DNA of 64,000 nucleotides. It comes from Plebeiibacterium marinum (GTDB lineage Bacteria > Bacteroidota > Bacteroidia > Bacteroidales > Marinilabiliaceae). Positions 1-64,000 of this stretch are shown here, one piece after another (position 1 is the first letter of the stretch; each line of letters opens with the position of its first letter). A program made the position numbers and the translations under genes. The stretch spans positions 1 to 64,000 of the forward strand of contig NZ_JAPDPI010000011.1 in assembly GCF_026013615.1 (NCBI RefSeq), in the 5' to 3' direction. The notes below the pieces were generated by a model, which made no database searches, was not told the DNA's origin, and saw only the letters and a program-made list of their open reading frames with translations.

Positions 1-18
1 CAGCGGCGGCTTTCTTTG

Positions 19-50
19 TTTACTTTCTTCAGCTGAAGGAAGAAAGTAAA
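19..50. repeat. Perfect 12-bp inverted repeat at the left edge
   Basis: Arms at 19-30 (TTTACTTTCTTC) and 39-50 are exact reverse complements around an 8-nt loop, flanked by GC-rich GGCGGC and GCCCGTCGG. There is no T-run after it on the plus strand, so it is not a standard terminator. It may be a dispersed intergenic repeat or the end of a gene left of the window. The rest of 51-132 shows nothing recognisable. Confidence 0.5.
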
Positions 51-132
51 AGCCCGTCGGCTTGAGACAAAAGTAATGTAAGTCTGAAGAATAATGTTTT
101 AGTCGGACACTAGTGTAATTAAAAATATAGTT

Positions 133-1671
133 ATGCATTCACTAAAAGATAAATACAAGATTTTTAAGGAGAAAAACGAAGCCGCAGAAATTGGTGGTGG
201 TCAGGGTAGGATAGATAAACAACATAAAGCAGGTAAGTTTACTGCCCGCGAAAGGATTAATCTCTTTTTGGATGCAGGCACTTTTGTTGAGCTGGATAAA
301 TTGGTTACTCACAATTGTAAAAATTTTAATATGGACAAAACCATCATTCCCGGTGATGGTGTGGTAACAGGTTATGGAAAGGTGGATGGGCGGCTGGTTT
401 ATGTTTTTGCACAGGATTTTACTGTTTTTGGAGGATCTCTTAGTCGTACTAATGCTGATAAGATTATAAAAGTGCATAAACTGGCCTTGAAGATGGGAGC
501 TCCGGTTGTAGGTTTGAATGATTCGGGAGGGGCGCGCATACAGGAAGGTGTTCAGAGCCTGGCGGGATATGGCGAAATATTTTATCTGAACGTAAAAGCT
601 TCCGGTGTGGTGCCGCAGATTTCTGCAATCATGGGGCCTTGTGCCGGGGGTGCAGTTTATTCTCCGGCATTAACAGATTTTATATTTATGGTAAAAGAAT
701 CCAGTTATATGTTTGTAACCGGACCAGAAGTGATCAAAACAGTTACGCACGAAGAAGTTAGCAAAGAAGATCTTGGCGGTGCACATACCCATAATACAAA
801 AAGTGGTGTGGCTCATTTTGTGGGCGATGATGATGAGCATGCCCTGATGAAAATAAGGGAGTTGTTGAGTTTTTTGCCGTCAAACAATATGGAAGAAACC
901 CCAATAATACCTACCGGCGACAAGATTGACCGGGAGGATGAAAAACTTCAGGAGCTGATACCTGCCGATCCTAATAAGCCCTACGATATGCATCTGTTGA
1001 TTAATTCAGTGATTGATAATGGGCATTTTTTAGAAGTTATGCCACAGTATGCGCAGAATATCATTACCGGGTTTGCCCGTTTTAATGGGCGCTCAGTAGG
1101 GATTGTGGCCAATCAGCCTGCCTGTTTTGCCGGGGTTTTGGATATTAATTCAAGTATTAAAGCGGCCCGGTTTGTCCGTTTTTGCGATTCGTTTAATATT
1201 CCATTGGTAACTTTTGTAGATGTTCCTGGTTTTTTGCCCGGTACCACCCAGGAGTATGGAGGTATAATTAAGCATGGCGCCAAATTGCTGTATGCTTATG
1301 CTGAGGCTTCGGTGCCAAAAATTACCGTGATTACCCGAAAAGCATACGGAGGTGCTTATGATGTAATGGCCAGCAAACATGTGATGGCTGATGTGAATTT
1401 TGCTTATCCTACGGCTGAAATTGCAGTGATGGGTCCAGAAGGTGCTGTTAATATTATTTTTAGGGAAAAAATGGATGAAGAGGCCAGGCAGCATTGTGTT
1501 GACGATTACCGGGAAAATTTTGCAAATCCATACAGGGCTGCTGAATTGGGCTATATTGATGAAGTGATCCTACCAAAGGAAACCCGGAAAAAAGTGATCC
1601 AGGCCCTTGATATGACCCAGAATAAGAGCGAAACAAATCCTCCTAAAAAACATGGCAATATGCCTTTGTGA
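133..1671 (+). CDS. Acyl-CoA carboxyltransferase (propionyl/methylmalonyl-CoA type), paralogue of the 5981-7540 gene
   Basis: A 512-residue carboxyltransferase of the biotin-dependent acyl-CoA carboxylase beta family. It transfers CO2 between carboxybiotin and an acyl-CoA, probably propionyl-/methylmalonyl-CoA. Both crotonase-fold halves are complete. The N half has [11 protein letters not shown] and [15 protein letters not shown] (oxyanion and acyl-CoA site); the C half has [17 protein letters not shown] and [11 protein letters not shown]. The C-terminus [10 protein letters not shown] is typical of MmdA/PccB proteins. It is closely similar along its whole length to the 519-residue protein at 5981-7540, but lies outside that decarboxylase operon and next to transaldolase. 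Whether it works in the same complex or in a separate propionyl-CoA carboxylase cannot be told from sequence. The ATG at 133 fits the family start. Confidence 0.9.
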
Positions 1672-1697
1672 AAACATGTTTCAATAATTTTATGTGT

Positions 1698-2657
1698 ATG
1701 AATGCGCTTGAACAACTTAAGGAGCTGACCAAAGTGGTTGCAGATACAGGTGATTTTGAATCAATGAAATCATTTAGGCCTTTGGATGCTACAACAAACC
1801 CATCCCTTATTTTAAAAGCGGTTCAAAATCCGCAATATGTTCATTTAATTGATGAAGCCGTTGATTATGCCAAAAAGAAAGAAGCTTCGGTTGGCTGCCG
1901 GTTGTCGCTGGCATTGGATAAAGTTGCCGTGAATTTTGGAAAAGAAATATTAAAGGTTGTCCCTGGGAGGGTTTCTACGGAAGTGGATTCGCGCTTGAGT
2001 TTTGATAGGGAAAGAACTATTGATAGAGCGCGAAATCTTATTGCGCTATATGAAGAAAGCGGGATCCCCAGGAATAAGATACTAATCAAGATAGCCTCTA
2101 CATGGGAGGGGATTAAGGCAGCAGAGTTACTTGCTAAAGAGGAAATTCGTTGTAACCTGACCCTGATGTTTAATATGGTTCAGGCCGTGGCTTGTGCCGA
2201 AGCCGGAGTTCAATTGATATCGCCTTTTGTGGGAAGGATATATGATTGGTACAAGAAAGACCGGGGTGTTGACCATATTGATCCGGTTGATGATCCCGGA
2301 GTTTTGTCTGTGGTGGATATTTATAACTACTATAAGAAATTTGGCTATGAAACAGAAGTGATGGGTGCCAGCTTTAGGAATATTGGTCAGGTGATTGAGT
2401 TGGCGGGTTGTGACCTGCTTACCATATCTCCCGTATTGCTCTCTGAATTGGAGACTAAGGATATATCTGTTGCTTTAAGGTTAAGTCCGGAGAAGGCAAA
2501 AGATTTAAATATTGAAAAGATCGAAGTAACAGAAAGTACTTTTAGGTGGCATATGAATGAGGATCCAATGGCAACAGAGAAACTGGCTGAAGGAATTCGC
2601 AGCTTTGCCAGGGATATTGTAACGCTGGAAGAGTTGTTGAAAGTAAGAATGGGTTGA
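1698..2657 (+). CDS. tal: Transaldolase (TalB type)
   Basis: A 319-residue class I aldolase of the pentose phosphate pathway that moves a dihydroxyacetone unit from sedoheptulose-7-P to glyceraldehyde-3-P in the cytosol. The N-terminus [20 protein letters not shown] and the [10 protein letters not shown] motif align with E. coli TalB (317 residues). The Schiff-base lysine is K131 in [11 protein letters not shown]. Other family motifs are [19 protein letters not shown] and [14 protein letters not shown]. The frame is open upstream to a GTG at 1668 that would overlap the preceding stop, but the family alignment favours the ATG at 1698. It follows the carboxyltransferase by 26 nt and may be co-transcribed. 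Confidence 0.95.
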
Positions 2658-2773
2658 TTGAGGAGGTAGCGCTAATATTAAATCAATGGTTGTTAAATGG
2701 TGTGGTGTGCGTGTTTTTTGTTGTAGTGGCGTTATGTGAAGTTTTTCAGAAAGTTAAAATCATTATCTAATTC

Positions 2774-2818
2774 AAAAAAAAAGGGTGGCAGAATTATTTT
2801 CCTGTCCACCCTTTTTTT
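2774..2818. terminator. Bidirectional terminator between tal and the M3 peptidase
   Basis: A hairpin of GGGTGG/CCACCC plus CAG/CTG with one bulged T is flanked by nine A on the left and seven T on the right. It can therefore terminate transcription from both convergent genes. Confidence 0.8.
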
Positions 2819-2849
2819 CAGTATAATACTTTTGTTTGTGTAGCTTGAA

Positions 2850-2905
2850 GCCATCTGCTATTCGCTAAAAGCCATCCGCTATTCGCTAAAAGCCATCCGC
2901 TACCA
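2850..2905. repeat. Heptanucleotide tract at the 3' end of the M3 peptidase gene
   Basis: Eight consecutive 7-mers beginning GCY: GCCATCT, GCTATTC, GCTAAAA, GCCATCC, GCTATTC, GCTAAAA, GCCATCC, GCTACCA. Three 7-mers also form a 21-bp higher-order repeat. The tract ends one base before the stop codon (2907-2909, minus strand). It belongs to the same family as the tracts at 26334, 26439, 29917, 30030, 32236, 32697 and 49523. Confidence 0.8.
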
Positions 2906-2906
2906 A

Positions 2907-5015
2907 CTATATCAACCCCCTGTCTTTTAAAAGGGCGTTTTCATCGGGTTGTGCACCTTTAAATTTAGTGTACATTTCCATGGCATCTTCAGTTCCTCCT
3001 TTTTCAAGGATGTTTTTGCGGAACTTGGTTGCAGTTTCTTTGTCGAATATCCCATTTTTCCTGAACGAATCAAAAGCGTCAGAATCCAGGATTGCAGCCC
3101 AGATATATGCGTAGTATCCGGCTGAATACCCACCTGCAAAGATGTGTTGAAAATAAGTGCTCCTGTATCTGGAAACAATCTCAGGGATCAGCTTCATGTT
3201 TTTCATGCTTTTGGTTTCAAAGCCGTTTACGTCTGTGTCCAGCGGAGATGTTAATGTATGGTAATCCATGTCTAAAATGGCAGCAGCTAAATACTCAGTC
3301 GTTGCAAATCCCTGGTTGAATTTTCCTGCATTTTCAATTTTTGCAATCAGCTCATCAGGAATAATCTCCCCTGTTTTATAATGCTTCCCATAATATTTCA
3401 GTAATTCAGGGTGAGTTGACCAGTGTTCCATAATTTGTGAAGGTAATTCTACAAAGTCACGGGGTACGCTGGTGCCAGACAAGCTTTCGTATTTGCATCT
3501 TGAAAGTAAGCCGTGTAATGCATGCCCGAATTCATGGAAAAGAGTCTCAACTTCATCAATACTTAATAAAGAAGGTAGTTTTTCAGTAGGAGAAGTAAAA
3601 TTGCATACCATAGTAATGATTGGAGGGATGTTTTCACCGTTTATGGTTAATTGCTTTTGAAAAGCATTCATCCAGGCACCGCCTCGTTTGCTTTCTCTTG
3701 GGTGGTAATCCATAAATAAAATACCAACATGGGAGCCATCTGCTTCTTTTACTTCATAGGCTGTTGCGTCAGGATGAGGAAGGGGAAGTCCTTCTTTTTT
3801 CTCAAACTGCAGGCCATAAAGCTGATTGGCAGTATAAAGGGCACCATCTATTACGTTGCTTAACTGAAGGTATGGGCGGATTTCGTTTTCGTCAAGGTTG
3901 TATTTTTTCATTTTTACCTTCTCGGCATAATACCACCAGTCCCAAGGTTCAAGTTTAAATCTGCCTCCTTCTTCCTTGATGATCTGTTGCATGTCTTTTA
4001 CTTCTTTTTTAGCAACCGTTAAGGATTTGTCCATTAAAGAAGCCAGTTTGGCGTTCACTGTTTCAGGCGTTTTAGCCATGTTTTTGTCAAGGATAAAAGC
4101 AGCATGGTTCTCAAAGCCTAAAAGGTTTGCCCTTTTTATCCTGAGGTTAACAATCTCTTTAATAATTTCTTTGTTGTCAAACTCGTTGTTGTTATCACCC
4201 CTGTTGATGTAGGCTTTAAATATCATTTCGCGTAAATTCCTGTTCTCTGCGTACTGCAGGAATGGTATCATGCTGGGTTTGTGGGTTGTAAAAGCCCATT
4301 TTCCTTCGTGACCTTTTTTTGTTGCCAATTTGGCGGCTGCATCAATAGAGGCTTGTGGAAGCCCTTGTAGGTCGTTTTTTTTGTCAACTACCATAAGGTA
4401 ATTGTTGGTTTCGTTTAAAACATTGTCGCCAAACTTTAGCGTTAAAACGGCAAGTTTTCCATTGATCTGGCTGAACTCTTCTTTTTTGTCCTCAGGTAGG
4501 TTGGCACCGCCACGAGCAAAAGATTCGTAAGTTTCAGTTAATAGCTTTTTTTCTTCGGTCGACAGGTTTAACTGGTCTTTTTGCTCATAAACGGTTTTGA
4601 TACGGGCAAATAGTTTGTTGTTTAAAAAGATGGCATCGTTGTGCTTTGAAGCAATGGGGGCCACTTCCTGCGCAATAGCCTTCAGACTGTCGTTTGTATT
4701 CGAACTTGTCAGGTTGTAAAATACATAGCCCACTTTGCCAAGCAATTCGCCGCTGTATTCAAGGGCTTCAATTGTATTGGCAAAAGTTGGGGCCTCGCTG
4801 TTGTTTACAATGGCCTCAATGTTTTTGTTCTGCTCTTCCATGCCCTTTAAAAAGGCTGGCATGTAATGTTGGTTTTTAATTTTTTCGAACGGAGCAATTT
4901 TAAAAGGCGTTGCATACTCCACTAATAACGGATTTGTTTCCATTGGTGTTTTTTTTGAGCAAGCCCCTAAAAAAATCAGGGCTGCGATGGTAAAAACAAA
5001 TAAACTCTGTTTCAT
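2907..5015 (-). CDS. dcp: M3 family peptidyl-dipeptidase, lipoprotein (Dcp-like)
   Basis: A 702-residue zinc metallopeptidase that removes C-terminal dipeptides. The zinc motif HEFGH (H494, E495, H498) lies in ETLFHEFGHALHGLLS. The C-terminal region contains FAGGYSAGYYAYIWA, a substrate-binding stretch typical of M3A peptidases. The N-terminus MKQSLFVFTIAALIFLGAC is a lipoprotein signal with cleavage before Cys, so the protein is expected to be anchored in the envelope. That places the start at 5015; a longer frame to 5063 would put an unneeded stretch before the signal peptide. It stands alone, convergent with tal and divergent from the methylmalonyl-CoA operon. Confidence 0.93.
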   Translation of the reverse strand: MKQSLFVFTIAALIFLGACSKKTPMETNPLLVEYATPFKIAPFEKIKNQHYMPAFLKGMEEQNKNIEAIVNNSEAPTFANTIEALEYSGELLGKVGYVFYNLTSSNTNDSLKAIAQEVAPIASKHNDAIFLNNKLFARIKTVYEQKDQLNLSTEEKKLLTETYESFARGGANLPEDKKEEFSQINGKLAVLTLKFGDNVLNETNNYLMVVDKKNDLQGLPQASIDAAAKLATKKGHEGKWAFTTHKPSMIPFLQYAENRNLREMIFKAYINRGDNNNEFDNKEIIKEIVNLRIKRANLLGFENHAAFILDKNMAKTPETVNAKLASLMDKSLTVAKKEVKDMQQIIKEEGGRFKLEPWDWWYYAEKVKMKKYNLDENEIRPYLQLSNVIDGALYTANQLYGLQFEKKEGLPLPHPDATAYEVKEADGSHVGILFMDYHPRESKRGGAWMNAFQKQLTINGENIPPIITMVCNFTSPTEKLPSLLSIDEVETLFHEFGHALHGLLSRCKYESLSGTSVPRDFVELPSQIMEHWSTHPELLKYYGKHYKTGEIIPDELIAKIENAGKFNQGFATTEYLAAAILDMDYHTLTSPLDTDVNGFETKSMKNMKLIPEIVSRYRSTYFQHIFAGGYSAGYYAYIWAAILDSDAFDSFRKNGIFDKETATKFRKNILEKGGTEDAMEMYTKFKGAQPDENALLKDRGLI

Positions 5016-5538
5016 AGGTAATATATTTATCAAATTTGCCAGTAAAAATATGAATTTTCGCATCTCTTTTTAATGATGTTTGACATGGATAACAATTATT
5101 TTTTGAGTAGTGTTTTGGATGGGAGTGTGTATTGTTACAAAAGGTTAAAAATTGTAACCAATGGTGGTAAATAACTTATAAATTGTTAGTGAAAGCCGAT
5201 TTGTTTAATAAAGAAATTTGTTGCTAATTGCTTGAAAATAAGAAATTAAAGAATTATTTCTTTAATTAACCAGGGCTGGTTTTTAGGTAATTTAGTGTTT
5301 TATAACATTCTGATATTTAAATGATTTGAGAGGGTTGTATATGTTGTAAAACAATCTTTTTTTTAATGTTATTATAAGGCAGAGGTCATATTTAGTTATA
5401 ATTTTGTAGCTCTGTTTTTAGTAAGTAAAAATAATTGAATTAAAGATATGTGACGAACCTTTCAATCTTCTGTCACGAGAATGGTTGTTTTGATTGGCAA
5501 GGAGCATATTTGATATTATATAATATATTAAAATTTAA
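5016..5538. promoter_or_regulatory. Divergent intergenic region; candidate promoter for the methylmalonyl-CoA operon
   Basis: This AT-rich region lies between divergent genes. TAATTTTG at 5399-5406 matches the Bacteroidota -7 consensus TAnnTTTG on the plus strand, giving a leader of about 125 nt before the epimerase gene. No convincing -33 TTTG was found at the expected distance. A 5-bp repeat GTGAC/GTCAC around 5450-5477 could be a weak stem. No gene is visible. Confidence 0.35.
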
Positions 5539-5955
5539 ATGAATATGAAACCAACGCACATTGAGCACATTGGTATTGCTGTAAAAAGTTTAGATGAGGC
5601 AGTTCCATTTTACGAAAAAGTATTTGGATTAGAGTGTTATGCTGTAGAAGAAGTAGCAGAGCAGAAAGTTAAAACTGCTTTTTTTATGGTAGGACAAACA
5701 AAAATTGAGTTGTTAGAATCGACTGATCCTGCAGGGCCTGTAGGTAAATTTATCGAGAAAAAAGGAGAGGGTGTTCACCATGTGGCTTTTGCGGTGGAAA
5801 ACCTGGCTGACAAATTAGTTTCAATTCAGGATGCAGGAGTTGCTGTAATCGACAAAACTCCACGTAAAGGGGCAGAAGGATTGAATATTGGTTTCCTTCA
5901 TCCAAAATCTACTTTTGGTGTTCTTACTGAACTTTGTGAAGATCCTTCTAAATAA
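5539..5955 (+). CDS. mce: Methylmalonyl-CoA epimerase
   Basis: A 138-residue glyoxalase/VOC-fold enzyme that interconverts (R)- and (S)-methylmalonyl-CoA. It links the B12-dependent mutase to the decarboxylase encoded next door. Metal-ligand motifs are visible: the early His in THIEHIGIAV, the GVHHVAFAV histidine, and the Glu in VLTELCED. The length matches the family. An internal ATG at 5545 (MKPTHIEH) is an equally good start. The decarboxylase alpha gene begins 25 nt downstream, so the two are very probably one transcript. Confidence 0.95.
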   Translation: MNMKPTHIEHIGIAVKSLDEAVPFYEKVFGLECYAVEEVAEQKVKTAFFMVGQTKIELLESTDPAGPVGKFIEKKGEGVHHVAFAVENLADKLVSIQDAGVAVIDKTPRKGAEGLNIGFLHPKSTFGVLTELCEDPSK

Positions 5956-5980
5956 ATAATTCATAATACATTAAGATTCG

Positions 5981-7540
5981 ATGTCAAGTCAAGAAAAGAT
6001 TAAAAAATTAATTGACCTTCGTACTGAGGCTAAATTAGGCGGTGGTCAAAAAAGAGTTGATGGCCAGCACGCAAAAGGTAAAATGACTGCCCGTGAGCGT
6101 ATTGAGGCTCTTTTGGATGAGGGGAGCTTTGAAGAGTTTGATATGTTTGTGACACACCGTTGTACTAACTTCGGTATGCAGAAAAAGAAATTTATGGGCG
6201 ACGGCGTTGTTACCGGTCACGGAACAATTGATGGTCGTGTTGTATATGTTTTCTCTAAAGATTTTACAGTATTGGGAGGTTCGTTGTCGGAAACAATGGC
6301 CATGAAGATCTGTAAAGTAATGGACATGGCCATGAAAGTGGGAGCTCCTATTATAGGAATCAACGATTCAGGAGGTGCCCGTATTCAGGAAGGTGTAACT
6401 GCACTGGCTGGTTATGCTGAGATTTTCCAGCGTAACATCGAAGCTTCAGGTGTAGTGCCACAGATTTCTGCAATCTTTGGTCCTTGTGCCGGAGGTGATG
6501 TATATTCTCCTGCTCTTACTGACTTTATCATGATGACTGAGCAGAACTCCTATATGTTCGTAACCGGTCCTAAAGTGGTAAAAACCGTAACAGGTGAAGA
6601 TATTACTGTTGAGGATTTAGGTGGTGCGCATGTTCATGCATCAAAATCAGGTGTATCACATTTTGAATTGGAGAATGAAGAAGAAGGTTTGTTGTTGATC
6701 AGGAAGCTGCTTTCATACATGCCTCAGAATAACCTTGAAGAAGCACCTATTGTTTCTACAGGTGATCCAATTGACCGTATGGACGATGTGTTGAATACGA
6801 TCATTCCTGACAATCCAAATATGCCATATGATATGAAAGAGGTAATTCATACCCTGGCGGATGATGGAGAGTTTTTGGAAGTACATAGAAATTACGCTAA
6901 AAATATCCTTGTTGGATTTGTGCGTATGGGTGGGCAATCTGTTGGGGTTGTAGCAAACCAGCCAAGTTTCCTTGCAGGGGTGTTGGATTGTGATGCTTCA
7001 CGTAAGGCTGCCCGTTTTGTTCGTTTCTGTGATGCCTTTAATATTCCTCTTTTAACATTGGTAGATGTTCCGGGATTTTTACCTGGTAGCGGACAGGAAT
7101 ATGCAGGTATTATTACACATGGTGCTAAACTGATGTTTGCATATGGTGAGGCTACTGTTCCTAAGATTACGGTTACTTTACGTAAGTCGTATGGTGGTGC
7201 GCATGATGTAATGAGCTGTAAGCAACTTAAATCGGATCTTAATTATGCATGGCCATCAGCAGAAATTGCTGTGATGGGAGCTAAGGGTGCTATTGAAGTG
7301 CTTGAAGGACGTGCCATGTCGAAAATTGAGGATCCTGAAGAGAGGAAAAAATATGCTGCTGAAAAAGAGAATGAGTACACTGAGAAGTTCTCAAATCCTT
7401 ACAATGCAGCTGCTCACGGTTATATTGATGATGTAATTGAGCCGAGAAACTCTCGTTTCCGCATTATCAGGGGTTTCCAGAGCTTGCAGACTAAAAAGAC
7501 AAGCTTGCCTCCTAAAAAACATGGAAACATTCCATTGTAA
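5981..7540 (+). CDS. mmdA: Methylmalonyl-CoA decarboxylase alpha subunit (carboxyltransferase)
   Basis: A 519-residue carboxyltransferase subunit of the Na+-pumping methylmalonyl-CoA decarboxylase. It moves the carboxyl group of methylmalonyl-CoA to biotin on the carrier protein. Motifs: [13 protein letters not shown] and [15 protein letters not shown] in the N half, [17 protein letters not shown] and RKSYGGAHDVM in the C half, ending PPKKHGNIPL. It differs from the 133-1671 paralogue mainly by a charged insertion near residue 450 (RAMSKIEDPEERKKYAAEKE). Its place between epimerase and the gamma, carrier and beta subunits supports decarboxylase rather than carboxylase function. No biotin carboxylase gene lies in the operon, as expected for a decarboxylase. 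Confidence 0.93.
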   Translation: MSSQEKIKKLIDLRTEAKLGGGQKRVDGQHAKGKMTARERIEALLDEGSFEEFDMFVTHRCTNFGMQKKKFMGDGVVTGHGTIDGRVVYVFSKDFTVLGGSLSETMAMKICKVMDMAMKVGAPIIGINDSGGARIQEGVTALAGYAEIFQRNIEASGVVPQISAIFGPCAGGDVYSPALTDFIMMTEQNSYMFVTGPKVVKTVTGEDITVEDLGGAHVHASKSGVSHFELENEEEGLLLIRKLLSYMPQNNLEEAPIVSTGDPIDRMDDVLNTIIPDNPNMPYDMKEVIHTLADDGEFLEVHRNYAKNILVGFVRMGGQSVGVVANQPSFLAGVLDCDASRKAARFVRFCDAFNIPLLTLVDVPGFLPGSGQEYAGIITHGAKLMFAYGEATVPKITVTLRKSYGGAHDVMSCKQLKSDLNYAWPSAEIAVMGAKGAIEVLEGRAMSKIEDPEERKKYAAEKENEYTEKFSNPYNAAAHGYIDDVIEPRNSRFRIIRGFQSLQTKKTSLPPKKHGNIPL

Positions 7541-7554
7541 TTGGTAATAATATA

Positions 7555-7585
7555 TTGAACTGATAAGTTTTGCTTATCAGTTCAA
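7555..7585 (+). promoter_or_regulatory. Intercistronic 13-bp perfect stem-loop
   Basis: TTGAACTGATAAG at 7555-7567 pairs perfectly with 7573-7585 across a TTTTG loop. There is no U-run after it, so it is unlikely to be a strong terminator. In this position, just after mmdA, it could protect the upstream mRNA end or act as a processing site that sets subunit ratios. That role is inference. Confidence 0.6.
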
Positions 7586-7627
7586 GCCATATTTGTGGCT
7601 GAATAATACAATATAAAATATTCTACA

Positions 7628-7984
7628 ATGAATTTACTGACAGTGACAAACCAAACATGGACCATTACTCTATTGGGTTGGGTTATTGTTTTTGCTGCTC
7701 TATTGTTTTTGGTAGGTGTCTTTTTGTTGGTTCCCAAGGTTTTTACCTGGAGTGCAAAAAGAAGGTTGAAAACAAAAGGGAAAACGCAAGTTACCGATGA
7801 CCAGCTGGCTATTTCAGGAGAAACCAATGCGGCCATCGCCACAGCCCTGCACTTGTATTTTAGTGAAATGCATGATGAGGAAAGTGCTGTGATTACTATC
7901 AAAGAGGTTAGAAGGAGATATTCGCCTTGGAATTCCAAGTTGTATGGAATGAATAATTCTTCATATTATAAGTTAAGAAGTTAG
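7628..7984 (+). CDS. Na+-pump decarboxylase gamma subunit (OadG family)
   Basis: A 118-residue small membrane subunit. One transmembrane helix spans roughly residues 10-35 (TLLGWVIVFAALLFLVGVFLLV), followed by a basic cytoplasmic stretch and a soluble tail. The family holds the alpha and beta subunits of Na+-translocating decarboxylases together. The assignment rests on size, topology and position between mmdA and the biotin carrier gene, because OadG sequences are poorly conserved. The C-terminal YSPWNSKLYGMNNSSYYKL resembles Bacteroidota homologues. Confidence 0.8.
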   Translation: MNLLTVTNQTWTITLLGWVIVFAALLFLVGVFLLVPKVFTWSAKRRLKTKGKTQVTDDQLAISGETNAAIATALHLYFSEMHDEESAVITIKEVRRRYSPWNSKLYGMNNSSYYKLRS

Positions 7985-8161
7985 AAGTTTGGGATATTCG
8001 TAAAAGAATCCTGGCTTGTCTGTTGGGGCAGGGGATTTGTTTTAATGAATTTTTCATTCAAATTTAAACGCATGAAGCAGGCGGTGTATTTGAATTGTCC
8101 GGGTAGGGCCGTTTAAATAATTTGCAGGTTGCATACGTCCTTAGACAATTAATAAACGCGT

Positions 8162-8584
8162 ATGAAAAAGTTTGAATTTACAATAGCGGGTAACCGTTAT
8201 AACGTAGAGATAAAAGATTTTGAGGATTCTATAGCTCAGATAAATGTGAATGGAACAGCTTATGAAGTTGAGGTTCATCAGGAAGTGAAGAAATCTAAAA
8301 CTCCAAAGTTGGTACGTAAGCCGGTTGTTCGCGAAGAAGGCGAAGGGGCTGTGCCGCAAAAAGCAACCGGAGCAGGTGCTATTAAAGCTCCGCTTCCCGG
8401 AAATATATTTAAAGTAAATGTTGCAGTTGGTGATACTGTGGCACATGGCGATGTGGTGATTGTGATGGAAGCCATGAAAATGGAAAATAATGTGCTTGCT
8501 GTTAAAGGTGGAGTTGTTAAGAGTGTTAAGGTAGCAGTTGGTGATTCAGTTCTTCAAAATGATATTCTAATTGAATTTGAATAG
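8162..8584 (+). CDS. Biotin carboxyl carrier subunit of the decarboxylase
   Basis: A 140-residue biotinyl-domain protein. The biotin attachment lysine is K106 in EAMKMEN. It is preceded by the lipoyl/biotinyl fold (IKAPLPGNIFKVNVAVGDTV) and followed by the symmetric half (VKSVKVAVGDSVLQNDILIEFE). The N-terminal 45 residues form a small beta-rich domain, and residues about 45-75 are an Ala/Pro/Lys-rich linker that lets the arm swing between alpha and beta subunits. Its end overlaps the upstream-extended frame of the next gene, and the stop and the next ATG (8586) are almost contiguous, suggesting translational coupling. Confidence 0.94.
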   Translation: MKKFEFTIAGNRYNVEIKDFEDSIAQINVNGTAYEVEVHQEVKKSKTPKLVRKPVVREEGEGAVPQKATGAGAIKAPLPGNIFKVNVAVGDTVAHGDVVIVMEAMKMENNVLAVKGGVVKSVKVAVGDSVLQNDILIEFE

Positions 8585-8585
8585 C

Positions 8586-9833
8586 ATGAAGAAGTTTATG
8601 ACCTTTTATTTTGTGCTGGCAATTTTGTTCTGTTTGCAAATTGTTTTTGGAACAGACATTAGTGCTGCAGTAGATTCTGCTTCCGGTGCGGAAGGTGGAG
8701 TTATGCACGGTTTAGTTGCTTTGTGGGATTTTACTGGTTTTGCAAATGTAACTTTGGGTAATATGGCCATGATTGCAGTTGGCTTGTTCTTTATTTTTCT
8801 TGCTGTAAAATATGATTATGAACCTTTGTTGCTAATCCCCATAGGGGTTGGTATTCTTATAGGTAACATCCCGTTTTTGCCTGGGTATAAAATTGGTGTG
8901 TACGAAGAGGGTTCGGTAATGAATTACCTGTATTTTGGGGTTAAACAAGGTATTTATCCTCCATTGATTTTCTTGGGTATTGGTGCTATGACGGATTTTT
9001 CCTCCTTGATCTCAAATCCTAAGTTGATGATTCTTGGGGCAGCAGCCCAGGTTGGTATTTTTGCCACTTTTCTTGGAGCTTCAGCGTTAGGCTTTTCTCC
9101 GGAAGAGGCTGGGGCAATCGGAATTATCGGGGGTGCAGATGGTCCAACGGCTATCTTCCTGTCTTCTAAATTGGCGCCTCAGTTGATGGGAGCCATTGCA
9201 ATTGCAGCTTATTCATATATGGCTTTGGTGCCGGTGATCCAGCCTCCTATTATGCGCTTGTTGATACCTAAAAAAGAACGTGCCATTAAGATGAAGCCGC
9301 CTCGTGCAGTTTCTAAAACCGAAAAGATCTTGTTCCCCTTGATTGGTTTGTTGCTAACTTGTTTTATCTCGCCATCGGCATTGCCTCTGTTGGGGATGTT
9401 GTTCTTTGGTAACTTGTTGAAAGAGTCTGGTGTTACAGAACGCTTGGCTGATACAGCCCGTAATTCGATGATCAATATTGTGACGATCCTTTTAGGGTTG
9501 ACTGTAGGTGCGTCAACGCAGGCAGATGTGTTTTTGACTTTGGCTTCGATTAAAATCTTTGGATTGGGAGCATTGTCGTTTATGGTTGCAACTGCTGGTG
9601 GACTCCTGTTTGCAAGGTTCTTAAATGTATTCCTTAAAAAAGATAATAAGATTAATCCATTGATTGGTGCGGCAGGTGTTTCTGCAGTTCCTGATTCAGC
9701 AAGGGTTGTTCAGAATGAAGGCTTAAAAACCGATCCTAATAACCATTTGTTAATGCATGCCATGGCACCTAATGTGTCGGGGGTTATTGGTTCTGCTGTT
9801 GCGGCAGGTATTATGCTGAGCTTCTTGTTATAA
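8586..9833 (+). CDS. Na+-translocating decarboxylase beta subunit (OadB/MmdB)
   Basis: A 415-residue integral membrane protein that decarboxylates carboxybiotin and couples this to Na+ export. The signature GGADGPTAIFLSSKLAP carries the membrane-embedded Asp needed for Na+ transport, and GNLLKESGVTERLADTARN is the second conserved region. About ten hydrophobic helices are present. The ATG at 8586 (MKKFMTFYFVLAI) is preferred over an earlier in-frame codon that overlaps the carrier gene. It is the last gene of the epimerase/decarboxylase operon and is followed by a good terminator. Confidence 0.93.
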   Translation: MKKFMTFYFVLAILFCLQIVFGTDISAAVDSASGAEGGVMHGLVALWDFTGFANVTLGNMAMIAVGLFFIFLAVKYDYEPLLLIPIGVGILIGNIPFLPGYKIGVYEEGSVMNYLYFGVKQGIYPPLIFLGIGAMTDFSSLISNPKLMILGAAAQVGIFATFLGASALGFSPEEAGAIGIIGGADGPTAIFLSSKLAPQLMGAIAIAAYSYMALVPVIQPPIMRLLIPKKERAIKMKPPRAVSKTEKILFPLIGLLLTCFISPSALPLLGMLFFGNLLKESGVTERLADTARNSMINIVTILLGLTVGASTQADVFLTLASIKIFGLGALSFMVATAGGLLFARFLNVFLKKDNKINPLIGAAGVSAVPDSARVVQNEGLKTDPNNHLLMHAMAPNVSGVIGSAVAAGIMLSFLL

Positions 9834-9861
9834 AAAAACAGATATATTATATATTGTATAG

Positions 9862-9888
9862 GGTCACCCGTTTTGGGTGGCCTTTTTT
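9862..9888 (+). terminator. Rho-independent terminator of the decarboxylase operon
   Basis: An 8-bp stem GGTCACCC/GGGTGGCC (one G-U pair) with a GTTTT loop is followed by six T. It begins 28 nt after the beta subunit stop. Confidence 0.85.
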
Positions 9889-10185
9889 GTTTGGGGGGGT
9901 TGATGTGATAAAAATCATAAAACGATCGTTAGTGTGGTTTTTGTGAGGGGTTTGGAGTGGGTAAGTACTAAAAATAATGACGATTGGTGTTGAAAAATGG
10001 GGGTGTGTATTGTTTGGAGATTAAATATTGTTATTTTTGATGTGAGATTATGGGTGGTGATATTGATATATGGGGAACTATGTTGATGTGATCATTTTTA
10101 ATTAACAAATGTAAAATTGCTAATAAAAATAGGGGATAGCAGTTTGCAGATTTTAAAAATAATTTTGAATCATAAAATGAATTTC
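9889..10185. other. Intergenic stretch without a gene
   Basis: About 300 bp of AT-rich DNA with G-rich runs on the plus strand (for example GGGGGGG near 9893). I see no open frame, promoter match or repeat here. Confidence 0.5.
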
Positions 10186-10222
10186 AAAAAAGGGCAGATC
10201 CGTTTGGGTCTGCCCTTTTTTT
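10186..10222. terminator. Repeated terminator hairpin, copy 1
   Basis: A 10-bp stem GGGCAGATCC/GGGTCTGCCC (one G-U pair) with a GTTT loop, flanked by six A and seven T, so it is bidirectional. The stem is the same as at the ends of the two following SusC/D operons (15241 and 22386). This copy lacks the 58-bp element that precedes the other two. Here it isolates the SusC leader from upstream transcription. Confidence 0.85.
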
Positions 10223-10276
10223 GTTATGTGACTGCAAAATAAACACATAACAAAAATTAACAAATAATAATAAAAA

Positions 10277-10307
10277 TTTGCAAGTGTTATAATATTTTCA
10301 TAATTTG
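10277..10307 (+). promoter_or_regulatory. Candidate promoter of the first SusC/D operon
   Basis: TTTG at 10277-10280, 20 nt, then TAATTTG at 10301-10307. This is close to the Bacteroidota TTTG / TAnnTTTG pattern but one base short in the -7 box. A start here would give a leader of about 360 nt containing the stem-loops at 10413-10548. Confidence 0.3.
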
Positions 10308-10412
10308 GGTTTGATCTTTCAAAAAAATGAATTTTTTATTTGATATAAGGGTGTAAAATCCGAGGGTTTAACCCTTAAAAACATTCATTTTTTGGTGACT
10401 GGTGTATATTAT

Positions 10413-10675
10413 TCTGCAAGTTTTAGTGTTCCCCCACGATTGCAGAGAAATTGTCAACTCACATAAATACCATTTAAACCTTTAGTCTGTATGGAAGTCC
10501 TTTTGCAACAATCAGTTTTTTCTTAAAGATCGGATTTGCTCAAATCCGTTAAGTGTTAGCATGTCAAACGTGGCAATGCCCGGTCTCCCTGTGGCATAAT
10601 GGAAGAATTATGTCTCTCTCTATTTGATTAATCTATAATAAGATATATGCATTTATTAACTTAAACTTTTGTTTT
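10413..10675 (+). ncRNA. Structured SusC leader, copy 1 (putative cis-regulatory RNA)
   Basis: Stem 1 is TCTGCAA (10413-10419) with TTGCAGA (10440-10446). It encloses a loop with GTGTTCCCCCACG (10426-10438), identical in copy 2. Next come ACTCACA (10457-10463) and TAAACCTTTAGTCTGTATG (10475-10493). Exactly 31 nt after the conserved GGAAGTC is stem 2, CGGATTTG-CT-CAAATCCG (10531-10548). A third weak hairpin, CATAAT/ATTATG (10595-10612), lies further on. Copy 2 at 15664 has the same architecture with different stem sequences that remain complementary. The loop and the block are complementary to the 3' elements at 15184 and 22327. I do not recognise a known riboswitch class. Confidence 0.65.
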
Positions 10676-13600
10676 ATGCGGAAATTAGCATTATTTCTGT
10701 CTATGATCCTTTTTGTGGGATTGCAGACGATGACAGCCCAAACAAAAGCTATTTCAGGTAAAGTGTTTGATAGTCAGGGCGAAGTGATACCTGGAGTGTC
10801 TATTATTGTTAAGGGTACAACAGTTGGGACGATTACTCGTCCGGATGGTACTTACAGTTTAAATGTGCCAGGAGATGCAAAGATACTGGTATTCTCCTTT
10901 GTGGGTATGAAAACCCAGGATGTATTAATAGAAGGCAGATCAACGATTAATGTAACAATGGAATCTGATGCCATTGATGTTGATGAGGTGGTTGTAACTG
11001 CCTTAGGTATTAGAAAAGAAGCCAAGGCGTTAGGGTATGCAACGTCAAATGTAGGTGCTGATGAACTTACGCAATCTGGTGAGCAGAATGTTATTCAGGC
11101 ATTGGCAGGTAAGGCTTCTGGTATTCAGGTTATAGGGTCCGGGGGTACCCCGGGTGCTTCCAGTAAAATTTTGATTAGGGGTAATTCTTCATTTACGGGA
11201 AATAACGAACCTCTTATTGTAGTTGATGGGGTGCCAATTGATAACACTACATCTCAAACAAATGCAGGTGATAACCCTTATAATAAAAACCTGGAGGGAG
11301 TTAATAACTCAAACAGGGCTTTGGATATCAATCCAGATGATATAGAGAGTGTTACTGTGTTGAAAGGGCCTGCAGCTGCTGCGTTATATGGTGTTAGAGC
11401 TGCGAATGGTGCTATACTATATACCACCAAAAAAGGAACACAAGGGGCAGCAAGTTTTACATATGAGTATAAGTTGGATATTTCAGAGGTGAGTCAATTG
11501 CCAGATTTTCAGGATGAATATACGCAAGGATCCGGTGGGGATTATAATATGGATGGATATGCCAGTTGGGGAGCTAAGATGTCGGATGAGGGCTTGACCC
11601 CAATCCATAATGTGGATAATTTCTTTGATACAGGGGTTACTCATACTCATAATTTCTCAGTTAGGGGAGGTAATGAAAAATCAAATTTCCGCCTTTCATT
11701 GAGCCATATGGAACAGGATGGTATGATTCCAAATACGGATTTGACCAGAACATCTGTTCGTATGAGTGGAGAAACTGAGGTGTATAAGGATTTTAAAGTG
11801 GGAGGAACTGCAAATTATGTGAAGAGTGGTGGTAATAAGGGGCAGAATGGTAGTAACCTTGCTGGTTTGATGTTGTCTTTGTTTAGGGCGCCTGTCAGTT
11901 TTAATCTTTATGATAAGGCTAATGGTGGTTATTATTATCCTGATGGAGAACAAAGAAAATATATAGCGTATTTTGATAATCCATACTGGTCAGTTTATAA
12001 TAATACATTTGAAGATGAAATTGACCGTGTGATGGGTAATTTTTATGCGAACTATAAGTATAAGTGGTTGACTTTTGATTATAAATTGGGTGTTGACTAT
12101 TATGCTGACTCCAGGAAAGCAATTATTGCCGTTGATTCATATGGTGGTGACGCCGGTGATGGAACCGGGGAAGTTGTAGAAAATATCATTAGGAACAGGG
12201 AATTGTATTCTAATTTCATGATTAGTGCATCCCATAGCTTTATGGATGGGCTAAATGGAAGTTTGAGTGTTGGGCATAACCTGAATGAGCAATTTAATCA
12301 AAGTTTATATGCTCGGGGAAGAAATCTTACTGCGCCGGATTTTTATCACTTGAGTAATGCAAGTGATTTGTATGCGGATGAGGCTAAAGAAATAATAAGG
12401 ACTTCAGCAGTTTTCTTTATTGCAGATGTGGATTATAATAATCTCATTTATTTGAATGTAACTGGTAGAAATGAATGGGCTTCTACCTTGGGTTCTAAGC
12501 AAATGGATTTTTTCTACCCTTCGGTAAGTACCTCGTTTGTTTTTTCTGAACTGTTACCTGAAAATCCTATTCTGACTTTTGGTAAGTTGAGGTTAGGATG
12601 GGCAAAGGCAGGTAATAATCCTGATGCATATGCAACGTCATCTTATTATACCCAGCCTATTGTGGCAGCGGGTATGACTGGAGGAATTGGTTATCCATAT
12701 TTGGGAGAGAGTGGTTTTAGTAATTCAACAACTCTTGGAAACCCTGATTTAAAACCGGAAATGACAACCGGTATTGAGGCCGGGCTTGATATAAGGTTGT
12801 TAAATGGTAGGGCAAATATTGATTTGACTTATTATAAACAAGAAACAAAGGATATTCTTGTGGCTCGTCCAATCGCTCCAACTACTGGCTTTAGTGAATT
12901 GTGGCAGAATAGTGGTGAGATGGAGAACAGGGGTATTGAGTTGAGTGTGGGAGGTACGCCTGTTAAGTTGCGTGATTTTTCATGGGATATTAACTTGAAC
13001 TTTACCAAGAATGAAAACGAGGTGAAGAAGTTGGCCGAAGGTGTCGATGAAATTGAAATAGAAGCTGCATTTTATTCTATGGGGTCGTATGCAATTGTAG
13101 GAGATCCATATGGTGCATTGTATTCTGATATGTGGGTGCGTGATGCAAATGGAAAAATGGTTGTTGATGATGAAGGTTACCCTATTATTGCTGATGAAAG
13201 AGGGAATGTAGGTAATCCTTTCCCGGATTGGTTAATGAATATTAGAAATACATTTAGTTATAAGTCTCTTTCTTTGAGTTTCTTGTTGGATATCAGGCAG
13301 GGAGGAGATATTTGGGGTGGTACAATTGCCAGGTTGAATCAGATCGGGCGTACCGCTATAACTGCAGATAGGGAAGGTACTATTGTAGTTGATGGTGTAA
13401 CTGAATCGGGAGCGCAAAATACGGTTGCTATATCAAAAGAAGATTATTTGAGATATGTGATTGGAGATTGGGGTCCCGGTGAAAATGCCGTATATGATGG
13501 ATCATGGGTCAGATTGCGAGATGTTACTTTGTCTTATAAGCTTAAATTTAAGGGTTCTTCACCTGTGAGCAATTATATTAAAGCAATGACCTTTACTGCG

Positions 13601-13750
13601 TCTGGTAGAAATCTTTGGTTGTCGACAGACTACCCTGGTGTTGATCCGGAAACAAGTTTGACTGGAGCAGGATCGAACTTGACGGGTTTCGACTACTTTA
13701 ATATGCCAGGTAGTAAGTCGTATGTTTTTGGTGTGAAAGTAGACTTTTAA
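10676..13750 (+). CDS. SusC/RagA family TonB-dependent outer-membrane transporter (operon 1)
   Basis: A 1024-residue outer-membrane barrel that imports oligomeric substrates with its SusD lid, energised by TonB. Order: signal peptide (MRKLALFLSMILFVGLQTM, ending TAQ), CarboxypepD-like regulatory domain (about 24-105, ISGKVFDSQGEVIPGVSIIVKGT), TonB box region DEVVVTALG, plug domain with LIRGNSSFTGNNEPLIVVDGVP and AAALYGVRAANGAILYTTKKG, then the barrel ending in GVKVDF. Full length for the family. The first 25 or so codons are almost identical in DNA to those of the second operon's SusC (15979), whereas the rest has diverged. No CAZyme, sulfatase or peptidase gene is nearby, so the substrate is unknown. 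Confidence 0.95.
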   Translation: MRKLALFLSMILFVGLQTMTAQTKAISGKVFDSQGEVIPGVSIIVKGTTVGTITRPDGTYSLNVPGDAKILVFSFVGMKTQDVLIEGRSTINVTMESDAIDVDEVVVTALGIRKEAKALGYATSNVGADELTQSGEQNVIQALAGKASGIQVIGSGGTPGASSKILIRGNSSFTGNNEPLIVVDGVPIDNTTSQTNAGDNPYNKNLEGVNNSNRALDINPDDIESVTVLKGPAAAALYGVRAANGAILYTTKKGTQGAASFTYEYKLDISEVSQLPDFQDEYTQGSGGDYNMDGYASWGAKMSDEGLTPIHNVDNFFDTGVTHTHNFSVRGGNEKSNFRLSLSHMEQDGMIPNTDLTRTSVRMSGETEVYKDFKVGGTANYVKSGGNKGQNGSNLAGLMLSLFRAPVSFNLYDKANGGYYYPDGEQRKYIAYFDNPYWSVYNNTFEDEIDRVMGNFYANYKYKWLTFDYKLGVDYYADSRKAIIAVDSYGGDAGDGTGEVVENIIRNRELYSNFMISASHSFMDGLNGSLSVGHNLNEQFNQSLYARGRNLTAPDFYHLSNASDLYADEAKEIIRTSAVFFIADVDYNNLIYLNVTGRNEWASTLGSKQMDFFYPSVSTSFVFSELLPENPILTFGKLRLGWAKAGNNPDAYATSSYYTQPIVAAGMTGGIGYPYLGESGFSNSTTLGNPDLKPEMTTGIEAGLDIRLLNGRANIDLTYYKQETKDILVARPIAPTTGFSELWQNSGEMENRGIELSVGGTPVKLRDFSWDINLNFTKNENEVKKLAEGVDEIEIEAAFYSMGSYAIVGDPYGALYSDMWVRDANGKMVVDDEGYPIIADERGNVGNPFPDWLMNIRNTFSYKSLSLSFLLDIRQGGDIWGGTIARLNQIGRTAITADREGTIVVDGVTESGAQNTVAISKEDYLRYVIGDWGPGENAVYDGSWVRLRDVTLSYKLKFKGSSPVSNYIKAMTFTASGRNLWLSTDYPGVDPETSLTGAGSNLTGFDYFNMPGSKSYVFGVKVDF

Positions 13751-13761
13751 ATTCTTGAATT

Positions 13762-15168
13762 ATGAAAATAAATAAATATATAATATTAGGACTTTTGGTG
13801 GCCTCTGTTATTGGAGGGTGTACCGAGAGCTATGTGGAAGGTTATAATACTTCTCCAAATTCTCCTTCAGAAGTACAGGAATCAAACTTGCTTACGGCAA
13901 CCGAAGTTGCAGTGTTTGGAAACGTAACAGGAGAGTTCGCCAGGGTAACTTCTATTTGGATACAGAATCAGGCTGGGGTTTCAAACCAGTCTCAACAAGA
14001 GCATGCTACCTATCAGGTGTATGAAGGTGATAATACCAATGAGTGGAATTCTATTTATACGGATTGGCTCGAAACAGCCCAGAATTTAATAGATCAGGCC
14101 GGAGATGAAAATCCTTATTATAAAGGAATGGGCTTGGTGTTAAAAGCATGGGGCGGTGGATTTGCTTCTGATATGTGGGGCGACGTTCCTTTTAGTGAGG
14201 CATTGCAGGGTACTGATATTTTGAATCCTCATTACGATACTCAAGAGGCGGTTTATGGTGCTATACAAACCTTGTTGTCTGATGCTATTACTGAATTTAA
14301 TAAAGGTGAGAGTGCAAACGTGACGCTTCCGGGCAGTGATGATCTGATGCTGGAAGGGGATATTGATCAGTGGAAAAAGTTGGCATGGATGTTAAAGGCA
14401 AGGTATGCAAACCGGTTAAGCAAGAAGAATCCTACAGGGAGTGCAGCTGATGTTTTAAGTTATATAAATAGTGCTGGATTGGTGGGTAATGCTGATAATG
14501 TATATGCAAAGTTTGGGATTAATCCAAACAATGCAAACCAATGGTATGCATTTTATTTACAAAGGGGTAATTATATGGCTATGGGAGAATATTTTATTGA
14601 TAAGCTGGTGGCGAATAGCGACCCTAGGTTGTCGTATTACGCAGCTCTTTCTCCTGATGAGTTATATGAGGGTTCTCCTGCAGATACTCGTATTCCCAAT
14701 GAAACAGCCAGTCCTATAGGTACGTACTTAAATGTTAATAATGGCCCGGTGCCAATGGTAACCTATGCAGAGATGAAATTTTTACAGGCTGAAGCGTATT
14801 TAAGGCAAAGTTCTCCAGATGCAGCTTCAGCTGCTGCAGCGTATAATGATGGGGTAAAAGCTTCGGTATTGGCGGTTACGGGATCGGCTGCGTCTGGTAA
14901 TTTTTTGAATAATCATGCCTCTTTAGTTGCTGGAGATGTGGATTTGGAACAGGTGATAGGAGGTAAATATGATGCATTGTTCTCTCAGGTTGAAATCTGG
15001 ACAGATTGGATTAGGACAGGGTATCCAACTTTAGTGGCAAATCCTGATCCTCTTGCTCGTTCGGGAGGAATCCCTTATCGTTTCCCAACTTGTATTGATG
15101 AGCGGTTGTATAATACTAATGCAATTGTTGTAAATGATATCTATGAAAAGCCATGGTTTGCAGAATAG
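13762..15168 (+). CDS. SusD/RagB family surface lipoprotein (operon 1)
   Basis: A 468-residue lipoprotein (lipobox VIGGC; mature end CTES) of the SusD-like family, with TPR-like helices that cap the SusC pore and bind substrate. Family landmarks: GGGFASDMWGDVPFSEALQG, QWKKLAWMLKARYANRLSK, and near the C-terminus EQVIGGKYDALFSQVEIWTDWIRTGYP and FPTCIDERLYN. It starts 11 nt after the SusC stop. The Asn-rich, acidic nature fits an outer-leaflet protein. It is the only partner of this SusC and is followed directly by the conserved 3' element. Confidence 0.93.
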   Translation: MKINKYIILGLLVASVIGGCTESYVEGYNTSPNSPSEVQESNLLTATEVAVFGNVTGEFARVTSIWIQNQAGVSNQSQQEHATYQVYEGDNTNEWNSIYTDWLETAQNLIDQAGDENPYYKGMGLVLKAWGGGFASDMWGDVPFSEALQGTDILNPHYDTQEAVYGAIQTLLSDAITEFNKGESANVTLPGSDDLMLEGDIDQWKKLAWMLKARYANRLSKKNPTGSAADVLSYINSAGLVGNADNVYAKFGINPNNANQWYAFYLQRGNYMAMGEYFIDKLVANSDPRLSYYAALSPDELYEGSPADTRIPNETASPIGTYLNVNNGPVPMVTYAEMKFLQAEAYLRQSSPDAASAAAAYNDGVKASVLAVTGSAASGNFLNNHASLVAGDVDLEQVIGGKYDALFSQVEIWTDWIRTGYPTLVANPDPLARSGGIPYRFPTCIDERLYNTNAIVVNDIYEKPWFAE

Positions 15169-15183
15169 AATATCATCTATGAA

Positions 15184-15241
15184 AATAACAACTATTCCGT
15201 GGTGGGACACATAGATTAAAGGTTTAGTTGTGTGAGTGGGG
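15184..15241 (+). ncRNA. Conserved 58-bp 3' element, copy 1 (putative 3'-UTR sRNA)
   Basis: All 58 bp are identical to 22327-22384 although the copies lie 7 kb apart in non-coding DNA. It contains CGTGGTGGGACAC (15198-15210), CACATAGATTAAAGGTTTA (15208-15226) and TGTGAGT (15231-15237). These are complementary to the leader loop (12 of 13 pairs), the leader block (18 of 19 pairs, two G-U) and ACTCACA (7 of 7). A strong terminator hairpin follows immediately, so element plus terminator has the size and build of a roughly 85-nt sRNA. Confidence 0.6.
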
Positions 15242-15270
15242 GGCAGATCCGTTTGGGTCTGCCCTTTTTT
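15241..15270 (+). terminator. Repeated terminator hairpin, copy 2 (end of operon 1)
   Basis: GGGCAGATCC (15241-15250), GTTT, GGGTCTGCCC (15255-15264), then six T. The stem is the same as at 10192 and 22386. Confidence 0.9.
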
Positions 15271-15663
15271 ATGGGCCTCTCTGTCTTTCTCAAAAAGGTT
15301 TGTTAACGAAAGTTAATACAGGTGGGTTTGTAAGCGCTTTTTTACAAAATGGTATTTAAAGGTGAAAGAAATTATGCCTTTTGAATAAAGTGTAATATTG
15401 TTTATTTGTATTGAATATTTGGAGGGGTAGGTTAAAAATAATTAAAAGTAAAATGGAGGCTATGTAAAATTTGGGTGGTCAATAGGGATTTAAGTATATA
15501 AAATGCTGCATAATGACGGTTTTTAATGTGGTGAGAATTAGTAAGTTTACTAATCCGTTAGTTCAATAAAAATGACAAATTCCCATATTGGGTTACAGTA
15601 GTCCTGTTAAAAAATATTAAAATAGATTTGAAGCTTAAAAAATATTTTAATACTTTAGTCGAG
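15271..15663 (+). promoter_or_regulatory. Intergenic region with candidate promoter of operon 2
   Basis: AT-rich DNA without a gene. TAGATTTG at 15623-15630 is a perfect match to the Bacteroidota -7 consensus and lies about 33 bp before the first leader stem. No clear -33 TTTG is present at 19-21 bp, so the promoter call is tentative. Confidence 0.35.
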
Positions 15664-15978
15664 AATTTACAAGGAATAGTGTTCCCCCACGCTTTGTAAA
15701 TTACATTGTCAACTCACAAAATAGTACCAATTAATTTAAAACCTTTAGTCTGTATGGAAGTCGATATTCAAAAATCAAAACCTTCTTAGTAAAGAGATAT
15801 TAATTATCTCAAGATGTTGCATGCCTTTGTTGGCTATGTATGCATAAGTATATGCCATTGTTTGGTATGTATGTGAATCTGTGCGAAGCAAAGATAATGG
15901 GAATACTTTGCTCTCTTCATTATGGAATTATCTATATAATTAATTAAATACACATTATTAATTTAAACCTTTTGTTTT
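15664..15978 (+). ncRNA. Structured SusC leader, copy 2 (putative cis-regulatory RNA)
   Basis: Stem 1 is AATTTACAA (15664-15672) with TTGTAAATT (15694-15702), enclosing the invariant GTGTTCCCCCACG (15679-15691). Then come ACTCACA (15712-15718) and AAACCTTTAGTCTGTATG (15739-15756). Stem 2, GAGATA-TTAAT-TATCTC (15794-15810), starts exactly 31 nt after GGAAGTC, as in copy 1. A third stem is AGCAAAG/CTTTGCT (15887-15912). Stem sequences differ from copy 1 but pairing is kept, while loop and single-stranded blocks are conserved. This is the pattern expected of a functional RNA. Confidence 0.65.
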
Positions 15979-18900
15979 ATGCGGAAATTAGCATTATTTC
16001 TGTCTATGATCCTGTTTGTAGGGTTACAGACAATGTCAGCCCAAACAAAAGCTGTTTCAGGAAAAGTTGTCGATGATCTTGGCGAGGCAATACCTGGAGT
16101 ATCTATTATTGTTAAGGGCACTACAATTGGGACAATCACCCGTCCCGACGGTACTTACAACTTAAATGTACCCGAAAATGCACCTGCAATCATTTTTACC
16201 TTTGTGGGGATGAAGATGCAGGAAGTTCCTTACACGGGACAAGCAACTATTAATGCAACCTTGGTGTCGGATACTGAAGATCTGGATGAGGTTGTAGTAA
16301 CAGCCATGGGTATTGTTCGTGAAAAACGAACAACAACTTATCAAACAGAAAAAGTAAAGAGTGAAGAACTTTTAGTTGGTCAGGCATCTAAAGCTGCCGA
16401 GGGATTAACAGGTAAAGTAGCCGGTCTGCAAATTAATAACCAGGATAATGGTGTGAATCCTAAGAAGCAAATTCTTTTAAGGGGTATGCGTTCGATTAGC
16501 GGTAACAATGAAGCTCTTATTGTGATCGATGGATCAATTGTTACTTCAGGAGCTTTTAATGATTTGAACCCTAACGATATTGAGAGTATAAATATCTTGA
16601 AGGGTGCAAGTGCTGCTGCGTTATACGGTTCTCGTGCTGCTAATGGTGCTTTAATTGTAGTTACAAAACAAGGCCAGAAAGGTAAAAAGCTAACAGTAGG
16701 AATAAATCATGCTACTAGTTGGGAATCTGTAGCATATATGCCTGATTTTCAAACTGAATATGGTATTGGTTGGGATGGAGAAGATAATCCTGTGGAAAAT
16801 ACAAACTGGGGAGCTAGATTTGATGGCGTTGTTAAGCAAATCGGGCCTACTTTTGCTGACGGATCATATCAAGCTGTACCATATGCTCCTATAGAAGACA
16901 ATTTGAAGGACTTTTATAATACTGGTGTTACCAATCAAACAACTGCATATTTATCAGGTGGTGATGAAACAAGTACTTTTTATTTGTCGTTAGGAAGAAC
17001 TGATGCAGAAGGAATTGTGCCTTCTGATGAGTACTCAAGATATACTGCCAGAGTAAATGTTTCAAAACAAATTGGTAGTGTAAAGTTGAGTGCAAATACA
17101 AGTTTCCTTACAGATGAGACTGATGTTGTTGGGGATAAAATTGGTGACCAGGATAGACCATTGTATTGGTTCGTATTAAATACTCCTGCTAATATTCCTC
17201 TATCAGAGTATAGCGACTGGGATAATCCTGAAAGTTACGGATATGCAGATAACTATTTTAATGCTTACTATCAAAACCCATATTGGGCTATTGGAACCAA
17301 TAGAAATGTTGATGAAACAAATAGGTTTGTTGGAAATGTTTCAGCATCATGGGATATTTTTGATAACATTAATTTAACAGGTCGCCTGGGAGCTAACAAT
17401 TCATGGGGTAATGGTAAAGACTGGAGAGCGGAGCAGACTTATGATGCTACACTTCAACCATATCACTCAACAGTGTCTTCTTTTGTTGAAGATTTTGAAT
17501 TCCAACGTGATATTTATACTACGGATGTAATTTTAAGTGGTGATTTTAATGTTGCTACTGATGTTACATTAAAAGCAATTTTAGGGTCTTCAACTTACTC
17601 ATATAAATATAGGGAAAGTACTCTTATTGCAAAGAATTTAAGTATTCCTGGATTTTATGATATTTCAAATGGAACCGGACAGTTAGAGGGAAAAGTTGAT
17701 CAGTCGGAAAAACGTACATATGGTTTCTACGGAGATTTTACTTTTGGATACAAAAACTGGGCTTTCCTTACTTTGACAGGACGCCAGGACTATACTTCTA
17801 CATTGAGTTCTGATAATAATAGCTATTTCTATCCAGCAGTTGGTCTATCTCTTGTATTAACCGATGCAATTGAAGCATTGAAGAATAATGATGTTTTGAG
17901 TTATGCTAAGTTAACGTTGAGTAACTCAACTGTTTATAATGACCTTAATCCATATCAGATTAATGAAAGGTATTATAAAAGAACGAATTCAGCAGGAGAT
18001 GTACTTAACCCATTCCCTTATGGAAGTATAAACGGATTTGATAAATCAGCAAGTGCTGTAGATTCAGATATTAAGAAAGAAAAATTAAATACAACAGAAG
18101 TTGGGTTGAATTTAGGTTTCTTTGGTTCTAGAATTAACCTTGATGCTTCTTACTATCATACCAAAACTACTGACTTAATTACTTACACTACTCCATCTTA
18201 TACATCAGGAGCTTCTGGATATTTGACAAATATTGGACAATTGACAGGAAAAGGATTTGAATTGTCTCTTGGAGGTCGTGTTCTTAATGTAGGTGATTTC
18301 AAATGGGATTTAAATGTTAATTTCTCTACTCAAACTACTACAGTAGATGAGATTATTGATGGAGTTAACGAAGTTGCATTGGATTCTTATACTTCTGGTT
18401 ATGGTACTTATGCTGTTGTAGGAGAGGCATTCCCTCAAATTAAGGCAGTTTCTTATGTTCGTCATGACGGAAAAGTTGTTGTTGATTCAGAAAGTGGTGA
18501 TCCAATTGTTGGTGAAATTGAAAACCAAGGAAGAACTACTCCTAAGTATATTTATGGTTTAACAACTCAGTTTGGTTATAAAGGATTAAAACTGTCAACC
18601 ACATGGGATTTAAGAACTGACTATGTTTATTACGCTCAAGGTTTAGATGCAATGGAATTTACTGGTAGGACTGAAGAGAGTGTAAGAGCTAACAGAGAGG
18701 ATTTTGTATGGCCAAATTCAGTTTATGAAACCAGCCCGGGTGTTTATGTTGATAATACCAATGTTGCCATTACAAATGGTGTTGGAGGTTTTTGGAGAGA
18801 TAAGTATGGTGAAATAAATGAGTGTTATATCCGTAATGCATCAAATCTAAAAGTTAGAGAGTTGGCATTAAGTTATGATTTGCCAAAGAGCATTCTTAGT

Positions 18901-19104
18901 AAAACAAACATCATTGAAAAAATGACTGTAGGTTTTGTTGCCAGAAACCTTTATACATGGTTCCCTGACGGACAAACCAGGTTCTCGGATCCTGAATTTA
19001 GAAATACTGATGAAGGAGATGACTCAAACGGTGTAGGTATTGGTGGTTACTTTACTTCTCCTCCTACCAGATCATTTGGTTTTAATGTGAATATTGAATT
19101 TTAA
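15979..19104 (+). CDS. SusC/RagA family TonB-dependent outer-membrane transporter (operon 2)
   Basis: A 1041-residue transporter with the same order as operon 1: signal peptide (MRKLALFLSMILFVGLQTM), carboxypeptidase-like domain (VSGKVVDDLGEAIPGVSIIVKGT), DEVVVTAMG, plug (LLRGMRSISGNNEALIVIDG, AAALYGSRAANGALIVVTKQG) and a barrel ending GFNVNIEF. The N-terminal 95 residues are nearly the same as in the 10676 protein, whereas plug and barrel are clearly different. The pair are paralogues sharing expression signals and signal peptide but probably not substrate. The gene is followed by its SusD within 15 nt. Confidence 0.95.
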   Translation: MRKLALFLSMILFVGLQTMSAQTKAVSGKVVDDLGEAIPGVSIIVKGTTIGTITRPDGTYNLNVPENAPAIIFTFVGMKMQEVPYTGQATINATLVSDTEDLDEVVVTAMGIVREKRTTTYQTEKVKSEELLVGQASKAAEGLTGKVAGLQINNQDNGVNPKKQILLRGMRSISGNNEALIVIDGSIVTSGAFNDLNPNDIESINILKGASAAALYGSRAANGALIVVTKQGQKGKKLTVGINHATSWESVAYMPDFQTEYGIGWDGEDNPVENTNWGARFDGVVKQIGPTFADGSYQAVPYAPIEDNLKDFYNTGVTNQTTAYLSGGDETSTFYLSLGRTDAEGIVPSDEYSRYTARVNVSKQIGSVKLSANTSFLTDETDVVGDKIGDQDRPLYWFVLNTPANIPLSEYSDWDNPESYGYADNYFNAYYQNPYWAIGTNRNVDETNRFVGNVSASWDIFDNINLTGRLGANNSWGNGKDWRAEQTYDATLQPYHSTVSSFVEDFEFQRDIYTTDVILSGDFNVATDVTLKAILGSSTYSYKYRESTLIAKNLSIPGFYDISNGTGQLEGKVDQSEKRTYGFYGDFTFGYKNWAFLTLTGRQDYTSTLSSDNNSYFYPAVGLSLVLTDAIEALKNNDVLSYAKLTLSNSTVYNDLNPYQINERYYKRTNSAGDVLNPFPYGSINGFDKSASAVDSDIKKEKLNTTEVGLNLGFFGSRINLDASYYHTKTTDLITYTTPSYTSGASGYLTNIGQLTGKGFELSLGGRVLNVGDFKWDLNVNFSTQTTTVDEIIDGVNEVALDSYTSGYGTYAVVGEAFPQIKAVSYVRHDGKVVVDSESGDPIVGEIENQGRTTPKYIYGLTTQFGYKGLKLSTTWDLRTDYVYYAQGLDAMEFTGRTEESVRANREDFVWPNSVYETSPGVYVDNTNVAITNGVGGFWRDKYGEINECYIRNASNLKVRELALSYDLPKSILSKTNIIEKMTVGFVARNLYTWFPDGQTRFSDPEFRNTDEGDDSNGVGIGGYFTSPPTRSFGFNVNIEF

Positions 19105-19118
19105 AAGGGATGATAGAT

Positions 19119-20576
19119 ATGAAAAAATTATTAATAATATTTTTTGTTTCGGTTCTTTTTGCATCATGTGATGATTTCCTGGATGTAAATGAAGACCCTA
19201 ACAATCCTACAGTAGTAACTCCTGAATTAGTATTGCCTGTTGCTCAGGTGTATACAGGTGAGTATGTGTTGGATTATGATATGGCTAACCACTTAGGTAA
19301 TATGTTAATGTATAACTGGAGTGAAACTTATGGATTTAGCTGGTATCAGGAAGAGTTTGATTACTTGGTGAGTACAACTTTTCATGATGATTTGTTTGAC
19401 GATGCGTATTTGTATTGTTTGAAACACTATAAAGATTTGTATGATCGTGAAGAAAAGTATAACAACTATCGCGCGATTTCAATGATCATGATGGCTTATC
19501 ATTTTCAAATGCTAGTTGATTTCTATGGAGATGTTCCTTATACAGAGGCTTTAGCCAGGGGTGGGAATCCCACACCTAAGTATGACCAGGCAGAGGCTGT
19601 TTATGATAGTATCATGATTCAACTTGATGATGCAATACAGTTAATTAACTCTGAATCTACAAGTGAAGTAGCTTTCGAATCTGTTGTTAATGATGTGATT
19701 TTTGATGGTGATATGAAAAAATGGAAACAGTTTGCAAATACCATCAAACTTCGTATTCTTGTTCGTGAGGCAAATGTTAAAGGTGATACCTATGTAACAG
19801 CAGAAATTGCAAAAATTACTGCCGAAGGATCAGGTTATATTACATCTGATGTTTTGGTAAATCCGGGTTACTTAAAAGAAACCAATAAGCAGAATCCGTT
19901 TTGGGATAGCTTTGGGGAAGATTCATCAGGAAATACAACCATGAATCATAATGCAACATGTGCTACTCAATTTATTATCGATTATTTGGTTAGTACCGGA
20001 GACCCACGAATTGATACATTATTTCAAAAGGGACCTGATAGTGAAACCCATTTAGGTGTTGAGCAGGGAGTTGTAAACCTGACAAGTGATTATGATCAGA
20101 CTCATGTGTCATTAATTGGAGCAGGGTTATTAAAAGGTTATGATGCTGGAGCACCTATATTTACTTTGGCAGAAAGTTATTTTAATCAGGCTGAGGCCGC
20201 ACTGAATGGTTTTGGAGGTAATGCAAAGGATTTGTATGAGAATGGCGTTAAAGCTTCATTTAGTTATTTGGGGACAGAAGGTGTAGAAGATTACCTGAGT
20301 CAAAACATAGCAAATGTTAGTTGGGATTATTCCAATAACAAATTGGAAGCGATTATTACTCAAAAGTGGTTAGGACTTATGGGTGTTAATGCAGAGCAAT
20401 CCTGGTTTGATTATACTCGTACTGGTTTTCCTTCAAATTTACCAATTTCTTTACAGGCAGATACTGAAGATAGACCAGTTAGGTTATTTTATCCTAATAG
20501 TGAAATTACAGGAAATACTAAAAATGTGCCAAGTCAGAAGGATGCATTTACTGATAAAATATTTTGGGCTGAATAA
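19119..20576 (+). CDS. SusD/RagB family surface lipoprotein (SusD-like, operon 2)
   Basis: A 485-residue lipoprotein (MKKLLIIFFVSVLFASCDD; cleavage before Cys). The ATG at 19119 is preferred over one at 19110 because it starts the signal peptide and has AAAAGGGA upstream. Features include FLDVNEDPNNPT after the lipobox, FYGDVPYTEALARGG, KKWKQFANTIKLRILVREANVKG and IITQKWLGLMGVNAEQSWFDYTRTGFPSN. The last of these is typical of the SusD-like subgroup with SusD_RagB C-terminal homology. It is the partner of the preceding SusC. Confidence 0.93.
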   Translation: MKKLLIIFFVSVLFASCDDFLDVNEDPNNPTVVTPELVLPVAQVYTGEYVLDYDMANHLGNMLMYNWSETYGFSWYQEEFDYLVSTTFHDDLFDDAYLYCLKHYKDLYDREEKYNNYRAISMIMMAYHFQMLVDFYGDVPYTEALARGGNPTPKYDQAEAVYDSIMIQLDDAIQLINSESTSEVAFESVVNDVIFDGDMKKWKQFANTIKLRILVREANVKGDTYVTAEIAKITAEGSGYITSDVLVNPGYLKETNKQNPFWDSFGEDSSGNTTMNHNATCATQFIIDYLVSTGDPRIDTLFQKGPDSETHLGVEQGVVNLTSDYDQTHVSLIGAGLLKGYDAGAPIFTLAESYFNQAEAALNGFGGNAKDLYENGVKASFSYLGTEGVEDYLSQNIANVSWDYSNNKLEAIITQKWLGLMGVNAEQSWFDYTRTGFPSNLPISLQADTEDRPVRLFYPNSEITGNTKNVPSQKDAFTDKIFWAE

Positions 20577-20588
20577 AAATTGTTAATT

Positions 20589-21464
20589 ATGAAGAGATTA
20601 AATTATATATTATTACTACTCCTGGGGGTGTGTTTATTTAGCTCTTGTGGAGATGGATTAGATCCGCTAGAAGGATTGGATGATACATTGACGATTGCTT
20701 CTTTTGAAAGCTATAGCGTTAATATGGGAGGAGAAGCCAATGGCTCAGAATATGATAAAGTTATCCAGGTTAAGGTTAATGGCCCTGGAATTATGGACTT
20801 AACAGAGGATGTTACTATGACTGTGGCTGCTGCTGATAATTCTACTGCAGTTGAAGGTCAACATTATAGAATTGAGAATAAGTCGATAACTTTAACTAGA
20901 TCAAATAATTATCAGGGGTTGATTGATATTGTTTTAATCACGGAAGGTAATACTCCTCCAATGGATGGTACTCCGGAATTTGATGATTATGTAGCACCTG
21001 TTTTATACCTTAATGCAGTAAGTGTGGTTGGAGGAGATAATACAGTAGCTACAGGTAAAACCGCAAAGATTACCTTGAACTTTACTCCGCCAAACCCATA
21101 TGCAGGTGAATATGATGTGGAGATGAGGTATTTCCATCCAAATGAAGGTGCTTATCCTGATAACTTGTATGGAGGGGTAAGAAATTATGTAAAAGAACTT
21201 ACTGCAATCACCGGAAGAAAATGTGAAACAGGTTTTGCTGTTTGGGGAGATTCTGACCTTTGTTGGATTACAATTAATGCAGATAATACAATTAGTTTTA
21301 TTGTAGATGATACTTGGCCTTCTGCTGTTAAGCTTGGTATTCCTGAAGATCCTTCAAAAGTCTCATATTTCGATCCTGAAACAGGAAAGATATACTTGTA
21401 TTACCATTATTCAGGTGCTGGAGGTAATAGGATTTTCTGGGAAGTATTTACTCCAAAGAATTAA
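20589..21464 (+). CDS. SusE-position surface lipoprotein, Ig/Calx-beta-like, unknown ligand
   Basis: A 291-residue lipoprotein (MKRLNYILLLLLGVCLFSSC). After the lipobox come an acidic spacer and a beta-rich region of about 130 residues resembling DUF4843/Calx-beta-type domains (VTMTVAAADNSTAVEGQHYRIENKSITL). A second beta domain follows, with aromatic residues (EYDVEMRYFHPNEG, KIYLYYHYSGAGGN). Position after SusD suggests a surface glycan- or peptide-binding accessory. No catalytic motif was seen. The frame opens upstream at a TTG (20580), but the ATG at 20589 starts the signal peptide. Confidence 0.75.
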   Translation: MKRLNYILLLLLGVCLFSSCGDGLDPLEGLDDTLTIASFESYSVNMGGEANGSEYDKVIQVKVNGPGIMDLTEDVTMTVAAADNSTAVEGQHYRIENKSITLTRSNNYQGLIDIVLITEGNTPPMDGTPEFDDYVAPVLYLNAVSVVGGDNTVATGKTAKITLNFTPPNPYAGEYDVEMRYFHPNEGAYPDNLYGGVRNYVKELTAITGRKCETGFAVWGDSDLCWITINADNTISFIVDDTWPSAVKLGIPEDPSKVSYFDPETGKIYLYYHYSGAGGNRIFWEVFTPKN

Positions 21465-21497
21465 TTAACGTAATTTGTTAGTTTAAAAATTTTTAAG

Positions 21498-22316
21498 ATG
21501 AAAAAATATAATAAAATATATATTTTATGTCTGGTTCTTGCATTGTTAGTTTTACCTGGTTGTTATGAGGATGAAGTAGCAGATGTAGTGAGCCCGGATG
21601 AATATCCAACGTATACGGTAACAAGTGATTATGATGGTGGTGAAATCAGAGAAGGTGATGTTATCAAGTATACCATCAAAATGGATAAGATGAGAACTTA
21701 TGCAACTCCCTTTGCTTTACATGTGATTGATGAGTCTGCTGATGATATAATAGAATTCGAAAATGTTACTATCCCTGCCTATTCAACAGAGGGTGTTATA
21801 GAAGTGACTTTTATAGATGACTTATTGCCATCAAATGAAGAGCAAACAATTAAGTATGAGGTGGGTTGTTTTTCTGATGCCGCCAAATATCTGCTTAATT
21901 CAAATTCTAAGGTAGTTTCTCAGGAACTTACTGTTAAAAACTACAATGACCCTTCAGGTTTAAGTATTATTGTAGGATGGGATAATGGTGACGATGATTG
22001 GGATTTAATGGTTGTAGATGAAGGTCAGAATGATGAATGGACTGGTTGGGCTGGTGCTACAGGTGCCAATCCTGAGCAAACATTATTGTTGAATGAAGAA
22101 GCTGACGGGGTTTATTATCTTGAGTTTGATCCATGGGATGTTCTTAATGATGTGGTAGAATTTGAGATTCTTATTGGTAAACCGGATCATACTGCTCAGT
22201 CATTTAGCTTTACATATGATGTAGAGGATGATGAAAGTTATGATAAAGGATGGGGTTATCGTGTTGTTAAGATTGAGAAGAGTGGAAGTTCCTATACTTG
22301 TACTGCTGTTGAGTAG
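21498..22316 (+). CDS. Surface lipoprotein of unknown function (operon 2, last gene)
   Basis: A 272-residue lipoprotein (signal ending LLVLPGC). It is strongly acidic with two beta-rich parts: residues about 30-150 resemble the Calx-beta/DUF4843 region of the preceding protein (VIKYTIKMDKMRTYATPFALHV). Residues about 155-272 form a domain with GWDNGDDDWDLMVVDEG and GWGYRVVKIEKSG, reminiscent of pre-peptidase-like C-terminal or DxxD metal-binding beta sandwiches. The ligand cannot be predicted. It is the last gene before the 58-bp 3' element, which begins 11 nt after the stop. Confidence 0.75.
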   Translation: MKKYNKIYILCLVLALLVLPGCYEDEVADVVSPDEYPTYTVTSDYDGGEIREGDVIKYTIKMDKMRTYATPFALHVIDESADDIIEFENVTIPAYSTEGVIEVTFIDDLLPSNEEQTIKYEVGCFSDAAKYLLNSNSKVVSQELTVKNYNDPSGLSIIVGWDNGDDDWDLMVVDEGQNDEWTGWAGATGANPEQTLLLNEEADGVYYLEFDPWDVLNDVVEFEILIGKPDHTAQSFSFTYDVEDDESYDKGWGYRVVKIEKSGSSYTCTAVE

Positions 22317-22326
22317 TGCATTTAAT

Positions 22327-22384
22327 AATAACAACTATTCCGTGGTGGGACACATAGATTAAAGGTTTAGTTGTGTGAGTGGGG
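22327..22384 (+). ncRNA. Conserved 58-bp 3' element, copy 2 (putative 3'-UTR sRNA)
   Basis: Identical over 58 bp to 15184-15241, including CGTGGTGGGACAC (22341-22353), CACATAGATTAAAGGTTTA (22351-22369) and TGTGAGT (22374-22380). It lies 11 nt after the operon 2 stop and directly before the terminator. The flanking coding sequences are unrelated, so the identity is not explained by a simple recent duplication of the whole operon. Confidence 0.6.
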
Positions 22385-22385
22385 A

Positions 22386-22418
22386 GGGCAGATCCAATAG
22401 GGTCTGCCCTTTATTTTT
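22386..22418 (+). terminator. Repeated terminator hairpin, copy 3 (end of operon 2)
   Basis: GGGCAGATCC (22386-22395), AATA loop, GGGTCTGCCC (22400-22409), then a T-rich tract. The stem is the same as in copies 1 and 2 and only the loop differs. Confidence 0.9.
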
Positions 22419-22426
22419 GCATAGAC

Positions 22427-23042
22427 CTGTCAGCGTTTTAAACCTGACAGTCATGGTGTATTCTTTTACTCCGCGCCCATCCTTATCCTATTCTGCTCCC
22501 AGGCAACTCCGTACCAACTTCGGCTTTTTGTCGACCTCTATTCGTCTCCTGTTCGCATGTATATGGTGAACCGTAGTCGAAGCTTACCCGAACACTTCCC
22601 GAACACATCCAGACTCTTTCCCGAAGCCGTACCGAAGAAACGTAGGAAAAAACCCGAAAAAAACCCGAATCCGGATAATTTTTTCAATTAACTCCCAGAA
22701 ACGTGACAATTTTTCGCATTAACTGCAAAAATCGTGATTATTGCCTTCTGTTGAACAAAATATTTGTAGGTGATTTTGGTAGTGTTGTGATGTATTCGGT
22801 TGATATATAAATGTATAGGCGATGTAAAAAGTAGCAGTAAAATTACTGCTATTTTCTGGATACTTTCTGAGCATTACTTTAGCATTAAACAATTATCAAT
22901 TAAAAGTTGAAAGTCTAACGTTGAAAGTAGAAAGTGATTTACAGCATTAAGTAAAAAGTTTAAAGTTAAATGTGATTTACAGATTTGACAATAAGCTGGA
23001 AGTCTATAACAAACTAGAATTGATAACTGATAATTGGTAATT
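22427..23042. repeat. Gene-free repeat-rich stretch
   Basis: Three things are visible. CTGTCAG/CTGACAG (22427-22433 and 22444-22450) is a degenerate inverted repeat. At 22480-22675 the motif CCCGAA/CCGAA recurs at least seven times, with TTCGG/TTCG on the other side. At 22906-22978 there are 7-mers of the type GTnnAAA (GTTGAAA, GTCTAAC, GTTGAAA, GTAGAAA, GTGATTT and, after a 10-nt break, GTAAAAA, GTTTAAA, GTTAAAT, GTGATTT). GATAACT, GATAATT, GGTAATT then follow at about 23022-23042. No gene is seen. Confidence 0.55.
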
Positions 23043-23127
23043 GAAAAAGAGTCGGCCGATGCATTGTTTAATCCGATCCATTCTGTTTTCTGATCAAAAG
23101 CAGGGTGGGTTACAAAAACTAGAAATC

Positions 23128-23766
23128 ATGGGAAAATATAATAGAGGAATAAACGGAGAATTTTTAGGGAAAATTGGCAGCACTGTAGGTAGCACATGGA
23201 AAGGGATAAGTTATATGAAAGCCTTACCAAAGCTGTCAAATAAAAAAGGTAGTGCCAGGCAAATTGCACAAAGAACCAAATTTAGGGTAGCAGCTAAGTT
23301 TTTGCAACCGTTGTATCCAGTGGTGGACGTAGGTTTTAGACAGCAAGATTTTAAACGCTCTCCAAAGAATGCGGCCTTATCCGAACTGATGAAATATGCT
23401 ATGACTGGTGAAAATCCTGACTTTAAGATTGACTTAAATAGTCTGGTGCTTTCGCTAGGATCTCTAAGACCCCCTTCAACAAAGGGTGTATCAATAGTAG
23501 ATGGTCAGATTATTTATACCTGGGGTGAGAATGAGAATGCAAAGGGTAAGTATGATTCAAACGGTGTTATTATTGTTGCCATAGCCGCAGGAGTATACCC
23601 TGAGTTTTCAATAAATGACTTTACCAGAGGCCAGGGGGCAGCGAGTTTATACTTGCCGGATGCACCAACAGGCGCAGAAATTCATTGCTACTTAGCCTTT
23701 ATGGCCAATGATGGGTCTATGCGTGTAAGCAACAGTATCCATGTAGGCACTGTAATAATGCCGTAG
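23128..23766 (+). CDS. DUF6266 family protein
   Basis: A 212-residue protein of unknown function. The N-terminus MGKYNRGINGEFLGKIGSTV followed by GSTWKGISYMKALPK is the signature of the Bacteroidota DUF6266 family. Next are a basic region (KKGSARQIAQRTKFRVAAKFLQP) and a C-terminal beta-rich half ending in HCYLAFMANDGSMRVSNSIHVG. No signal peptide or membrane segment. The frame extends upstream to 23041, but the family start is the ATG at 23128. A terminator follows. It sits alone in a low-density region rich in CCCGAA repeats. Confidence 0.8.
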   Translation: MGKYNRGINGEFLGKIGSTVGSTWKGISYMKALPKLSNKKGSARQIAQRTKFRVAAKFLQPLYPVVDVGFRQQDFKRSPKNAALSELMKYAMTGENPDFKIDLNSLVLSLGSLRPPSTKGVSIVDGQIIYTWGENENAKGKYDSNGVIIVAIAAGVYPEFSINDFTRGQGAASLYLPDAPTGAEIHCYLAFMANDGSMRVSNSIHVGTVIMP

Positions 23767-23818
23767 TTAGAAAAATAGATTTTTAGCAGGAATAAATATA
23801 TGGAAGTAGTCTTTTATT

Positions 23819-23856
23819 AATCCCGGGTGTTCATTAAAAGCATCCGGGATTTTTTG
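23819..23856 (+). terminator. Terminator after the DUF6266 gene
   Basis: An 11-bp stem AATCCCGGGTG/CATCCGGGATT (one G-U pair) with an 11-nt loop is followed by T's. Confidence 0.85.
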
Positions 23857-24036
23857 TGTTCTATCTAAATTATTTCGTTGGTCTAAAGTTTATATTACCA
23901 CCCCACTATCCCACCTTTCCTCCTTCCTACCTTTTTCATTCGAAAATGTTAACAGAAAGTTAAAAGTTTTGAATAGTTTGGGATAATAGCTAATTTAAAG
24001 ATGAATATAATTATTAACCTATAAAACCTCAACGTC

Positions 24037-25215
24037 ATGTTTGCAACTATTCATACCATTACAGATGATGTGATTTTCAGAAAATCGATCAACTGGAAAA
24101 ATACCAATATTAAAGACTCTATAAATATTGATTGCGAAAAAATGTACAACGGCATTGAGTCTAACTTTAATAAGCTGATAGGGAAGGGTTCTTTAAAGCA
24201 CGTGATTAAAAAAGCCCGGTGTTATATCGATAATTTACTTACAGTCAAGGAAAAATTAAGTGTAAAGCCATGGCATTTTCCAACAAACTTATCACCTGTA
24301 GAGTATCAGAGTTTTTTACAGGATACAAACTTTTATTTAATGATTTCTGGAGTTTTAATCAAAGCTTCGTTTATGTTTTCCGGTTTCTTATCCACTCTGA
24401 AAAACTATTCCGTCGTTAAACTATTGCCCAGGTTTTCGAGCCAGCCTCGTAAAGTTAATGAAGCGCTTGCCCGCTTGCGTTCGTATAAGTGGATAAAAAC
24501 GATTTCGTATTATGGAAACCATAATGCATTTTTAAATGCTTTAGATGAATATAAAGAGCTTATCAATAAGGTTCCCGGATCATCAATGTTGTTTCCTGTT
24601 GTAACCGAACTTTATAAGGATTTAAACAGGGAGCCGGTAACCCAACAGGAAGAAGAATACCTTACCGGAAAATTGATGGCTGTAAACAAAAGGTTAAGCG
24701 CTTGTTCTGATTTTAAGGAATGGTATAAGGTAAGACCCATAATACTTGCCGGACTCACCATGGCGGGAAATCACGAGTTTTACCGTTCAGCCTACATCAA
24801 TATTTTAAATGAGACTGTTGATGTTGACAATAGTGAAGTGATGCACGAAGAATTATGCTTTGTAAAGCACGAATATGAGGAAGCTAAATTGCTTTTAAAA
24901 CAGGAGAATTCGTTTGTGCCCAAAAGTGTAACCTATTTTAAGGAATTAGTTTATCAGGTTGCAAAGCTAAATAAAAAGAAAAGTTCCAGGTTTGATGGGT
25001 ATATTGAATGGACACATAACCCCAAGGAATTTGTAAAGAGTATTCATGCCGCAATAAGCAACGGTTATATTTCATTAAAAGGAAATACCGACATGAAACC
25101 CATATTGGAGTTTTTGTCGCAGTTTATAAAGGTTAAGAAGCAAAATAATAAAGGCTGCCTTACACGGAAGTCTCTGATTACCTATTTTAAACGCGCAAAT
25201 ACCGGCGACTTGTAG
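24037..25215 (+). CDS. Uncharacterised helical protein, possibly RteC-like
   Basis: A 392-residue, Lys-rich, mostly helical soluble protein without signal peptide. I do not recognise residues 1-190. The stretch YLTGKLMAVNKRLSACSDFKEWYKVR and the C-terminal IEWTHNPKEFVKSIHAAISNGYISLKGNTDMKPILEFLSQFIKVK resemble, in spacing of conserved positions, the RteC regulator domain of Bacteroides conjugative elements. In RteC a similar W-x-hydrophobic-N/S-K-x-x-hydrophobic stretch precedes a helical DNA-binding tail. This is a weak, memory-based match. If correct it would be an orphan regulator, because no conjugation gene or integrase lies in the window. Confidence 0.35.
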   Translation: MFATIHTITDDVIFRKSINWKNTNIKDSINIDCEKMYNGIESNFNKLIGKGSLKHVIKKARCYIDNLLTVKEKLSVKPWHFPTNLSPVEYQSFLQDTNFYLMISGVLIKASFMFSGFLSTLKNYSVVKLLPRFSSQPRKVNEALARLRSYKWIKTISYYGNHNAFLNALDEYKELINKVPGSSMLFPVVTELYKDLNREPVTQQEEEYLTGKLMAVNKRLSACSDFKEWYKVRPIILAGLTMAGNHEFYRSAYINILNETVDVDNSEVMHEELCFVKHEYEEAKLLLKQENSFVPKSVTYFKELVYQVAKLNKKKSSRFDGYIEWTHNPKEFVKSIHAAISNGYISLKGNTDMKPILEFLSQFIKVKKQNNKGCLTRKSLITYFKRANTGDL

Positions 25216-25538
25216 TGCTGTTTAGTATAATTAAAACCTATAGAGAGCAACAAGGGGGGTAAAAGTACTACGATATACTAATGATTGTTTTATCATATTG
25301 TTTGTGGATTTAAAAAGTCTAATGGTTTAGTTGTAGAGTATTATAGTAGGTTGTATTTGGTGTAGTATATTGAATAATAGATAGTAGAGAGTGGGTGAGT
25401 TGAGGGTGATTATTCTGGAACTTTTGTTTTATTTAAATAATTACGATAAAAAATTTGCAAAATATTTGTATAATCGAATAAAATGTTGCTTCTTTGTATT
25501 AACTCATAGTTTAGGGTTAGGTTTGGTTAAAGATTGGA
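25216..25538. other. Gene-free leader region upstream of the Uma2 gene
   Basis: AT-rich; a frame is open from 25391 into the Uma2 gene, but the translated part is hydrophobic and atypical and lies before the hairpin at 25539, so I treat it as non-coding. TTTG at 25454-25457 could be a -33 box, but the matching -7 box is poor. Confidence 0.4.
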
Positions 25539-25570
25539 AAGTCTCGCTGGTGCACCGGCGGGACTTTTTT
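25539..25570 (+). terminator. Strong hairpin with T-run upstream of the Uma2 gene
   Basis: A 13-bp stem, AAGTCTCGCTGGT (25539-25551) with 25554-25566 (two G-U pairs), is followed by a T-run. It lies 57 nt before the Uma2 ATG, so it ends a short upstream transcript or attenuates the gene. It is too far (over 300 nt) from the preceding gene to be its ordinary terminator. Confidence 0.75.
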
Positions 25571-25627
25571 CATTTATGGGTGTGGGTTTTTTTTATTATT
25601 TTTGGAATAACAATAAAACGTGTTGCC

Positions 25628-26212
25628 ATGATTACTTCTTTGTCGCAATTGGATTTAAATAAAAAGTATTCTTATGCGGAGTACCTTACCTGGCAGTTTC
25701 AGGAACATTTGGAGTTGATTAGAGGCCGTATTTTTAGGATGACACCTGCGCCAACAAGAAGGCATCAGAAAGCATCATTTAAATTGTCTCTTCAAATTGG
25801 AAATTATCTGAATAATAGGAGTTGTGAAGTATATACAGCCCCTTTTGATGTCAGGTTTCCAAAAGAAGGTGGTGATGATAATACTTATACTGTGGTGCAA
25901 CCTGATATTTGTGTTATTTGTGATAAATCAAAGCTGGATGACAGGGGCTGCGTTGGGGCTCCGGATTTTATTATTGAAATTTTATCACCAACAACAGGAG
26001 CCAAGGATGCAACCATAAAATTTGATTTGTACGAGGAGCAAGGGGTAAGGGAATATTGGATGGTTTATCCAGGTGAGCATTTGTTGGATGTATTTCTATT
26101 GGATGACAAGGGAAAATATCAATTTGTAAAAAAATATACTCAGGATGACAAAGTGAAGGTAAATGTGTTTGAGGATTTGTATGTTGATATGTCTGAGGTT
26201 TTTAAGGATTGA
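25628..26212 (+). CDS. Uma2 family (DUF820) putative restriction-endonuclease-fold protein
   Basis: A 194-residue PD-(D/E)XK-fold protein. Motifs: YAEYLTWQFQEHLELIRGRIFRM at the N-terminus, VVQPDICVICDKSKL (Asp), PDFIIEILSPTTGAKD (Glu, with the downstream KFDLYEEQGVREYWMVYP lysine/arginine region). These are the core of the Uma2 family, abundant in cyanobacteria and some Bacteroidota. Cellular role unknown; many are thought to be defence- or transposon-related nucleases. Start chosen at 25628, after the hairpin, where family similarity begins. Confidence 0.85.
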   Translation: MITSLSQLDLNKKYSYAEYLTWQFQEHLELIRGRIFRMTPAPTRRHQKASFKLSLQIGNYLNNRSCEVYTAPFDVRFPKEGGDDNTYTVVQPDICVICDKSKLDDRGCVGAPDFIIEILSPTTGAKDATIKFDLYEEQGVREYWMVYPGEHLLDVFLLDDKGKYQFVKKYTQDDKVKVNVFEDLYVDMSEVFKD

Positions 26213-26290
26213 GAATGGCTGTTAGGGCATTTTGCCTTTAGTGAATCTAACATCATCTGAAGATTATTGGTAATTTAATATTCTTGGTAA

Positions 26291-26382
26291 GGAACCGATC
26301 TTATGTACTTCTGATAAAGATCGGATTCTAATAGCTCTTCGCTCTTCGCTCTCAGCTCTCTGCTCTGTGCTCTTTGCTCTCA
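26291..26382. repeat. 42-bp-type palindromic element (38-bp variant) plus heptamer tract
   Basis: The core 26291-26328 runs GGAACCGATCTT ... AAGATCGGATTC (imperfect palindrome). It is followed at 26334-26382 by seven exact 7-mers of form GCTCTnn (GCTCTTC, GCTCTTC, GCTCTCA, GCTCTCT, GCTCTGT, GCTCTTT, GCTCTCA). It is the distal one of two units downstream of cobU. Confidence 0.75.
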
Positions 26383-26391
26383 GTATAATAA

Positions 26392-26482
26392 GGAACCGAT
26401 CTTACGTACAAGGCGCTAATAAAGATCGGATCCTAATAGCTCTCAGCTCTCCGCTATCGGCTATAAGCTAATAGCCCTCCGC
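26392..26482. repeat. 42-bp palindromic element plus heptamer tract at the cobU 3' end
   Basis: Core 26392-26433 (GGAACCGATCTT ... AAGATCGGATCC), then six 7-mers 26439-26480 (GCTCTCA, GCTCTCC, GCTATCG, GCTATAA, GCTAATA, GCCCTCC). Read along the cobU transcript, the order is stop codon, heptamers, palindrome. Confidence 0.8.
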
Positions 26483-26493
26483 AAAACAACCCC

Positions 26494-27000
26494 CTACTTC
26501 ACTTTCATGGGGATTCCGCTTACCATCATAAAAACTTCGTTGGCTTTTGCAGCAATGTATTGGTTCATCCATCCCTGAAGATCAGTGAACTTTCTTTGTA
26601 TTTCGTTTTCGGGCATGCCACCTAAACCAATTTCATTTGAAACAATAATAAAATGGGCATCTTGAAGTACCAACTTCTCAAATTCTTTTTTTGCTTCGTT
26701 TAATGAAGTATCAATATCGCTTTTGTTGTCGAAGAAAAAGTTGGTAAGCCAAAGGGTGATGCAGTCAACTAGCACCACTTTGCCGTTATAAGAATGTGTT
26801 GAGAGGTATTTTTCTTCTTCAATATTTTCCCATCTATGGTCCCTGTCTGCTTTATGGCGGTCTATGCGTTTTTTGTGTTCATCGTCCCAGATACGCGAAG
26901 TGGCCAGGTAAACCGGTCGTGAACTGTTTTTAAGGGCCAGATCCTGGGCAAAAGAGCTTTTTCCTGATCGTTGGCCGCCTGTTATAAATGTTAGCTTCAT
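26494..27000 (-). CDS. cobU: Adenosylcobinamide kinase / adenosylcobinamide-phosphate guanylyltransferase
   Basis: A 168-residue bifunctional enzyme of the B12 nucleotide-loop pathway. It phosphorylates adenosylcobinamide and transfers GMP to make AdoCbi-GDP. The P-loop GGQRSGKSSFAQ (residues 7-18), YLATSRIWDDE, IDRHKADRDHRW (His that receives GMP), VVLVDCITLWLTN and FIIVSNEIGLGGMPENEIQRKF are all present. Length matches the family. It lies downstream of cobC and cobS on the minus strand. Confidence 0.94.
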   Translation of the reverse strand: MKLTFITGGQRSGKSSFAQDLALKNSSRPVYLATSRIWDDEHKKRIDRHKADRDHRWENIEEEKYLSTHSYNGKVVLVDCITLWLTNFFFDNKSDIDTSLNEAKKEFEKLVLQDAHFIIVSNEIGLGGMPENEIQRKFTDLQGWMNQYIAAKANEVFMMVSGIPMKVK

Positions 27001-27023
27001 GTTTGTTAATCTTTACAGTTTTA

Positions 27024-27163
27024 CCACAAAGGGCACTATGTAGGTTTCACGAAGAACACAAAGAATTAAAATTTAACTATTTTAATTCAAAAATAATTTT
27101 GTATTCAATATTATCAATATTCGTTTTGTGTTCTTTGTGAAATTTTCTTTGTGTGCTTTGAGG
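27024..27163. repeat. MITE-like inverted repeat between cobU and cobC
   Basis: The left arm begins CCACAAAGGGCAC (27024) and includes TTTCACGAAGAACACAAAG (27045-27063). The right arm (about 27123-27163) is its imperfect reverse complement, with TTTGTGTTCTTTGTGAAA. The 60-nt AT-rich centre has no gene. The arms resemble those around the GxxExxY gene at 27749-28226, so this looks like an empty or deleted relative of that cassette. Confidence 0.6.
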
Positions 27164-27169
27164 TTAGTA

Positions 27170-27742
27170 TTATAAAAACTCTACTTGATTATAATCTGTG
27201 GAATGCAAAGTTATTTTAATAACACAACCATAGTTCAACTGAAGTGAGAAAATTTTATCGGCAGGAATTTCAAGATATCTCATGAGCAAGCTTCGTATTA
27301 CACCTGAATGCGATACTATTGCCACAGTTTCGCCTTTTGTAGTCTGTTTTTCAATATCATTAAAGCTTTGCAAGCAGCGATTATATAGCTGATGAAAGGT
27401 TTCTCCATTGGGGGGACTTTGGTTCATGAAATTGTTTGCCCATTTGTCCATCGTGTTTTTATCTATACTGGCCCATGGCTGCATTTCCCAGTCTCCAAAG
27501 TCTAGTTCTTTTAGTCTAACATCATAATTGATTACACTATCAGGGAAAAGCTTTTGAGCCAATTTATCGCATCTGATTAAAGGGCTTGAATAGATAGAAG
27601 AAGGATTAACCTCTTTTAATAGCTTATTAATAACCGCGGCTTCTTCATCAAAAGACCCGTTTACATCAAGATCAGAAATCCCGTAGCAGATACCAGGTGT
27701 TACATCTGGAGTTGTATGTCGAATAATATAAAGTTGTTTCAT
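27170..27742 (-). CDS. cobC: Histidine phosphatase, alpha-ribazole phosphatase type
   Basis: A 190-residue phosphoglycerate-mutase-fold phosphatase. The catalytic motif is IIRHTTPDVTPGICYG (residues 5-20; the phosphate-accepting His is in RHT, and RHTTPD is usual for CobC). The others are LIRCDKLAQKLF, LKELDFGDWEMQPW and VSHSGVIRSLLMRYL (second His). It would remove the 5'-phosphate of alpha-ribazole-5'-P or cobalamin-5'-P. The position between cobS and cobU supports this over a general phosphatase. Confidence 0.85.
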   Translation of the reverse strand: MKQLYIIRHTTPDVTPGICYGISDLDVNGSFDEEAAVINKLLKEVNPSSIYSSPLIRCDKLAQKLFPDSVINYDVRLKELDFGDWEMQPWASIDKNTMDKWANNFMNQSPPNGETFHQLYNRCLQSFNDIEKQTTKGETVAIVSHSGVIRSLLMRYLEIPADKIFSLQLNYGCVIKITLHSTDYNQVEFL

Positions 27743-27748
27743 ATTTTT

Positions 27749-28226
27749 AAAACCACAAAGAGCACGAAGGAGTTTTCACAAAGTACGCAAAGAGCTATAG
27801 TATAACTCTTTTGATTCCTTGTTTTAAGTATTTTACATTAAAATTGATTAATAGACCTAGTTTGCATTCTGAAAGTTTCATGTAGGTTAGTATCTGAGCT
27901 AAGTGCACATCAGTTAAGGACTCGCAAACTTTTAATTCAACGACAATTTCATCTTCTACTAATAAATCTATTCTATATCCGGTCTCAAGTTGAACATCTT
28001 TATATATTAGCGGCAATCCTTTTTGTCTTTCAACCTTAATACCCCTGTTTTTTAGCTCATAAACAAGACATTCTTCATAAGCATTCTCCAATAAACCAGG
28101 CCCAAGTGACTTATGAATCTCAAATGACGCATTCAAGAGTTGTTTATATACACTTTCAATATCATTTGCTATTGTATTTATCTTAGTGTTCATTGTGAAA
28201 ATTCCTTAGTGTTCTTTGTGGTTAAG
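27749..28226. mobile_element. Inverted-repeat-bounded cassette carrying a GxxExxY gene
   Basis: Left repeat 27749-27780 (begins AAAACCACAAAGAGCACGAA) and right repeat 28193-28226 are reverse complements over about 31 bp with roughly three mismatches (consensus AACCACAAAGARCACKAAGG then ARTTTTCACAA). They flank exactly one gene, placed between cobC and cobS. No transposase lies inside, so movement, if any, would be in trans. The boundaries as a mobile unit are inference. Confidence 0.5.
27795..28193 (-). CDS. GxxExxY protein
   Basis: A 132-residue protein with the defining motif GLLENAY (residues 33-39) in LGPGLLENAYEECLVYEL. It also has a PD-(D/E)XK-like core: GYRIDLLVEDEIVVELK, where the Asp and the E-x-K are in nuclease-like positions. 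Function unknown; the family is common in Bacteroidota and often found singly in unrelated contexts. Here it interrupts the cob cluster and is tightly bounded by inverted repeats, and its start codon touches the right repeat. Confidence 0.88.
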   Translation of the reverse strand: MNTKINTIANDIESVYKQLLNASFEIHKSLGPGLLENAYEECLVYELKNRGIKVERQKGLPLIYKDVQLETGYRIDLLVEDEIVVELKVCESLTDVHLAQILTYMKLSECKLGLLINFNVKYLKQGIKRVIL

Positions 28227-28974
28227 TTAGGGCAATAATACTCAAATAAAAAATAACTTCTGTTACTTGTTGCACCGTGCCCAAACAATCCCCCACGTAA
28301 CCACCAATCCATTTTTTAAAATACCTTTCGAGCCAAAGTTTGGTGATTAGTAAAGGGATGATGCACAAGTAAACCATCCAGTTCCTGAATATAAGTAATG
28401 AGGCAAGCCCTGTAATAATTGCAATTGACTGATCGGAAAATGTAATATTTTTTGTTACTGGTTTTGATTTGCTGGTTTCATCCTCACGCACATATTCTAG
28501 GGTGTACATTGTAGAAACCGCAAACATGCGGCTGATGGCATGGGCTGAAATAATGGCGGGGATGATAAGATCCTGCTCTACCGAAGAAACAGCTAAAAAC
28601 TTTAAAAGCAATAATAATATCGTTCCTATCATACCATAAGCACCAACCCGGGAGTCCTTCATGATGAGGAGGATTTTTTCCTTGTTCCATCCACCGCCAA
28701 ACCCATCACAAGTATCGGCAAACCCATCCTCATGAAAACCACCGGTCAATAAAATGGTCGCTATCATTGACAGCACAACAGATATATGCAAAGGGAAAAT
28801 AAATGACGACAGATAATATACCAGTGCTCCCGTGCCCCCAACAATTAATCCAACCAGGGGAAAGTATCGGTTGCATTTATTGATATTGCTTTGGGAATAA
28901 CCAACCCACTTTGGGGCTGGAATCCGTGTTAAGAACATTAATGCCGTAAAGAAAAGTTTTATTTGTTGCATCAT
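28222..28974 (-). CDS. cobS: Adenosylcobinamide-GDP ribazoletransferase (cobalamin synthase)
   Basis: A 250-residue membrane enzyme that joins AdoCbi-GDP with alpha-ribazole to make cobalamin. FLTRIPAPKWVGYSQSNINKCNRYFPLVGLIVG at the N-terminus, GGFHEDGFADTCDGFGGGWNKEKILLIMKDSRVGAYG (Mg-binding acidic motif) and GGYVGDCLGTVQQVTEV at the end are diagnostic. About six hydrophobic segments. cobT, which supplies alpha-ribazole phosphate and is often adjacent, is not in the window. Confidence 0.95.
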   Translation of the reverse strand: MMQQIKLFFTALMFLTRIPAPKWVGYSQSNINKCNRYFPLVGLIVGGTGALVYYLSSFIFPLHISVVLSMIATILLTGGFHEDGFADTCDGFGGGWNKEKILLIMKDSRVGAYGMIGTILLLLLKFLAVSSVEQDLIIPAIISAHAISRMFAVSTMYTLEYVREDETSKSKPVTKNITFSDQSIAIITGLASLLIFRNWMVYLCIIPLLITKLWLERYFKKWIGGYVGDCLGTVQQVTEVIFYLSIIALT

Positions 28975-29015
28975 AATACAATAGTTCGTTAGTTTTTTAT
29001 AAGTGTTAGATTATG

Positions 29016-29068
29016 AGATGCTTAATAAAATCAACTTAAGCTAGGTAAAAATCTGATTTTAAGCATCT
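29016..29068. repeat. Inverted repeat upstream of cobS
   Basis: AGATGCTTAATAAAATCA (29016-29033) pairs with TGATTTTAAGCATCT (29054-29068) apart from a 3-nt insertion. There is no T-run on either side. It could be an mRNA stem between the MBL gene and cobS. I could not recognise a cobalamin riboswitch here. Confidence 0.5.
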
Positions 29069-29078
29069 TGCAACTAAG

Positions 29079-29106
29079 TCTCTTATCTCTTATCTAAAAT
29101 CTAACG
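29079..29106. repeat. Short heptamer tract near the MBL hydrolase 3' end
   Basis: Four 7-mers, TCTCTTA, TCTCTTA, TCTAAAA, TCTAACG, ending 20 nt before the MBL stop codon (29127, minus strand). It is a different sequence from the GCTnTnn class but has the same period and position. Confidence 0.55.
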
Positions 29107-29126
29107 ATCTGTTAAATAAAGAATTG

Positions 29127-29765
29127 CTAGAAAAATGGGTTGTGGTTTCTTTCGTGCCCAATAGTTGTTGAAGGGCCATGTCCTGAATATACCACCACAT
29201 CATCCGGAAGCGACAAAAGATGTTCCTTGATGCCATTGATCAGGGTATCAAAGTCGCCACCCGGTAAATCGGCGCGACCAATGCTTTCACGGAAAATGAC
29301 ATCTCCGGCAATTACAAAATTATCCTCTTCGCAGTATAGCACTATTCCTCCCGGAGAATGACCCGGAACATGCAGAACCTTGATGGTAGTTCCACCAAAC
29401 TCTATTTCCTGGTTGTGTTCAAGGTAACCTTTTAAAGCCGGGGGATTCTGGTCCAGCTGCATGCCCATTTGAGCTGCATAAGGCACTGTTTGTTCAATCC
29501 AGAACTCATCCCCTTTGTGCGCTTCTGCACCTAAGTTAAACCTTTCGCATACATATCTGTTTCCAAATACATGGTCAAGGTGAAGGTGGGTGTTGAGTAG
29601 TCTTTTGGGTGTTAAGCTGTTTTGTGACAGGAAAGTGACAAGGTGTTGTTGTTCCTCGGCAGTCAGGCAACCGGGGTCGATGATGATGCAGTCTCCATTT
29701 TCGGCAGCCACAACATAAGTGTTTTCCTGCCAGGGGCTATAAATTAATGTATGTACTTTAAGCAT
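29127..29765 (-). CDS. MBL-fold hydrolase (glyoxalase II-like)
   Basis: A 212-residue metallo-beta-lactamase-fold hydrolase. Zinc ligands: THLHLDH (the HxHxDH motif), VLHVPGHSPGG (third His), VIAGDVIFRESIGRADLPGG (bridging Asp) and VVYSGHGPSTTIGHERNHNPF. This is the YcbL/GloB-like subgroup that hydrolyses thioesters such as S-lactoylglutathione analogues; the true substrate is unknown. It is upstream of cobS on the same strand with a 150-bp gap holding repeats, so shared transcription is uncertain. Confidence 0.9.
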   Translation of the reverse strand: MLKVHTLIYSPWQENTYVVAAENGDCIIIDPGCLTAEEQQHLVTFLSQNSLTPKRLLNTHLHLDHVFGNRYVCERFNLGAEAHKGDEFWIEQTVPYAAQMGMQLDQNPPALKGYLEHNQEIEFGGTTIKVLHVPGHSPGGIVLYCEEDNFVIAGDVIFRESIGRADLPGGDFDTLINGIKEHLLSLPDDVVVYSGHGPSTTIGHERNHNPFF

Positions 29766-29835
29766 AGTTTCCTTGATTTTATTACGTTATTGACTTTATA
29801 TGAATGTTTTGCATTGTTTTGTTATACTTCATTTC

Positions 29836-29965
29836 CACAATACGGAACCGATTTTATTTCCCACAATACGGAACCGATCTTATTTACAGGTTGCTTATAA
29901 AGATCGGATCCTGCTAGCTCTTCGCCCTCTGCCCTCCGCTCTTTGCCCTCTGCTCTCCGCTATCG
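29836..29965. repeat. Half element, 42-bp palindromic element and heptamer tract
   Basis: CACAATACGGAACCGATTTT (29836-29855) is a half copy. It is followed by CACAATAC and the full 42-bp core 29870-29911, then seven 7-mers 29917-29965 (GCTCTTC, GCCCTCT, GCCCTCC, GCTCTTT, GCCCTCT, GCTCTCC, GCTATCG). Confidence 0.75.
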
Positions 29966-29982
29966 TCAGACTTCCACAATAC

Positions 29983-30071
29983 GGAACCGATCTTATTTGC
30001 AAGGTGCTTATAAAGATCGGATCCGGTTAGCTCTCCGCCCTTTGCTCTTCGCCCTCTGCTCTCCGCTACTT
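29983..30071. repeat. 42-bp palindromic element plus heptamers running into the pcm stop codon
   Basis: Core 29983-30024, then six 7-mers 30030-30071 (GCTCTCC, GCCCTTT, GCTCTTC, GCCCTCT, GCTCTCC, GCTACTT). The last one contains the reverse complement of the pcm stop codon (30066-30068), so the tract begins within the gene end. Confidence 0.8.
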
Positions 30072-30710
30072 AACAACCCCTTTGAGCATGGGTACAAATT
30101 CAAACTTGCCAAAGTCTTCCTGACTAAATTCTGTTTCAGAAACCCTGGTTACCCTGATCATTGTTTGAGTTTTTCTTCCAACGGGAATAATCATCGAAGC
30201 CCCAATTGCCAGTTGCAGTAGCAACTCTTCCGGGATGTCCGGGGCGCCGGCAGTAATAATAATCCCATCAAAAGGGGCAAACTGGGGCAGGCCTTTGTAT
30301 CCATCGCCTAAAAAGAAACTTAGCTGGTACCCCATTTGAGGTAGCAACTTGCTGCTTTTTAAGTATAGCTCACGTTGCCTTTCTATGGAAAAAACTTTAG
30401 CACCCATTTCTACTAGTACTGCGGCCTGGTAGCCCGAACCTGTGCCCACTTCTAAAATTCGGTCTCCCCGTTTTATATTTAGCAATTGGGTTTGAAAAGC
30501 AACAGTAAAAGGTTGTGAAATGGTTTGCCCTGCACCAATAGGAAAGGCTTTGTCCTGATAGGCAAATTGGATAAAGCTGCTTTCAAAAAACATATGTCGC
30601 GGTACATTTCCAATGGCTCTCAAAACTTTATTACAAGTAATCCCTTTTTGAGCTATCTCCTGCACTAATCTGTTTCGTAGGCCTTTATGTCTAAATGTAT
30701 CCATATTCAT
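30066..30710 (-). CDS. pcm: Protein-L-isoaspartate O-methyltransferase
   Basis: A 214-residue SAM-dependent enzyme that methylates isoaspartyl residues for protein repair. The SAM motif I is ILEVGTGSGYQAAVL; others are QTISQPFTVAFQTQLL (substrate loop), VFSIERQRELYLKSSKLL, FLGDGYKGLPQFAPFDGIIITAGAP and IIPVGRKTQTMIRVTR. Full length. ATG codons at 30710 and 30704 are both possible starts. It is divergent from the sugar transferase gene with a 74-bp gap. Confidence 0.94.
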   Translation of the reverse strand: MNMDTFRHKGLRNRLVQEIAQKGITCNKVLRAIGNVPRHMFFESSFIQFAYQDKAFPIGAGQTISQPFTVAFQTQLLNIKRGDRILEVGTGSGYQAAVLVEMGAKVFSIERQRELYLKSSKLLPQMGYQLSFFLGDGYKGLPQFAPFDGIIITAGAPDIPEELLLQLAIGASMIIPVGRKTQTMIRVTRVSETEFSQEDFGKFEFVPMLKGVVK

Positions 30711-30784
30711 TTTAAATAGGATGTAAAAATAATCATCTTCTAAAATAATTAAGGATTAAAAGCGTTATTTTAACTTGCAAGAGA

Positions 30785-32233
30785 ATGTATATGGTTGAAG
30801 AAAGAGCCCCAAGAAGAATTAACGAAAAGAAAATAATATATTGGCATCTGGTGTCAGATGTACTGGCGATAGTGTTGGCGCATGTGTTTTTTGTGAATAA
30901 CTATAAGCTGAACTATCATGAGATTTACAGGTTGGTTTTGCCACAGGAAGCATTACCATTTGCCCCGCCCTTATTTTTGTTTGTAATGGTATTGGTTTGG
31001 ATGGGTGTTTTTTACCTGGCTGGTAATTACTACAATGTGGCACGAAGATCGGGGATGCAACTTTTGGGACCCACCCTTGTTTCCGTATTTTTTATTACCC
31101 TTTTGTTGTTTTTTGGATTAGTAAGTGTGAGTGAATTGGGGATTGGGGATATTCATCTGGAAATGTCAGTACGCTATTTTATCATAGTCTTTGGAAGTGT
31201 ATTTGCATTAAAGATGATTCTTGTGTGGGTGCATCAATATAAATTGCACAAAGGAAAAATCGGTTATTTGGGGATTTTAATAGGGAATCAGGAAAAAGCC
31301 CTGGAGATTATCAAAAACTATCATGAATCAAAGAATAAATCAAGTTTTAGATATATTGGGTATGTGGCCCAAGATATGGATAAGGGAAATGACCTGTCGG
31401 GATTTGTACCTTGTTTGGGAACATTATCAGAGATGTCCCAAATTGTTAAGGAAAATTCGTTTGATGAAGCCTTGATTGTTCTTGAAAATGCAAGCCATCA
31501 TGAAGTTAACAGCGCTATTAATGAATTGCGCAGCAAGCCATGTTTAATAAAGTTATTAACAGATTTAGACCATATAATTGAAGGAACCTTGAAGACAGCT
31601 AATATTGAATTTTTGCCTTATATCTCTATTTCGCGTAACCAGATGCCCGTGTATCAGCGGGCGTTAAAAACTACTATTGACTATGTGTTTGCCTGGGGAG
31701 GGATGATTTTTTTATCGCCGGTGTTTGTTTTGCTGGCATTGGGTGTCAGGTTATCCTCGCCAGGACCGGTTTTTTATAAGCAAGAGCGCATTGGAAAGGA
31801 TAAAAGGCCTTTTAAGATGTATAAGTTCAGATCAATGTACATTGACGCAGAGGAAAATGGTCCTGCCTTGTCATCAAATAACGACCCCAGAATTACTCCT
31901 TTTGGCAGATATCTCCGTAAGTGGCATTTGGACGAGCTGCCCCAGTTGTATAATGTCATTCTGGGGGATATGTCGTTGGTAGGGCCGCGTCCGGAACGAA
32001 AGTATTTTGTTGACCAACTGGTTGCCAGGGTGCCGCATTATGCCCAGCAGTTTCTGGTTAAGCCCGGAATAACTTCGTGGGGTATGGTAAAGTATGGTTA
32101 TGCAGAAAATATTGAACAGATGATAGAACGTTTGAAGTATGATACCATGTATTTGGAAAACAGGACGCTGGTAGTGGATTTGAAGATTATGCTTTACACC
32201 GTTAAATCTATTATTTGCGGAGATGGGAAGTGA
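30785..32233 (+). CDS. Undecaprenyl-phosphate sugar phosphotransferase (WbaP/CpsE type)
   Basis: A 482-residue polyisoprenyl-phosphate hexose-1-phosphate transferase that starts exopolysaccharide or O-antigen repeat synthesis at the inner membrane. It has four to five N-terminal helices (20-145), a CoA-binding-like cytoplasmic domain (about 150-280), then a re-entrant helix and catalytic domain from about 290. The catalytic motifs are SSPGPVFYKQERIGKDKRPFKMYKFRSM, GRYLRKWHLDELPQLYNVILGDMSLVGPRPE and QFLVKPGITSWGMVKYG. The sugar cannot be predicted (glucose or galactose are usual). No other polysaccharide genes adjoin it. The second ATG (30791) is an alternative start. Confidence 0.93.
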   Translation: MYMVEERAPRRINEKKIIYWHLVSDVLAIVLAHVFFVNNYKLNYHEIYRLVLPQEALPFAPPLFLFVMVLVWMGVFYLAGNYYNVARRSGMQLLGPTLVSVFFITLLLFFGLVSVSELGIGDIHLEMSVRYFIIVFGSVFALKMILVWVHQYKLHKGKIGYLGILIGNQEKALEIIKNYHESKNKSSFRYIGYVAQDMDKGNDLSGFVPCLGTLSEMSQIVKENSFDEALIVLENASHHEVNSAINELRSKPCLIKLLTDLDHIIEGTLKTANIEFLPYISISRNQMPVYQRALKTTIDYVFAWGGMIFLSPVFVLLALGVRLSSPGPVFYKQERIGKDKRPFKMYKFRSMYIDAEENGPALSSNNDPRITPFGRYLRKWHLDELPQLYNVILGDMSLVGPRPERKYFVDQLVARVPHYAQQFLVKPGITSWGMVKYGYAENIEQMIERLKYDTMYLENRTLVVDLKIMLYTVKSIICGDGK

Positions 32234-32235
32234 GG

Positions 32236-32324
32236 TGGTAGCTTATAGCGAATAGCTTATAGCTGATAGCCGATAGCCAATGGGATCCGATCTTTATTGG
32301 CGCCTTGTAAATAAGATCGGTTCC
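32236..32324. repeat. Heptamers plus 42-bp palindromic element after the sugar transferase gene
   Basis: Reverse orientation to the 26-30 kb copies, as expected because the gene is on the plus strand. 7-mers 32236-32277 (TGGTAGC, TTATAGC, GAATAGC, TTATAGC, TGATAGC, CGATAGC), then core 32283-32324 (GGATCCGATCTT ... AAGATCGGTTCC), then TTATTTT. The tract starts 2 nt after the stop codon. Confidence 0.8.
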
Positions 32325-32696
32325 TTATTTTGCAAATCTGACAATAGCAGAGAGCAAAGGGCAGAGTGCACCTCATCCCTCGGGTAGTGTTTTACTAAAA
32401 ATTCTTGTACTAAATATCTTGTCTGCTTAAGCAGGGCATAACAAAAACAATGTTCGAAAAAAAAGTAAGAAACAAAACAAACGTAGAGCAAAACAGGGAT
32501 AAGTTGGTTTAATGAAGATTTAATCAGTGTTTCATATATGTAAGTATTTGATATCAGTAATTATAATTTCTTCAATATGCGTTTTAGGGATTATTCTAGT
32601 TTTAATTTGACTATTCAGGAATAAAATCTATGTTTGTGGTCTCTTCAAGAAGTTAATGTAAAACCTGTCAAGCTATTTTAGGGAATTACAGAGAGC
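32325..32696. other. Gene-free stretch between two repeat units
   Basis: About 370 bp. Short frames occur but none has a recognisable start or domain. A few degenerate 7-mers (AGAGCAAAGGGCAGAG near 32350) lie next to the first unit. Nothing else is seen. Confidence 0.5.
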
Positions 32697-32792
32697 GAGT
32701 AGCTTATGGCTGATAGCTTATAGCCGGTAGCCTATAGCAGATAACCAATAGGATCCGATCTTTATAAGCACCTTGTAAATAAGATCGGTTCC
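32697..32792. repeat. Second heptamer tract plus 42-bp palindromic element
   Basis: 7-mers 32697-32745 (GAGTAGC, TTATGGC, TGATAGC, TTATAGC, CGGTAGC, CTATAGC, AGATAAC), then core 32751-32792 and CTTATT. Same orientation as the unit at 32236. No gene lies directly before it, so either a gene was lost or the unit was copied. Confidence 0.75.
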
Positions 32793-32800
32793 TTATTGAA

Positions 32801-32986
32801 ATTGCATCACTTTCTGCCATCCTGCGCAAGTTTTTTCACATCTTGCATGATATTCTCCCCGCCTTGCACGGGTTTCTTAACGCCCTGCACGAGTTTCTTT
32901 CTGTCCTGCATAATAATTTTCTCGTCCTGCATAAAAATATAGTGAAGCTGCATTACTTTCTTATCGTCTGCACCACTTTCTCCTGT
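32801..32986. repeat. Array of nine imperfect 20-22-bp units upstream of the DPP gene
   Basis: The motif CCTGCA/CTTGCA recurs at a constant 20-21-bp step: TGCA or TGCG begins at 32803, 32823, 32844, 32865, 32886, 32907, 32928, 32949 and 32969. A typical unit is CCTGCACGAGTTTCTTTCTG. On the minus strand the array is part of an open frame (32807-33280) and would encode heptapeptides like MQDRKKL. That frame's first part is antisense to the DPP gene, so coding is doubtful. The array ends about 170 bp before the DPP start. Confidence 0.65.
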
Positions 32987-33158
32987 CCTGTCGCGGGTTT
33001 CAGAGGCATAAACAGGTTGCAAAACCACTTTCTTTTGTTGATCTCTCAAAAATTTCTCATGTTCATCAGATATTGTTAGATTTGTTGGCTGTAAAATAAT
33101 TGACCAAGAAATATCAAGAATGCAACATATGCACCACTCAATCAAAAACAAAAAAACA

Positions 33159-35342
33159 ATGAAAAAAATATTCGTTTTCCTAGCCTTGCTTATTCCCCTA
33201 AATACATTTGCACAAACAAAAACTGTTTCGCTAGAAGACCTGAATAAGTTCGGAACCTTTGCAGCCAGAGGTATTAACAAATCAAAGTCGATGGCTGATG
33301 GGATACATTACACTACTTTGGAAAAAGGGACACAGATCAATAAATATGCTTATTCTTCGGGTAAAAAAGTTGCCACCCTGTTTGATATAGCCAACATTAA
33401 AGATTGTCCTATCCAACACATTCAGGATTATGAAATAAACAGTACCAACACCAAAATATTAGTATACACAAATCAGGAAATGGTGTACAGGCGAACATTT
33501 AAAGCCAATTTTTTTGTTTACGACATTAAACGCAAAGAAATAAAACCTTTATCGGAAGGAGACAAGCAACAAGCTGCAGAATTTTCGCCTGATGGAGAGA
33601 TGGTTTCTTTTGTAAAAAACAACGATGTGTACATCTATAAAATTAAGTTTGATACCGAAACAAGAGTGACCAAAGATGGTGAGTTCAACAAAATTATCAA
33701 TGGTGTTCCGGATTGGGTTTACGAAGAGGAATTTGAATATAACAAAGCTACTGCGTGGTCGCCCAATAGTACCGAGTTGGCCTATGTACGATTTGATGAA
33801 ACCAACGTTAAAAAATTTTCATTCCCGGTGTACAAAGGCAGCAACCCTACCCACAATGAATACGCTTTATATCCTGGCGAATACAATTTTAAATACCCTA
33901 AAGCCGGAGAGGAAAATGCAAAAGTTTCGGTAAAGGTTTTCCACATAAAAAACAGGACAACCAAAACCATGAAGATTGAAGAGGGAGATTATTATCTGCC
34001 ACGGATCAAATGGACACAGGAACCCGGCAAACTTGGCATCTTAAAGCTTAACCGGTTACAAAACCAATTCGATTTGCTTATTGCCAACACGGCTACAGCC
34101 ATTGCCCAAAGTGTATTTACCCACAGAAACGATTACTACTTAGATGTAGAGATTCTTAACGACCTTACATTTTCAAATGACGGTAAATATTTTATATACG
34201 TTAGCGAAATGGATGGTTACAACCACATCCACCTTTATACTATGGCAGGAATGAAAGTCAGGCAACTCACCAAAGGAGAATGGGATGTAACTGATTTTTA
34301 CGGGTACGATGAAAACAAGAAACTATTGTACTATCAGGCCGCTAAAGTATCGTCAACCCAAAGAGAAGTTTACGCCGTGAGCATTGATGGCAAAAAGGAC
34401 TATAAACTCACAAGCAAAACCGGGATGCACAGTGCCGATTTCAGTACCGGATTTAAATACTTCATCAATACGTTTTCAAACACCAGTACACCACCACAAT
34501 ACACACTACATACGCAAAGCGGGAAATATATCAGAACCCTTCAGGACAATGCAAGCCTGAAAGAAACCGTTTCTCAGTTCCGTATTTCCCCAAAAGAATT
34601 CTTCACTTTTACTACATCCCAAGGTGTTGAGTTAAATGGATGGATGGTTAAACCTCTTGATTTTGATACAAACAATAAATACCCGGTTTTAATGACCCAA
34701 TACAGTGGACCAAACTCTCAAGAAGTTTTGGATGAATGGTCTGTTGGCTGGGAACAATACCTGGCATCGCAAGGCTATCTTGTAGCCTGTATCGATCCAA
34801 GGGGAACCGGCGCACGCGGCGAAGAATTCAGAAAGTGCACCTACATGAAACTGGGACAAATTGAGTCGAACGACCAGATTGAAGGCGCCAGATACCTGGG
34901 CTCACTTAACTATACCGATGCATCAAGAATCGGGATTTGGGGCTGGAGCTATGGTGGCTTTATGAGCTGTAGCTGTTTAAGCAAAGCCAACGGAATTTTT
35001 AAGGTAGGTATTGCGGTTGCCCCTGTTACCAACTGGCGTTATTACGACAGTGTTTATACAGAACGTTTCATGCGCAAACCACAGGAAAACCCCAAAGGTT
35101 ACGACGAAAATTCGCCCATTAACATGGCTGACAACCTGACCGGGCGTTTGTTTATTATCCATGGCATGGCCGATGACAATGTTCATTTTCAAAACACGGT
35201 TGAATACATTGAACAACTGATTCAGGCCAACAAGCAATTTGATATGTTTGCATACCCCAACAGAAACCATGGTATTTATGGCGGAAACACACGGATGCAC
35301 TTATACCAGATGATGAGCGATTATCTAAAGAAAAATTTATAA
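33159..35342 (+). CDS. Dipeptidyl peptidase IV family serine peptidase (S9B)
   Basis: A 727-residue exported prolyl dipeptidase. Signal peptide MKKIFVFLALLIPLNTFAQ. N-terminal beta-propeller (about 40-480) with WVYEEEFEYNKATAWSPNSTELAYVRFDE, which holds the Glu-Glu pair that anchors the substrate N-terminus. C-terminal alpha/beta hydrolase with the triad S597 (GWSYGGFM), D672 (GMADDNVHF) and H704 (NRNHGIYGG). Probably periplasmic or surface protein digestion. The frame opens upstream to 33120, but the signal peptide fixes the start at 33159. Confidence 0.94.
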   Translation: MKKIFVFLALLIPLNTFAQTKTVSLEDLNKFGTFAARGINKSKSMADGIHYTTLEKGTQINKYAYSSGKKVATLFDIANIKDCPIQHIQDYEINSTNTKILVYTNQEMVYRRTFKANFFVYDIKRKEIKPLSEGDKQQAAEFSPDGEMVSFVKNNDVYIYKIKFDTETRVTKDGEFNKIINGVPDWVYEEEFEYNKATAWSPNSTELAYVRFDETNVKKFSFPVYKGSNPTHNEYALYPGEYNFKYPKAGEENAKVSVKVFHIKNRTTKTMKIEEGDYYLPRIKWTQEPGKLGILKLNRLQNQFDLLIANTATAIAQSVFTHRNDYYLDVEILNDLTFSNDGKYFIYVSEMDGYNHIHLYTMAGMKVRQLTKGEWDVTDFYGYDENKKLLYYQAAKVSSTQREVYAVSIDGKKDYKLTSKTGMHSADFSTGFKYFINTFSNTSTPPQYTLHTQSGKYIRTLQDNASLKETVSQFRISPKEFFTFTTSQGVELNGWMVKPLDFDTNNKYPVLMTQYSGPNSQEVLDEWSVGWEQYLASQGYLVACIDPRGTGARGEEFRKCTYMKLGQIESNDQIEGARYLGSLNYTDASRIGIWGWSYGGFMSCSCLSKANGIFKVGIAVAPVTNWRYYDSVYTERFMRKPQENPKGYDENSPINMADNLTGRLFIIHGMADDNVHFQNTVEYIEQLIQANKQFDMFAYPNRNHGIYGGNTRMHLYQMMSDYLKKNL

Positions 35343-35380
35343 GCTAATTATTCTACAAACACCAGAACTTTATACTGATT

Positions 35381-36268
35381 ATGGATTTTAGGGACAGGGT
35401 ATTTTTATCGGTAGCAGAAAACTTGAGCTTCTCAAAAGCAGCAGAAGAAATGTTTATCAGTCAACCGGCTGTTACAAAACACATCAAGGAGCTGGAATCC
35501 AGATTAAAGAGTACCCTGTTTGAAAGAAAAGGCAACCGTATTTATTTAACAAAGGCAGGGAAGCTCAATTATGAATACCTAAAAAAAATAAAACACCAGT
35601 ATGAAGAACTCGAATTTGAACTGGGCAGGCTAAACGACACCTTTAAGGGAACCTTGAGGATCGGGGCCAGCTCAACCATTTCGCAGTATGTGATCCCGGA
35701 GGCGCTCGCATCTTTTTATAAAAAATACCCAAAAATAGACCTGCATCTATTAAGTGGAAACTCATACGAAATTCAACAAAAACTAATCAACGAACAAATT
35801 GATATTGCCTTAATAGAGGGTTCTTCATCCATGCAGGAATTACAATATTCTGATTTTATGCCCGATGAAATCGTTGTGGTTACCGGTTCTAACAGCGTAT
35901 ATTCAAAACGCAAGCAAATTGCCATTTCCGACCTGGCCAATATCCCCCTTGTTCTTAGAGAGAGAGGCTCTGGTACGCTTGAAGTGATAAAAAAATCATT
36001 ACTCGAAAATAAAGTGGATTTTGAAGATCTTAATATTGTAATCCATTTGGGAAGTACCGAGGCAATCAAAAACTTTTTAACCGATTTTAATGGTGCAGCC
36101 CTGGTTTCCGAAAAATCCATCAGTAAAGAAGTGGAGCTGAAACAAATTGTCAAAATCAACGTCCCAAAACTAAAGATAGACCGAAAATTCCGGATAGCCC
36201 TTCGAAAAGGGAATCCTACCTATAGTGCGCAACTATTTATCAATTTCTTAAATGCTCATAACTTTTAA
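35381..36268 (+). CDS. LysR family transcriptional regulator (YeiE-like by context)
   Basis: A 295-residue regulator. The winged HTH spans residues about 5-62 (FLSVAENLSFSKAAEEMFISQPAVTKHIKELESRLKSTLFERKGNRIYLTKAG), and the substrate-binding domain starts near 88 (GTLRIGASSTISQYVIPEALASFYKKYP). It directly precedes a YeiH-type transporter and a TauE-type permease. In E. coli the LysR protein YeiE neighbours and controls yeiH, so sulfite or another sulfur ligand is a fair inference. Confidence 0.92.
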   Translation: MDFRDRVFLSVAENLSFSKAAEEMFISQPAVTKHIKELESRLKSTLFERKGNRIYLTKAGKLNYEYLKKIKHQYEELEFELGRLNDTFKGTLRIGASSTISQYVIPEALASFYKKYPKIDLHLLSGNSYEIQQKLINEQIDIALIEGSSSMQELQYSDFMPDEIVVVTGSNSVYSKRKQIAISDLANIPLVLRERGSGTLEVIKKSLLENKVDFEDLNIVIHLGSTEAIKNFLTDFNGAALVSEKSISKEVELKQIVKINVPKLKIDRKFRIALRKGNPTYSAQLFINFLNAHNF

Positions 36269-36351
36269 TTATATTGTATAACTTTTTTGTATTTGCTTTA
36301 GTTATTGCATCAGGCTATTTTTGCTTCTGTAAAATTTAAGAAACAAAACTG

Positions 36352-37281
36352 ATGCAATTAAATCCACGTCAAATACAAGCAGCCTACATTATTGCGATAG
36401 CCTTTTGCTTTATGCCAATGCTATCTCCGGCTTTTGCATTAATCATGGGCATTGCATTTTCGTTGGCAGGACTTAAAAGCAAAGTTTTCTCTCAACACAC
36501 CTCACTTAGCTTAAAAGCATCTATTGTATTAATGGGATTTGGCATGAACCTGACCCAGGTAGTTAATACTTCGCAGAGTGCTTTTTTTGAAACGGCAATA
36601 TCGGTAATAACAGTTATGCTTGCCGGATATTTCCTGACCCGGTTATTTAAAATCGAAGCAAAAACAGGACTTCTAATATCGGCAGGTACTGCAATATGCG
36701 GTGGAAGCGCCATTGCGGCCATATCAAATGTTCTGAATGCCCGAAACCACCAGGTTTCATTTTCACTGATTGTAGTGTTTATTTTAAACGCCATAGCCTT
36801 GCTTGTATTCCCGTCTATAGGCCATTATTTTAACCTCAGCCAGGAAACCTTTGGACATTGGGCTGCCATTGCCATACACGACACCAGCTCTGTTGTTGGT
36901 GCTGGAGCCAGTTACGGTAAAGAGGCCCTGGAAATTGCAACAACCGTAAAACTAATAAGGGCTTTATGGATTATTCCATTAGCCATCATTATTGCAATCA
37001 CCCAAAAAAACAACGACAAAAAAGCATTTAAATTCCCTTTTTTCATTGTACTGTTTGTGGTTGCTATAATTATTGCTCACTTTTTGCCCCAATACCAGGA
37101 AGGTTTTGCCCATATAAAATGGTTGGGAAAAAGGGGAATGGTGGTTGCCTTATTCCTGATTGGCTCTGAGATGTCGATAAAAGAAGCTAAAAAAGCGGGC
37201 GTTAAAAGTTTTGTTTTTGGCATTTTGCTTTGGGCAATTATTGGAGGTTCATCGCTGTTATATTTAACCTCAACCAACTAG
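36352..37281 (+). CDS. YeiH family putative sulfate/sulfite exporter
   Basis: A 309-residue inner-membrane protein of the YeiH/UPF0324 family with about 9-10 helices. Diagnostic stretches: SLKASIVLMGFGMNLTQV, LLISAGTAICGGSAIAAISNVL, GHWAAIAIHDTSSVVGAGASYG and WLGKRGMVVALFLIGSEMSI. Transport of sulfonate-derived sulfite or sulfate is proposed for relatives, not proven. Starts 83 nt after the LysR stop and ends 3 nt before the TauE gene. Confidence 0.9.
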   Translation: MQLNPRQIQAAYIIAIAFCFMPMLSPAFALIMGIAFSLAGLKSKVFSQHTSLSLKASIVLMGFGMNLTQVVNTSQSAFFETAISVITVMLAGYFLTRLFKIEAKTGLLISAGTAICGGSAIAAISNVLNARNHQVSFSLIVVFILNAIALLVFPSIGHYFNLSQETFGHWAAIAIHDTSSVVGAGASYGKEALEIATTVKLIRALWIIPLAIIIAITQKNNDKKAFKFPFFIVLFVVAIIIAHFLPQYQEGFAHIKWLGKRGMVVALFLIGSEMSIKEAKKAGVKSFVFGILLWAIIGGSSLLYLTSTN

Positions 37282-37284
37282 GCA

Positions 37285-38001
37285 ATGACAACATTATGGA
37301 TTATTTGCATCATAACTCTTGCCAGCCTTATAAAAGGAATTACCGGATTTGGTTTTGCTCTGGTTGCATTACCTCCCTTGCTCTTATGGTATGCACCATC
37401 AGATATTATTCCTGTAATTGTAATATGTAACTTTATTTCATCAACTATAATTATCCTTCAAAAGAAGGATTTGAATTTAGTACCCCGCAAAGCCAGATAC
37501 ATGATAGCCACAGCATCGGTATTTACTTTGTTTGGGGTACTGATTTTAAAACACCTTACAGCAGATAGCCTGACACATTCCATAAGCTTAATATTTATTA
37601 CCCTAACCGGACTTTCCTTCTTTAGATTAAAGACTTCTATTAAAATACCGGACTTTTCCTATCCGGTTATAGGAGCAATTATTGGCCTTTTGGCAGGTTG
37701 CACCTCTGTAGGTGGACCTCCACTGGCCATATTTTTAAACGCGGCCAAGGTAAGCAATCAACAATTCCGCGTTATTTTTTCATGGTTTAACATCGCCACT
37801 GCTTCTATTGCAATAATAGGTTATGCCATAGCCGGATTGATCACCATGGAATCGTTACACCTTGTTCTGCTTTTTACCCCTGTTCTATTTTTGGGCACTT
37901 TTATAGGTAAAAAACTAAACAGTAAGATACCATCCTTATTATTTAAGAAGTCAACCTTGGTAATTACCCTGATATCATGTATAATTTTACTGCTTAAATA
38001 G
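37285..38001 (+). CDS. TauE/SafE family sulfite/sulfonate permease
   Basis: A 238-residue permease with about 7-8 helices. The family's repeated motif is seen in LIKGITGFGFALVALPPLLLWY at the N-terminus and in GLLAGCTSVGGPPLAIFLNAAKVSNQQFRVIF in the second half. TauE/SafE proteins export sulfite, sulfoacetate or other organosulfur anions. It is tightly coupled to the YeiH-like gene, so the two probably serve one sulfur compound. Confidence 0.92.
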   Translation: MTTLWIICIITLASLIKGITGFGFALVALPPLLLWYAPSDIIPVIVICNFISSTIIILQKKDLNLVPRKARYMIATASVFTLFGVLILKHLTADSLTHSISLIFITLTGLSFFRLKTSIKIPDFSYPVIGAIIGLLAGCTSVGGPPLAIFLNAAKVSNQQFRVIFSWFNIATASIAIIGYAIAGLITMESLHLVLLFTPVLFLGTFIGKKLNSKIPSLLFKKSTLVITLISCIILLLK

Positions 38002-38058
38002 ACTTGATTATCTATAAGTCTTATTAAATTTGTGACTGTAAAAACATCAGCAAATACA

Positions 38059-38919
38059 ATGAAAATTACAGCACTTATTATAACATTAGGGTTAAGCATA
38101 AGTACAATTCAAGCTCAGGAACTTGATGTATTTGGCAACAAAGTACCCTCTAACAAATCAGTTACAACACAAAATGCCCCCGGTAAAATCAACCAAAAAG
38201 ATAGTCAGGGACTAAAACAAGGCTATTGGGAAAAAAGATATAACAACGGCAAAATTGCCTATTCCGTAACTTTTAAAGATGATAAGCCCATTGGCGAATT
38301 AAAAAGGTTTTATAACAATGGCAACAAAAAGGTTATAATCAGGTATGATGATAAAGGAGAATATGGCGATACTGAAATGTACTCTGAAGATGGGAAGCTA
38401 ACCTCCAGAGGCCGGTACTTTGGAAAAATTAAAGATGGTAAGTGGGATTTCTTTTCAAAAGAAAACAAACTTTATTCTACCGAGCATTACAACATGGGGA
38501 AGAAAAATGGGATCACTACCTACTATTTCCGTAATGGTAAAAAAGCAGAAGAACTGGAGTGGAAAGAAGATGTTAAGGATGGAGTTTGGAATAAATTTCA
38601 CGAATCCGGCAACATCAAATTAAAAGCAGCCCATTCTAAAGGCCATATTGAAGGACCATACATGGTGTATTTCGACAATGGAAAAACTGAAATTCAGGGA
38701 CAGTTTTTAAACGGGAAAGAAGAAGGAACCTGGTTAGTATTTACCCCTACCGGAAACTTGTTATACAAAATTGAATATAAAGAAGGTAAAACACTCAACA
38801 CCGAGGAGTTTGATGAAAAACAACAAAAACTGTTTGAAGAATTTGAGAAAAACAAAGGGCGACTGAAAGATCCGGAAGAGTTCCGCCACGACCCGGATTC
38901 TTATATGAGGGGTAATTAA
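38059..38919 (+). CDS. Exported YwqK/MORN-like repeat protein
   Basis: A 286-residue protein with signal peptide (MKITALIITLGLSISTIQAQ) and about seven MORN-variant repeats between residues 50 and 250, of the type G-x-W-x-x-[FY]-x-x-x-G-x-[KL] (GYWEKRYNNGKIAY, GKWDFFSKENKLYS, GVWNKFHESGNIKL, GTWLVFTPTGNLLY). Databases often name these 'toxin-antitoxin YwqK family antitoxin', but no toxin partner is visible here. A structural or peptidoglycan-associated role is as likely. The C-terminus is highly charged. Confidence 0.85.
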   Translation: MKITALIITLGLSISTIQAQELDVFGNKVPSNKSVTTQNAPGKINQKDSQGLKQGYWEKRYNNGKIAYSVTFKDDKPIGELKRFYNNGNKKVIIRYDDKGEYGDTEMYSEDGKLTSRGRYFGKIKDGKWDFFSKENKLYSTEHYNMGKKNGITTYYFRNGKKAEELEWKEDVKDGVWNKFHESGNIKLKAAHSKGHIEGPYMVYFDNGKTEIQGQFLNGKEEGTWLVFTPTGNLLYKIEYKEGKTLNTEEFDEKQQKLFEEFEKNKGRLKDPEEFRHDPDSYMRGN

Positions 38920-38962
38920 CCGATAATTTGTCTTTGCAAGGCAATCAGTATTATAAAGGAAC

Positions 38963-40588
38963 TTGAAAAGTTATATTGCAAATATTGTTACGCTACTTTT
39001 GGCATTGGTTTATTCCGAATTAAATGCCCAAAAGTATTTTGTTTCTTTTACTGATAAAGCAAACAATGAATTTACATTGTCAGCCCCTGAAGAATTTCTA
39101 TCCACTAAAGCAATCGAAAGAAGAACAAAATACAATATTGCACTTTCAGAGGAAGATTTACCTGTATCTACATTCTATCTTGATAGCTTAAAAAAAATGG
39201 GAGTCCATATTCTCTGGCCTTCCAAATGGTTAAACGGAGCCATCATTGAAACATACAATACTACCCTGATCGATACCATCGATAGGGTATCGTTTATTTC
39301 AAAGGCCCAATTGATATGGAAATCAACAAGCGGGAAAACCATTCAAAAATTCCCGGATCAGCCCATTAATACATTCTTAAAGAGTGCTACAGAAACCTAT
39401 GGCTTAGCCCTGGATCAAACCCAAACGGTAAACGGACATTTACTTCATCAGGAAGGCTATCAGGGCGAAGGAATGTATATTGCCGTCATCGACAATGGAT
39501 TTGGAAACGTAAACACCTTATCTTCATTTACACACTTATGGAGCAACAACCAAATTACCGGAGCTATTGATTTTGTAGAGCCAGGCAGCGATATATACAA
39601 TTCATATTACACCCACGGAACGGCTGTACTGTCCATTATGGCAGGGTTTATTGAAAATGAATATAAAGGAACAGCCCCTGATGCAAAATACCTTTTATTA
39701 AGATCGGAGGACAACAGGAGTGAATATCCAATTGAAGAATATAATTGGGTAATAGCAGCAGAATATGCGGATAGTGCAGGCGTTGATGTAATAAACTCTT
39801 CCCTGGGCTATTATGAATTTGACGATGCCTCTTTTAATTATTCATATTCGGACATGGATGGCCAGTCAACCACCTGTGTAAAAGGAGCCGAAATAGCCTT
39901 TTCAAAAGGAATGTTGGTGGTTTGCAGTGCAGGTAACGAAGGTGTATTGGATTGGAAATACATCATAACCCCATCAGATGGGGAGCACGTTATGGCTGTG
40001 GGTGCCATTCAACCAGACAGCATAGTAGCCAATTTTAGCAGCTATGGTCCATCATCCGACGGAAGGGTAAAACCAGATGTTTGTGCCATGGGGTATCTTA
40101 ATGCAATTCAAAGCACAAGCGATTTAATAACAAGGGGGAATGGAACCAGCTTCTCTTCTCCGGTAGCAGCCGGGTTAGCAGCATGTTTATGGCAAACCAA
40201 CCAAAACCTTTCAAACCAGGAGGTGCTTAACCTGATCAGGCAATCGGGAAACAAGTACACCAGCCCGGACAACAGGTTTGGATATGGCATTCCTGATTTC
40301 TTTGCTGCAGCAAATTTAGATAATGCCATCCGCACAAACGATAAAGATAATTTACAAGTATTCCCAAATCCATTTTCAAGCCAACTCCACATTATAAAGT
40401 TAGCCAACCCTTTGGGCAAGGCTGTACTTACAATTTATGACGTTACAGGCAATGTGGTGAGCAGGAAAAACACAAATGGCCAGCAAAAAATCACCTTTGA
40501 CGGATTAAATGATCTCCCGCATGGCATTTACATACTTGAAATCATCGAATCTTCGGGAAAATACACATACAAACTTTTTAAAGAATAG
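38963..40588 (+). CDS. Secreted subtilisin-like (S8) peptidase with T9SS sorting domain
   Basis: A 541-residue secreted serine protease. Signal peptide MKSYIANIVTLLLALVYSEL, an N-terminal propeptide-like region to about 165, then the S8 domain with D177 (AVIDNGFGN), H218 (THGTAVLSIMAGF) and S396 (NGTSFSSPVAAG). A type IX secretion C-terminal domain follows from about 460 (VFPNPFSSQLHIIKL ... GKYTYKLFKE). The start codon is TTG at 38965-offset position 38963, preceded by AAAGGA; no ATG gives a signal peptide. It ends 2 nt before xseA. Confidence 0.92.
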   Translation: MKSYIANIVTLLLALVYSELNAQKYFVSFTDKANNEFTLSAPEEFLSTKAIERRTKYNIALSEEDLPVSTFYLDSLKKMGVHILWPSKWLNGAIIETYNTTLIDTIDRVSFISKAQLIWKSTSGKTIQKFPDQPINTFLKSATETYGLALDQTQTVNGHLLHQEGYQGEGMYIAVIDNGFGNVNTLSSFTHLWSNNQITGAIDFVEPGSDIYNSYYTHGTAVLSIMAGFIENEYKGTAPDAKYLLLRSEDNRSEYPIEEYNWVIAAEYADSAGVDVINSSLGYYEFDDASFNYSYSDMDGQSTTCVKGAEIAFSKGMLVVCSAGNEGVLDWKYIITPSDGEHVMAVGAIQPDSIVANFSSYGPSSDGRVKPDVCAMGYLNAIQSTSDLITRGNGTSFSSPVAAGLAACLWQTNQNLSNQEVLNLIRQSGNKYTSPDNRFGYGIPDFFAAANLDNAIRTNDKDNLQVFPNPFSSQLHIIKLANPLGKAVLTIYDVTGNVVSRKNTNGQQKITFDGLNDLPHGIYILEIIESSGKYTYKLFKE

Positions 40589-40590
40589 CA

Positions 40591-41958
40591 ATGAACGAAT
40601 CTTCACTATCCTTATTTCAGTTAAACTCAATGATAAAAAAAAAGGTGCATGAAGCCTTTGCTGAAACCTATTGGGTTGTTGCAGAAATAAGTGAGATACG
40701 GGAGGTACGGAACGGCCATTGCTATTTGGAGCTGATTGAAAAAGACGAAAAAACAGAACAAATCATAGCCAAGTGCAGGGCCAACATATGGGCTTATACG
40801 TACAGGATGCTCAAGCCCTACTTTTTTCAGGCTACAGGACAGAACCTGACTTCAGGAATTAAAGTATTACTCAGGGCCAGCATAGATTTTCAGGAGGTTT
40901 ATGGTTTCAGCCTGAACATAAGAGATATTGACCCCAATTATACATTGGGAGATATGGCTCAAAAGAAACAGGCCATCCTGAATAAACTAAGTGAAGAAGG
41001 GGTTATTGATATGAACAAGGAGCTAGAGGTTCCATTGGTTCCACAAAAAATTGCAGTCATCTCTTCGCCTACTGCTGCTGGATACGAAGATTTTTGCAAC
41101 CAGTTAAACAACAACAGTTTTGGCTATAAGTTTTATATCAAACTATTTTCTGCCATCATGCAGGGCGAACAAACAGAAGCCTCTGTTACTGCAGCCCTTG
41201 ACCGGATTTATGAATACGAAGATTTTTTTGATCTGGTTGTAATTATCAGGGGTGGCGGATCAACCTCCGACCTGATGTGTTTCGACAATTACTGGATCGC
41301 ATATAACATTGCACAATTCCCTCTCCCGGTTTTTTCGGGCATTGGACACGAAAGGGACGAAACGGTGGTTGACTACGTGGCCCACACCCGGCTAAAAACT
41401 CCTACTGCAGTTGCAGAACACATCCTGGAGTTGGTTTCTTCTTTTGACGATCAGCTTCACTTCCTTAAAGATAATGTGGTTTCATCTACACGAGAAATAT
41501 TATCCGGGTACAAGCTCCTTTTTGAACGGTCTTCAAATCGCTTTAAACCACTGGTAAACAACTCTATTATTCACCGAAAATCGGAACTCAACCGCTTTGC
41601 CCACAAACTCAGTTCTTTATCCAACACTTACATTAACAGTAAACTGACCCACATTTCACTGGTGAGTGAAAAAATCAAATCCGGAAGTCTGGGAAAAATA
41701 GCCAGGGAAAGAATTGAACTAAAACAGATTCCCCACCAACTATCCTCCGATTTAAAACTCTTTTTATCGGGTAAAAAGTCACAATTAAACCTAATGGAAA
41801 AAACAAACAAACTTGTTGATCCACATAATATATTGAGCAAAGGCTATTCCATTACATATATAAACGGCAAGGCCGTAAAAGATTCCTCCATGCTAAAAAA
41901 AGGAGACACAATTACTACACAGTTTAATACGGGCAGTATTGATAGTACGGTAAATTAA
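40591..41958 (+). CDS. xseA: Exodeoxyribonuclease VII large subunit
   Basis: A 455-residue nuclease subunit that degrades single-stranded DNA. An OB-fold N-terminal domain (SLFQLNSMIKKKVHEAFAETYWVVAEISEI, residues about 5-110) is followed by the catalytic domain with PQKIAVISSPTAAGYEDF, DLVVIIRGGGSTSDLMCFDNY and FSGIGHERDETVVDYVAHTRLKTPTAVAEH, then coiled-coil helices. Full length. The small subunit gene xseB, often directly downstream, does not fit in the 65-bp gap that follows, so it must be elsewhere. Overlap-close spacing with the subtilase gene suggests co-transcription. Confidence 0.95.
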   Translation: MNESSLSLFQLNSMIKKKVHEAFAETYWVVAEISEIREVRNGHCYLELIEKDEKTEQIIAKCRANIWAYTYRMLKPYFFQATGQNLTSGIKVLLRASIDFQEVYGFSLNIRDIDPNYTLGDMAQKKQAILNKLSEEGVIDMNKELEVPLVPQKIAVISSPTAAGYEDFCNQLNNNSFGYKFYIKLFSAIMQGEQTEASVTAALDRIYEYEDFFDLVVIIRGGGSTSDLMCFDNYWIAYNIAQFPLPVFSGIGHERDETVVDYVAHTRLKTPTAVAEHILELVSSFDDQLHFLKDNVVSSTREILSGYKLLFERSSNRFKPLVNNSIIHRKSELNRFAHKLSSLSNTYINSKLTHISLVSEKIKSGSLGKIARERIELKQIPHQLSSDLKLFLSGKKSQLNLMEKTNKLVDPHNILSKGYSITYINGKAVKDSSMLKKGDTITTQFNTGSIDSTVN

Positions 41959-42023
41959 TCACTTCTTTTTCGGTGTTTTAAAATATATTTCAGACATTTG
42001 CAGCAAATTCACAGGGATGTATT

Positions 42024-42848
42024 ATGAACGATAAGAGTCAGAAGAAACACAGAAAAGGCCGTCCTTTTCAAAGCAAGAAGCAAACAGCTATTAAAGAAAA
42101 CATTCCCACACCACCTTCACAAACAAAAGAGAAAGACCAAATACGTTTAAACAAATTCATTGCAAACGCCGGAGTTTGTAGCAGAAGAGAAGCAGACAGG
42201 TTAATTGCTGAAGGCCTGATTAAGGTAAATGGTGAAGTGGTTACACTGGTAGGTTCCATGGTAAAATTAAACGATGAGGTTATTTACGAAGGCAAAGTGT
42301 TGAATGCAGAAAAACTGGTTTATGTACTATTGAACAAACCCAAAGATTGTGTTACTACATTGAGCGACCCACATGCCAAGCGAACTGTTATTGATATTGT
42401 AAAAAATGCGTGTACCGAGCGTATCTACCCGGTTGGAAGATTGGATAAAATGACAACAGGGGTATTGCTGTTAACAAACGACGGGGATTTAGCCAAAAGG
42501 TTAACACACCCAAGTCACGAACACCGCAAAATATACCATGCCTTTCTCGATAAGCCCATCTCAAAGGAAGATTTGAAAAAAATTGAAACCGGTTTTGAGC
42601 TGGAAGATGGTTTTATCAAATCGGATAAATTAAGTTTGGTGAAAGAAAATCCACTTGAAGTTGGTATCGAAATTCATTCCGGAAAAAACCGGATTGTCAG
42701 GCGGATATTCAAACATCTGGGCTACGAAGTAATAAAACTCGACAGGGTATATTTTTCAGGTTTAACCAAAAAGGATGTCCCCAGAGGGAAATGGCGTTTT
42801 CTCACACAAAAGGAAATAACATTCCTGAAAGCAGGAATCATGAAATAA
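42024..42848 (+). CDS. rRNA pseudouridine synthase (RluB/RsuA family)
   Basis: A 274-residue enzyme. A basic, disordered N-terminus (residues 1-38) precedes an S4 RNA-binding domain (IRLNKFIANAGVCSRREADRLIAEGLIKVNGEVV) and the catalytic domain with D141 in YPVGRLDKMTTGVLLLTNDGDL. IHSGKNRIVRRIFKHLGYEV is the third family motif. It should modify a uridine in 23S rRNA, though the exact site cannot be told. Located between xseA and glmM. Confidence 0.92.
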   Translation: MNDKSQKKHRKGRPFQSKKQTAIKENIPTPPSQTKEKDQIRLNKFIANAGVCSRREADRLIAEGLIKVNGEVVTLVGSMVKLNDEVIYEGKVLNAEKLVYVLLNKPKDCVTTLSDPHAKRTVIDIVKNACTERIYPVGRLDKMTTGVLLLTNDGDLAKRLTHPSHEHRKIYHAFLDKPISKEDLKKIETGFELEDGFIKSDKLSLVKENPLEVGIEIHSGKNRIVRRIFKHLGYEVIKLDRVYFSGLTKKDVPRGKWRFLTQKEITFLKAGIMK

Positions 42849-42894
42849 AAAGAATTTATATAATTAAGAAACGTACAAATAAGTATAATATATT

Positions 42895-44286
42895 ATGACA
42901 CTAATCAAATCAATATCTGGTATCCGCGGAACTATCGGAGGAGTACCCGGAGAAGGCTTAAGTCCGTTAGACGTTGTTAAATTTACTGCCGCTTATGCAT
43001 CCTGGGCAAAAAACAACGCACAAAAAGAAAATATAACGGTTGTTGTAGGCAGAGATGCCCGTATTTCGGGGCCTATGGTTGACAAGATTGTTGTTGGTAC
43101 CTTAATGGGCTGCGGGGTTAATGTTATAAACCTTGGATTGGCAACTACCCCAACAACTGAGCTGGCTGTAACAATGGAAAAAGCAGATGGCGGAATCATA
43201 TTAACTGCCAGTCATAACCCCAAGCAATGGAACGCTTTAAAACTGCTAAACAGCAAAGGCGAATTCTTAAGCGGAGCTGATGGCGAAGAAATTTTAGACA
43301 TAGCGGAAAGAGAAGATTTCAATTTTTCGCAAGTTGATGATTTGGGATCAGTTATTGAAAATGATACTTATGTACAAAAGCACGTAGATCACGTTTGTGA
43401 TCTGGATCTTGTAGATATAGATACAATAAAAAACGCAGGCTTTACTGTTGCTATCGACTGTGTTAACTCCGTTGGAGGAACTTATTTGCCTCCCCTGCTC
43501 AAAGCGCTTGGAGTAAAGGAGGTAATTGAGTTGTACTGCGAGCCCAATGGCGAATTCCCACACAACCCTGAACCTCTTCCGGAAAACCTGACTGAAATTT
43601 CAGCACTGATTAAAGATAAGAAAGCAGATGTTGGTTTTGTTGTGGACCCTGATGTAGACAGGTTGGCAATTGTAAACGAAGACGGCAGTATGTTTGGCGA
43701 GGAATACACACTGGTTGCCGTTTCTGATTACATCCTGAGCCAGCAAAAAGGGAACACCGTATCAAACCTTTCATCCACAAGAGCTTTAAGAGACGTAACT
43801 GAAAATCACGGTGGAAATTATACAGCTTCGGCAGTGGGTGAAGTTAACGTAGTAAGCAAGATGAAAGAAACCAATGCCGTTATTGGAGGAGAAGGAAATG
43901 GAGGAATTATCTATCCTGCATCACATTACGGAAGAGACGCTTTGGTTGGTATTGGTTTGTTTCTGACTCACCTTGCTAAATCAGGGAAAACCTGTTCAGA
44001 ATTGAGGGCATCATATCCTGAATATTTCATTTCTAAAAATAAAATTGAGCTAACGCCAGAGTTGGATGTTGACAAAATTTTATGTGATATGAAGGATAAA
44101 TACAGCAACGAACAAGTTAATGATATTGATGGTGTAAAAATTGATTTTCCAGACAGATGGGTTCATCTGCGTAAATCAAATACAGAACCAATTATCCGCA
44201 TTTATTCTGAGGCACCTTCAGCTACCGAAGCAGAAGAACTTGCTCAAAAAATAATTTGTGATATAAAAGAAATAGCAGGTATTTAA
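42895..44286 (+). CDS. glmM: Phosphoglucosamine mutase
   Basis: A 463-residue alpha-D-phosphohexomutase that converts glucosamine-6-P to glucosamine-1-P for peptidoglycan and LPS precursors. Active-site phosphoserine S106 in LTASHNPKQWNALK; Mg ligands D251, D253, D255 in DPDVDRLAIVNEDG; sugar loop GEGNGGIIYP; phosphate loop RKSNTEPIIRIYSEA. The GlmM assignment over phosphomannomutase follows from SGIRGTIGGVPGEGLSPLDVVKF at the N-terminus, typical of Bacteroidota GlmM-annotated proteins. Confidence 0.88.
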   Translation: MTLIKSISGIRGTIGGVPGEGLSPLDVVKFTAAYASWAKNNAQKENITVVVGRDARISGPMVDKIVVGTLMGCGVNVINLGLATTPTTELAVTMEKADGGIILTASHNPKQWNALKLLNSKGEFLSGADGEEILDIAEREDFNFSQVDDLGSVIENDTYVQKHVDHVCDLDLVDIDTIKNAGFTVAIDCVNSVGGTYLPPLLKALGVKEVIELYCEPNGEFPHNPEPLPENLTEISALIKDKKADVGFVVDPDVDRLAIVNEDGSMFGEEYTLVAVSDYILSQQKGNTVSNLSSTRALRDVTENHGGNYTASAVGEVNVVSKMKETNAVIGGEGNGGIIYPASHYGRDALVGIGLFLTHLAKSGKTCSELRASYPEYFISKNKIELTPELDVDKILCDMKDKYSNEQVNDIDGVKIDFPDRWVHLRKSNTEPIIRIYSEAPSATEAEELAQKIICDIKEIAGI

Positions 44287-44290
44287 TATT

Positions 44291-44393
44291 TGTAAGAAAA
44301 CTCCTGTTTTATAGTATCCCTACGCTCACCCCTTGTCCCGATCAAACGGGAGGAATCAAAGGAGTGAGCGTAGGAATCATGAGTTTTCTTGCA
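44291..44393. ncRNA. About 100-nt long imperfect hairpin between convergent genes
   Basis: Three nested arms: TGTAAGAAAACTC (44291-44303) with 44381-44393; CCTACGCTCAC (44319-44329) with GTGAGCGTAGG (44364-44374); and TCCCG (44336-44340) with CGGGA (44347-44351). Interior loops separate them. No T-run follows, so it is more likely an mRNA 3' structure, a small RNA or a palindromic repeat than a simple terminator. Confidence 0.6.
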
Positions 44394-44450
44394 GAAACTT
44401 AATAGATCGATTCCTTATTTCGAGATTGGAACCTTATTCTTAAGGTACCA

Positions 44451-44479
44451 AAAAAGCACCACAAATATTGCGGTGCTTT
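44451..44479 (-). terminator. Terminator of the GH65 operon
   Basis: AAAGCACC (44453-44460) pairs with GGTGCTTT (44472-44479). Read on the minus strand it is followed by T's. It lies 25 nt after the GH65 stop. Confidence 0.8.
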
Positions 44480-44504
44480 AAGGGTTGATTGGATAATCAA
44501 TTCA

Positions 44505-46811
44505 TTATCGGGAAATAGTAATTGACTTTTTTGGTTCTACCATAACAGGCTTTCCATATACAAACAGTTCTGCCGGCAGTGTTGCATGAGAGATGATTTC
44601 AACCTCTTTGGCATTGACTCTTACTTCTAAGTCTTTTCCCTTAAAAGTAATGCGGAATGCATACTCCTCCCATTCGTTGGGGATGGTGGGGGTCAAATAC
44701 AGCTTTTCGTCATAGGCTCTTTTGCCACCAAATCCTTCAACAATGCTCATCCAGGTTCCTGCCATACTGGTAATGTGTAAACCTTCATGAACTTCGGCAT
44801 TATAGTCGTCAAGGTCAAGCCTTGAGGTTCGCAAATACATTTCATAAGCCTTTTCTGTTCTTCCTATTTTGGCAGCCATAACAGAATGAACGCATGGAGA
44901 TAAGGATGATTCGTGAACCGTACGTGGTTCATAGAAATTGAAGTTTCTTTCAATTTCTTCGTCAGAAAATTCTTCTTCCAGCACATAAATACCTTGAAGG
45001 GTATCAGCCTGCTTTATAAAGTTTGATCTAAGGATCCTGTCCCACGACCAATGCTGGTTTATGGGGCGCTCTGCCGGATCAAGGTCATCGGCCATTACCT
45101 GCTCCTTGTCCATAAAGCCATCCTGTTGCATAAATACCTTTAATTCTTCATTGTAAGGAAAATGCATCCGGTCAACTATATCTTGCCACCTGTTGGTTTC
45201 TTCCTCCTTAAAGCTCATTTTTGCAACAAGTTCATCATACCTTGCAGGTGCTGCCGACTTAACATGAGCTAGTGCCTCCTGGGTGTATTTTAAACACCAG
45301 GTAGCCATTTTGTTGGTGTACCAGTTGTTGTTAATGTTGTTTTCATATTCGTTTGGACCCGTAACCCCAAGCATAACATATTTTTGTCGTGCTTCAGAAA
45401 ATGTAATCCTTTGGCTCCAGAACCTTGAAATACCAACCAATACCTCTAAGCCATATTCTTCAAGATATTTTTTGTCTCCGGTGTGGCGGATGTAATTATG
45501 GATGGCAAAGGCAATAGCCCCGTTGCGGTGTATTTCTTCAAATGTGATTTCCCACTCGTTGTGGCATTCTTCGCCGTTTGCTGTTACCATTGGATAAAGG
45601 GCGGCACCATCTTTGAATCCTAGTTTTGCGGCGTTTTCAATAGCCCTGGGAAGGTGTTTGTACCGGTAAATTAATAACTGACGGGTAACTTCAGAAGGAG
45701 CTGTCATCAGGAAGAAAGGAACGCAATAGGCTTCAGTGTCCCAATAGGTTGTTCCACCATACTTTTCTCCTGTAAAACCTTTGGGGCCCACATTCAGTCT
45801 TTCATCCTCTCCTGTGTAAGTCTGGTTTAGATGGAAGATATTGAAACGGATTCCTTGTTGGGCAGCCACATCCCCTTTGATTTTGATGTCGCTATGAACC
45901 CATTTTTCGGCCCATTTTGACCTGTGGTCCTCAAACATCTGATCAAAACCTTTGTGACAGGCATAAGAGGCCAATTCTTCGGCTTTTGATTTAAGCTCAC
46001 CGGTAGTGTAGTTTAAAGATGAAGTTACGCCAACGTATTTTTCAATAGATGCGGTTTCTCCTTCTTTTACTTCCAACTCAACCTTATTGCCTACCCATTT
46101 ATTTAATTGAACTACCTCTGCATTTGTTTTTTGAGGTTTCTCATTTAGTTTTATCAAGTATTTCATTGCAAAACCACAACGAAAATCAGATTTCTTTGTC
46201 TGGGATTCCAAATAGGCAAAGCCTTCGGCAGCCTGTACATCAAGAACATTCCAAAACTGTTCGTCGTAGTTGGAGTCCTCATTTACAATGTCACCATCAA
46301 TATAAGGAGTAAAGCTTATCTTTCCACTAAAATTTATGGGTGTAACAGAATATCTGATCGCTCCGTTTTCAGTATCTGCCATGGAAACAAATCGCCTGGT
46401 TTTAACCAGTACCTTTTTGCCATCATTCAGGGTTGCCCCAAATTCTCGTTGCAAAAAGCCCTCTTTCATATTAAGGGTGCGTGTAAAACTGTCAATTTTG
46501 CATGTGTTGAGGTCCAGTTCAAAGCCATCTATGTTTACATTGATTCCGATCCAGTTTGGGGAATTCAATACTTTGGCAAAGTATTCGGGATAGCCGTTTT
46601 TCCACCAGCCAACTCTTGTTTTATCAGGATAGTAAACGCCAGCTATATAGCTGCCCTGTAAACTGTCCCCGGTATATTTTTCTTCAAAGTTGGCTCTTTG
46701 ACCCATTTTGCCATTACCAATGCTGAATATACTTTCGGATGCCTGGTGGTTTGCAGGATCAAATCCATCTTCAATTACACACCATTCGTCATATTTCAAA
46801 TATTTCTTCAT
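44505..46811 (-). CDS. GH65 family disaccharide phosphorylase (maltose phosphorylase likely)
   Basis: A 768-residue cytoplasmic inverting phosphorylase. It likely cleaves maltose with phosphate to glucose and beta-glucose-1-P; kojibiose or trehalose are alternatives in this family. N-terminal beta-sandwich (1-270), linker, then (alpha/alpha)6 barrel. The general acid is E488 in VTGPNEYENNINNNWYTN; the phosphate-site region HEGLHITSMAGTW and the substrate motif YWDTEAYCVPFF are intact. It is encoded with beta-phosphoglucomutase and a sugar importer, which fits maltose. Length matches characterised maltose phosphorylases. Confidence 0.92.
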   Translation of the reverse strand: MKKYLKYDEWCVIEDGFDPANHQASESIFSIGNGKMGQRANFEEKYTGDSLQGSYIAGVYYPDKTRVGWWKNGYPEYFAKVLNSPNWIGINVNIDGFELDLNTCKIDSFTRTLNMKEGFLQREFGATLNDGKKVLVKTRRFVSMADTENGAIRYSVTPINFSGKISFTPYIDGDIVNEDSNYDEQFWNVLDVQAAEGFAYLESQTKKSDFRCGFAMKYLIKLNEKPQKTNAEVVQLNKWVGNKVELEVKEGETASIEKYVGVTSSLNYTTGELKSKAEELASYACHKGFDQMFEDHRSKWAEKWVHSDIKIKGDVAAQQGIRFNIFHLNQTYTGEDERLNVGPKGFTGEKYGGTTYWDTEAYCVPFFLMTAPSEVTRQLLIYRYKHLPRAIENAAKLGFKDGAALYPMVTANGEECHNEWEITFEEIHRNGAIAFAIHNYIRHTGDKKYLEEYGLEVLVGISRFWSQRITFSEARQKYVMLGVTGPNEYENNINNNWYTNKMATWCLKYTQEALAHVKSAAPARYDELVAKMSFKEEETNRWQDIVDRMHFPYNEELKVFMQQDGFMDKEQVMADDLDPAERPINQHWSWDRILRSNFIKQADTLQGIYVLEEEFSDEEIERNFNFYEPRTVHESSLSPCVHSVMAAKIGRTEKAYEMYLRTSRLDLDDYNAEVHEGLHITSMAGTWMSIVEGFGGKRAYDEKLYLTPTIPNEWEEYAFRITFKGKDLEVRVNAKEVEIISHATLPAELFVYGKPVMVEPKKSITISR

Positions 46812-46829
46812 AATGTCGTTGTTTAAGTT

Positions 46830-47486
46830 TTAGTTGTTAAGTCCTTCAAGCATGGCAATGTTCATTTTATGAAGTCCATCAACTACAAAATCTGCTTTCC
46901 GCAAAATTTCTGCATTTCCAATACCGATGCATTTCATCCCTCCTGCAATAGCAGCTTCAACACCGGCTTCGGCATCTTCAAAAACCACACATTCCCCGGG
47001 GCTTACATTTAGGGCTTCTGCTCCTTTTAAAAACACTTCCGGGTCAGGTTTTGCGTTTGAAACTTTGGTTCCGTCAATAATCGCATCAAAGTAGGATGTA
47101 AGCTCCAGCCTGTTTAAGATTGTCATGGCATTTTTGCTGGCTGAGCCCAAAGCTATTTTGACGCCTTCTTTTTTTAGCTGCTCTAAAAACTCTTTAGTTC
47201 CCGGGAGGATTTCCTCTGGTCCCATTTTTAGAATATATGATAGGTAATTTTCGTTCTTTTTAGTGGCCAATTCAAGCTTTTCCTCTTCGCTTTTTTCCAC
47301 ATTGCCAATCGACAATAGGATATCAAGGGAAGTCATTCTGCTAACCCCTTTCAATCTTTCGTTATCTTCAACTGTAAAATCAAATCCCATTTCGTTTGCC
47401 AGCTCTTTCCAGGCTATATAATGGTATTTGGCTGTATCAACAATTACCCCGTCCAAGTCGAAGAGACATGCTTTTATTTTACCCAT
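46830..47486 (-). CDS. pgmB: Beta-phosphoglucomutase
   Basis: A 218-residue HAD-superfamily enzyme converting beta-glucose-1-P (from the GH65 phosphorylase) to glucose-6-P. Nucleophile D10 and acid/base D12 in CLFDLDGVIVDT; cap domain residues RLKGVSRMTSLDILL; GSASKNAMTIL (Ser/Lys motifs) and FEDAEAGVEAAIAGGM (Mg ligands). Only 18 nt separate it from the GH65 gene downstream. Confidence 0.95.
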   Translation of the reverse strand: MGKIKACLFDLDGVIVDTAKYHYIAWKELANEMGFDFTVEDNERLKGVSRMTSLDILLSIGNVEKSEEEKLELATKKNENYLSYILKMGPEEILPGTKEFLEQLKKEGVKIALGSASKNAMTILNRLELTSYFDAIIDGTKVSNAKPDPEVFLKGAEALNVSPGECVVFEDAEAGVEAAIAGGMKCIGIGNAEILRKADFVVDGLHKMNIAMLEGLNN

Positions 47487-47573
47487 GTTGTTTGAAATTT
47501 TGTAAATGTTTTTTTTAAATCAACGTTACATGAAGTATCTTGTTTATGGATTACTTCAATGTTAATTAATCGT

Positions 47574-48974
47574 TTAGTTAGATTTTGAAGGTTTAACAAA
47601 GATGACTGAGATGGCGCCGAGGAACATACTTACACCGGCCACAACTAGCATATAAATTGCTTCTCCTCCAAAAAAGAATCTGAGTACCGAACCAGCTACC
47701 AGTCCACTTAATATTTGAGGCCCTGCAATAGTAAAATTGAAGATGCCCATGAATACGCCCATTTTATCAGCTGGCAATGATTCGGATAGGATGGCATACG
47801 GCATGGCCAATACAGCAGCCCAGGCTATACCCACCCCTATCATAGGAAACATCCACAGTACGGCGCTAGATGGAACATCAACCTGAGTAAATAGCAGGTT
47901 GACATGCATCATTTCTCCTCCTTCAAACAAAAAGGTGGAGCAGTAGGCAATTCCGCCTATAAGCAGTGCTATACTGTATACTGTTTTTCTTCCTATTTTT
48001 GTGGCTATTTTACTCATGAATACCGAAAATATGGCTGCAAACAGGCTGTATCCTGCAAAAAGAATCCCAATCCAGTCGCCGGCATCCTGAGCTGCCTGAG
48101 AGGCACTGTCGCCAATCTCGCATCCCCATACGTGTTGAGATACAGCTGGAGTGGTGTAGACCCACATAATATACAATGCAAACCAGCTGAAAAATTGTAC
48201 TACTGCCAATTGTATCATTGTTTTTGGGGTTATTTTCAATAACCTGAAGAACCCGAAGAATCCCTTGTATTGAGGATCTATTTCAGCTTTTACATCCAAT
48301 CCTTTATATGCTGCATATTCTTCCGGAGGGTATTCTTTGGTTTTTACTACAGTCCAGATTACAGATAGCAACAAGGCACTTCCTCCAATGTAGAACGACC
48401 AGATTACCGAAGCAGGTACCTGACCTTCAGGTGCTGTGTTGGCTATGCCTAATGAATTTGTAAGAAGAAAAGGCAAGATGGATCCTAACACGGCACCTGC
48501 ATTGATAAGGAAACTTTGAGTTGAATAACCAACGTTACGTTGCTCCTCCGGTGTCATGTCGGCAACCAAGGCTCTAAATGGCTGCATGGTGATATTGAAA
48601 GAGCCATCCATTAAGGCAAACATGAGCAAACCAAATAGAAGCACCGGCATAATGGAAACTACTATTGAGGCATTGGGCATTAAAAACATTGCAAGGGCTG
48701 CTATTATTGCTCCTCCCAAAATATAAGGGCTTCTTCTGCCTAGTCTGTTCCATGTACGGTCGCTTGCCGAGCCAACAATAGGTTGAACGATCAGTCCCAT
48801 TAAAGGAGCTGCAATCCAAAATAGTGGCAGGGCATGCAGGTCTGCTCCTAAATTTGACAATATCCGGCTTACATTGGCGCTTTGCAGTGCAAAACCCATT
48901 TGAATCCCCAAAAAACCGAAACTTACATTCCAGATTTGCCAAAATGAAAGATGAGGCATCTTCTTCATGATCAA
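47574..48974 (-). CDS. MFS sugar transporter, SLC45/MalA-like
   Basis: A 466-residue inner-membrane permease with about 12 helices. FGFLGIQMGFALQSANVSRILSNLG at the N-terminus, GLIVQPIVGSASDRTWNRLGRRSPYIL between helices 2 and 3, and PDYAxx-type helices later are characteristic of the SLC45-like maltose/sucrose permeases found in Bacteroidota alpha-glucan loci. It should carry maltose or maltodextrins from periplasm to cytosol. First gene of the MFS-pgmB-GH65 operon. The second Met (48968) is an alternative start. Confidence 0.9.
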   Translation of the reverse strand: MIMKKMPHLSFWQIWNVSFGFLGIQMGFALQSANVSRILSNLGADLHALPLFWIAAPLMGLIVQPIVGSASDRTWNRLGRRSPYILGGAIIAALAMFLMPNASIVVSIMPVLLFGLLMFALMDGSFNITMQPFRALVADMTPEEQRNVGYSTQSFLINAGAVLGSILPFLLTNSLGIANTAPEGQVPASVIWSFYIGGSALLLSVIWTVVKTKEYPPEEYAAYKGLDVKAEIDPQYKGFFGFFRLLKITPKTMIQLAVVQFFSWFALYIMWVYTTPAVSQHVWGCEIGDSASQAAQDAGDWIGILFAGYSLFAAIFSVFMSKIATKIGRKTVYSIALLIGGIAYCSTFLFEGGEMMHVNLLFTQVDVPSSAVLWMFPMIGVGIAWAAVLAMPYAILSESLPADKMGVFMGIFNFTIAGPQILSGLVAGSVLRFFFGGEAIYMLVVAGVSMFLGAISVIFVKPSKSN

Positions 48975-49159
48975 AAAACAATTTTAGGTAAATACTTATA
49001 GTAATACATTAAATATATTAATAATAAATATGCATTGTAAATGTTTGATGGGTGTACAATTTTTATCACTCATCAAATGTCCAGGTGTGAGTAAAACAGA
49101 ATAGCAACTTAAGGTATTAGCTTGGTTGTTGATAAAATAGTCCTTTAAAAATCCGTTAG

Positions 49160-49192
49160 CAAATATACAACATAAAAGAAATAAAAAACAAA
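49160..49192 (-). promoter_or_regulatory. Candidate promoter of the MFS-pgmB-GH65 operon
   Basis: On the minus strand: TTTG (49192-49189), 21 nt, TATATTTG (49167-49160). Both match the Bacteroidota -33/-7 consensus. The leader to the MFS start would be about 180 nt. A second TATATTTG overlaps at 49196-49189. Confidence 0.5.
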
Positions 49193-49249
49193 TATATTGA
49201 AACGCTTAACTTGTTGTGTTTGCGCCTGATTACGTTTTGTTCTCTTTTT

Positions 49250-49261
49250 GCAACCGTTTGC
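49250..49261. promoter_or_regulatory. LacI-type operator, proximal (GCAACCGTTTGC)
   Basis: A 12-bp near-palindrome with the LacI-family core (CG centre, GCAA/TTTGC arms). Its centre lies about 88 bp upstream of the MFS -7 box. Confidence 0.65.
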
Positions 49262-49315
49262 GGAATGCCTATAAAAAAGTTTAAAAAAATGATAAGTATT
49301 TTTCATGTTTGTTCT

Positions 49316-49327
49316 GCAACCGTTTGC
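49316..49327. promoter_or_regulatory. LacI-type operator, distal (GCAACCGTTTGC)
   Basis: Exactly the same 12 bp as at 49250, centre to centre 66 bp away. The exact repetition in an AT-rich gap next to a LacI gene supports a real operator pair. Confidence 0.65.
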
Positions 49328-49349
49328 AAAAATGGTTTTGTTAGTCTTT

Positions 49350-49399
49350 GGTCATTGGTTCATTGGTCAATGGTCAATATGTCATTGGTGATGGTTGAT
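49350..49399. repeat. Seven/eight-mer GGTCAnT tract
   Basis: GGTCATT, GGTTCATT, GGTCAAT, GGTCAAT, ATGTCATT, GGTGATG, GTTGATG in a row. It is non-coding and a further class of short-period repeat. The remaining 49400-49522 shows nothing. Confidence 0.55.
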
Positions 49400-49522
49400 G
49401 AGAAATGAGAAGAGTGTTGGGGGAGTTTTGATGGCATTGAATAAACCCATTGGGCCAAGAGGATTATGATTTGCATCAAATTGGCTGTGGCGAAATGCTC
49501 AGTGGCCTAAAGTGGCATCCGT

Positions 49523-49571
49523 GCTATATGCCATAAGCTATGAGCTATATGATAAAAGCTAAACTCTAATT
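49523..49571. repeat. Heptamer tract at the 3' end of the LacI gene
   Basis: Seven 7-mers: GCTATAT, GCCATAA, GCTATGA, GCTATAT, GATAAAA, GCTAAAC, TCTAATT. They run directly into the stop codon (49572-49574, minus strand). Same class as at 2850 and 26439; no 42-bp palindrome accompanies this one. Confidence 0.7.
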
Positions 49572-50585
49572 CTACATCAGAGTAGATTCCCTGATTCGCA
49601 ATACCGGGGTAATTGTTTTTGTGGTAGGTTTATATATATCCTCTGTATTTTCAATTTGGTTTAATAATAATTGTGTGGCTTCTTTTCCAATTTCGGTTCC
49701 TTTTTGTTCTACAGTAGATAATGGGGGATAACAAATGTTGGCGTTGGGGCCATCTCCAAATCCAATTACAGAGATATGTTCAGGAATCCTGATTCCATTT
49801 TTCATTAAAACCTGCATGGTGGCTATTGCAGTAGAATCGTTTACAGTGAATATGCCATCTATTTGATTCGCTAGTTGTAATATCTTGCCAGCGTTGGCAA
49901 ATACATCATCCCGGGTGTCACATTTTATTATAAAGTCAGGATTAAACTGAATGCCATTTTCCTCAAGGGCTTTGATATACCCGTCTCTTCTGCGTTGCCC
50001 AATCAGAAGGTGTGATGGTGCTGCCAGATGTAATATGTTACGGCATCCGGTTGCAATTAAATGGTGGGTGGCAATTTTTGCTCCCATAAAGTCATCAATA
50101 AATACTTTGTCGGCCTCAATTTCATTAGGTGCCCTATCGAAAAAAACAACAGGGATGCCATGGTCGATAAGGTTCCGGATATGGTCATGATCGAACGTGG
50201 TTTTACTAAGTGACATTAGCACTCCATCAACACGATTGTCTAAAAGAGCTTGTGCATCAATTACCTCGCGATTGTAATCTTCGTTCGATTGGCAAATCAT
50301 AACATTGTATCCCGCTGCATAGGCTACTTTTTCAATGCCAGATATTACTGATGAAAAAAAGTGGTGAACAATTTCCGGGATAATAATCCCAATGGTGTTG
50401 GTTTTGCTCCTGCGCAGGTTTAAAGCCAGTGCATTGGGACGATAATTTACTTTTTGAGCAAATGCCTGAACCATTCTTTTGGTTTTGGGACTAATATCAG
50501 GGTGATCTTTTAATGCCCTGGAAACAGTAGAGGCAGAAATTCCCAAAATTTTAGCAATGTCTTTAATCGTAACCTGGTGAGCCAT
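49572..50585 (-). CDS. LacI family transcriptional regulator of the alpha-glucan locus
   Basis: A 337-residue regulator. HTH and hinge: VTIKDIAKILGISASTVSRALKDHPDISPKTKRMVQAFAQKVNYRPNALALNLR (residues 4-57). The periplasmic-binding-protein-like effector domain begins TIGIIIPEIVHHFFSSVISGIEK and includes VDGVLMSLS, PVVFFDRAP and FTVNDSTAIATMQVL. It sits between the MFS operon and the SusC operon, each with LacI-type palindromes upstream. The ligand is likely maltose or a maltodextrin product. Many Bacteroidota starch loci use the unrelated SusR; LacI control is the flavobacterial-like arrangement. Confidence 0.92.
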   Translation of the reverse strand: MAHQVTIKDIAKILGISASTVSRALKDHPDISPKTKRMVQAFAQKVNYRPNALALNLRRSKTNTIGIIIPEIVHHFFSSVISGIEKVAYAAGYNVMICQSNEDYNREVIDAQALLDNRVDGVLMSLSKTTFDHDHIRNLIDHGIPVVFFDRAPNEIEADKVFIDDFMGAKIATHHLIATGCRNILHLAAPSHLLIGQRRRDGYIKALEENGIQFNPDFIIKCDTRDDVFANAGKILQLANQIDGIFTVNDSTAIATMQVLMKNGIRIPEHISVIGFGDGPNANICYPPLSTVEQKGTEIGKEATQLLLNQIENTEDIYKPTTKTITPVLRIRESTLM

Positions 50586-50757
50586 AGGAATAATTACAAT
50601 ATAATAGCGTTTTTTTATTAGTACCCCACATTTTAAAGATACAATTACCGCATCAAAAAAAGTGTTTTTTAGTTAAAATCTTCTAAAAAATGATGTTTTT
50701 ATTTCCTCCAGACCATAAAAAGTTTTGCTTTTCGGGTATTTACAAAATCGTAAAAAC

Positions 50758-50771
50758 ATGTTGTACAACAT
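50758..50771. promoter_or_regulatory. 14-bp perfect palindrome ATGTTGTACAACAT
   Basis: Perfect two-fold symmetry centred between 50764 and 50765, 36 bp upstream of the centre of the LacI palindrome. It is not of LacI type (no CG centre), so it may bind a second regulator. Unknown. Confidence 0.45.
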
Positions 50772-50782
50772 ACTTGTTTTTT

Positions 50783-50818
50783 GCAAACGACGTCGCAAAC
50801 GTTTGCGACGTCGTTTGC
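50783..50818. promoter_or_regulatory. 36-bp perfect palindrome with LacI operator core
   Basis: Perfectly symmetric around 50800/50801. The centre GCAAACGTTTGC (50795-50806) is a symmetric version of the 49250/49316 operators, and the same GCAAACG half-site recurs at both outer ends (50783-50789 and 50812-50818). The centre lies about 84 bp upstream of the SusC -7 box. Confidence 0.75.
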
Positions 50819-50884
50819 GTTAAAAAATGTCAACTTTACATAGCTCTATGTTAATAAATGTATAATCCGTATGCTTTTTTCATG

Positions 50885-50892
50885 TAGATTTG
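50885..50892 (+). promoter_or_regulatory. Candidate -7 box of the susC operon (TAGATTTG)
   Basis: Perfect match to TAnnTTTG on the plus strand, about 135 nt before the susC ATG. No TTTG is seen at the -33 position, as could be expected for an activator-dependent promoter. Confidence 0.5.
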
Positions 50893-51027
50893 TAATGTCC
50901 ATTTAAAGTAAAAACGGCTGCAAATAAAGAGTTAGGTGGTTGTTGTATTATAAAATCCTTAAAAAGTCCACAAAAAATTTATTTAAGAAAATTAAACAAG
51001 TTTTTAAACTGTTAAATCTTTAGTTTT

Positions 51028-54000
51028 ATGATTAAATCATTGAATTTTAACAAAGTCATTCTGCTGCTGGCAGGTTTGTTTATGCTAACAAGCCTCTCGT
51101 TTGCGCAAGAGATGACACTTTCCGGTGTTGTTACCGACTCAAACACCGGTGATGTATTGCCAGGTGTTACAGTTGCAATAAAAAATACAACTACAGGTAC
51201 AATCACAACTCCGGATGGTACATATACTTTAAAAGCCAATGCGGGAGATATTCTGATTTTCTCTTTTATTGGTTATGTTACTCAGGAAATTGCATTAAAT
51301 GACCAAAAAGAATTGAATGTGGCCTTAGTTCCAGATGTGATTGGGATGGATGAGGTTGTCGTTGTAGGTTATGGTCAGGTAAGAAAAGAGGATGCTACAG
51401 GATCTGTTTTTACGGTAAAGTCGGATGATTTTAACCAGGGTTCTACAACATCTCCTCAGGATCTTATTGTGGGTAAGATTGCCGGTGTACAAATTGTTAG
51501 TGATGGGGGTGCCCCCGGTTCTGAAGCGACCATTAGAATCCGTGGAGGTTCTTCAATGTCGGCAAGTAATGATCCGTTGATTGTAATTGACGGGATGCCT
51601 TTGGATAATCGGGCTATCGATGGAATGAGCAATGTGTTAAGCTCATTGAACCCAAATGATATTGAAACATTTACTGTATTAAAAGACGCATCGGCAACTG
51701 CAATTTATGGATCACGTGCTTCCAATGGTGTAATCCTTATTACAACTAAAAAGGGGTCTGCAGGGCAAAAGGTTAAAGTTACCTATGACACTAAATTCTC
51801 AATCGGCAAGATTAAAGAGACCATAGATGTTTTAAGTGCAGATGAGTATCGTACTTTAGTAAATGAGAGGGCGCTAACCAATTCTTCTGTAAATCCAGAC
51901 TTATTGGGAGATGCTTCAACAGATTGGCAGGATGAAATATACAGAGATGCAACCGGACAAGAGCACAATATTGGTGTTTCTGGTTCATTCAAAGATATCC
52001 CATTCCGGGTTTCAGCAGGATATACTGACCAAAACGGTATTTTACAGACCTCTGAAATGCAAAGGACAACAGGGACTTTAAATATTAATCCCAGCTTTTT
52101 TGATGAACACTTAAAAATAAATTTAGGTGCCAAATACATGGCCGTTGAAAATCAATTTGCAGATAGGGGTGCGATTGGAAATGCTTTACGTTTTGATCCT
52201 ACACAATCTGTTTTTAACAATACAGGAATATATGGAGGATATACAACCTGGTTAATGGGTGATGGTTCCCGGAATGTAAACGGTACAAGAAACCCGGTGG
52301 CACAATTGCAACAAAGAGAAGATATTTCTGATGTATCAAGGATCATTGCCGACTTTCAAGCTGATTATAAATTGCATTTCCTTCCGGAATTAAAAGCAAG
52401 CGTGAAGTTGGGTTACGACTATTCAGACAGTGATGGTGAGGTGAATACAGATTTGGATGCTTCGTGGGTTAGAGCTTCTTCAACAGGTGTGGATAGAGAC
52501 TATACGCAGGAGAAAAAGAATGAATTGCTGGATTTTTATCTTACTTATGATAAAGAGCTTCCATCCCTAAAAAGTAAAATTAATGTAATGGGTGGATATG
52601 AATGGCAACATTTCTGGTCGAAGGCTACAGCTTATGAGGTTGACAGGTTTAATACTGCTATAGAAGATTCTGAAGATGAAACAGAGAACTACCTAGTTTC
52701 TTTCTTTGGTAGAGCTAACTATACATTTAAGGACAAGTATATTTTAACAGCAACAGTACGTAAAGATGGTTCTTCAAGATTCCATGAAGATAACAGATGG
52801 GGAACTTTCCCTTCGGCAGCGTTGGCATGGCGGGCAAGTGAAGAAACTTTTCTTAAAAATATTGATGCCATTAGTAATGTAAAAGTTCGTTTAAGTTATG
52901 GTATAACCGGTCAGCAAGAGCTAAATAGTGGTGATTATCCATATATGGGAACTTACAGGTTAAGTGACTCAAGAACACAATATCAGTTCGGAAATCAATA
53001 TTATACCTTGATAAGACCTGATGGATACGATGCCGGGTTACAATGGGAAAAAACAACTACATACAATGCCGGTATTGATTATGGATTTATTAATAACAGA
53101 ATTTACGGTACGTTTGACATCTATAAACGTAAAACTGAAGATCTGTTAAACACTATCCCGGTTCCGGCAGGAACAAACTTTACCGACAGGTTATTGACCA
53201 ACGTAGGTGATTTGGAAAACAACGGATTTGAATTCTCTGTTAATGCAATCCTGTTGGAAAAGAAAGATTTGTTTTGGGAAGTTGGTTTTAACCTGGCGTA
53301 TAACAATAATGAAATTACCCGTTTAACAAATTACGATGATCCTGATTACAGAGGAGTTGAAACTGGTGATATTAGTGGGGTTGGTGTTGGTAATACTATT
53401 CAGATCAATGCAGTAGGACATCCATTAAATACATTCTACGTATACGAGCAGGTGTATAATTCTAACGGAAAGCCAATTGAAGGCCTTTATGTGGATAGAA
53501 ATAAAGATGGGCAAATTACTACAGCCGATAAATACTACGCTGAGGATCCTGCACAGGATTATAATATAGGTTTTTCATCAAACCTTAAATATAAAGACTT
53601 TGATTTTGGCTTTAATGGTAGAATAGGCATTGGCGGGCAAATTTACAACAACGTTATTGTAGGAGGCCGTTATCAGGAAATGACTGTAAATGAATATTTA
53701 ACCAATATGCCGTCTGAAATTAACAAATCGAAGTTTGAAACGGCCCAACAATATTCAGACTATTTTCTTGAAGATGCATCATTCTTAAAAATAGATAATA
53801 TAACCCTGGGTTATAATTTTACTAAATTATTGAAACCTCTTTTAGGTTTTGACCTTCATGCCAGAGCATTTACTACAGTTCAAAATGCTTTTGTGATAAC
53901 CGATTATAGTGGATTAGATCCTGAAGTAAACGGTGGGATTGACAATGATGTGTATCCAAGACCAAGAACTTTCTTGTTTGGATTAAATGTGAATTTTTAA
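51028..54000 (+). CDS. susC: SusC-like alpha-glucan outer-membrane transporter
   Basis: A 990-residue TonB-dependent transporter. Signal peptide ending SLSFAQ, CarboxypepD-like domain (MTLSGVVTDSNTGDVLPGVTVAIKNT), DEVVVVGYGQ TonB-box region, plug with RIRGGSSMSASNDPLIVIDGMPLD and TATAIYGSRASNGVILITTKKG, barrel ending FLFGLNVNF. Its leader and signal peptide do not resemble those of the SusC genes at 10676 and 15979. The following SusD/E/F and GH13 genes point to starch-derived maltodextrins. Confidence 0.95.
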   Translation: MIKSLNFNKVILLLAGLFMLTSLSFAQEMTLSGVVTDSNTGDVLPGVTVAIKNTTTGTITTPDGTYTLKANAGDILIFSFIGYVTQEIALNDQKELNVALVPDVIGMDEVVVVGYGQVRKEDATGSVFTVKSDDFNQGSTTSPQDLIVGKIAGVQIVSDGGAPGSEATIRIRGGSSMSASNDPLIVIDGMPLDNRAIDGMSNVLSSLNPNDIETFTVLKDASATAIYGSRASNGVILITTKKGSAGQKVKVTYDTKFSIGKIKETIDVLSADEYRTLVNERALTNSSVNPDLLGDASTDWQDEIYRDATGQEHNIGVSGSFKDIPFRVSAGYTDQNGILQTSEMQRTTGTLNINPSFFDEHLKINLGAKYMAVENQFADRGAIGNALRFDPTQSVFNNTGIYGGYTTWLMGDGSRNVNGTRNPVAQLQQREDISDVSRIIADFQADYKLHFLPELKASVKLGYDYSDSDGEVNTDLDASWVRASSTGVDRDYTQEKKNELLDFYLTYDKELPSLKSKINVMGGYEWQHFWSKATAYEVDRFNTAIEDSEDETENYLVSFFGRANYTFKDKYILTATVRKDGSSRFHEDNRWGTFPSAALAWRASEETFLKNIDAISNVKVRLSYGITGQQELNSGDYPYMGTYRLSDSRTQYQFGNQYYTLIRPDGYDAGLQWEKTTTYNAGIDYGFINNRIYGTFDIYKRKTEDLLNTIPVPAGTNFTDRLLTNVGDLENNGFEFSVNAILLEKKDLFWEVGFNLAYNNNEITRLTNYDDPDYRGVETGDISGVGVGNTIQINAVGHPLNTFYVYEQVYNSNGKPIEGLYVDRNKDGQITTADKYYAEDPAQDYNIGFSSNLKYKDFDFGFNGRIGIGGQIYNNVIVGGRYQEMTVNEYLTNMPSEINKSKFETAQQYSDYFLEDASFLKIDNITLGYNFTKLLKPLLGFDLHARAFTTVQNAFVITDYSGLDPEVNGGIDNDVYPRPRTFLFGLNVNF

Positions 54001-54018
54001 TTGATAAGTGTTTTGATT

Positions 54019-55584
54019 ATGAATAAGAAATATTATAAAACAAATTATATCATCATTGCATTTGCTTTATTATTTGCATTTGCATCGTGTACTGATGATT
54101 TGGACACCTTACCTCTGGATGAGGATATAAAAACTGCAGAGAATGTTTTGACTGATGCCGAATCATATAAAGAGCTTTTGGCAAAATGTTATGCAGGGTT
54201 GATTTTAGGTGGTCAGACTGGCGTAGATGGAGAACCTGACATAAGTAGTATTAATGGTGGATTTTCATCTTACCTAAGATTACTTTGGAATCATCAGGAG
54301 TTGCCTACGGATGAGGCTATTTGTGCCTGGAATGATGGTAACCTGAGAGATTTGCATGATCAGGACTGGACTAGTTCAAATGAGTTTGTTACTGCTATGT
54401 ATTATCGTATTACTCTTCAAATAGCTTATTGTAATAATCTGATTAAACTGACTGAAGGGCAATCGGAGTATGAAGCGTTTAGTACTGAAGCCAGAGCTTT
54501 AAGGGCTTTAAGTTATTACCATTTGCTGGATATGTTTGGACGTGGGCCATTTGTTACCGAGGAAGATGAAATCGGTTCGTTTTTCTTTCCGGAGATGGCT
54601 ACCCAACAAAAGATATTTGATTATATAGAGACTGAGCTGACTACTATTGAAGAAGATTTAGCTGCTCCCGGAACTAATGAATATGGTAGGGCTGATAAAG
54701 GTTTGGCCTGGGCTATCCTGGCTAAAATGTATTTAAATGCAGAAGTATATATTGGTACTTCTAAATATACAGAAGCGATTACTTATTGTAATAAAATTAT
54801 TGGAGGAGGTTATTCTTTAGAGTCAGATTATGAAAATCTGTTCTTAGCAGATAACCATCTAAGAACCAACGAAATTATTTTTCCTATTACATCAGATGGC
54901 AACAACACTCAATCCTGGGGAGGTATGACATTTATACTTCACTCAACTGTTGGAGGAGATATGCCTGCAAGCGAATCCGGAATTGACGGAGGTTGGGGTG
55001 GAAACAGAACCACCAAAGCTTTTGTAAACCTTTTCCCTGATCTTACAGGAACAGATGTGAGGGGGATGTTTTATACAGAAGGTCAGGAATATGAAATAGA
55101 AGATATTTTCAACTTCAGACATGGGTATGCATTGCGTAAGTTTAAAAATATTACTTCAACAGGTGAAGTTGGTTCAAGTTTATCATTTCCTGATACAGAT
55201 TTTCCATTGTACCGATTGGCAGACTTTTATTTAGCCTATGCCGAGGCTGTAGTGCGTGGTGGAACAGGAGGTGATATGGCAACAGCAGTGGGCTATGTTA
55301 ACCAATTAAGAGAAAGAGCCTATGGAGATGAATCAGGTAATATTGATGAAGCTGATTTAACACTGGATTTTATTCTTGACGAAAGAGGGCGTGAGCTATA
55401 CTGGGAATGTCACAGAAGAACAGACTTGGTTCGATTTGGTAAATTAACAGGTGGCGATTATGTATGGCCATGGAAAGGGGCTGTTGCTAACGGTCAGTCA
55501 ACCAACGCAAAATACAATGTGTTCCCTATTCCTTCGTCGGATATTAATGCCAATCCAAATCTATCAAATATCACAGGTTATTAA
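54019..55584 (+). CDS. susD: SusD-like starch-binding lipoprotein
   Basis: A 521-residue RagB/SusD lipoprotein (signal ending LFAFASC). Landmarks: FSTEARALRALSYYHLLDMFGRGPFVTEEDEIG, GRADKGLAWAILAKMYLNAEVYIG, FPLYRLADFYLAYAEAVVRGG, LDFILDERGRELYWECHRRTDLVRFGKLTGGDYVWPWKG and the C-terminal FPIPSSDINANPNLSNITGY. ATG at 54019 begins the signal peptide; the frame opens earlier at a TTG. It starts 18 nt after susC. Confidence 0.95.
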   Translation: MNKKYYKTNYIIIAFALLFAFASCTDDLDTLPLDEDIKTAENVLTDAESYKELLAKCYAGLILGGQTGVDGEPDISSINGGFSSYLRLLWNHQELPTDEAICAWNDGNLRDLHDQDWTSSNEFVTAMYYRITLQIAYCNNLIKLTEGQSEYEAFSTEARALRALSYYHLLDMFGRGPFVTEEDEIGSFFFPEMATQQKIFDYIETELTTIEEDLAAPGTNEYGRADKGLAWAILAKMYLNAEVYIGTSKYTEAITYCNKIIGGGYSLESDYENLFLADNHLRTNEIIFPITSDGNNTQSWGGMTFILHSTVGGDMPASESGIDGGWGGNRTTKAFVNLFPDLTGTDVRGMFYTEGQEYEIEDIFNFRHGYALRKFKNITSTGEVGSSLSFPDTDFPLYRLADFYLAYAEAVVRGGTGGDMATAVGYVNQLRERAYGDESGNIDEADLTLDFILDERGRELYWECHRRTDLVRFGKLTGGDYVWPWKGAVANGQSTNAKYNVFPIPSSDINANPNLSNITGY

Positions 55585-55604
55585 TAGATTTTAAAAGAAA
55601 CAAT

Positions 55605-56693
55605 ATGAAAAATATACAATACATATTAATATTATTTCTTGCATTAAGCATTTTTTCGTGCGAGGATGATGATATTTTAAAATTGAATGAGTCAAAGTAC
55701 ACTCCAGCTACCAATATTATGGGTTTTGGTGAAACTTTGGCCATATCAAAAGCTACAAAAACAGAATCTATCGAAGTGGCGTATACGCCTGCTTATTATG
55801 GGGTAGACCTGGTTGTTACACATACACTTCAGTTTTCAACAGCATCTGATTTTTCAGATCCTGTAACTTTTGATGTGGATGCATCTGACGACGCTTTTAC
55901 ATTTTCGGTGGGTGCTCTTAATGAATTTCTAACAGAATCGTTATTGCTGCCTGTTGATGAGGAAGCTGATGTATATGCAAGGGTGGTGACTAATTCTTTA
56001 GAAGGAGTTGATACATTATATTCTTCTGTTGTAAACTTTAAAACTACCCCTTATTTGGATATTTTATTTGCGCCAAATACGCTTTACTTATTTGGTGACG
56101 GAGTAGGACGTATTGCGCAGAATAATAAATTGAGGTTAAATAAAGTCCATAGTGAGCCTGATGATAATTGGATGATTGTATGGATGGAAGCAACAGGAAC
56201 ATTTAAGATCTGTTCTGATGTTGATTATAAGGGTGTTATTGGTAAAGTAGGGGATCCTGTTAGTGGTGAATATACGCTAGGAACTGTTGATAATAGAGGA
56301 GAAGATATTCCTGTTCCCGGAACTGCAGGATATTATACGGTTGGTGTAGATTTGGCTAACAATAAATTATTGATAGAACCTGCTAACGTATACATCTGTG
56401 GTGATAATGTAGGGGGATGGCCAACAAGTTCTGTTGTTGAAGAAAATAAGTTTCAGTTGGATGCTGAAAATAAAACGATGTATCTAACTAAAAGCTTATT
56501 AGGTGGAGAGCTAAGGCTTCATGTTACTCATCCATATATTTCTGCAAGTGACTGGTGGCATGCTGAGTTTATATTCCTTGATGGAAAAATTGAATACAGA
56601 GCTGATGGTGGAGATCAGGAAAGAGTTAGTATTAGCGGTGGTACGCAAACAATAGAGCTTGACTTTATTAATCAAACTGGTAAAATGAAATAA
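55605..56693 (+). CDS. susE: SusE-like starch-binding outer-membrane lipoprotein
   Basis: A 362-residue lipoprotein (signal ending LSIFSC). An N-terminal SusE-type Ig domain (about 35-150, VAYTPAYYGVDLVVTHTLQFSTASDFSDP) is followed by two carbohydrate-binding modules: NTLYLFGDGVGRIAQNN...WMIVWMEATGTFKICSD and NVYICGDNVGGWPTSS...ADWWHAEF-type. Aromatic residues are placed as in Bacteroides SusE/SusF starch platforms. It ends 2 nt before the next gene. Confidence 0.85.
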   Translation: MKNIQYILILFLALSIFSCEDDDILKLNESKYTPATNIMGFGETLAISKATKTESIEVAYTPAYYGVDLVVTHTLQFSTASDFSDPVTFDVDASDDAFTFSVGALNEFLTESLLLPVDEEADVYARVVTNSLEGVDTLYSSVVNFKTTPYLDILFAPNTLYLFGDGVGRIAQNNKLRLNKVHSEPDDNWMIVWMEATGTFKICSDVDYKGVIGKVGDPVSGEYTLGTVDNRGEDIPVPGTAGYYTVGVDLANNKLLIEPANVYICGDNVGGWPTSSVVEENKFQLDAENKTMYLTKSLLGGELRLHVTHPYISASDWWHAEFIFLDGKIEYRADGGDQERVSISGGTQTIELDFINQTGKMK

Positions 56694-56695
56694 CA

Positions 56696-58420
56696 ATGAA
56701 GAATCTAAAATATTTATTTATATCATTATTGGCTGTACTCTTTTTCTCTTGTGAAGATGATTTTGATACGCCAAATGTAACTGCGCCAGTTCAAGGAACT
56801 GCGCCGGTTCTTGCAGATGTTTCCCAGGATATAGATCTTGTTCTTGCCAAAAAGAATGAAAAAGAAACTGTTGTAGATTTAAGCTGGACTGCAGCTACCT
56901 ACGCCGATCCTATTGGTGTAAGATACTATGTTCAAGTAGATGCTCCCGGTAATGGTTTTGCTGATGCTTTGGAATTTGACAGGGTAGCAGAGACATCTAC
57001 TTCAATTGTTGTGGGTGATTTAAATACTTTGATTTCTGACCGATATGCTCCAGCCGTAAAGGTTGAGCTGGAAGTTAGGATCAGAGCTGCGGCAAACGAA
57101 GATCTTGATGATTTGTATTCAGATTCGTTTACTATGAAAGTAACCCCTTACCTGGATGTTGCCGTGCCAGAGGAATTATATATATATGGATCTGCTACAG
57201 TTGTGGCAGAAGTAACAGATGGCCTTGCAGCTTATGGTAAAGATGATGTATTTACAAAGTATTTGAAACTGACTAAAGATGGAGTTTTCCAGTTCTCAGA
57301 TGCGAAAGAAAGCAGTGGGTTTGATTATAACTTTGGTAAATTTGCTACACTTTCTGATAATATAGCTGATGCCGGAGACGACGATGGTAACTTTAAGTTT
57401 ACCGGTGAAACAGGATGGTATGTTGTTACTGCAGATTTTGTAAATAGTAATTTAACTATTGCAGCTTATGATAGCTACGTTAGTGACTATCCAAATATTT
57501 ACCTTGTTGGAGATTATAATGCAGTTGATCCGGCATGGAGTCCAGGAACATCACCAGAAATGACCCGTAAATCAGAAGGCGTTTATTCAATTGAAGTGAC
57601 CCTTAAAGATGGAGCTGCTTTGAAATTCATAAATCAGCAAAATTGGGAAGGACTGGATTGGGCAGATGCGGATTCAGAAGGTAACTCAGGAATATTAGCT
57701 CCAAAGGGAAAGAATAACGATATTAAATTCGATGGAGGAGATAAAGGCTATACAATTACTTTAGATCTGAACAAAGGCGTATATGCAATTGAAGCACTTC
57801 CAGAATATCCAACAAACCTGTATATGATTGGTAGTTTTGTTGGTTGGAGCTGGGATAATGCTGTCGAAATGATTCCGGTTCATAGTAACCCACACCTTTT
57901 CTGGAAAATTGCCTGGTTCGAGGCTGGAGCAGCAATGAAGTTTAATTCTGCTAAAGCATGGGACGGAGGTCAATTTGGAAAAACTGGTGATAATGCCGAT
58001 GCTGAAGGTGTTTGGAATAAAGGTGGTGATGATATACCAATAGCAGCGGCAGGTTATAAGATGGTTGTAGTGAATTTGTTAACCAATACTATCCAAATTA
58101 CAGATCCGGTTATTTATGCTCAGGGTAATGCTTTTGGAAATTGGGATGGTGGAGTATTCTTATTTACCCCGGATGCAGCAGATAACAAAATATTAGTTTC
58201 TCCGGCAGCCGTTGCTGATGATAATGCAAGGATGTACGTAACAGCAACTACATTGACTAATGAAAGCGGAAGTGCAGTTGACTGGTGGCAAGCTGAGTTT
58301 AATGTATACCCTGGAGGAATTGAGTACAGGGGTGCCGGTAATGATCAGGCTGCAGCACCTATTTTAACAGGACAACAAGTTAAATTGAACTTTAGTACCG
58401 AAACAGGAGTGTTTGAATAA
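56696..58420 (+). CDS. susF: SusF/SusE-like starch-binding lipoprotein with extra modules
   Basis: A 574-residue lipoprotein (signal ending LAVLFFSC). The SusE-type Ig domain (about 30-150) is followed by about four CBM-like beta modules. These are EELYIYGSATVVAEV (160-255), NIYLVGDYNAVDPAWSPGTSPEMTRK (260-360), NLYMIGSFVGWSWDNAVEMIPVHSNPHLFWKIAWFEAG (365-465) and IYAQGNAFGNWDGGVFLFTPDAAD (470-574). The last ends like SusE of the previous gene (DWWQAEFNVYPGGIEYRGAG). It is probably a second surface starch binder. Confidence 0.85.
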   Translation: MKNLKYLFISLLAVLFFSCEDDFDTPNVTAPVQGTAPVLADVSQDIDLVLAKKNEKETVVDLSWTAATYADPIGVRYYVQVDAPGNGFADALEFDRVAETSTSIVVGDLNTLISDRYAPAVKVELEVRIRAAANEDLDDLYSDSFTMKVTPYLDVAVPEELYIYGSATVVAEVTDGLAAYGKDDVFTKYLKLTKDGVFQFSDAKESSGFDYNFGKFATLSDNIADAGDDDGNFKFTGETGWYVVTADFVNSNLTIAAYDSYVSDYPNIYLVGDYNAVDPAWSPGTSPEMTRKSEGVYSIEVTLKDGAALKFINQQNWEGLDWADADSEGNSGILAPKGKNNDIKFDGGDKGYTITLDLNKGVYAIEALPEYPTNLYMIGSFVGWSWDNAVEMIPVHSNPHLFWKIAWFEAGAAMKFNSAKAWDGGQFGKTGDNADAEGVWNKGGDDIPIAAAGYKMVVVNLLTNTIQITDPVIYAQGNAFGNWDGGVFLFTPDAADNKILVSPAAVADDNARMYVTATTLTNESGSAVDWWQAEFNVYPGGIEYRGAGNDQAAAPILTGQQVKLNFSTETGVFE

Positions 58421-58442
58421 TTAGTATTTCAAAATAATTTTT

Positions 58443-58469
58443 AAGCCGCCCATAGTGGCGGCTTTTTTT
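58443..58469 (+). terminator. Terminator after susF
   Basis: AAGCCGCC/GGCGGCTT stem with a 6-nt loop and seven T (to about 58469). It lies 14 nt before the next start codon, so the GH13 genes downstream are read through partially or have their own promoter. Confidence 0.85.
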
Positions 58470-58483
58470 AATAAATATTGCAT

Positions 58484-60340
58484 ATGAAGCCCTTTTACCT
58501 TTGTTTATTGTTAATTTTAATACTTGCTTCGTGCCATGATTCTTCACATAAAAACCATGACAACGCCAGTGTGTCTTCTCCTCCCCAATGGGCAAAAGAT
58601 GTAATTTGGTATCAAATATTTGTGGAGCGGTTTAATAATGGTGATCCAACAAACGACCCAACCCCGGAAACAATGTATGCATCCTCAAATTTTATCGATA
58701 CACCCGAAAACTGGTCAGTAACTCCCTGGACTCAGGAATGGTACCAGGATGAGGAATGGGCGCAAAAAGATGTGCAGGACTTTTATGCAAACCTTCAGCT
58801 TCGTCGATATGGAGGCGATTTGCAAGGGGTGCTAAACAAACTTGACTACCTTAAAGAATTAGGCATTACAGCCATTTATTTTAACCCGCTGAATGATGCC
58901 CCGTCTTTGCATAAATATGATGCGCGTAATTTCCGCCATATTGATGTAACTTTCGGTCCCGACCCAAGGGGTGATATGGAAATCATTGCATCAGAAATTC
59001 CTGATGATCCCACCACCTGGAAATGGACTGCCGCAGACAAAATGTTTCTTCAGGTAATAGAAGAAGCACATAAAAGAAATATCAAAGTTGTGCTCGACTA
59101 CTCATGGAACCATACGGGCGTTGAATTTTGGGCATGGAAGGATGTTGTAAAGAACCAGGAACAATCAAAATATAAAGATTGGTATATCATTAATTCATTT
59201 GATGATCCGGCAACCGAAGAAAATGAATTCAATTACGAAGGGTGGCTGAATATACAAAGCCTTCCTGCTTTGAAAAAAGTTGGTGCAACCGAAGGGCATA
59301 GGCCAGGCCACCCATACGAAGGCGATCTGCATCCGGAAGTGAAAAAGCATGTTTTTGCCGTTACCAAACGCTGGTTAGCTCCTGATGGAGAAGTTAGCAA
59401 AGGGTTGGATGGCTACCGTTTGGATGTTGCGGACCATATACCTATGGGGTTTTGGCGCGATTATCGGAAATATGTAAAATCCATTAATCCTGAAGCCTAT
59501 TTGGTTGGTGAAATATGGTGGGAGGAATGGCCCGAGAAAATGATGAACCCGGTTCCCTATGTGAGTGGAGATGTGTTTGATGCTGTGATGCATTACCAGG
59601 TTTATCGTCCTGCACGTTGTTTTTTTGCTAAAAATGATTATCAAATTGATGCAAAACAATTTGTGGATAGTTTAAAATATCAATGGGGAAGGATTTCTGA
59701 AGAAACAGCTCAGGCTATGATGAATGTTGCGGCAACACATGACTCGCCTCGCTTGTTAACCTCTTTTGCAAATAAGGGAAAGTATAAGTATAGGGCTAAG
59801 CCTAGTGATGATCCTGATTATATAACCAGCAAGCCCAATGAAGATACTTACCAAAGGGTAAAGCTTTACCTGATGCACCAGTTTACAAGTGTTGGAGCAC
59901 CCCAGATTTGGAATGGCGATGAATTTGGCATGTGGGGTGGAGATGACCCGGATTGTCGTAAACCACTATGGTGGCCTGAATATCAATTTAATCCCGAAAA
60001 TAAAAATAATATTCAGGATAAAGAAAAAGAATATGTGGAAGTCTGTTTCAATGAGGAGTTGTATGCTTATTACAAACAAATGACCGATCTTAGAAACAAA
60101 AATATTGATGTGTTTGCAGAAGGCTCAATTGAGTTTGTTAAAGCTGAAGGAAAGTTGTTGGCCTATTTACGAAAGCTGAACGATACAGAAGTGTTGGTTG
60201 TTTTAAATGCAGGAGAAGAGTCTGTAACATACAATTTACAACCGTCTAAAACATATAAAGATCTGATAAAAGGTGTAAAAGTAAGCCGAAATGAGTTGGT
60301 TTTAGAGGCGTTGTCTGGTAAGGTTTTATTAGTAGAGTAA
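58484..60340 (+). CDS. GH13 alpha-amylase family lipoprotein
   Basis: A 618-residue glycoside hydrolase, exported as a lipoprotein (lipobox ILASC). The (beta/alpha)8 barrel starts around VIWYQIFVERFNNGDPTNDP. Catalytic residues: D314 in GLDGYRLDVADHIP, E343 in LVGEIWWEEWPE, D420 in NVAATHDSPRLL. A domain-B insertion with acidic Ca-binding-like stretches is present and a C-terminal beta domain closes the protein. It resembles the SusG / cyclomaltodextrinase-like group and would cut starch or long maltodextrins at the cell surface. ATG 58484 chosen because the signal peptide starts there. Confidence 0.92.
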   Translation: MKPFYLCLLLILILASCHDSSHKNHDNASVSSPPQWAKDVIWYQIFVERFNNGDPTNDPTPETMYASSNFIDTPENWSVTPWTQEWYQDEEWAQKDVQDFYANLQLRRYGGDLQGVLNKLDYLKELGITAIYFNPLNDAPSLHKYDARNFRHIDVTFGPDPRGDMEIIASEIPDDPTTWKWTAADKMFLQVIEEAHKRNIKVVLDYSWNHTGVEFWAWKDVVKNQEQSKYKDWYIINSFDDPATEENEFNYEGWLNIQSLPALKKVGATEGHRPGHPYEGDLHPEVKKHVFAVTKRWLAPDGEVSKGLDGYRLDVADHIPMGFWRDYRKYVKSINPEAYLVGEIWWEEWPEKMMNPVPYVSGDVFDAVMHYQVYRPARCFFAKNDYQIDAKQFVDSLKYQWGRISEETAQAMMNVAATHDSPRLLTSFANKGKYKYRAKPSDDPDYITSKPNEDTYQRVKLYLMHQFTSVGAPQIWNGDEFGMWGGDDPDCRKPLWWPEYQFNPENKNNIQDKEKEYVEVCFNEELYAYYKQMTDLRNKNIDVFAEGSIEFVKAEGKLLAYLRKLNDTEVLVVLNAGEESVTYNLQPSKTYKDLIKGVKVSRNELVLEALSGKVLLVE

Positions 60341-60412
60341 TGCCATAGCATACTGTTGGAATTTAAGTCTCCGGATGTGTAAAATAGAAAATGTATTTAA
60401 AAGATATATAAG

Positions 60413-63175
60413 ATGAGAAATTTAGCATTGGTGATTGTTGCGCTTTTTACTGCGTTGAGTTTAAAGGCACAAGTAACAACAGATCCTAATCCTCCATACG
60501 ATAATCAATCGGTTACTATCACTTTTGATGCCGCCGGGGGTAACCAGGGGTTGATAGATTATACAGGCGATATTTATGCTCACACAGGTGTTATTACAGA
60601 TCAGAGCACATCAACGTCAGACTGGAAATATGTTAAAGCAGATTGGGGTGTTAATGTGCCTGAATGTAAATTAACCAGTGTTGGGAATAATCAATATACG
60701 CTCACTATGTCAACTTCCATCAGGGAGTTTTATGGTGTGCCCACTGGAGAGAAGATAGAGCAAATGGCCTTTGTTTTCAGGGCACATGATAATAGCAAGG
60801 AAGGGAAAACAAGTGATGGAGGCGATATCTTTGTGGATGTTAGCACTGTTGATCTTACTGTAACTATAGCTGCTCCTTCTGCTTATTCAGTTTTTGAACA
60901 GGGAGCTTCCATACCAGTTGAAGTAGAGGCAACCAATGCTACAGAAGTGAAAATATATGTGGATGGTACAGAAGCGGGAGTCGTAGCCGGAAATAGCTTA
61001 AGTGCAAATATTACTGCAGGTTTGCCTGGTACTTATGAACTTAAAGCCGAAGCTTCGGATGGAACCAGCACAGTGGAAAAAAGTATTACTTTCTATGTTC
61101 GTGAGGCAGTTACAGAAGAGGTTATGCCTTCGGGATTAAAAAGGGGAGTAAATGTAGTGAATGATCATTCAGTGTCGTTTGTTTTATATGCCCCGGAAAA
61201 ACAATTTGTTCACGTGATAGGGAGCTTTAACAATTGGCAACCATCCAACAATTATTTAATGAAAAGGGATGGAAATAATTACTGGCTTACTGTTGACGGG
61301 TTAGATGCTGATACCGAATATGCATTCCAGTTTTATATTGATGGGGAAATCAGGATTGCAGATCCTTATACCAATAAAACCCTTGATCCCCTGGACCAGT
61401 ATATCCCTGAAAGTATTTATCCTGACTTAATGGATTATCCTTATGATAATACATCTGAGATAGCTTCTGTTTTTAAGATAAATCAGGAAGATTATAATTG
61501 GCAGGTTACAGATTTTACCAATCCCGAGGTAGAAAAACTGGTTATTTATGAGTTGCATATCAGGGACTGGACCGCAAATGGAGATATAAAGACCGTTACG
61601 GATTCGATAAATTATTTTAAGGAATTGGGTGTAAATGTTATTGAGCTAATGCCATTTAATGAGTTTGAAGGCAATGATAGCTGGGGGTATAATCCATCCT
61701 TCTATTTTGCGCCAGATAAAGCTTATGGTACAGCCAACGATTATAAAGAGTTTATTGATGTGTGTCACCAGAATGGGCTTGCTGTCTTGATGGATATGGT
61801 ACTAAACCATTCATTCGGACAGTCGCCCTTTGCACGTATGTATTTAGATGGAGGCAAGCCTGCGGCAAACAATCCCTGGTATAATCGTGATTCAAATATT
61901 GAAAACTCAAGTTTGAGCTGGGGATATGATTTTAACCACGAAAGCCTGGATACAGAAGAATTAGTAGATAGTATTTGCTCTTTTTGGATGAGTGAATATA
62001 AAATAGATGGTTTCAGGTTCGACTTTACCAAAGGGTTTTCAAATACGCCGTTTACCATTGCCAGCGATGAGTGGGCCATGGGTCCTGATCCTTCGCGGAT
62101 AACTATATTAGAGCGCATGGCTGATGAAATATGGAAGCGAAACCCTGATGCTGTTGTGTCGTTTGAGCATTTAGCTGATAATGCAGAAGAAAAAGAACTG
62201 GCAAACTATGGCATTTTGTTATGGGGTAACCACAACCATAATTTTTGTCAGACTACCATGGGATATGCCAGTGAGTCAGATTTTTCGTGGGCTTCATATA
62301 TAAACAGGGGCTGGAATGATGCCCATATTGTTAGCTATATGGAGAGCCATGATGAGGAGCGTGTGATGTATAAAAATGAAAACTATGGCGCATCTTCGGG
62401 CAGTTATAATGTAACCGAACTTAAAACAGGTTTGGAAAGATCAGGTGCTGCGGCAGCATTCCTGTTGTCAATTCCCGGACCAAAAATGATTTGGCAATTT
62501 GGTGAGCTGGGGTACGATATTTCAATTAACGAAAATGGCAGAACAGGGCGTAAACCCATCAAATGGGAATATTATGAAGACGAGGGACGTAAAGCCTTGT
62601 TTGATACTTATAGCAGAATGAATCTTCTTAAAACAACCGAACCCGTGTTTTCAACTACTGATTTTGCTGTGGATGCAAGTGCATTAACTAAAAGGATAGA
62701 GTTGAATTATCCTGAGTCTGATGTGCGTTTGGTGGGTAACTTTGACCTTACAGCAAAGGCCATTAAGCCCAATTTTAGTTCAGCAGGCTTGTGGTACGAT
62801 TATTTTAATGGAGATAGTGTTCAGGTTAGCAACGTGGATATTACTGTAACCCTTGATCCGGGTGAATACAAATTGTATTCGCAAAAAAAACTATATGGTT
62901 TTATTCCACACACCTCAATTGGCGATCCTACTTACTTTAAGGATGCTAATATTTCACCTAATCCCACTTCAGATCACTTTACTGTTTTTACAGGTGAAAA
63001 ACCATTGAGGCAGTTAAAAATAACTACCATCACAGGTAATTTGGTTTTTTATACAGAAGTTACAGATGCTAACCCGCAAATAGATATCAGTTCTTATCCT
63101 GCAGGTGTATATTTGGTGCATCTTATTGGTGATGGTAATGGCTATAAGGTGTTTAAGTTGATAAAAAAGAATTGA
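60413..63175 (+). CDS. Secreted GH13 amylase with CBM48-like and T9SS sorting domains
   Basis: A 920-residue multidomain enzyme. Signal peptide (MRNLALVIVALFTALSLKAQ), a starch-binding or SusE-like beta domain (22-150), an Ig-like domain (about 150-235), a CBM48-type module (about 245-335, VSFVLYAPEKQFVHVIGSFNNWQPSN), then the GH13 barrel with D537 (GFRFDFTKGF), E585 (SFEHLAD) and D647 (MESHDEER). A type IX secretion C-terminal domain (from about 840, ISPNPTSDHFTVF ... YKVFKLIKKN) ends it. This would be released or attached to the cell surface through T9SS, unlike the lipoprotein GH13 upstream. Confidence 0.92.
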   Translation: MRNLALVIVALFTALSLKAQVTTDPNPPYDNQSVTITFDAAGGNQGLIDYTGDIYAHTGVITDQSTSTSDWKYVKADWGVNVPECKLTSVGNNQYTLTMSTSIREFYGVPTGEKIEQMAFVFRAHDNSKEGKTSDGGDIFVDVSTVDLTVTIAAPSAYSVFEQGASIPVEVEATNATEVKIYVDGTEAGVVAGNSLSANITAGLPGTYELKAEASDGTSTVEKSITFYVREAVTEEVMPSGLKRGVNVVNDHSVSFVLYAPEKQFVHVIGSFNNWQPSNNYLMKRDGNNYWLTVDGLDADTEYAFQFYIDGEIRIADPYTNKTLDPLDQYIPESIYPDLMDYPYDNTSEIASVFKINQEDYNWQVTDFTNPEVEKLVIYELHIRDWTANGDIKTVTDSINYFKELGVNVIELMPFNEFEGNDSWGYNPSFYFAPDKAYGTANDYKEFIDVCHQNGLAVLMDMVLNHSFGQSPFARMYLDGGKPAANNPWYNRDSNIENSSLSWGYDFNHESLDTEELVDSICSFWMSEYKIDGFRFDFTKGFSNTPFTIASDEWAMGPDPSRITILERMADEIWKRNPDAVVSFEHLADNAEEKELANYGILLWGNHNHNFCQTTMGYASESDFSWASYINRGWNDAHIVSYMESHDEERVMYKNENYGASSGSYNVTELKTGLERSGAAAAFLLSIPGPKMIWQFGELGYDISINENGRTGRKPIKWEYYEDEGRKALFDTYSRMNLLKTTEPVFSTTDFAVDASALTKRIELNYPESDVRLVGNFDLTAKAIKPNFSSAGLWYDYFNGDSVQVSNVDITVTLDPGEYKLYSQKKLYGFIPHTSIGDPTYFKDANISPNPTSDHFTVFTGEKPLRQLKITTITGNLVFYTEVTDANPQIDISSYPAGVYLVHLIGDGNGYKVFKLIKKN

Positions 63176-63207
63176 GTTAGCTTTAGATATTGTTTTATGT
63201 ATTTCCC

Positions 63208-63243
63208 AAAGCCTGGCAGGTATTTCTCTTGTCAGGCTTTTGT
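63208..63243 (+). terminator. Terminator after the T9SS amylase gene
   Basis: AAAGCCTG (63208-63215) pairs with CAGGCTTT (63233-63240), followed by T's. Confidence 0.8.
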
Positions 63244-63350
63244 TATTGTGGTTGACTACCTTAAAAACCCTATTACTACCAGTGTATTGAGAAATTTGTA
63301 AATTAGCCTTAATGTGAAAAAAGCAGGAATTAGAATTCATAAGGTTTAAA

Positions 63351-64000
63351 ATGAATACATTAGAAAAAAAAGGGCCGCCAGTAATAATCAAGCGCCTGGA
63401 GCCGTCAAGTTGGTGGATTGGCATGAAGGTTCCTGAGGTTCAGCTTTTGGTTTATGGCGTTGGGATTTCTGCATATGATGTAGAAATTGACTATGCAGGA
63501 ATACGTATTTTAAATATCCATAAGGTACAGAACCCAAACTATCTTTTTGTCGACCTGTTGATTTCAGATAAAGCCCGGGAAGGAAACTTTTCAATAAGGT
63601 TAAAGGAGGGAGGCCGGCTGGTGGATTCAGTTTATTTTAACCTGTTGTCACGCGAAGAAGATTCTGCAAATCGTGAAGGTTTTAATTCAGGTGATGCGAT
63701 ATACCTGATTATGCCTGACCGATTTTCGTGTGGTAATCCCAATAAGGAAGTTTTTGCCTCAATGCAGGAGCAGAACAATAGGCGCCTTGAGTATGGCAGG
63801 CATGGGGGTGATTTAAGGGGAATATGGAACCATCTGGATTATATTGGAGGATTAGGGTTTACATCTATCTGGTTAAATCCGGTGATGGAAAACAACCAGC
63901 CTGAATCCTCTTATCATGGCTATGCGATTACCGATTTTTACCAAATAGATTCCCGCTTGGGAAGTAATGAAGAGTTTAAGGAACTTACCAAAGAGTGTCA
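63351..64000 (+). CDS. Neopullulanase/cyclomaltodextrinase-like GH13, N-terminal part only
   Basis: The window ends inside this gene: 216 complete residues are seen. The N-terminal domain of cyclomaltodextrinases (PPVIIKRLEPSSWWIGMKVPEVQLLVYG) is followed by the start of the GH13 barrel (GDAIYLIMPDRFSCGNPN, YGRHGGDLRGIWNHLDYIGGLGFTSIWLNPVMEN, SSYHGYAITDFYQID). No signal peptide before this domain and an upstream in-frame stop at 63315, so the protein appears cytoplasmic, or at least not exported by a classical signal. SusA of Bacteroides, with the same domain order, is periplasmic. Confidence 0.9.
   Translation, partial: MNTLEKKGPPVIIKRLEPSSWWIGMKVPEVQLLVYGVGISAYDVEIDYAGIRILNIHKVQNPNYLFVDLLISDKAREGNFSIRLKEGGRLVDSVYFNLLSREEDSANREGFNSGDAIYLIMPDRFSCGNPNKEVFASMQEQNNRRLEYGRHGGDLRGIWNHLDYIGGLGFTSIWLNPVMENNQPESSYHGYAITDFYQIDSRLGSNEEFKELTKEC

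Follow-up and report, generated by a model that had tools for sequence, protein, structure and literature searches.

Operons for outer-membrane nutrient importers in the family studied here probably carry a built-in RNA switch: a hairpin at the 3′ end matches the operon's own 5′ leader, and both halves stay fixed while the importer genes are exchanged. We observed the anatomy of the pair, its conservation and co-occurrence, the covariation of a leader hairpin and a pairing better than that of shuffled sequences. Concerning the mechanism, we consider it reasonably likely that the 3′ element and its terminator form a small RNA borne by the 3′-UTR which pairs with the translation-start block in the leaders of its own and the sister SusC operon, most likely in a negative feedback.

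Leaders and 3′ elements of the two operons

The window (the whole stretch of 64,000 nt that was analysed) contains two such operons (Table 1). All motifs of the leaders and elements were recovered at their predicted positions, exact to the base, and the two 58-nt elements are identical in 58/58 positions. The block is a translation-start region, and in the window its final ATG opens a short putative ORF in the leader. This ORF ends about 150–190 nt upstream of SusC, and when relatives were compared by eye no conservation of its peptide was found past the first residues.

Table 1. Features of the two SusC operons and their leader and 3′ element sequences
Feature	Position	Strand	Evidence
Leader 1 5′ hairpin, loop GTGTTCCCCCACG at 10426-10438	10413..10446	+	Predicted fold; covariation, 11 leaders of the genus
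Leader 1 ACTCACA, partner of TGTGAGT in the element	10457..10463	+	Sequence; in co-fold
Leader 1 block TAAACCTTTAGTCTGTATG, 18/19 paired with element, ATG at its end	10475..10493	+	Sequence and pairing scores
Putative leader ORF 1 (MEVLLQQSVFS), starting with the ATG of the block	10491..10526	+	Sequence
SusC 1 (TonB-dependent receptor)	10676..13750	+	Pfam
SusD 1	13762..15168	+	Pfam
3′ element 1, stem–loop with all three complementary stretches	15184..15241	+	Sequence, fold, covariance model
Terminator adjoining element 1	15241..15270	+	Sequence, fold
Leader 2 5′ hairpin, loop GTGTTCCCCCACG at 15679-15691	15664..15702	+	Predicted fold; covariation
Leader 2 ACTCACA	15712..15718	+	Sequence
Leader 2 block AAAACCTTTAGTCTGTATG, ATG at its end	15738..15756	+	Sequence and pairing scores
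Putative leader ORF 2 (MEVDIQKSKPS)	15754..15789	+	Sequence
SusC 2	15979..19104	+	Pfam
SusD 2	19110..20576	+	Pfam
Operon 2, third gene, BT_3044-like C-terminal match under the Pfam cut-off	20580..21464	+	Pfam
Operon 2, final gene, without Pfam match at E ≤ 0.001	21498..22316	+	Pfam
3′ element 2, identical to element 1	22327..22384	+	Sequence, fold, covariance model
Terminator adjoining element 2, stem unlike terminator 1	22385..22415	+	Sequence, fold

Pairing between leader and element

The element is complementary to both window leaders in three places. Read by hand, the pairs agree with the predicted counts: 12/13 for the loop (one G-U), 7/7 for ACTCACA and, in copy 1, 18/19 for the block (two G-U). 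Comparison of the interaction energy with shuffled sequences had been set as a test of the pairing, and upon co-folding both window pairs gave lower energies than dinucleotide shuffles. For copy 1 the binding energy was −22.0, with shuffles averaging −9.9 (z −4.1; 0/200 as low), and for copy 2 it was −16.0, with shuffles averaging −8.6 (z −2.9; 3/200 as low); the loop–loop contact lies outside this score, and a co-fold cannot hold such a contact. Scoring ungapped helices yielded z −4.0 (copy 1) and −2.3 (copy 2); in several operons the best helix lay away from the block, and many z-scores were only about −2. A duplex score with loose loops (z −3.1 and −1.6 for the window pairs, uninformative for most other operons) was dropped in favour of these two measures because shuffles of long leaders also gave large energies. 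When eight further operons were co-folded, the pairing was weak in G046, G102, and G016 (as low in 12/200, 24/200, and 8/200 shuffles, respectively).

The leaders alone did not fold better than shuffles (49/200 and 59/200 as low). The elements with their terminators did (z −4.4 and −4.6; 0/200 each). Covariation was found in the 5′ hairpin of the leader: among 11 leaders of the window's genus 6/13 pairs are changed on both sides (1/500 shuffles as high), and 90.2% of the cells are paired (0/500 as high). The stem of the element itself showed no compensatory change in the element alignment. The consensus fold of this alignment, on whose structure the covariance model was built, carries little information because a different inner hairpin was chosen in the invariant part. 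The seed of the element hardly varies across the copies, partly since these were gathered with a pattern fixing part of it, and consequently compensatory change between element and leader is not demonstrable.

Distribution of the element

With the covariance model 31 copies of the element were found in 24/71 genomes of the family (E ≤ 0.001), one to three per genome and a single one in 18/24. It is present in 9/9 genomes of the window's genus (Saccharicrinis/Labilibacter/Plebeiobacterium) and in 13/14 Carboxylicivirga. A SusC operon lies directly upstream of 27/31 copies, 25 of these 27 with a SusD match; as three of the 31 are cut by contig ends, 27/28 placeable copies are situated at the 3′ end of a SusC operon. 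The seed starts 28–46 nt past the last listed stop codon in 25/27 copies and 98 and 481 nt past it in the others. The element is thus located between the last stop codon and the terminator of the operon, as in autoregulatory 3′-UTR-derived small RNAs of the OppZ/CarZ kind.

Co-occurrence of leader and element in other genomes had been set as a further test, and other genomes of the family do carry both. The original prediction of an RNA pair is therefore partly supported, neither co-occurrence nor interaction energy having refuted it; it had missed the translation-start nature of the block, which offers a concrete mechanism. A wide spread in the order was ruled out by a search of 393 genomes, whose stricter filters lose weak matches: five matched at E ≤ 0.01, three of them in the window's genus and two others weakly (26.1 and 27.5 bits). 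Two of 25 stretches from a scan of named genomes (L094 and L108) were set aside, both being without the rest of the element and without a SusC match.

The putative target block at translation starts

With one mismatch allowed and an ATG required to begin no more than 4 nt away, the 12-nt core of the block is present in 22/27 leaders upstream of element-bearing operons. By this criterion it is absent from four (G007b, G058b, G041a, and G003), and in the leader of G002 the ATG is changed to ATA. Leaders of the window's genus often have mismatches directly beyond the core. Of the 71 genomes, 23 contain the SusC start motif TTAAACYTTTWGTTTTATGCG, every one together with the element, and G001, the 24th element genome, has a one-base variant of it.

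In Carboxylicivirga, additional SusC genes have the block as their start region. The 16 SusC starts tested there form 15–18 contiguous pairs with the element of the same genome, and at 14/16 the pairing spans the whole start codon. The block also occurs at SusC starts in genera without an element detected by the model (G011, G020, and G035), so that it may have a role of its own in initiation. Reading the block sites in the loci examined and merging identical contexts gave 48 distinct contexts; 27 have an ORF over 60 aa (24 SusC-like, three not), and the remainder are three known leader ORFs and 18 short ORFs resembling chance.

Proposed mechanism

The conserved stem–loop and terminator that close the operon mRNA have a build that would suit a 3′-UTR-derived small RNA. 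The loop of the element is predicted to expose the seed AUAGAUUAAAGGUUUA, with UGUGAG just outside, and this seed could pair with the start block AAACCUUUARUC...AUG in the leaders of its own and the sister SusC/SusD operon. In the window's genus, the leader hairpin loop GUGUUCCCCCAC and GUGGUGGGACAC of the element could form a second contact. Present as a free RNA that is cut out of the operon mRNA or copied from it, the element would keep ribosomes from entering at the leader ORF and, in Carboxylicivirga, at the very starts of additional SusC genes. This would dampen the output of SusC/SusD by negative feedback and allow cross-talk between sister operons. It had been proposed that paralogous SusC/D systems sense each other; the identity of the two elements makes this possible, but since 18/24 element genomes have a single copy we take self-regulation as the primary reading.

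TAnnTTTG is the consensus of the −7 box. It was found in 24/27 leader stretches of 480 nt (background 32%) and upstream of only 3/27 elements, which is no enrichment (background 7.5%). The background of this comparison also covers coding DNA, whose A+T content is lower than that of the leaders. A −7 box common in leaders and rare upstream of elements fits an origin of the RNA from the 3′-UTR.

Comparison with known systems

The element may work like FopS of Bacteroides, compared here by its description, and OppZ/CarZ of Vibrio. The FopS small RNAs of Bacteroides thetaiotaomicron act with RbpB and pair with start regions of SusC-type mRNAs; of 14 copies nine are intergenic, four antisense, and one derives from a 3′ UTR, and the 5′ seed region is predicted to be single-stranded (PMC11697453). 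The candidate resembles FopS in having a seed followed by a terminator and several putative targets per genome. It may also pair with start regions of SusC-type mRNAs, over 15–18 nt at the SusC starts tested in Carboxylicivirga. It differs in its one to three copies at operon 3′ ends, FopS being mostly intergenic, in a seed that lies within a stem–loop, and in the window's putative target, which combines the start of a leader ORF with a hairpin loop.

OppZ and CarZ are autoregulatory 3′-UTR small RNAs of Vibrio cholerae for which RNase E processing and repression are reported (PMC7398697). Like these, the element lies at the 3′ end of its putative target operon and is complementary to its own transcript, weakly in some operons. 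Processing, repression, and negative feedback are demonstrated for OppZ/CarZ, whereas for the element, known from its sequence, the feedback is proposed. Organism and genes are unrelated, and here the main target would be the start of a leader ORF, a good distance upstream of SusC, with a second hairpin contact possible. RNA-based control of SusC/D-type loci is also known for cis-encoded antisense RNAs of Bacteroides polysaccharide loci of the DonS type (cited in PMC11697453). As described there, DonS is divergent to its locus, in contrast to the candidate RNA on the same strand at the operon end.

A search of one open-access library found no paper on this element. An Rfam scan of 9800-23000 gave seven matches at E ≤ 1, all below the gathering scores and to families other than FopS/GibS; the best, Listeria sbrA (27.9–29.1 bits, gathering score 45), was driven by the terminator. 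RRM_1, the domain of RbpB, was found in 0/9 genomes of the window's genus and in 14/14 Carboxylicivirga. In the genus without a detected RRM protein, the leader hairpin loop and the second collinear helix may replace the help of the protein.

Control of SusC importers by small RNAs is already known from gut Bacteroides. If true, our proposal describes a separate design in a related family, in which the small RNA rides on the operon under its control, its target is a leader ORF start and one genus lacks an RRM protein as partner. The hypothesis is directly testable in cultivated species.

Alternative explanations

A co-folded pairing of leader and element would serve equally well if the 3′ end of the operon mRNA contacted its own 5′ leader in cis and so set the stability or translation of the full-length transcript, with no free small RNA. 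The single element copy in 18/24 genomes, in the same operon as the leader where readable, agrees with this, and yet we regard it as unlikely: in Carboxylicivirga SusC genes with the block lie on contigs without a listed element (for example G054:C14, G041:C2, and G058:C71), which suggests action in trans, and a hairpin with terminator is the build of a stable small RNA. The proposed RNA might also activate. The block is similar to the SusC start (TTAAACCTTTTGTTTTATG) and precedes it within one leader, so that the leader ORF start could be a ribosome decoy whose blocking raises SusC output in a positive feedback. This we hold to be rather improbable, as SusC start codons fall inside the block in Carboxylicivirga and pairing there should be repressive, and five element-following SusC genes have a cis arm that resembles the element core and is able to close their own start.

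SusC is often 30–45% identical between loci whose neighbouring OadB is 78–94% identical; leader and element distances track OadB (Mantel r 0.74 and 0.71), SusC distance does so weakly (r 0.28; 171/5000 permutations as high). SusC is thus exchanged at the locus, and leader and tail follow the locus. Combined with the preferred small-RNA feedback, this tentatively suggests a portable frame, a possible though doubtful extension: leader and 3′-end small RNA would be co-inherited at one site while SusC/SusD are replaced, placing any incoming importer under the same feedback. If true, it would offer a way into the question of how cells control recently acquired importers, as the cargo changes between two halves that stay. 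The same distances would also agree with leader and element being conserved DNA flanks that have no role as RNA and serve the homologous exchange of the SusC/SusD genes they enclose. Mere flanks are a quite improbable explanation, given that they are complementary to each other, that the leader hairpin covaries, that the terminator beside the element varies among copies while the core stays constant, and that position 12 of the block is only A or G in block-bearing leaders, both able to pair with U. Finally, an A+T-rich start motif might match a conserved 3′-end stability hairpin by accident, and the modest z-scores of single operons in several genomes would agree with this. Such a coincidence is very improbable: the match recurs beside the ATG in leaders from genera whose leaders are otherwise different, and element and SusC start motif occur together throughout the 23 motif-bearing genomes, which are related and so do not count independently.

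Complementarity of leader and 3′ element in the window

The original prediction had placed complementary motifs in the leaders of both SusC genes and in the 58-nt stem–loop (the element) at the 3′ end of both operons. These motifs were found at each of their places, and the base-pair counts were correct. The block and ACTCACA of the leader had been described as two collinear helices, and both are used when leader and element are co-folded. The interaction energy was lower than that of shuffled sequence in both pairs: leader 1 with element 1 gave a binding energy of -22.0 compared with a shuffled mean of -9.9 (0 of 200 shuffles as low), and leader 2 with element 2 gave -16.0 compared with -8.6 (3 of 200). 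The 5′ hairpin of the leader stays folded in the co-fold, which cannot represent a loop–loop contact, so that such a contact lies outside this score. In an ungapped-helix test the loop–loop helix was the top helix in G004, G006a, G003, and G002 of the family (z -1.3, -4.5, -1.7, and -3.4). Pairing is above chance for the window pairs and for most others tested. The elements with their terminators fold with z -4.4 and -4.6 relative to shuffles (0 of 200 each), and the window leaders folded alone were no better than shuffles (49 and 59 of 200 as low).

Positions of the features in the window and in related loci
Feature	Location	Positions	Remark
OadB site	window; loci L118-L141	8571-9833 and 10676-22316 (window)	flanks conserved, SusC genes very different
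Terminator 5′ of operon 1	window	10186-10216	stem common to terminator of element 1; no adjoining element
SusC gene 1	window	10676	
Element 1	window	15184-15241	identical to element 2
SusC gene 2	window	15979	
Element 2	window	22327-22384	identical to element 1
TCGCCA motif	Carboxylicivirga leaders, e.g. L127	7130-7609 (L127)	repeated (at least twice) in many leaders; in part within loops of predicted hairpins
Diverged element	G008, L142	near 12747	preceded by short ORF, lipoprotein-like by eye, not by SusC/D operon
Palindromic insert CCTGCCAGTCAGGCA	L037, L038, L039		short; within element, GTTGTG on one side, TGAG on the other

Conservation of element and leader

The anatomy of leader and element is conserved in other genomes and the two occur together. 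A 60-nt BLAST query gave matches with E < 1e-11 in nine of nine genomes of the window's genus (Saccharicrinis/Labilibacter/Plebeiobacterium); some other members of the family gave weaker matches. With a covariance model (E <= 0.001) 31 copies were found in 24 of the 71 family genomes, namely in 9/9 genomes of the window's genus, 13/14 of Carboxylicivirga, G016, and G027. Among 393 genomes drawn from the order, three of the window's genus match and two others match weakly. In an alignment of 18 copies the core around AGAYTAAAGGTTTAGTTGTG is invariant, an invariance overstated because the pattern collecting the copies fixed part of the core, and the adjoining terminator stem varies in sequence.

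A SusC operon lies directly 5′ of 27 of the 31 copies. Three copies were too close to a contig end for placing (G008:C383, G058:C67, and G104:C428), and the diverged copy in G008:C110 comes after other genes. A SusD query matched in 25 of the 27 operons; the place of SusD is taken by a 455-aa gene in G058b and G041b. The seed, the part of the element complementary to the block, starts 28-46 nt past the last stop codon in 25 operons and 98 and 481 nt past it in the other two, ORFs of at least 150 aa being considered.

All 27 leaders of these operons were surveyed. In 22 of them the 12-nt core of the block mismatches the element at one position at most and has an ATG beginning no more than 4 nt away; the leader of G002 has an intact core with ATG changed to ATA, and this arrangement was not found in G007b, G058b, G041a, and G003. 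Position 12 of the core is A or G in the core-bearing leaders and both pair with the U of the element, a pattern indistinguishable from a simple transition because the events are so few. The hairpin showing GTGTTCC(C/A)CC(A/G)C is present in 10 of 11 operons of the window's genus, with a variant form in G006b, and ACTCAC follows it in nine. This hairpin covaries: among 11 aligned hairpins, including a further G003 leader, both partners have changed in 6 of 13 stem pairs, and paired cells make up 90.2% compared with 39-51% with the partner slid, although the window rows seem out of register, which counts against the result. Carboxylicivirga leaders are without this type of loop and mostly carry ATCGCCATTATTAA ahead of the same block.

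The block as a translation-start region

A pattern search found AAACCTTTARTC-N(0-3)-ATG in 31 of 71 genomes, a count that in some includes the element itself on the opposite strand. ORFs longer than 60 aa are opened by 27 of 48 distinct block contexts; 24 of these match SusC, and 19 of the 24 begin with MKKVL (17 in Carboxylicivirga). The block is thus a translation-start region. When 16 Carboxylicivirga SusC starts were each compared with the element from their own genome, the paired runs spanned 15-18 nt and included the whole start codon in 14. The same SusC start block occurs in G011, G020, and G035, in which the covariance model found no element, and therefore the block is older or wider in distribution than the element. 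The strict pattern, applied to the window's genome, gave both leaders, both elements (other strand), and a single site on contig C129 opening a 53-aa frame.

Five Carboxylicivirga SusC genes that come after an element (L126, L127, L128, L134, and L140) carry AGGTTTAATAGTTGTGTG in their leaders. This sequence is similar to the element core and in the consensus fold is paired with the SusC start region of its own gene. Because none of the 24 pairs is changed on both sides, the fold is founded on complementarity only. A predicted cis arm closing its own SusC start favours repression as the direction of the effect.

Exchange of SusC genes and proposed mechanism

At the loci 3′ of the oxaloacetate-decarboxylase beta gene (OadB), OadB identity is 78-94% and SusC identity mostly 30-45%. 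Some SusC pairs reach 58-83%, not in line with genus: SusC of G001 is 75% identical to that of G003 and 67% to that of Carboxylicivirga G052, yet within its own genus 36-37% to those of G004 and G007a. For 11 loci, Mantel correlation with OadB distances was 0.74 for leader and 0.71 for element distances (0/5000 permutations each), and leader and element correlated at 0.72. SusC distances track OadB (0.28, 171/5000), leader (0.38, 137), and element (0.31, 116) weakly; a weak vertical signal remains. Mean SusC identity in the 27 operons is 69% for residues 1-23 and 34% from residue 110 on. From this distance pattern and the conserved N-terminus, leader, SusC start, and 3′ element therefore behave as a frame round changing cargo. 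The same pattern would suit leader and element being conserved DNA flanks for homologous exchange of SusC/SusD, with no role as RNA. A role as DNA flanks alone, however, does not predict their mutual complementarity, and we regard it as improbable.

We adopt the reading that a small RNA derived from the 3′-UTR would repress initiation at the target start regions. The element would act as a free RNA exerting repression and feedback, and through their identical elements the two window operons might cross-talk. The leader ORF ends 149 or 189 nt 5′ of SusC; coupling, Rho-dependent termination, or mRNA decay could connect it to SusC translation. This step from a blocked leader ORF to changed SusC translation is the least certain of the mechanism.

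In B. thetaiotaomicron, FopS acts by blocking SusC starts, and RbpB counteracts it (PMC11697453); OppZ and CarZ are 3′-UTR RNAs repressing their own operons (PMC7398697). The leader–element system may work like both combined. Unlike FopS as described there, the element does not come in many, mostly intergenic copies, and no RRM partner of the RbpB kind was found in the nine genomes of the window's genus; the discrete RNA and repression of the own operon reported for OppZ and CarZ are candidate features of the element.

RRM_1 proteins and promoters

The domain of RbpB is RRM_1. RRM_1 was present in 44 of 71 family genomes, including 14/14 of Carboxylicivirga; the domain search found it in none of the nine genomes of the window's genus, and it was absent too from many genomes of another group (g5) and some others. 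A control search of 14 genomes gave matches in Bacteroides ihuae and Synechococcus elongatus. RRM_1 is missing from the very genus whose leaders have the hairpin loop and a second helix; this is a single evolutionary event and only a hint, RRM_1 being the one RNA-binding domain searched for.

The consensus of the Bacteroidota -7 box was used for a promoter scan. It occurs in 24 of 27 leader stretches of 480 nt (background 32%), a figure inflated by A+T content because coding as well as non-coding DNA went into the background, and in many lies just 5′ of the hairpin; neither window leader carries a perfect box at the expected position. Stretches of 110 nt 5′ of the element contain it in 3 of 27 cases (background 7.5%). 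This distribution favours, but does not prove, a 3′-UTR origin of the candidate RNA.
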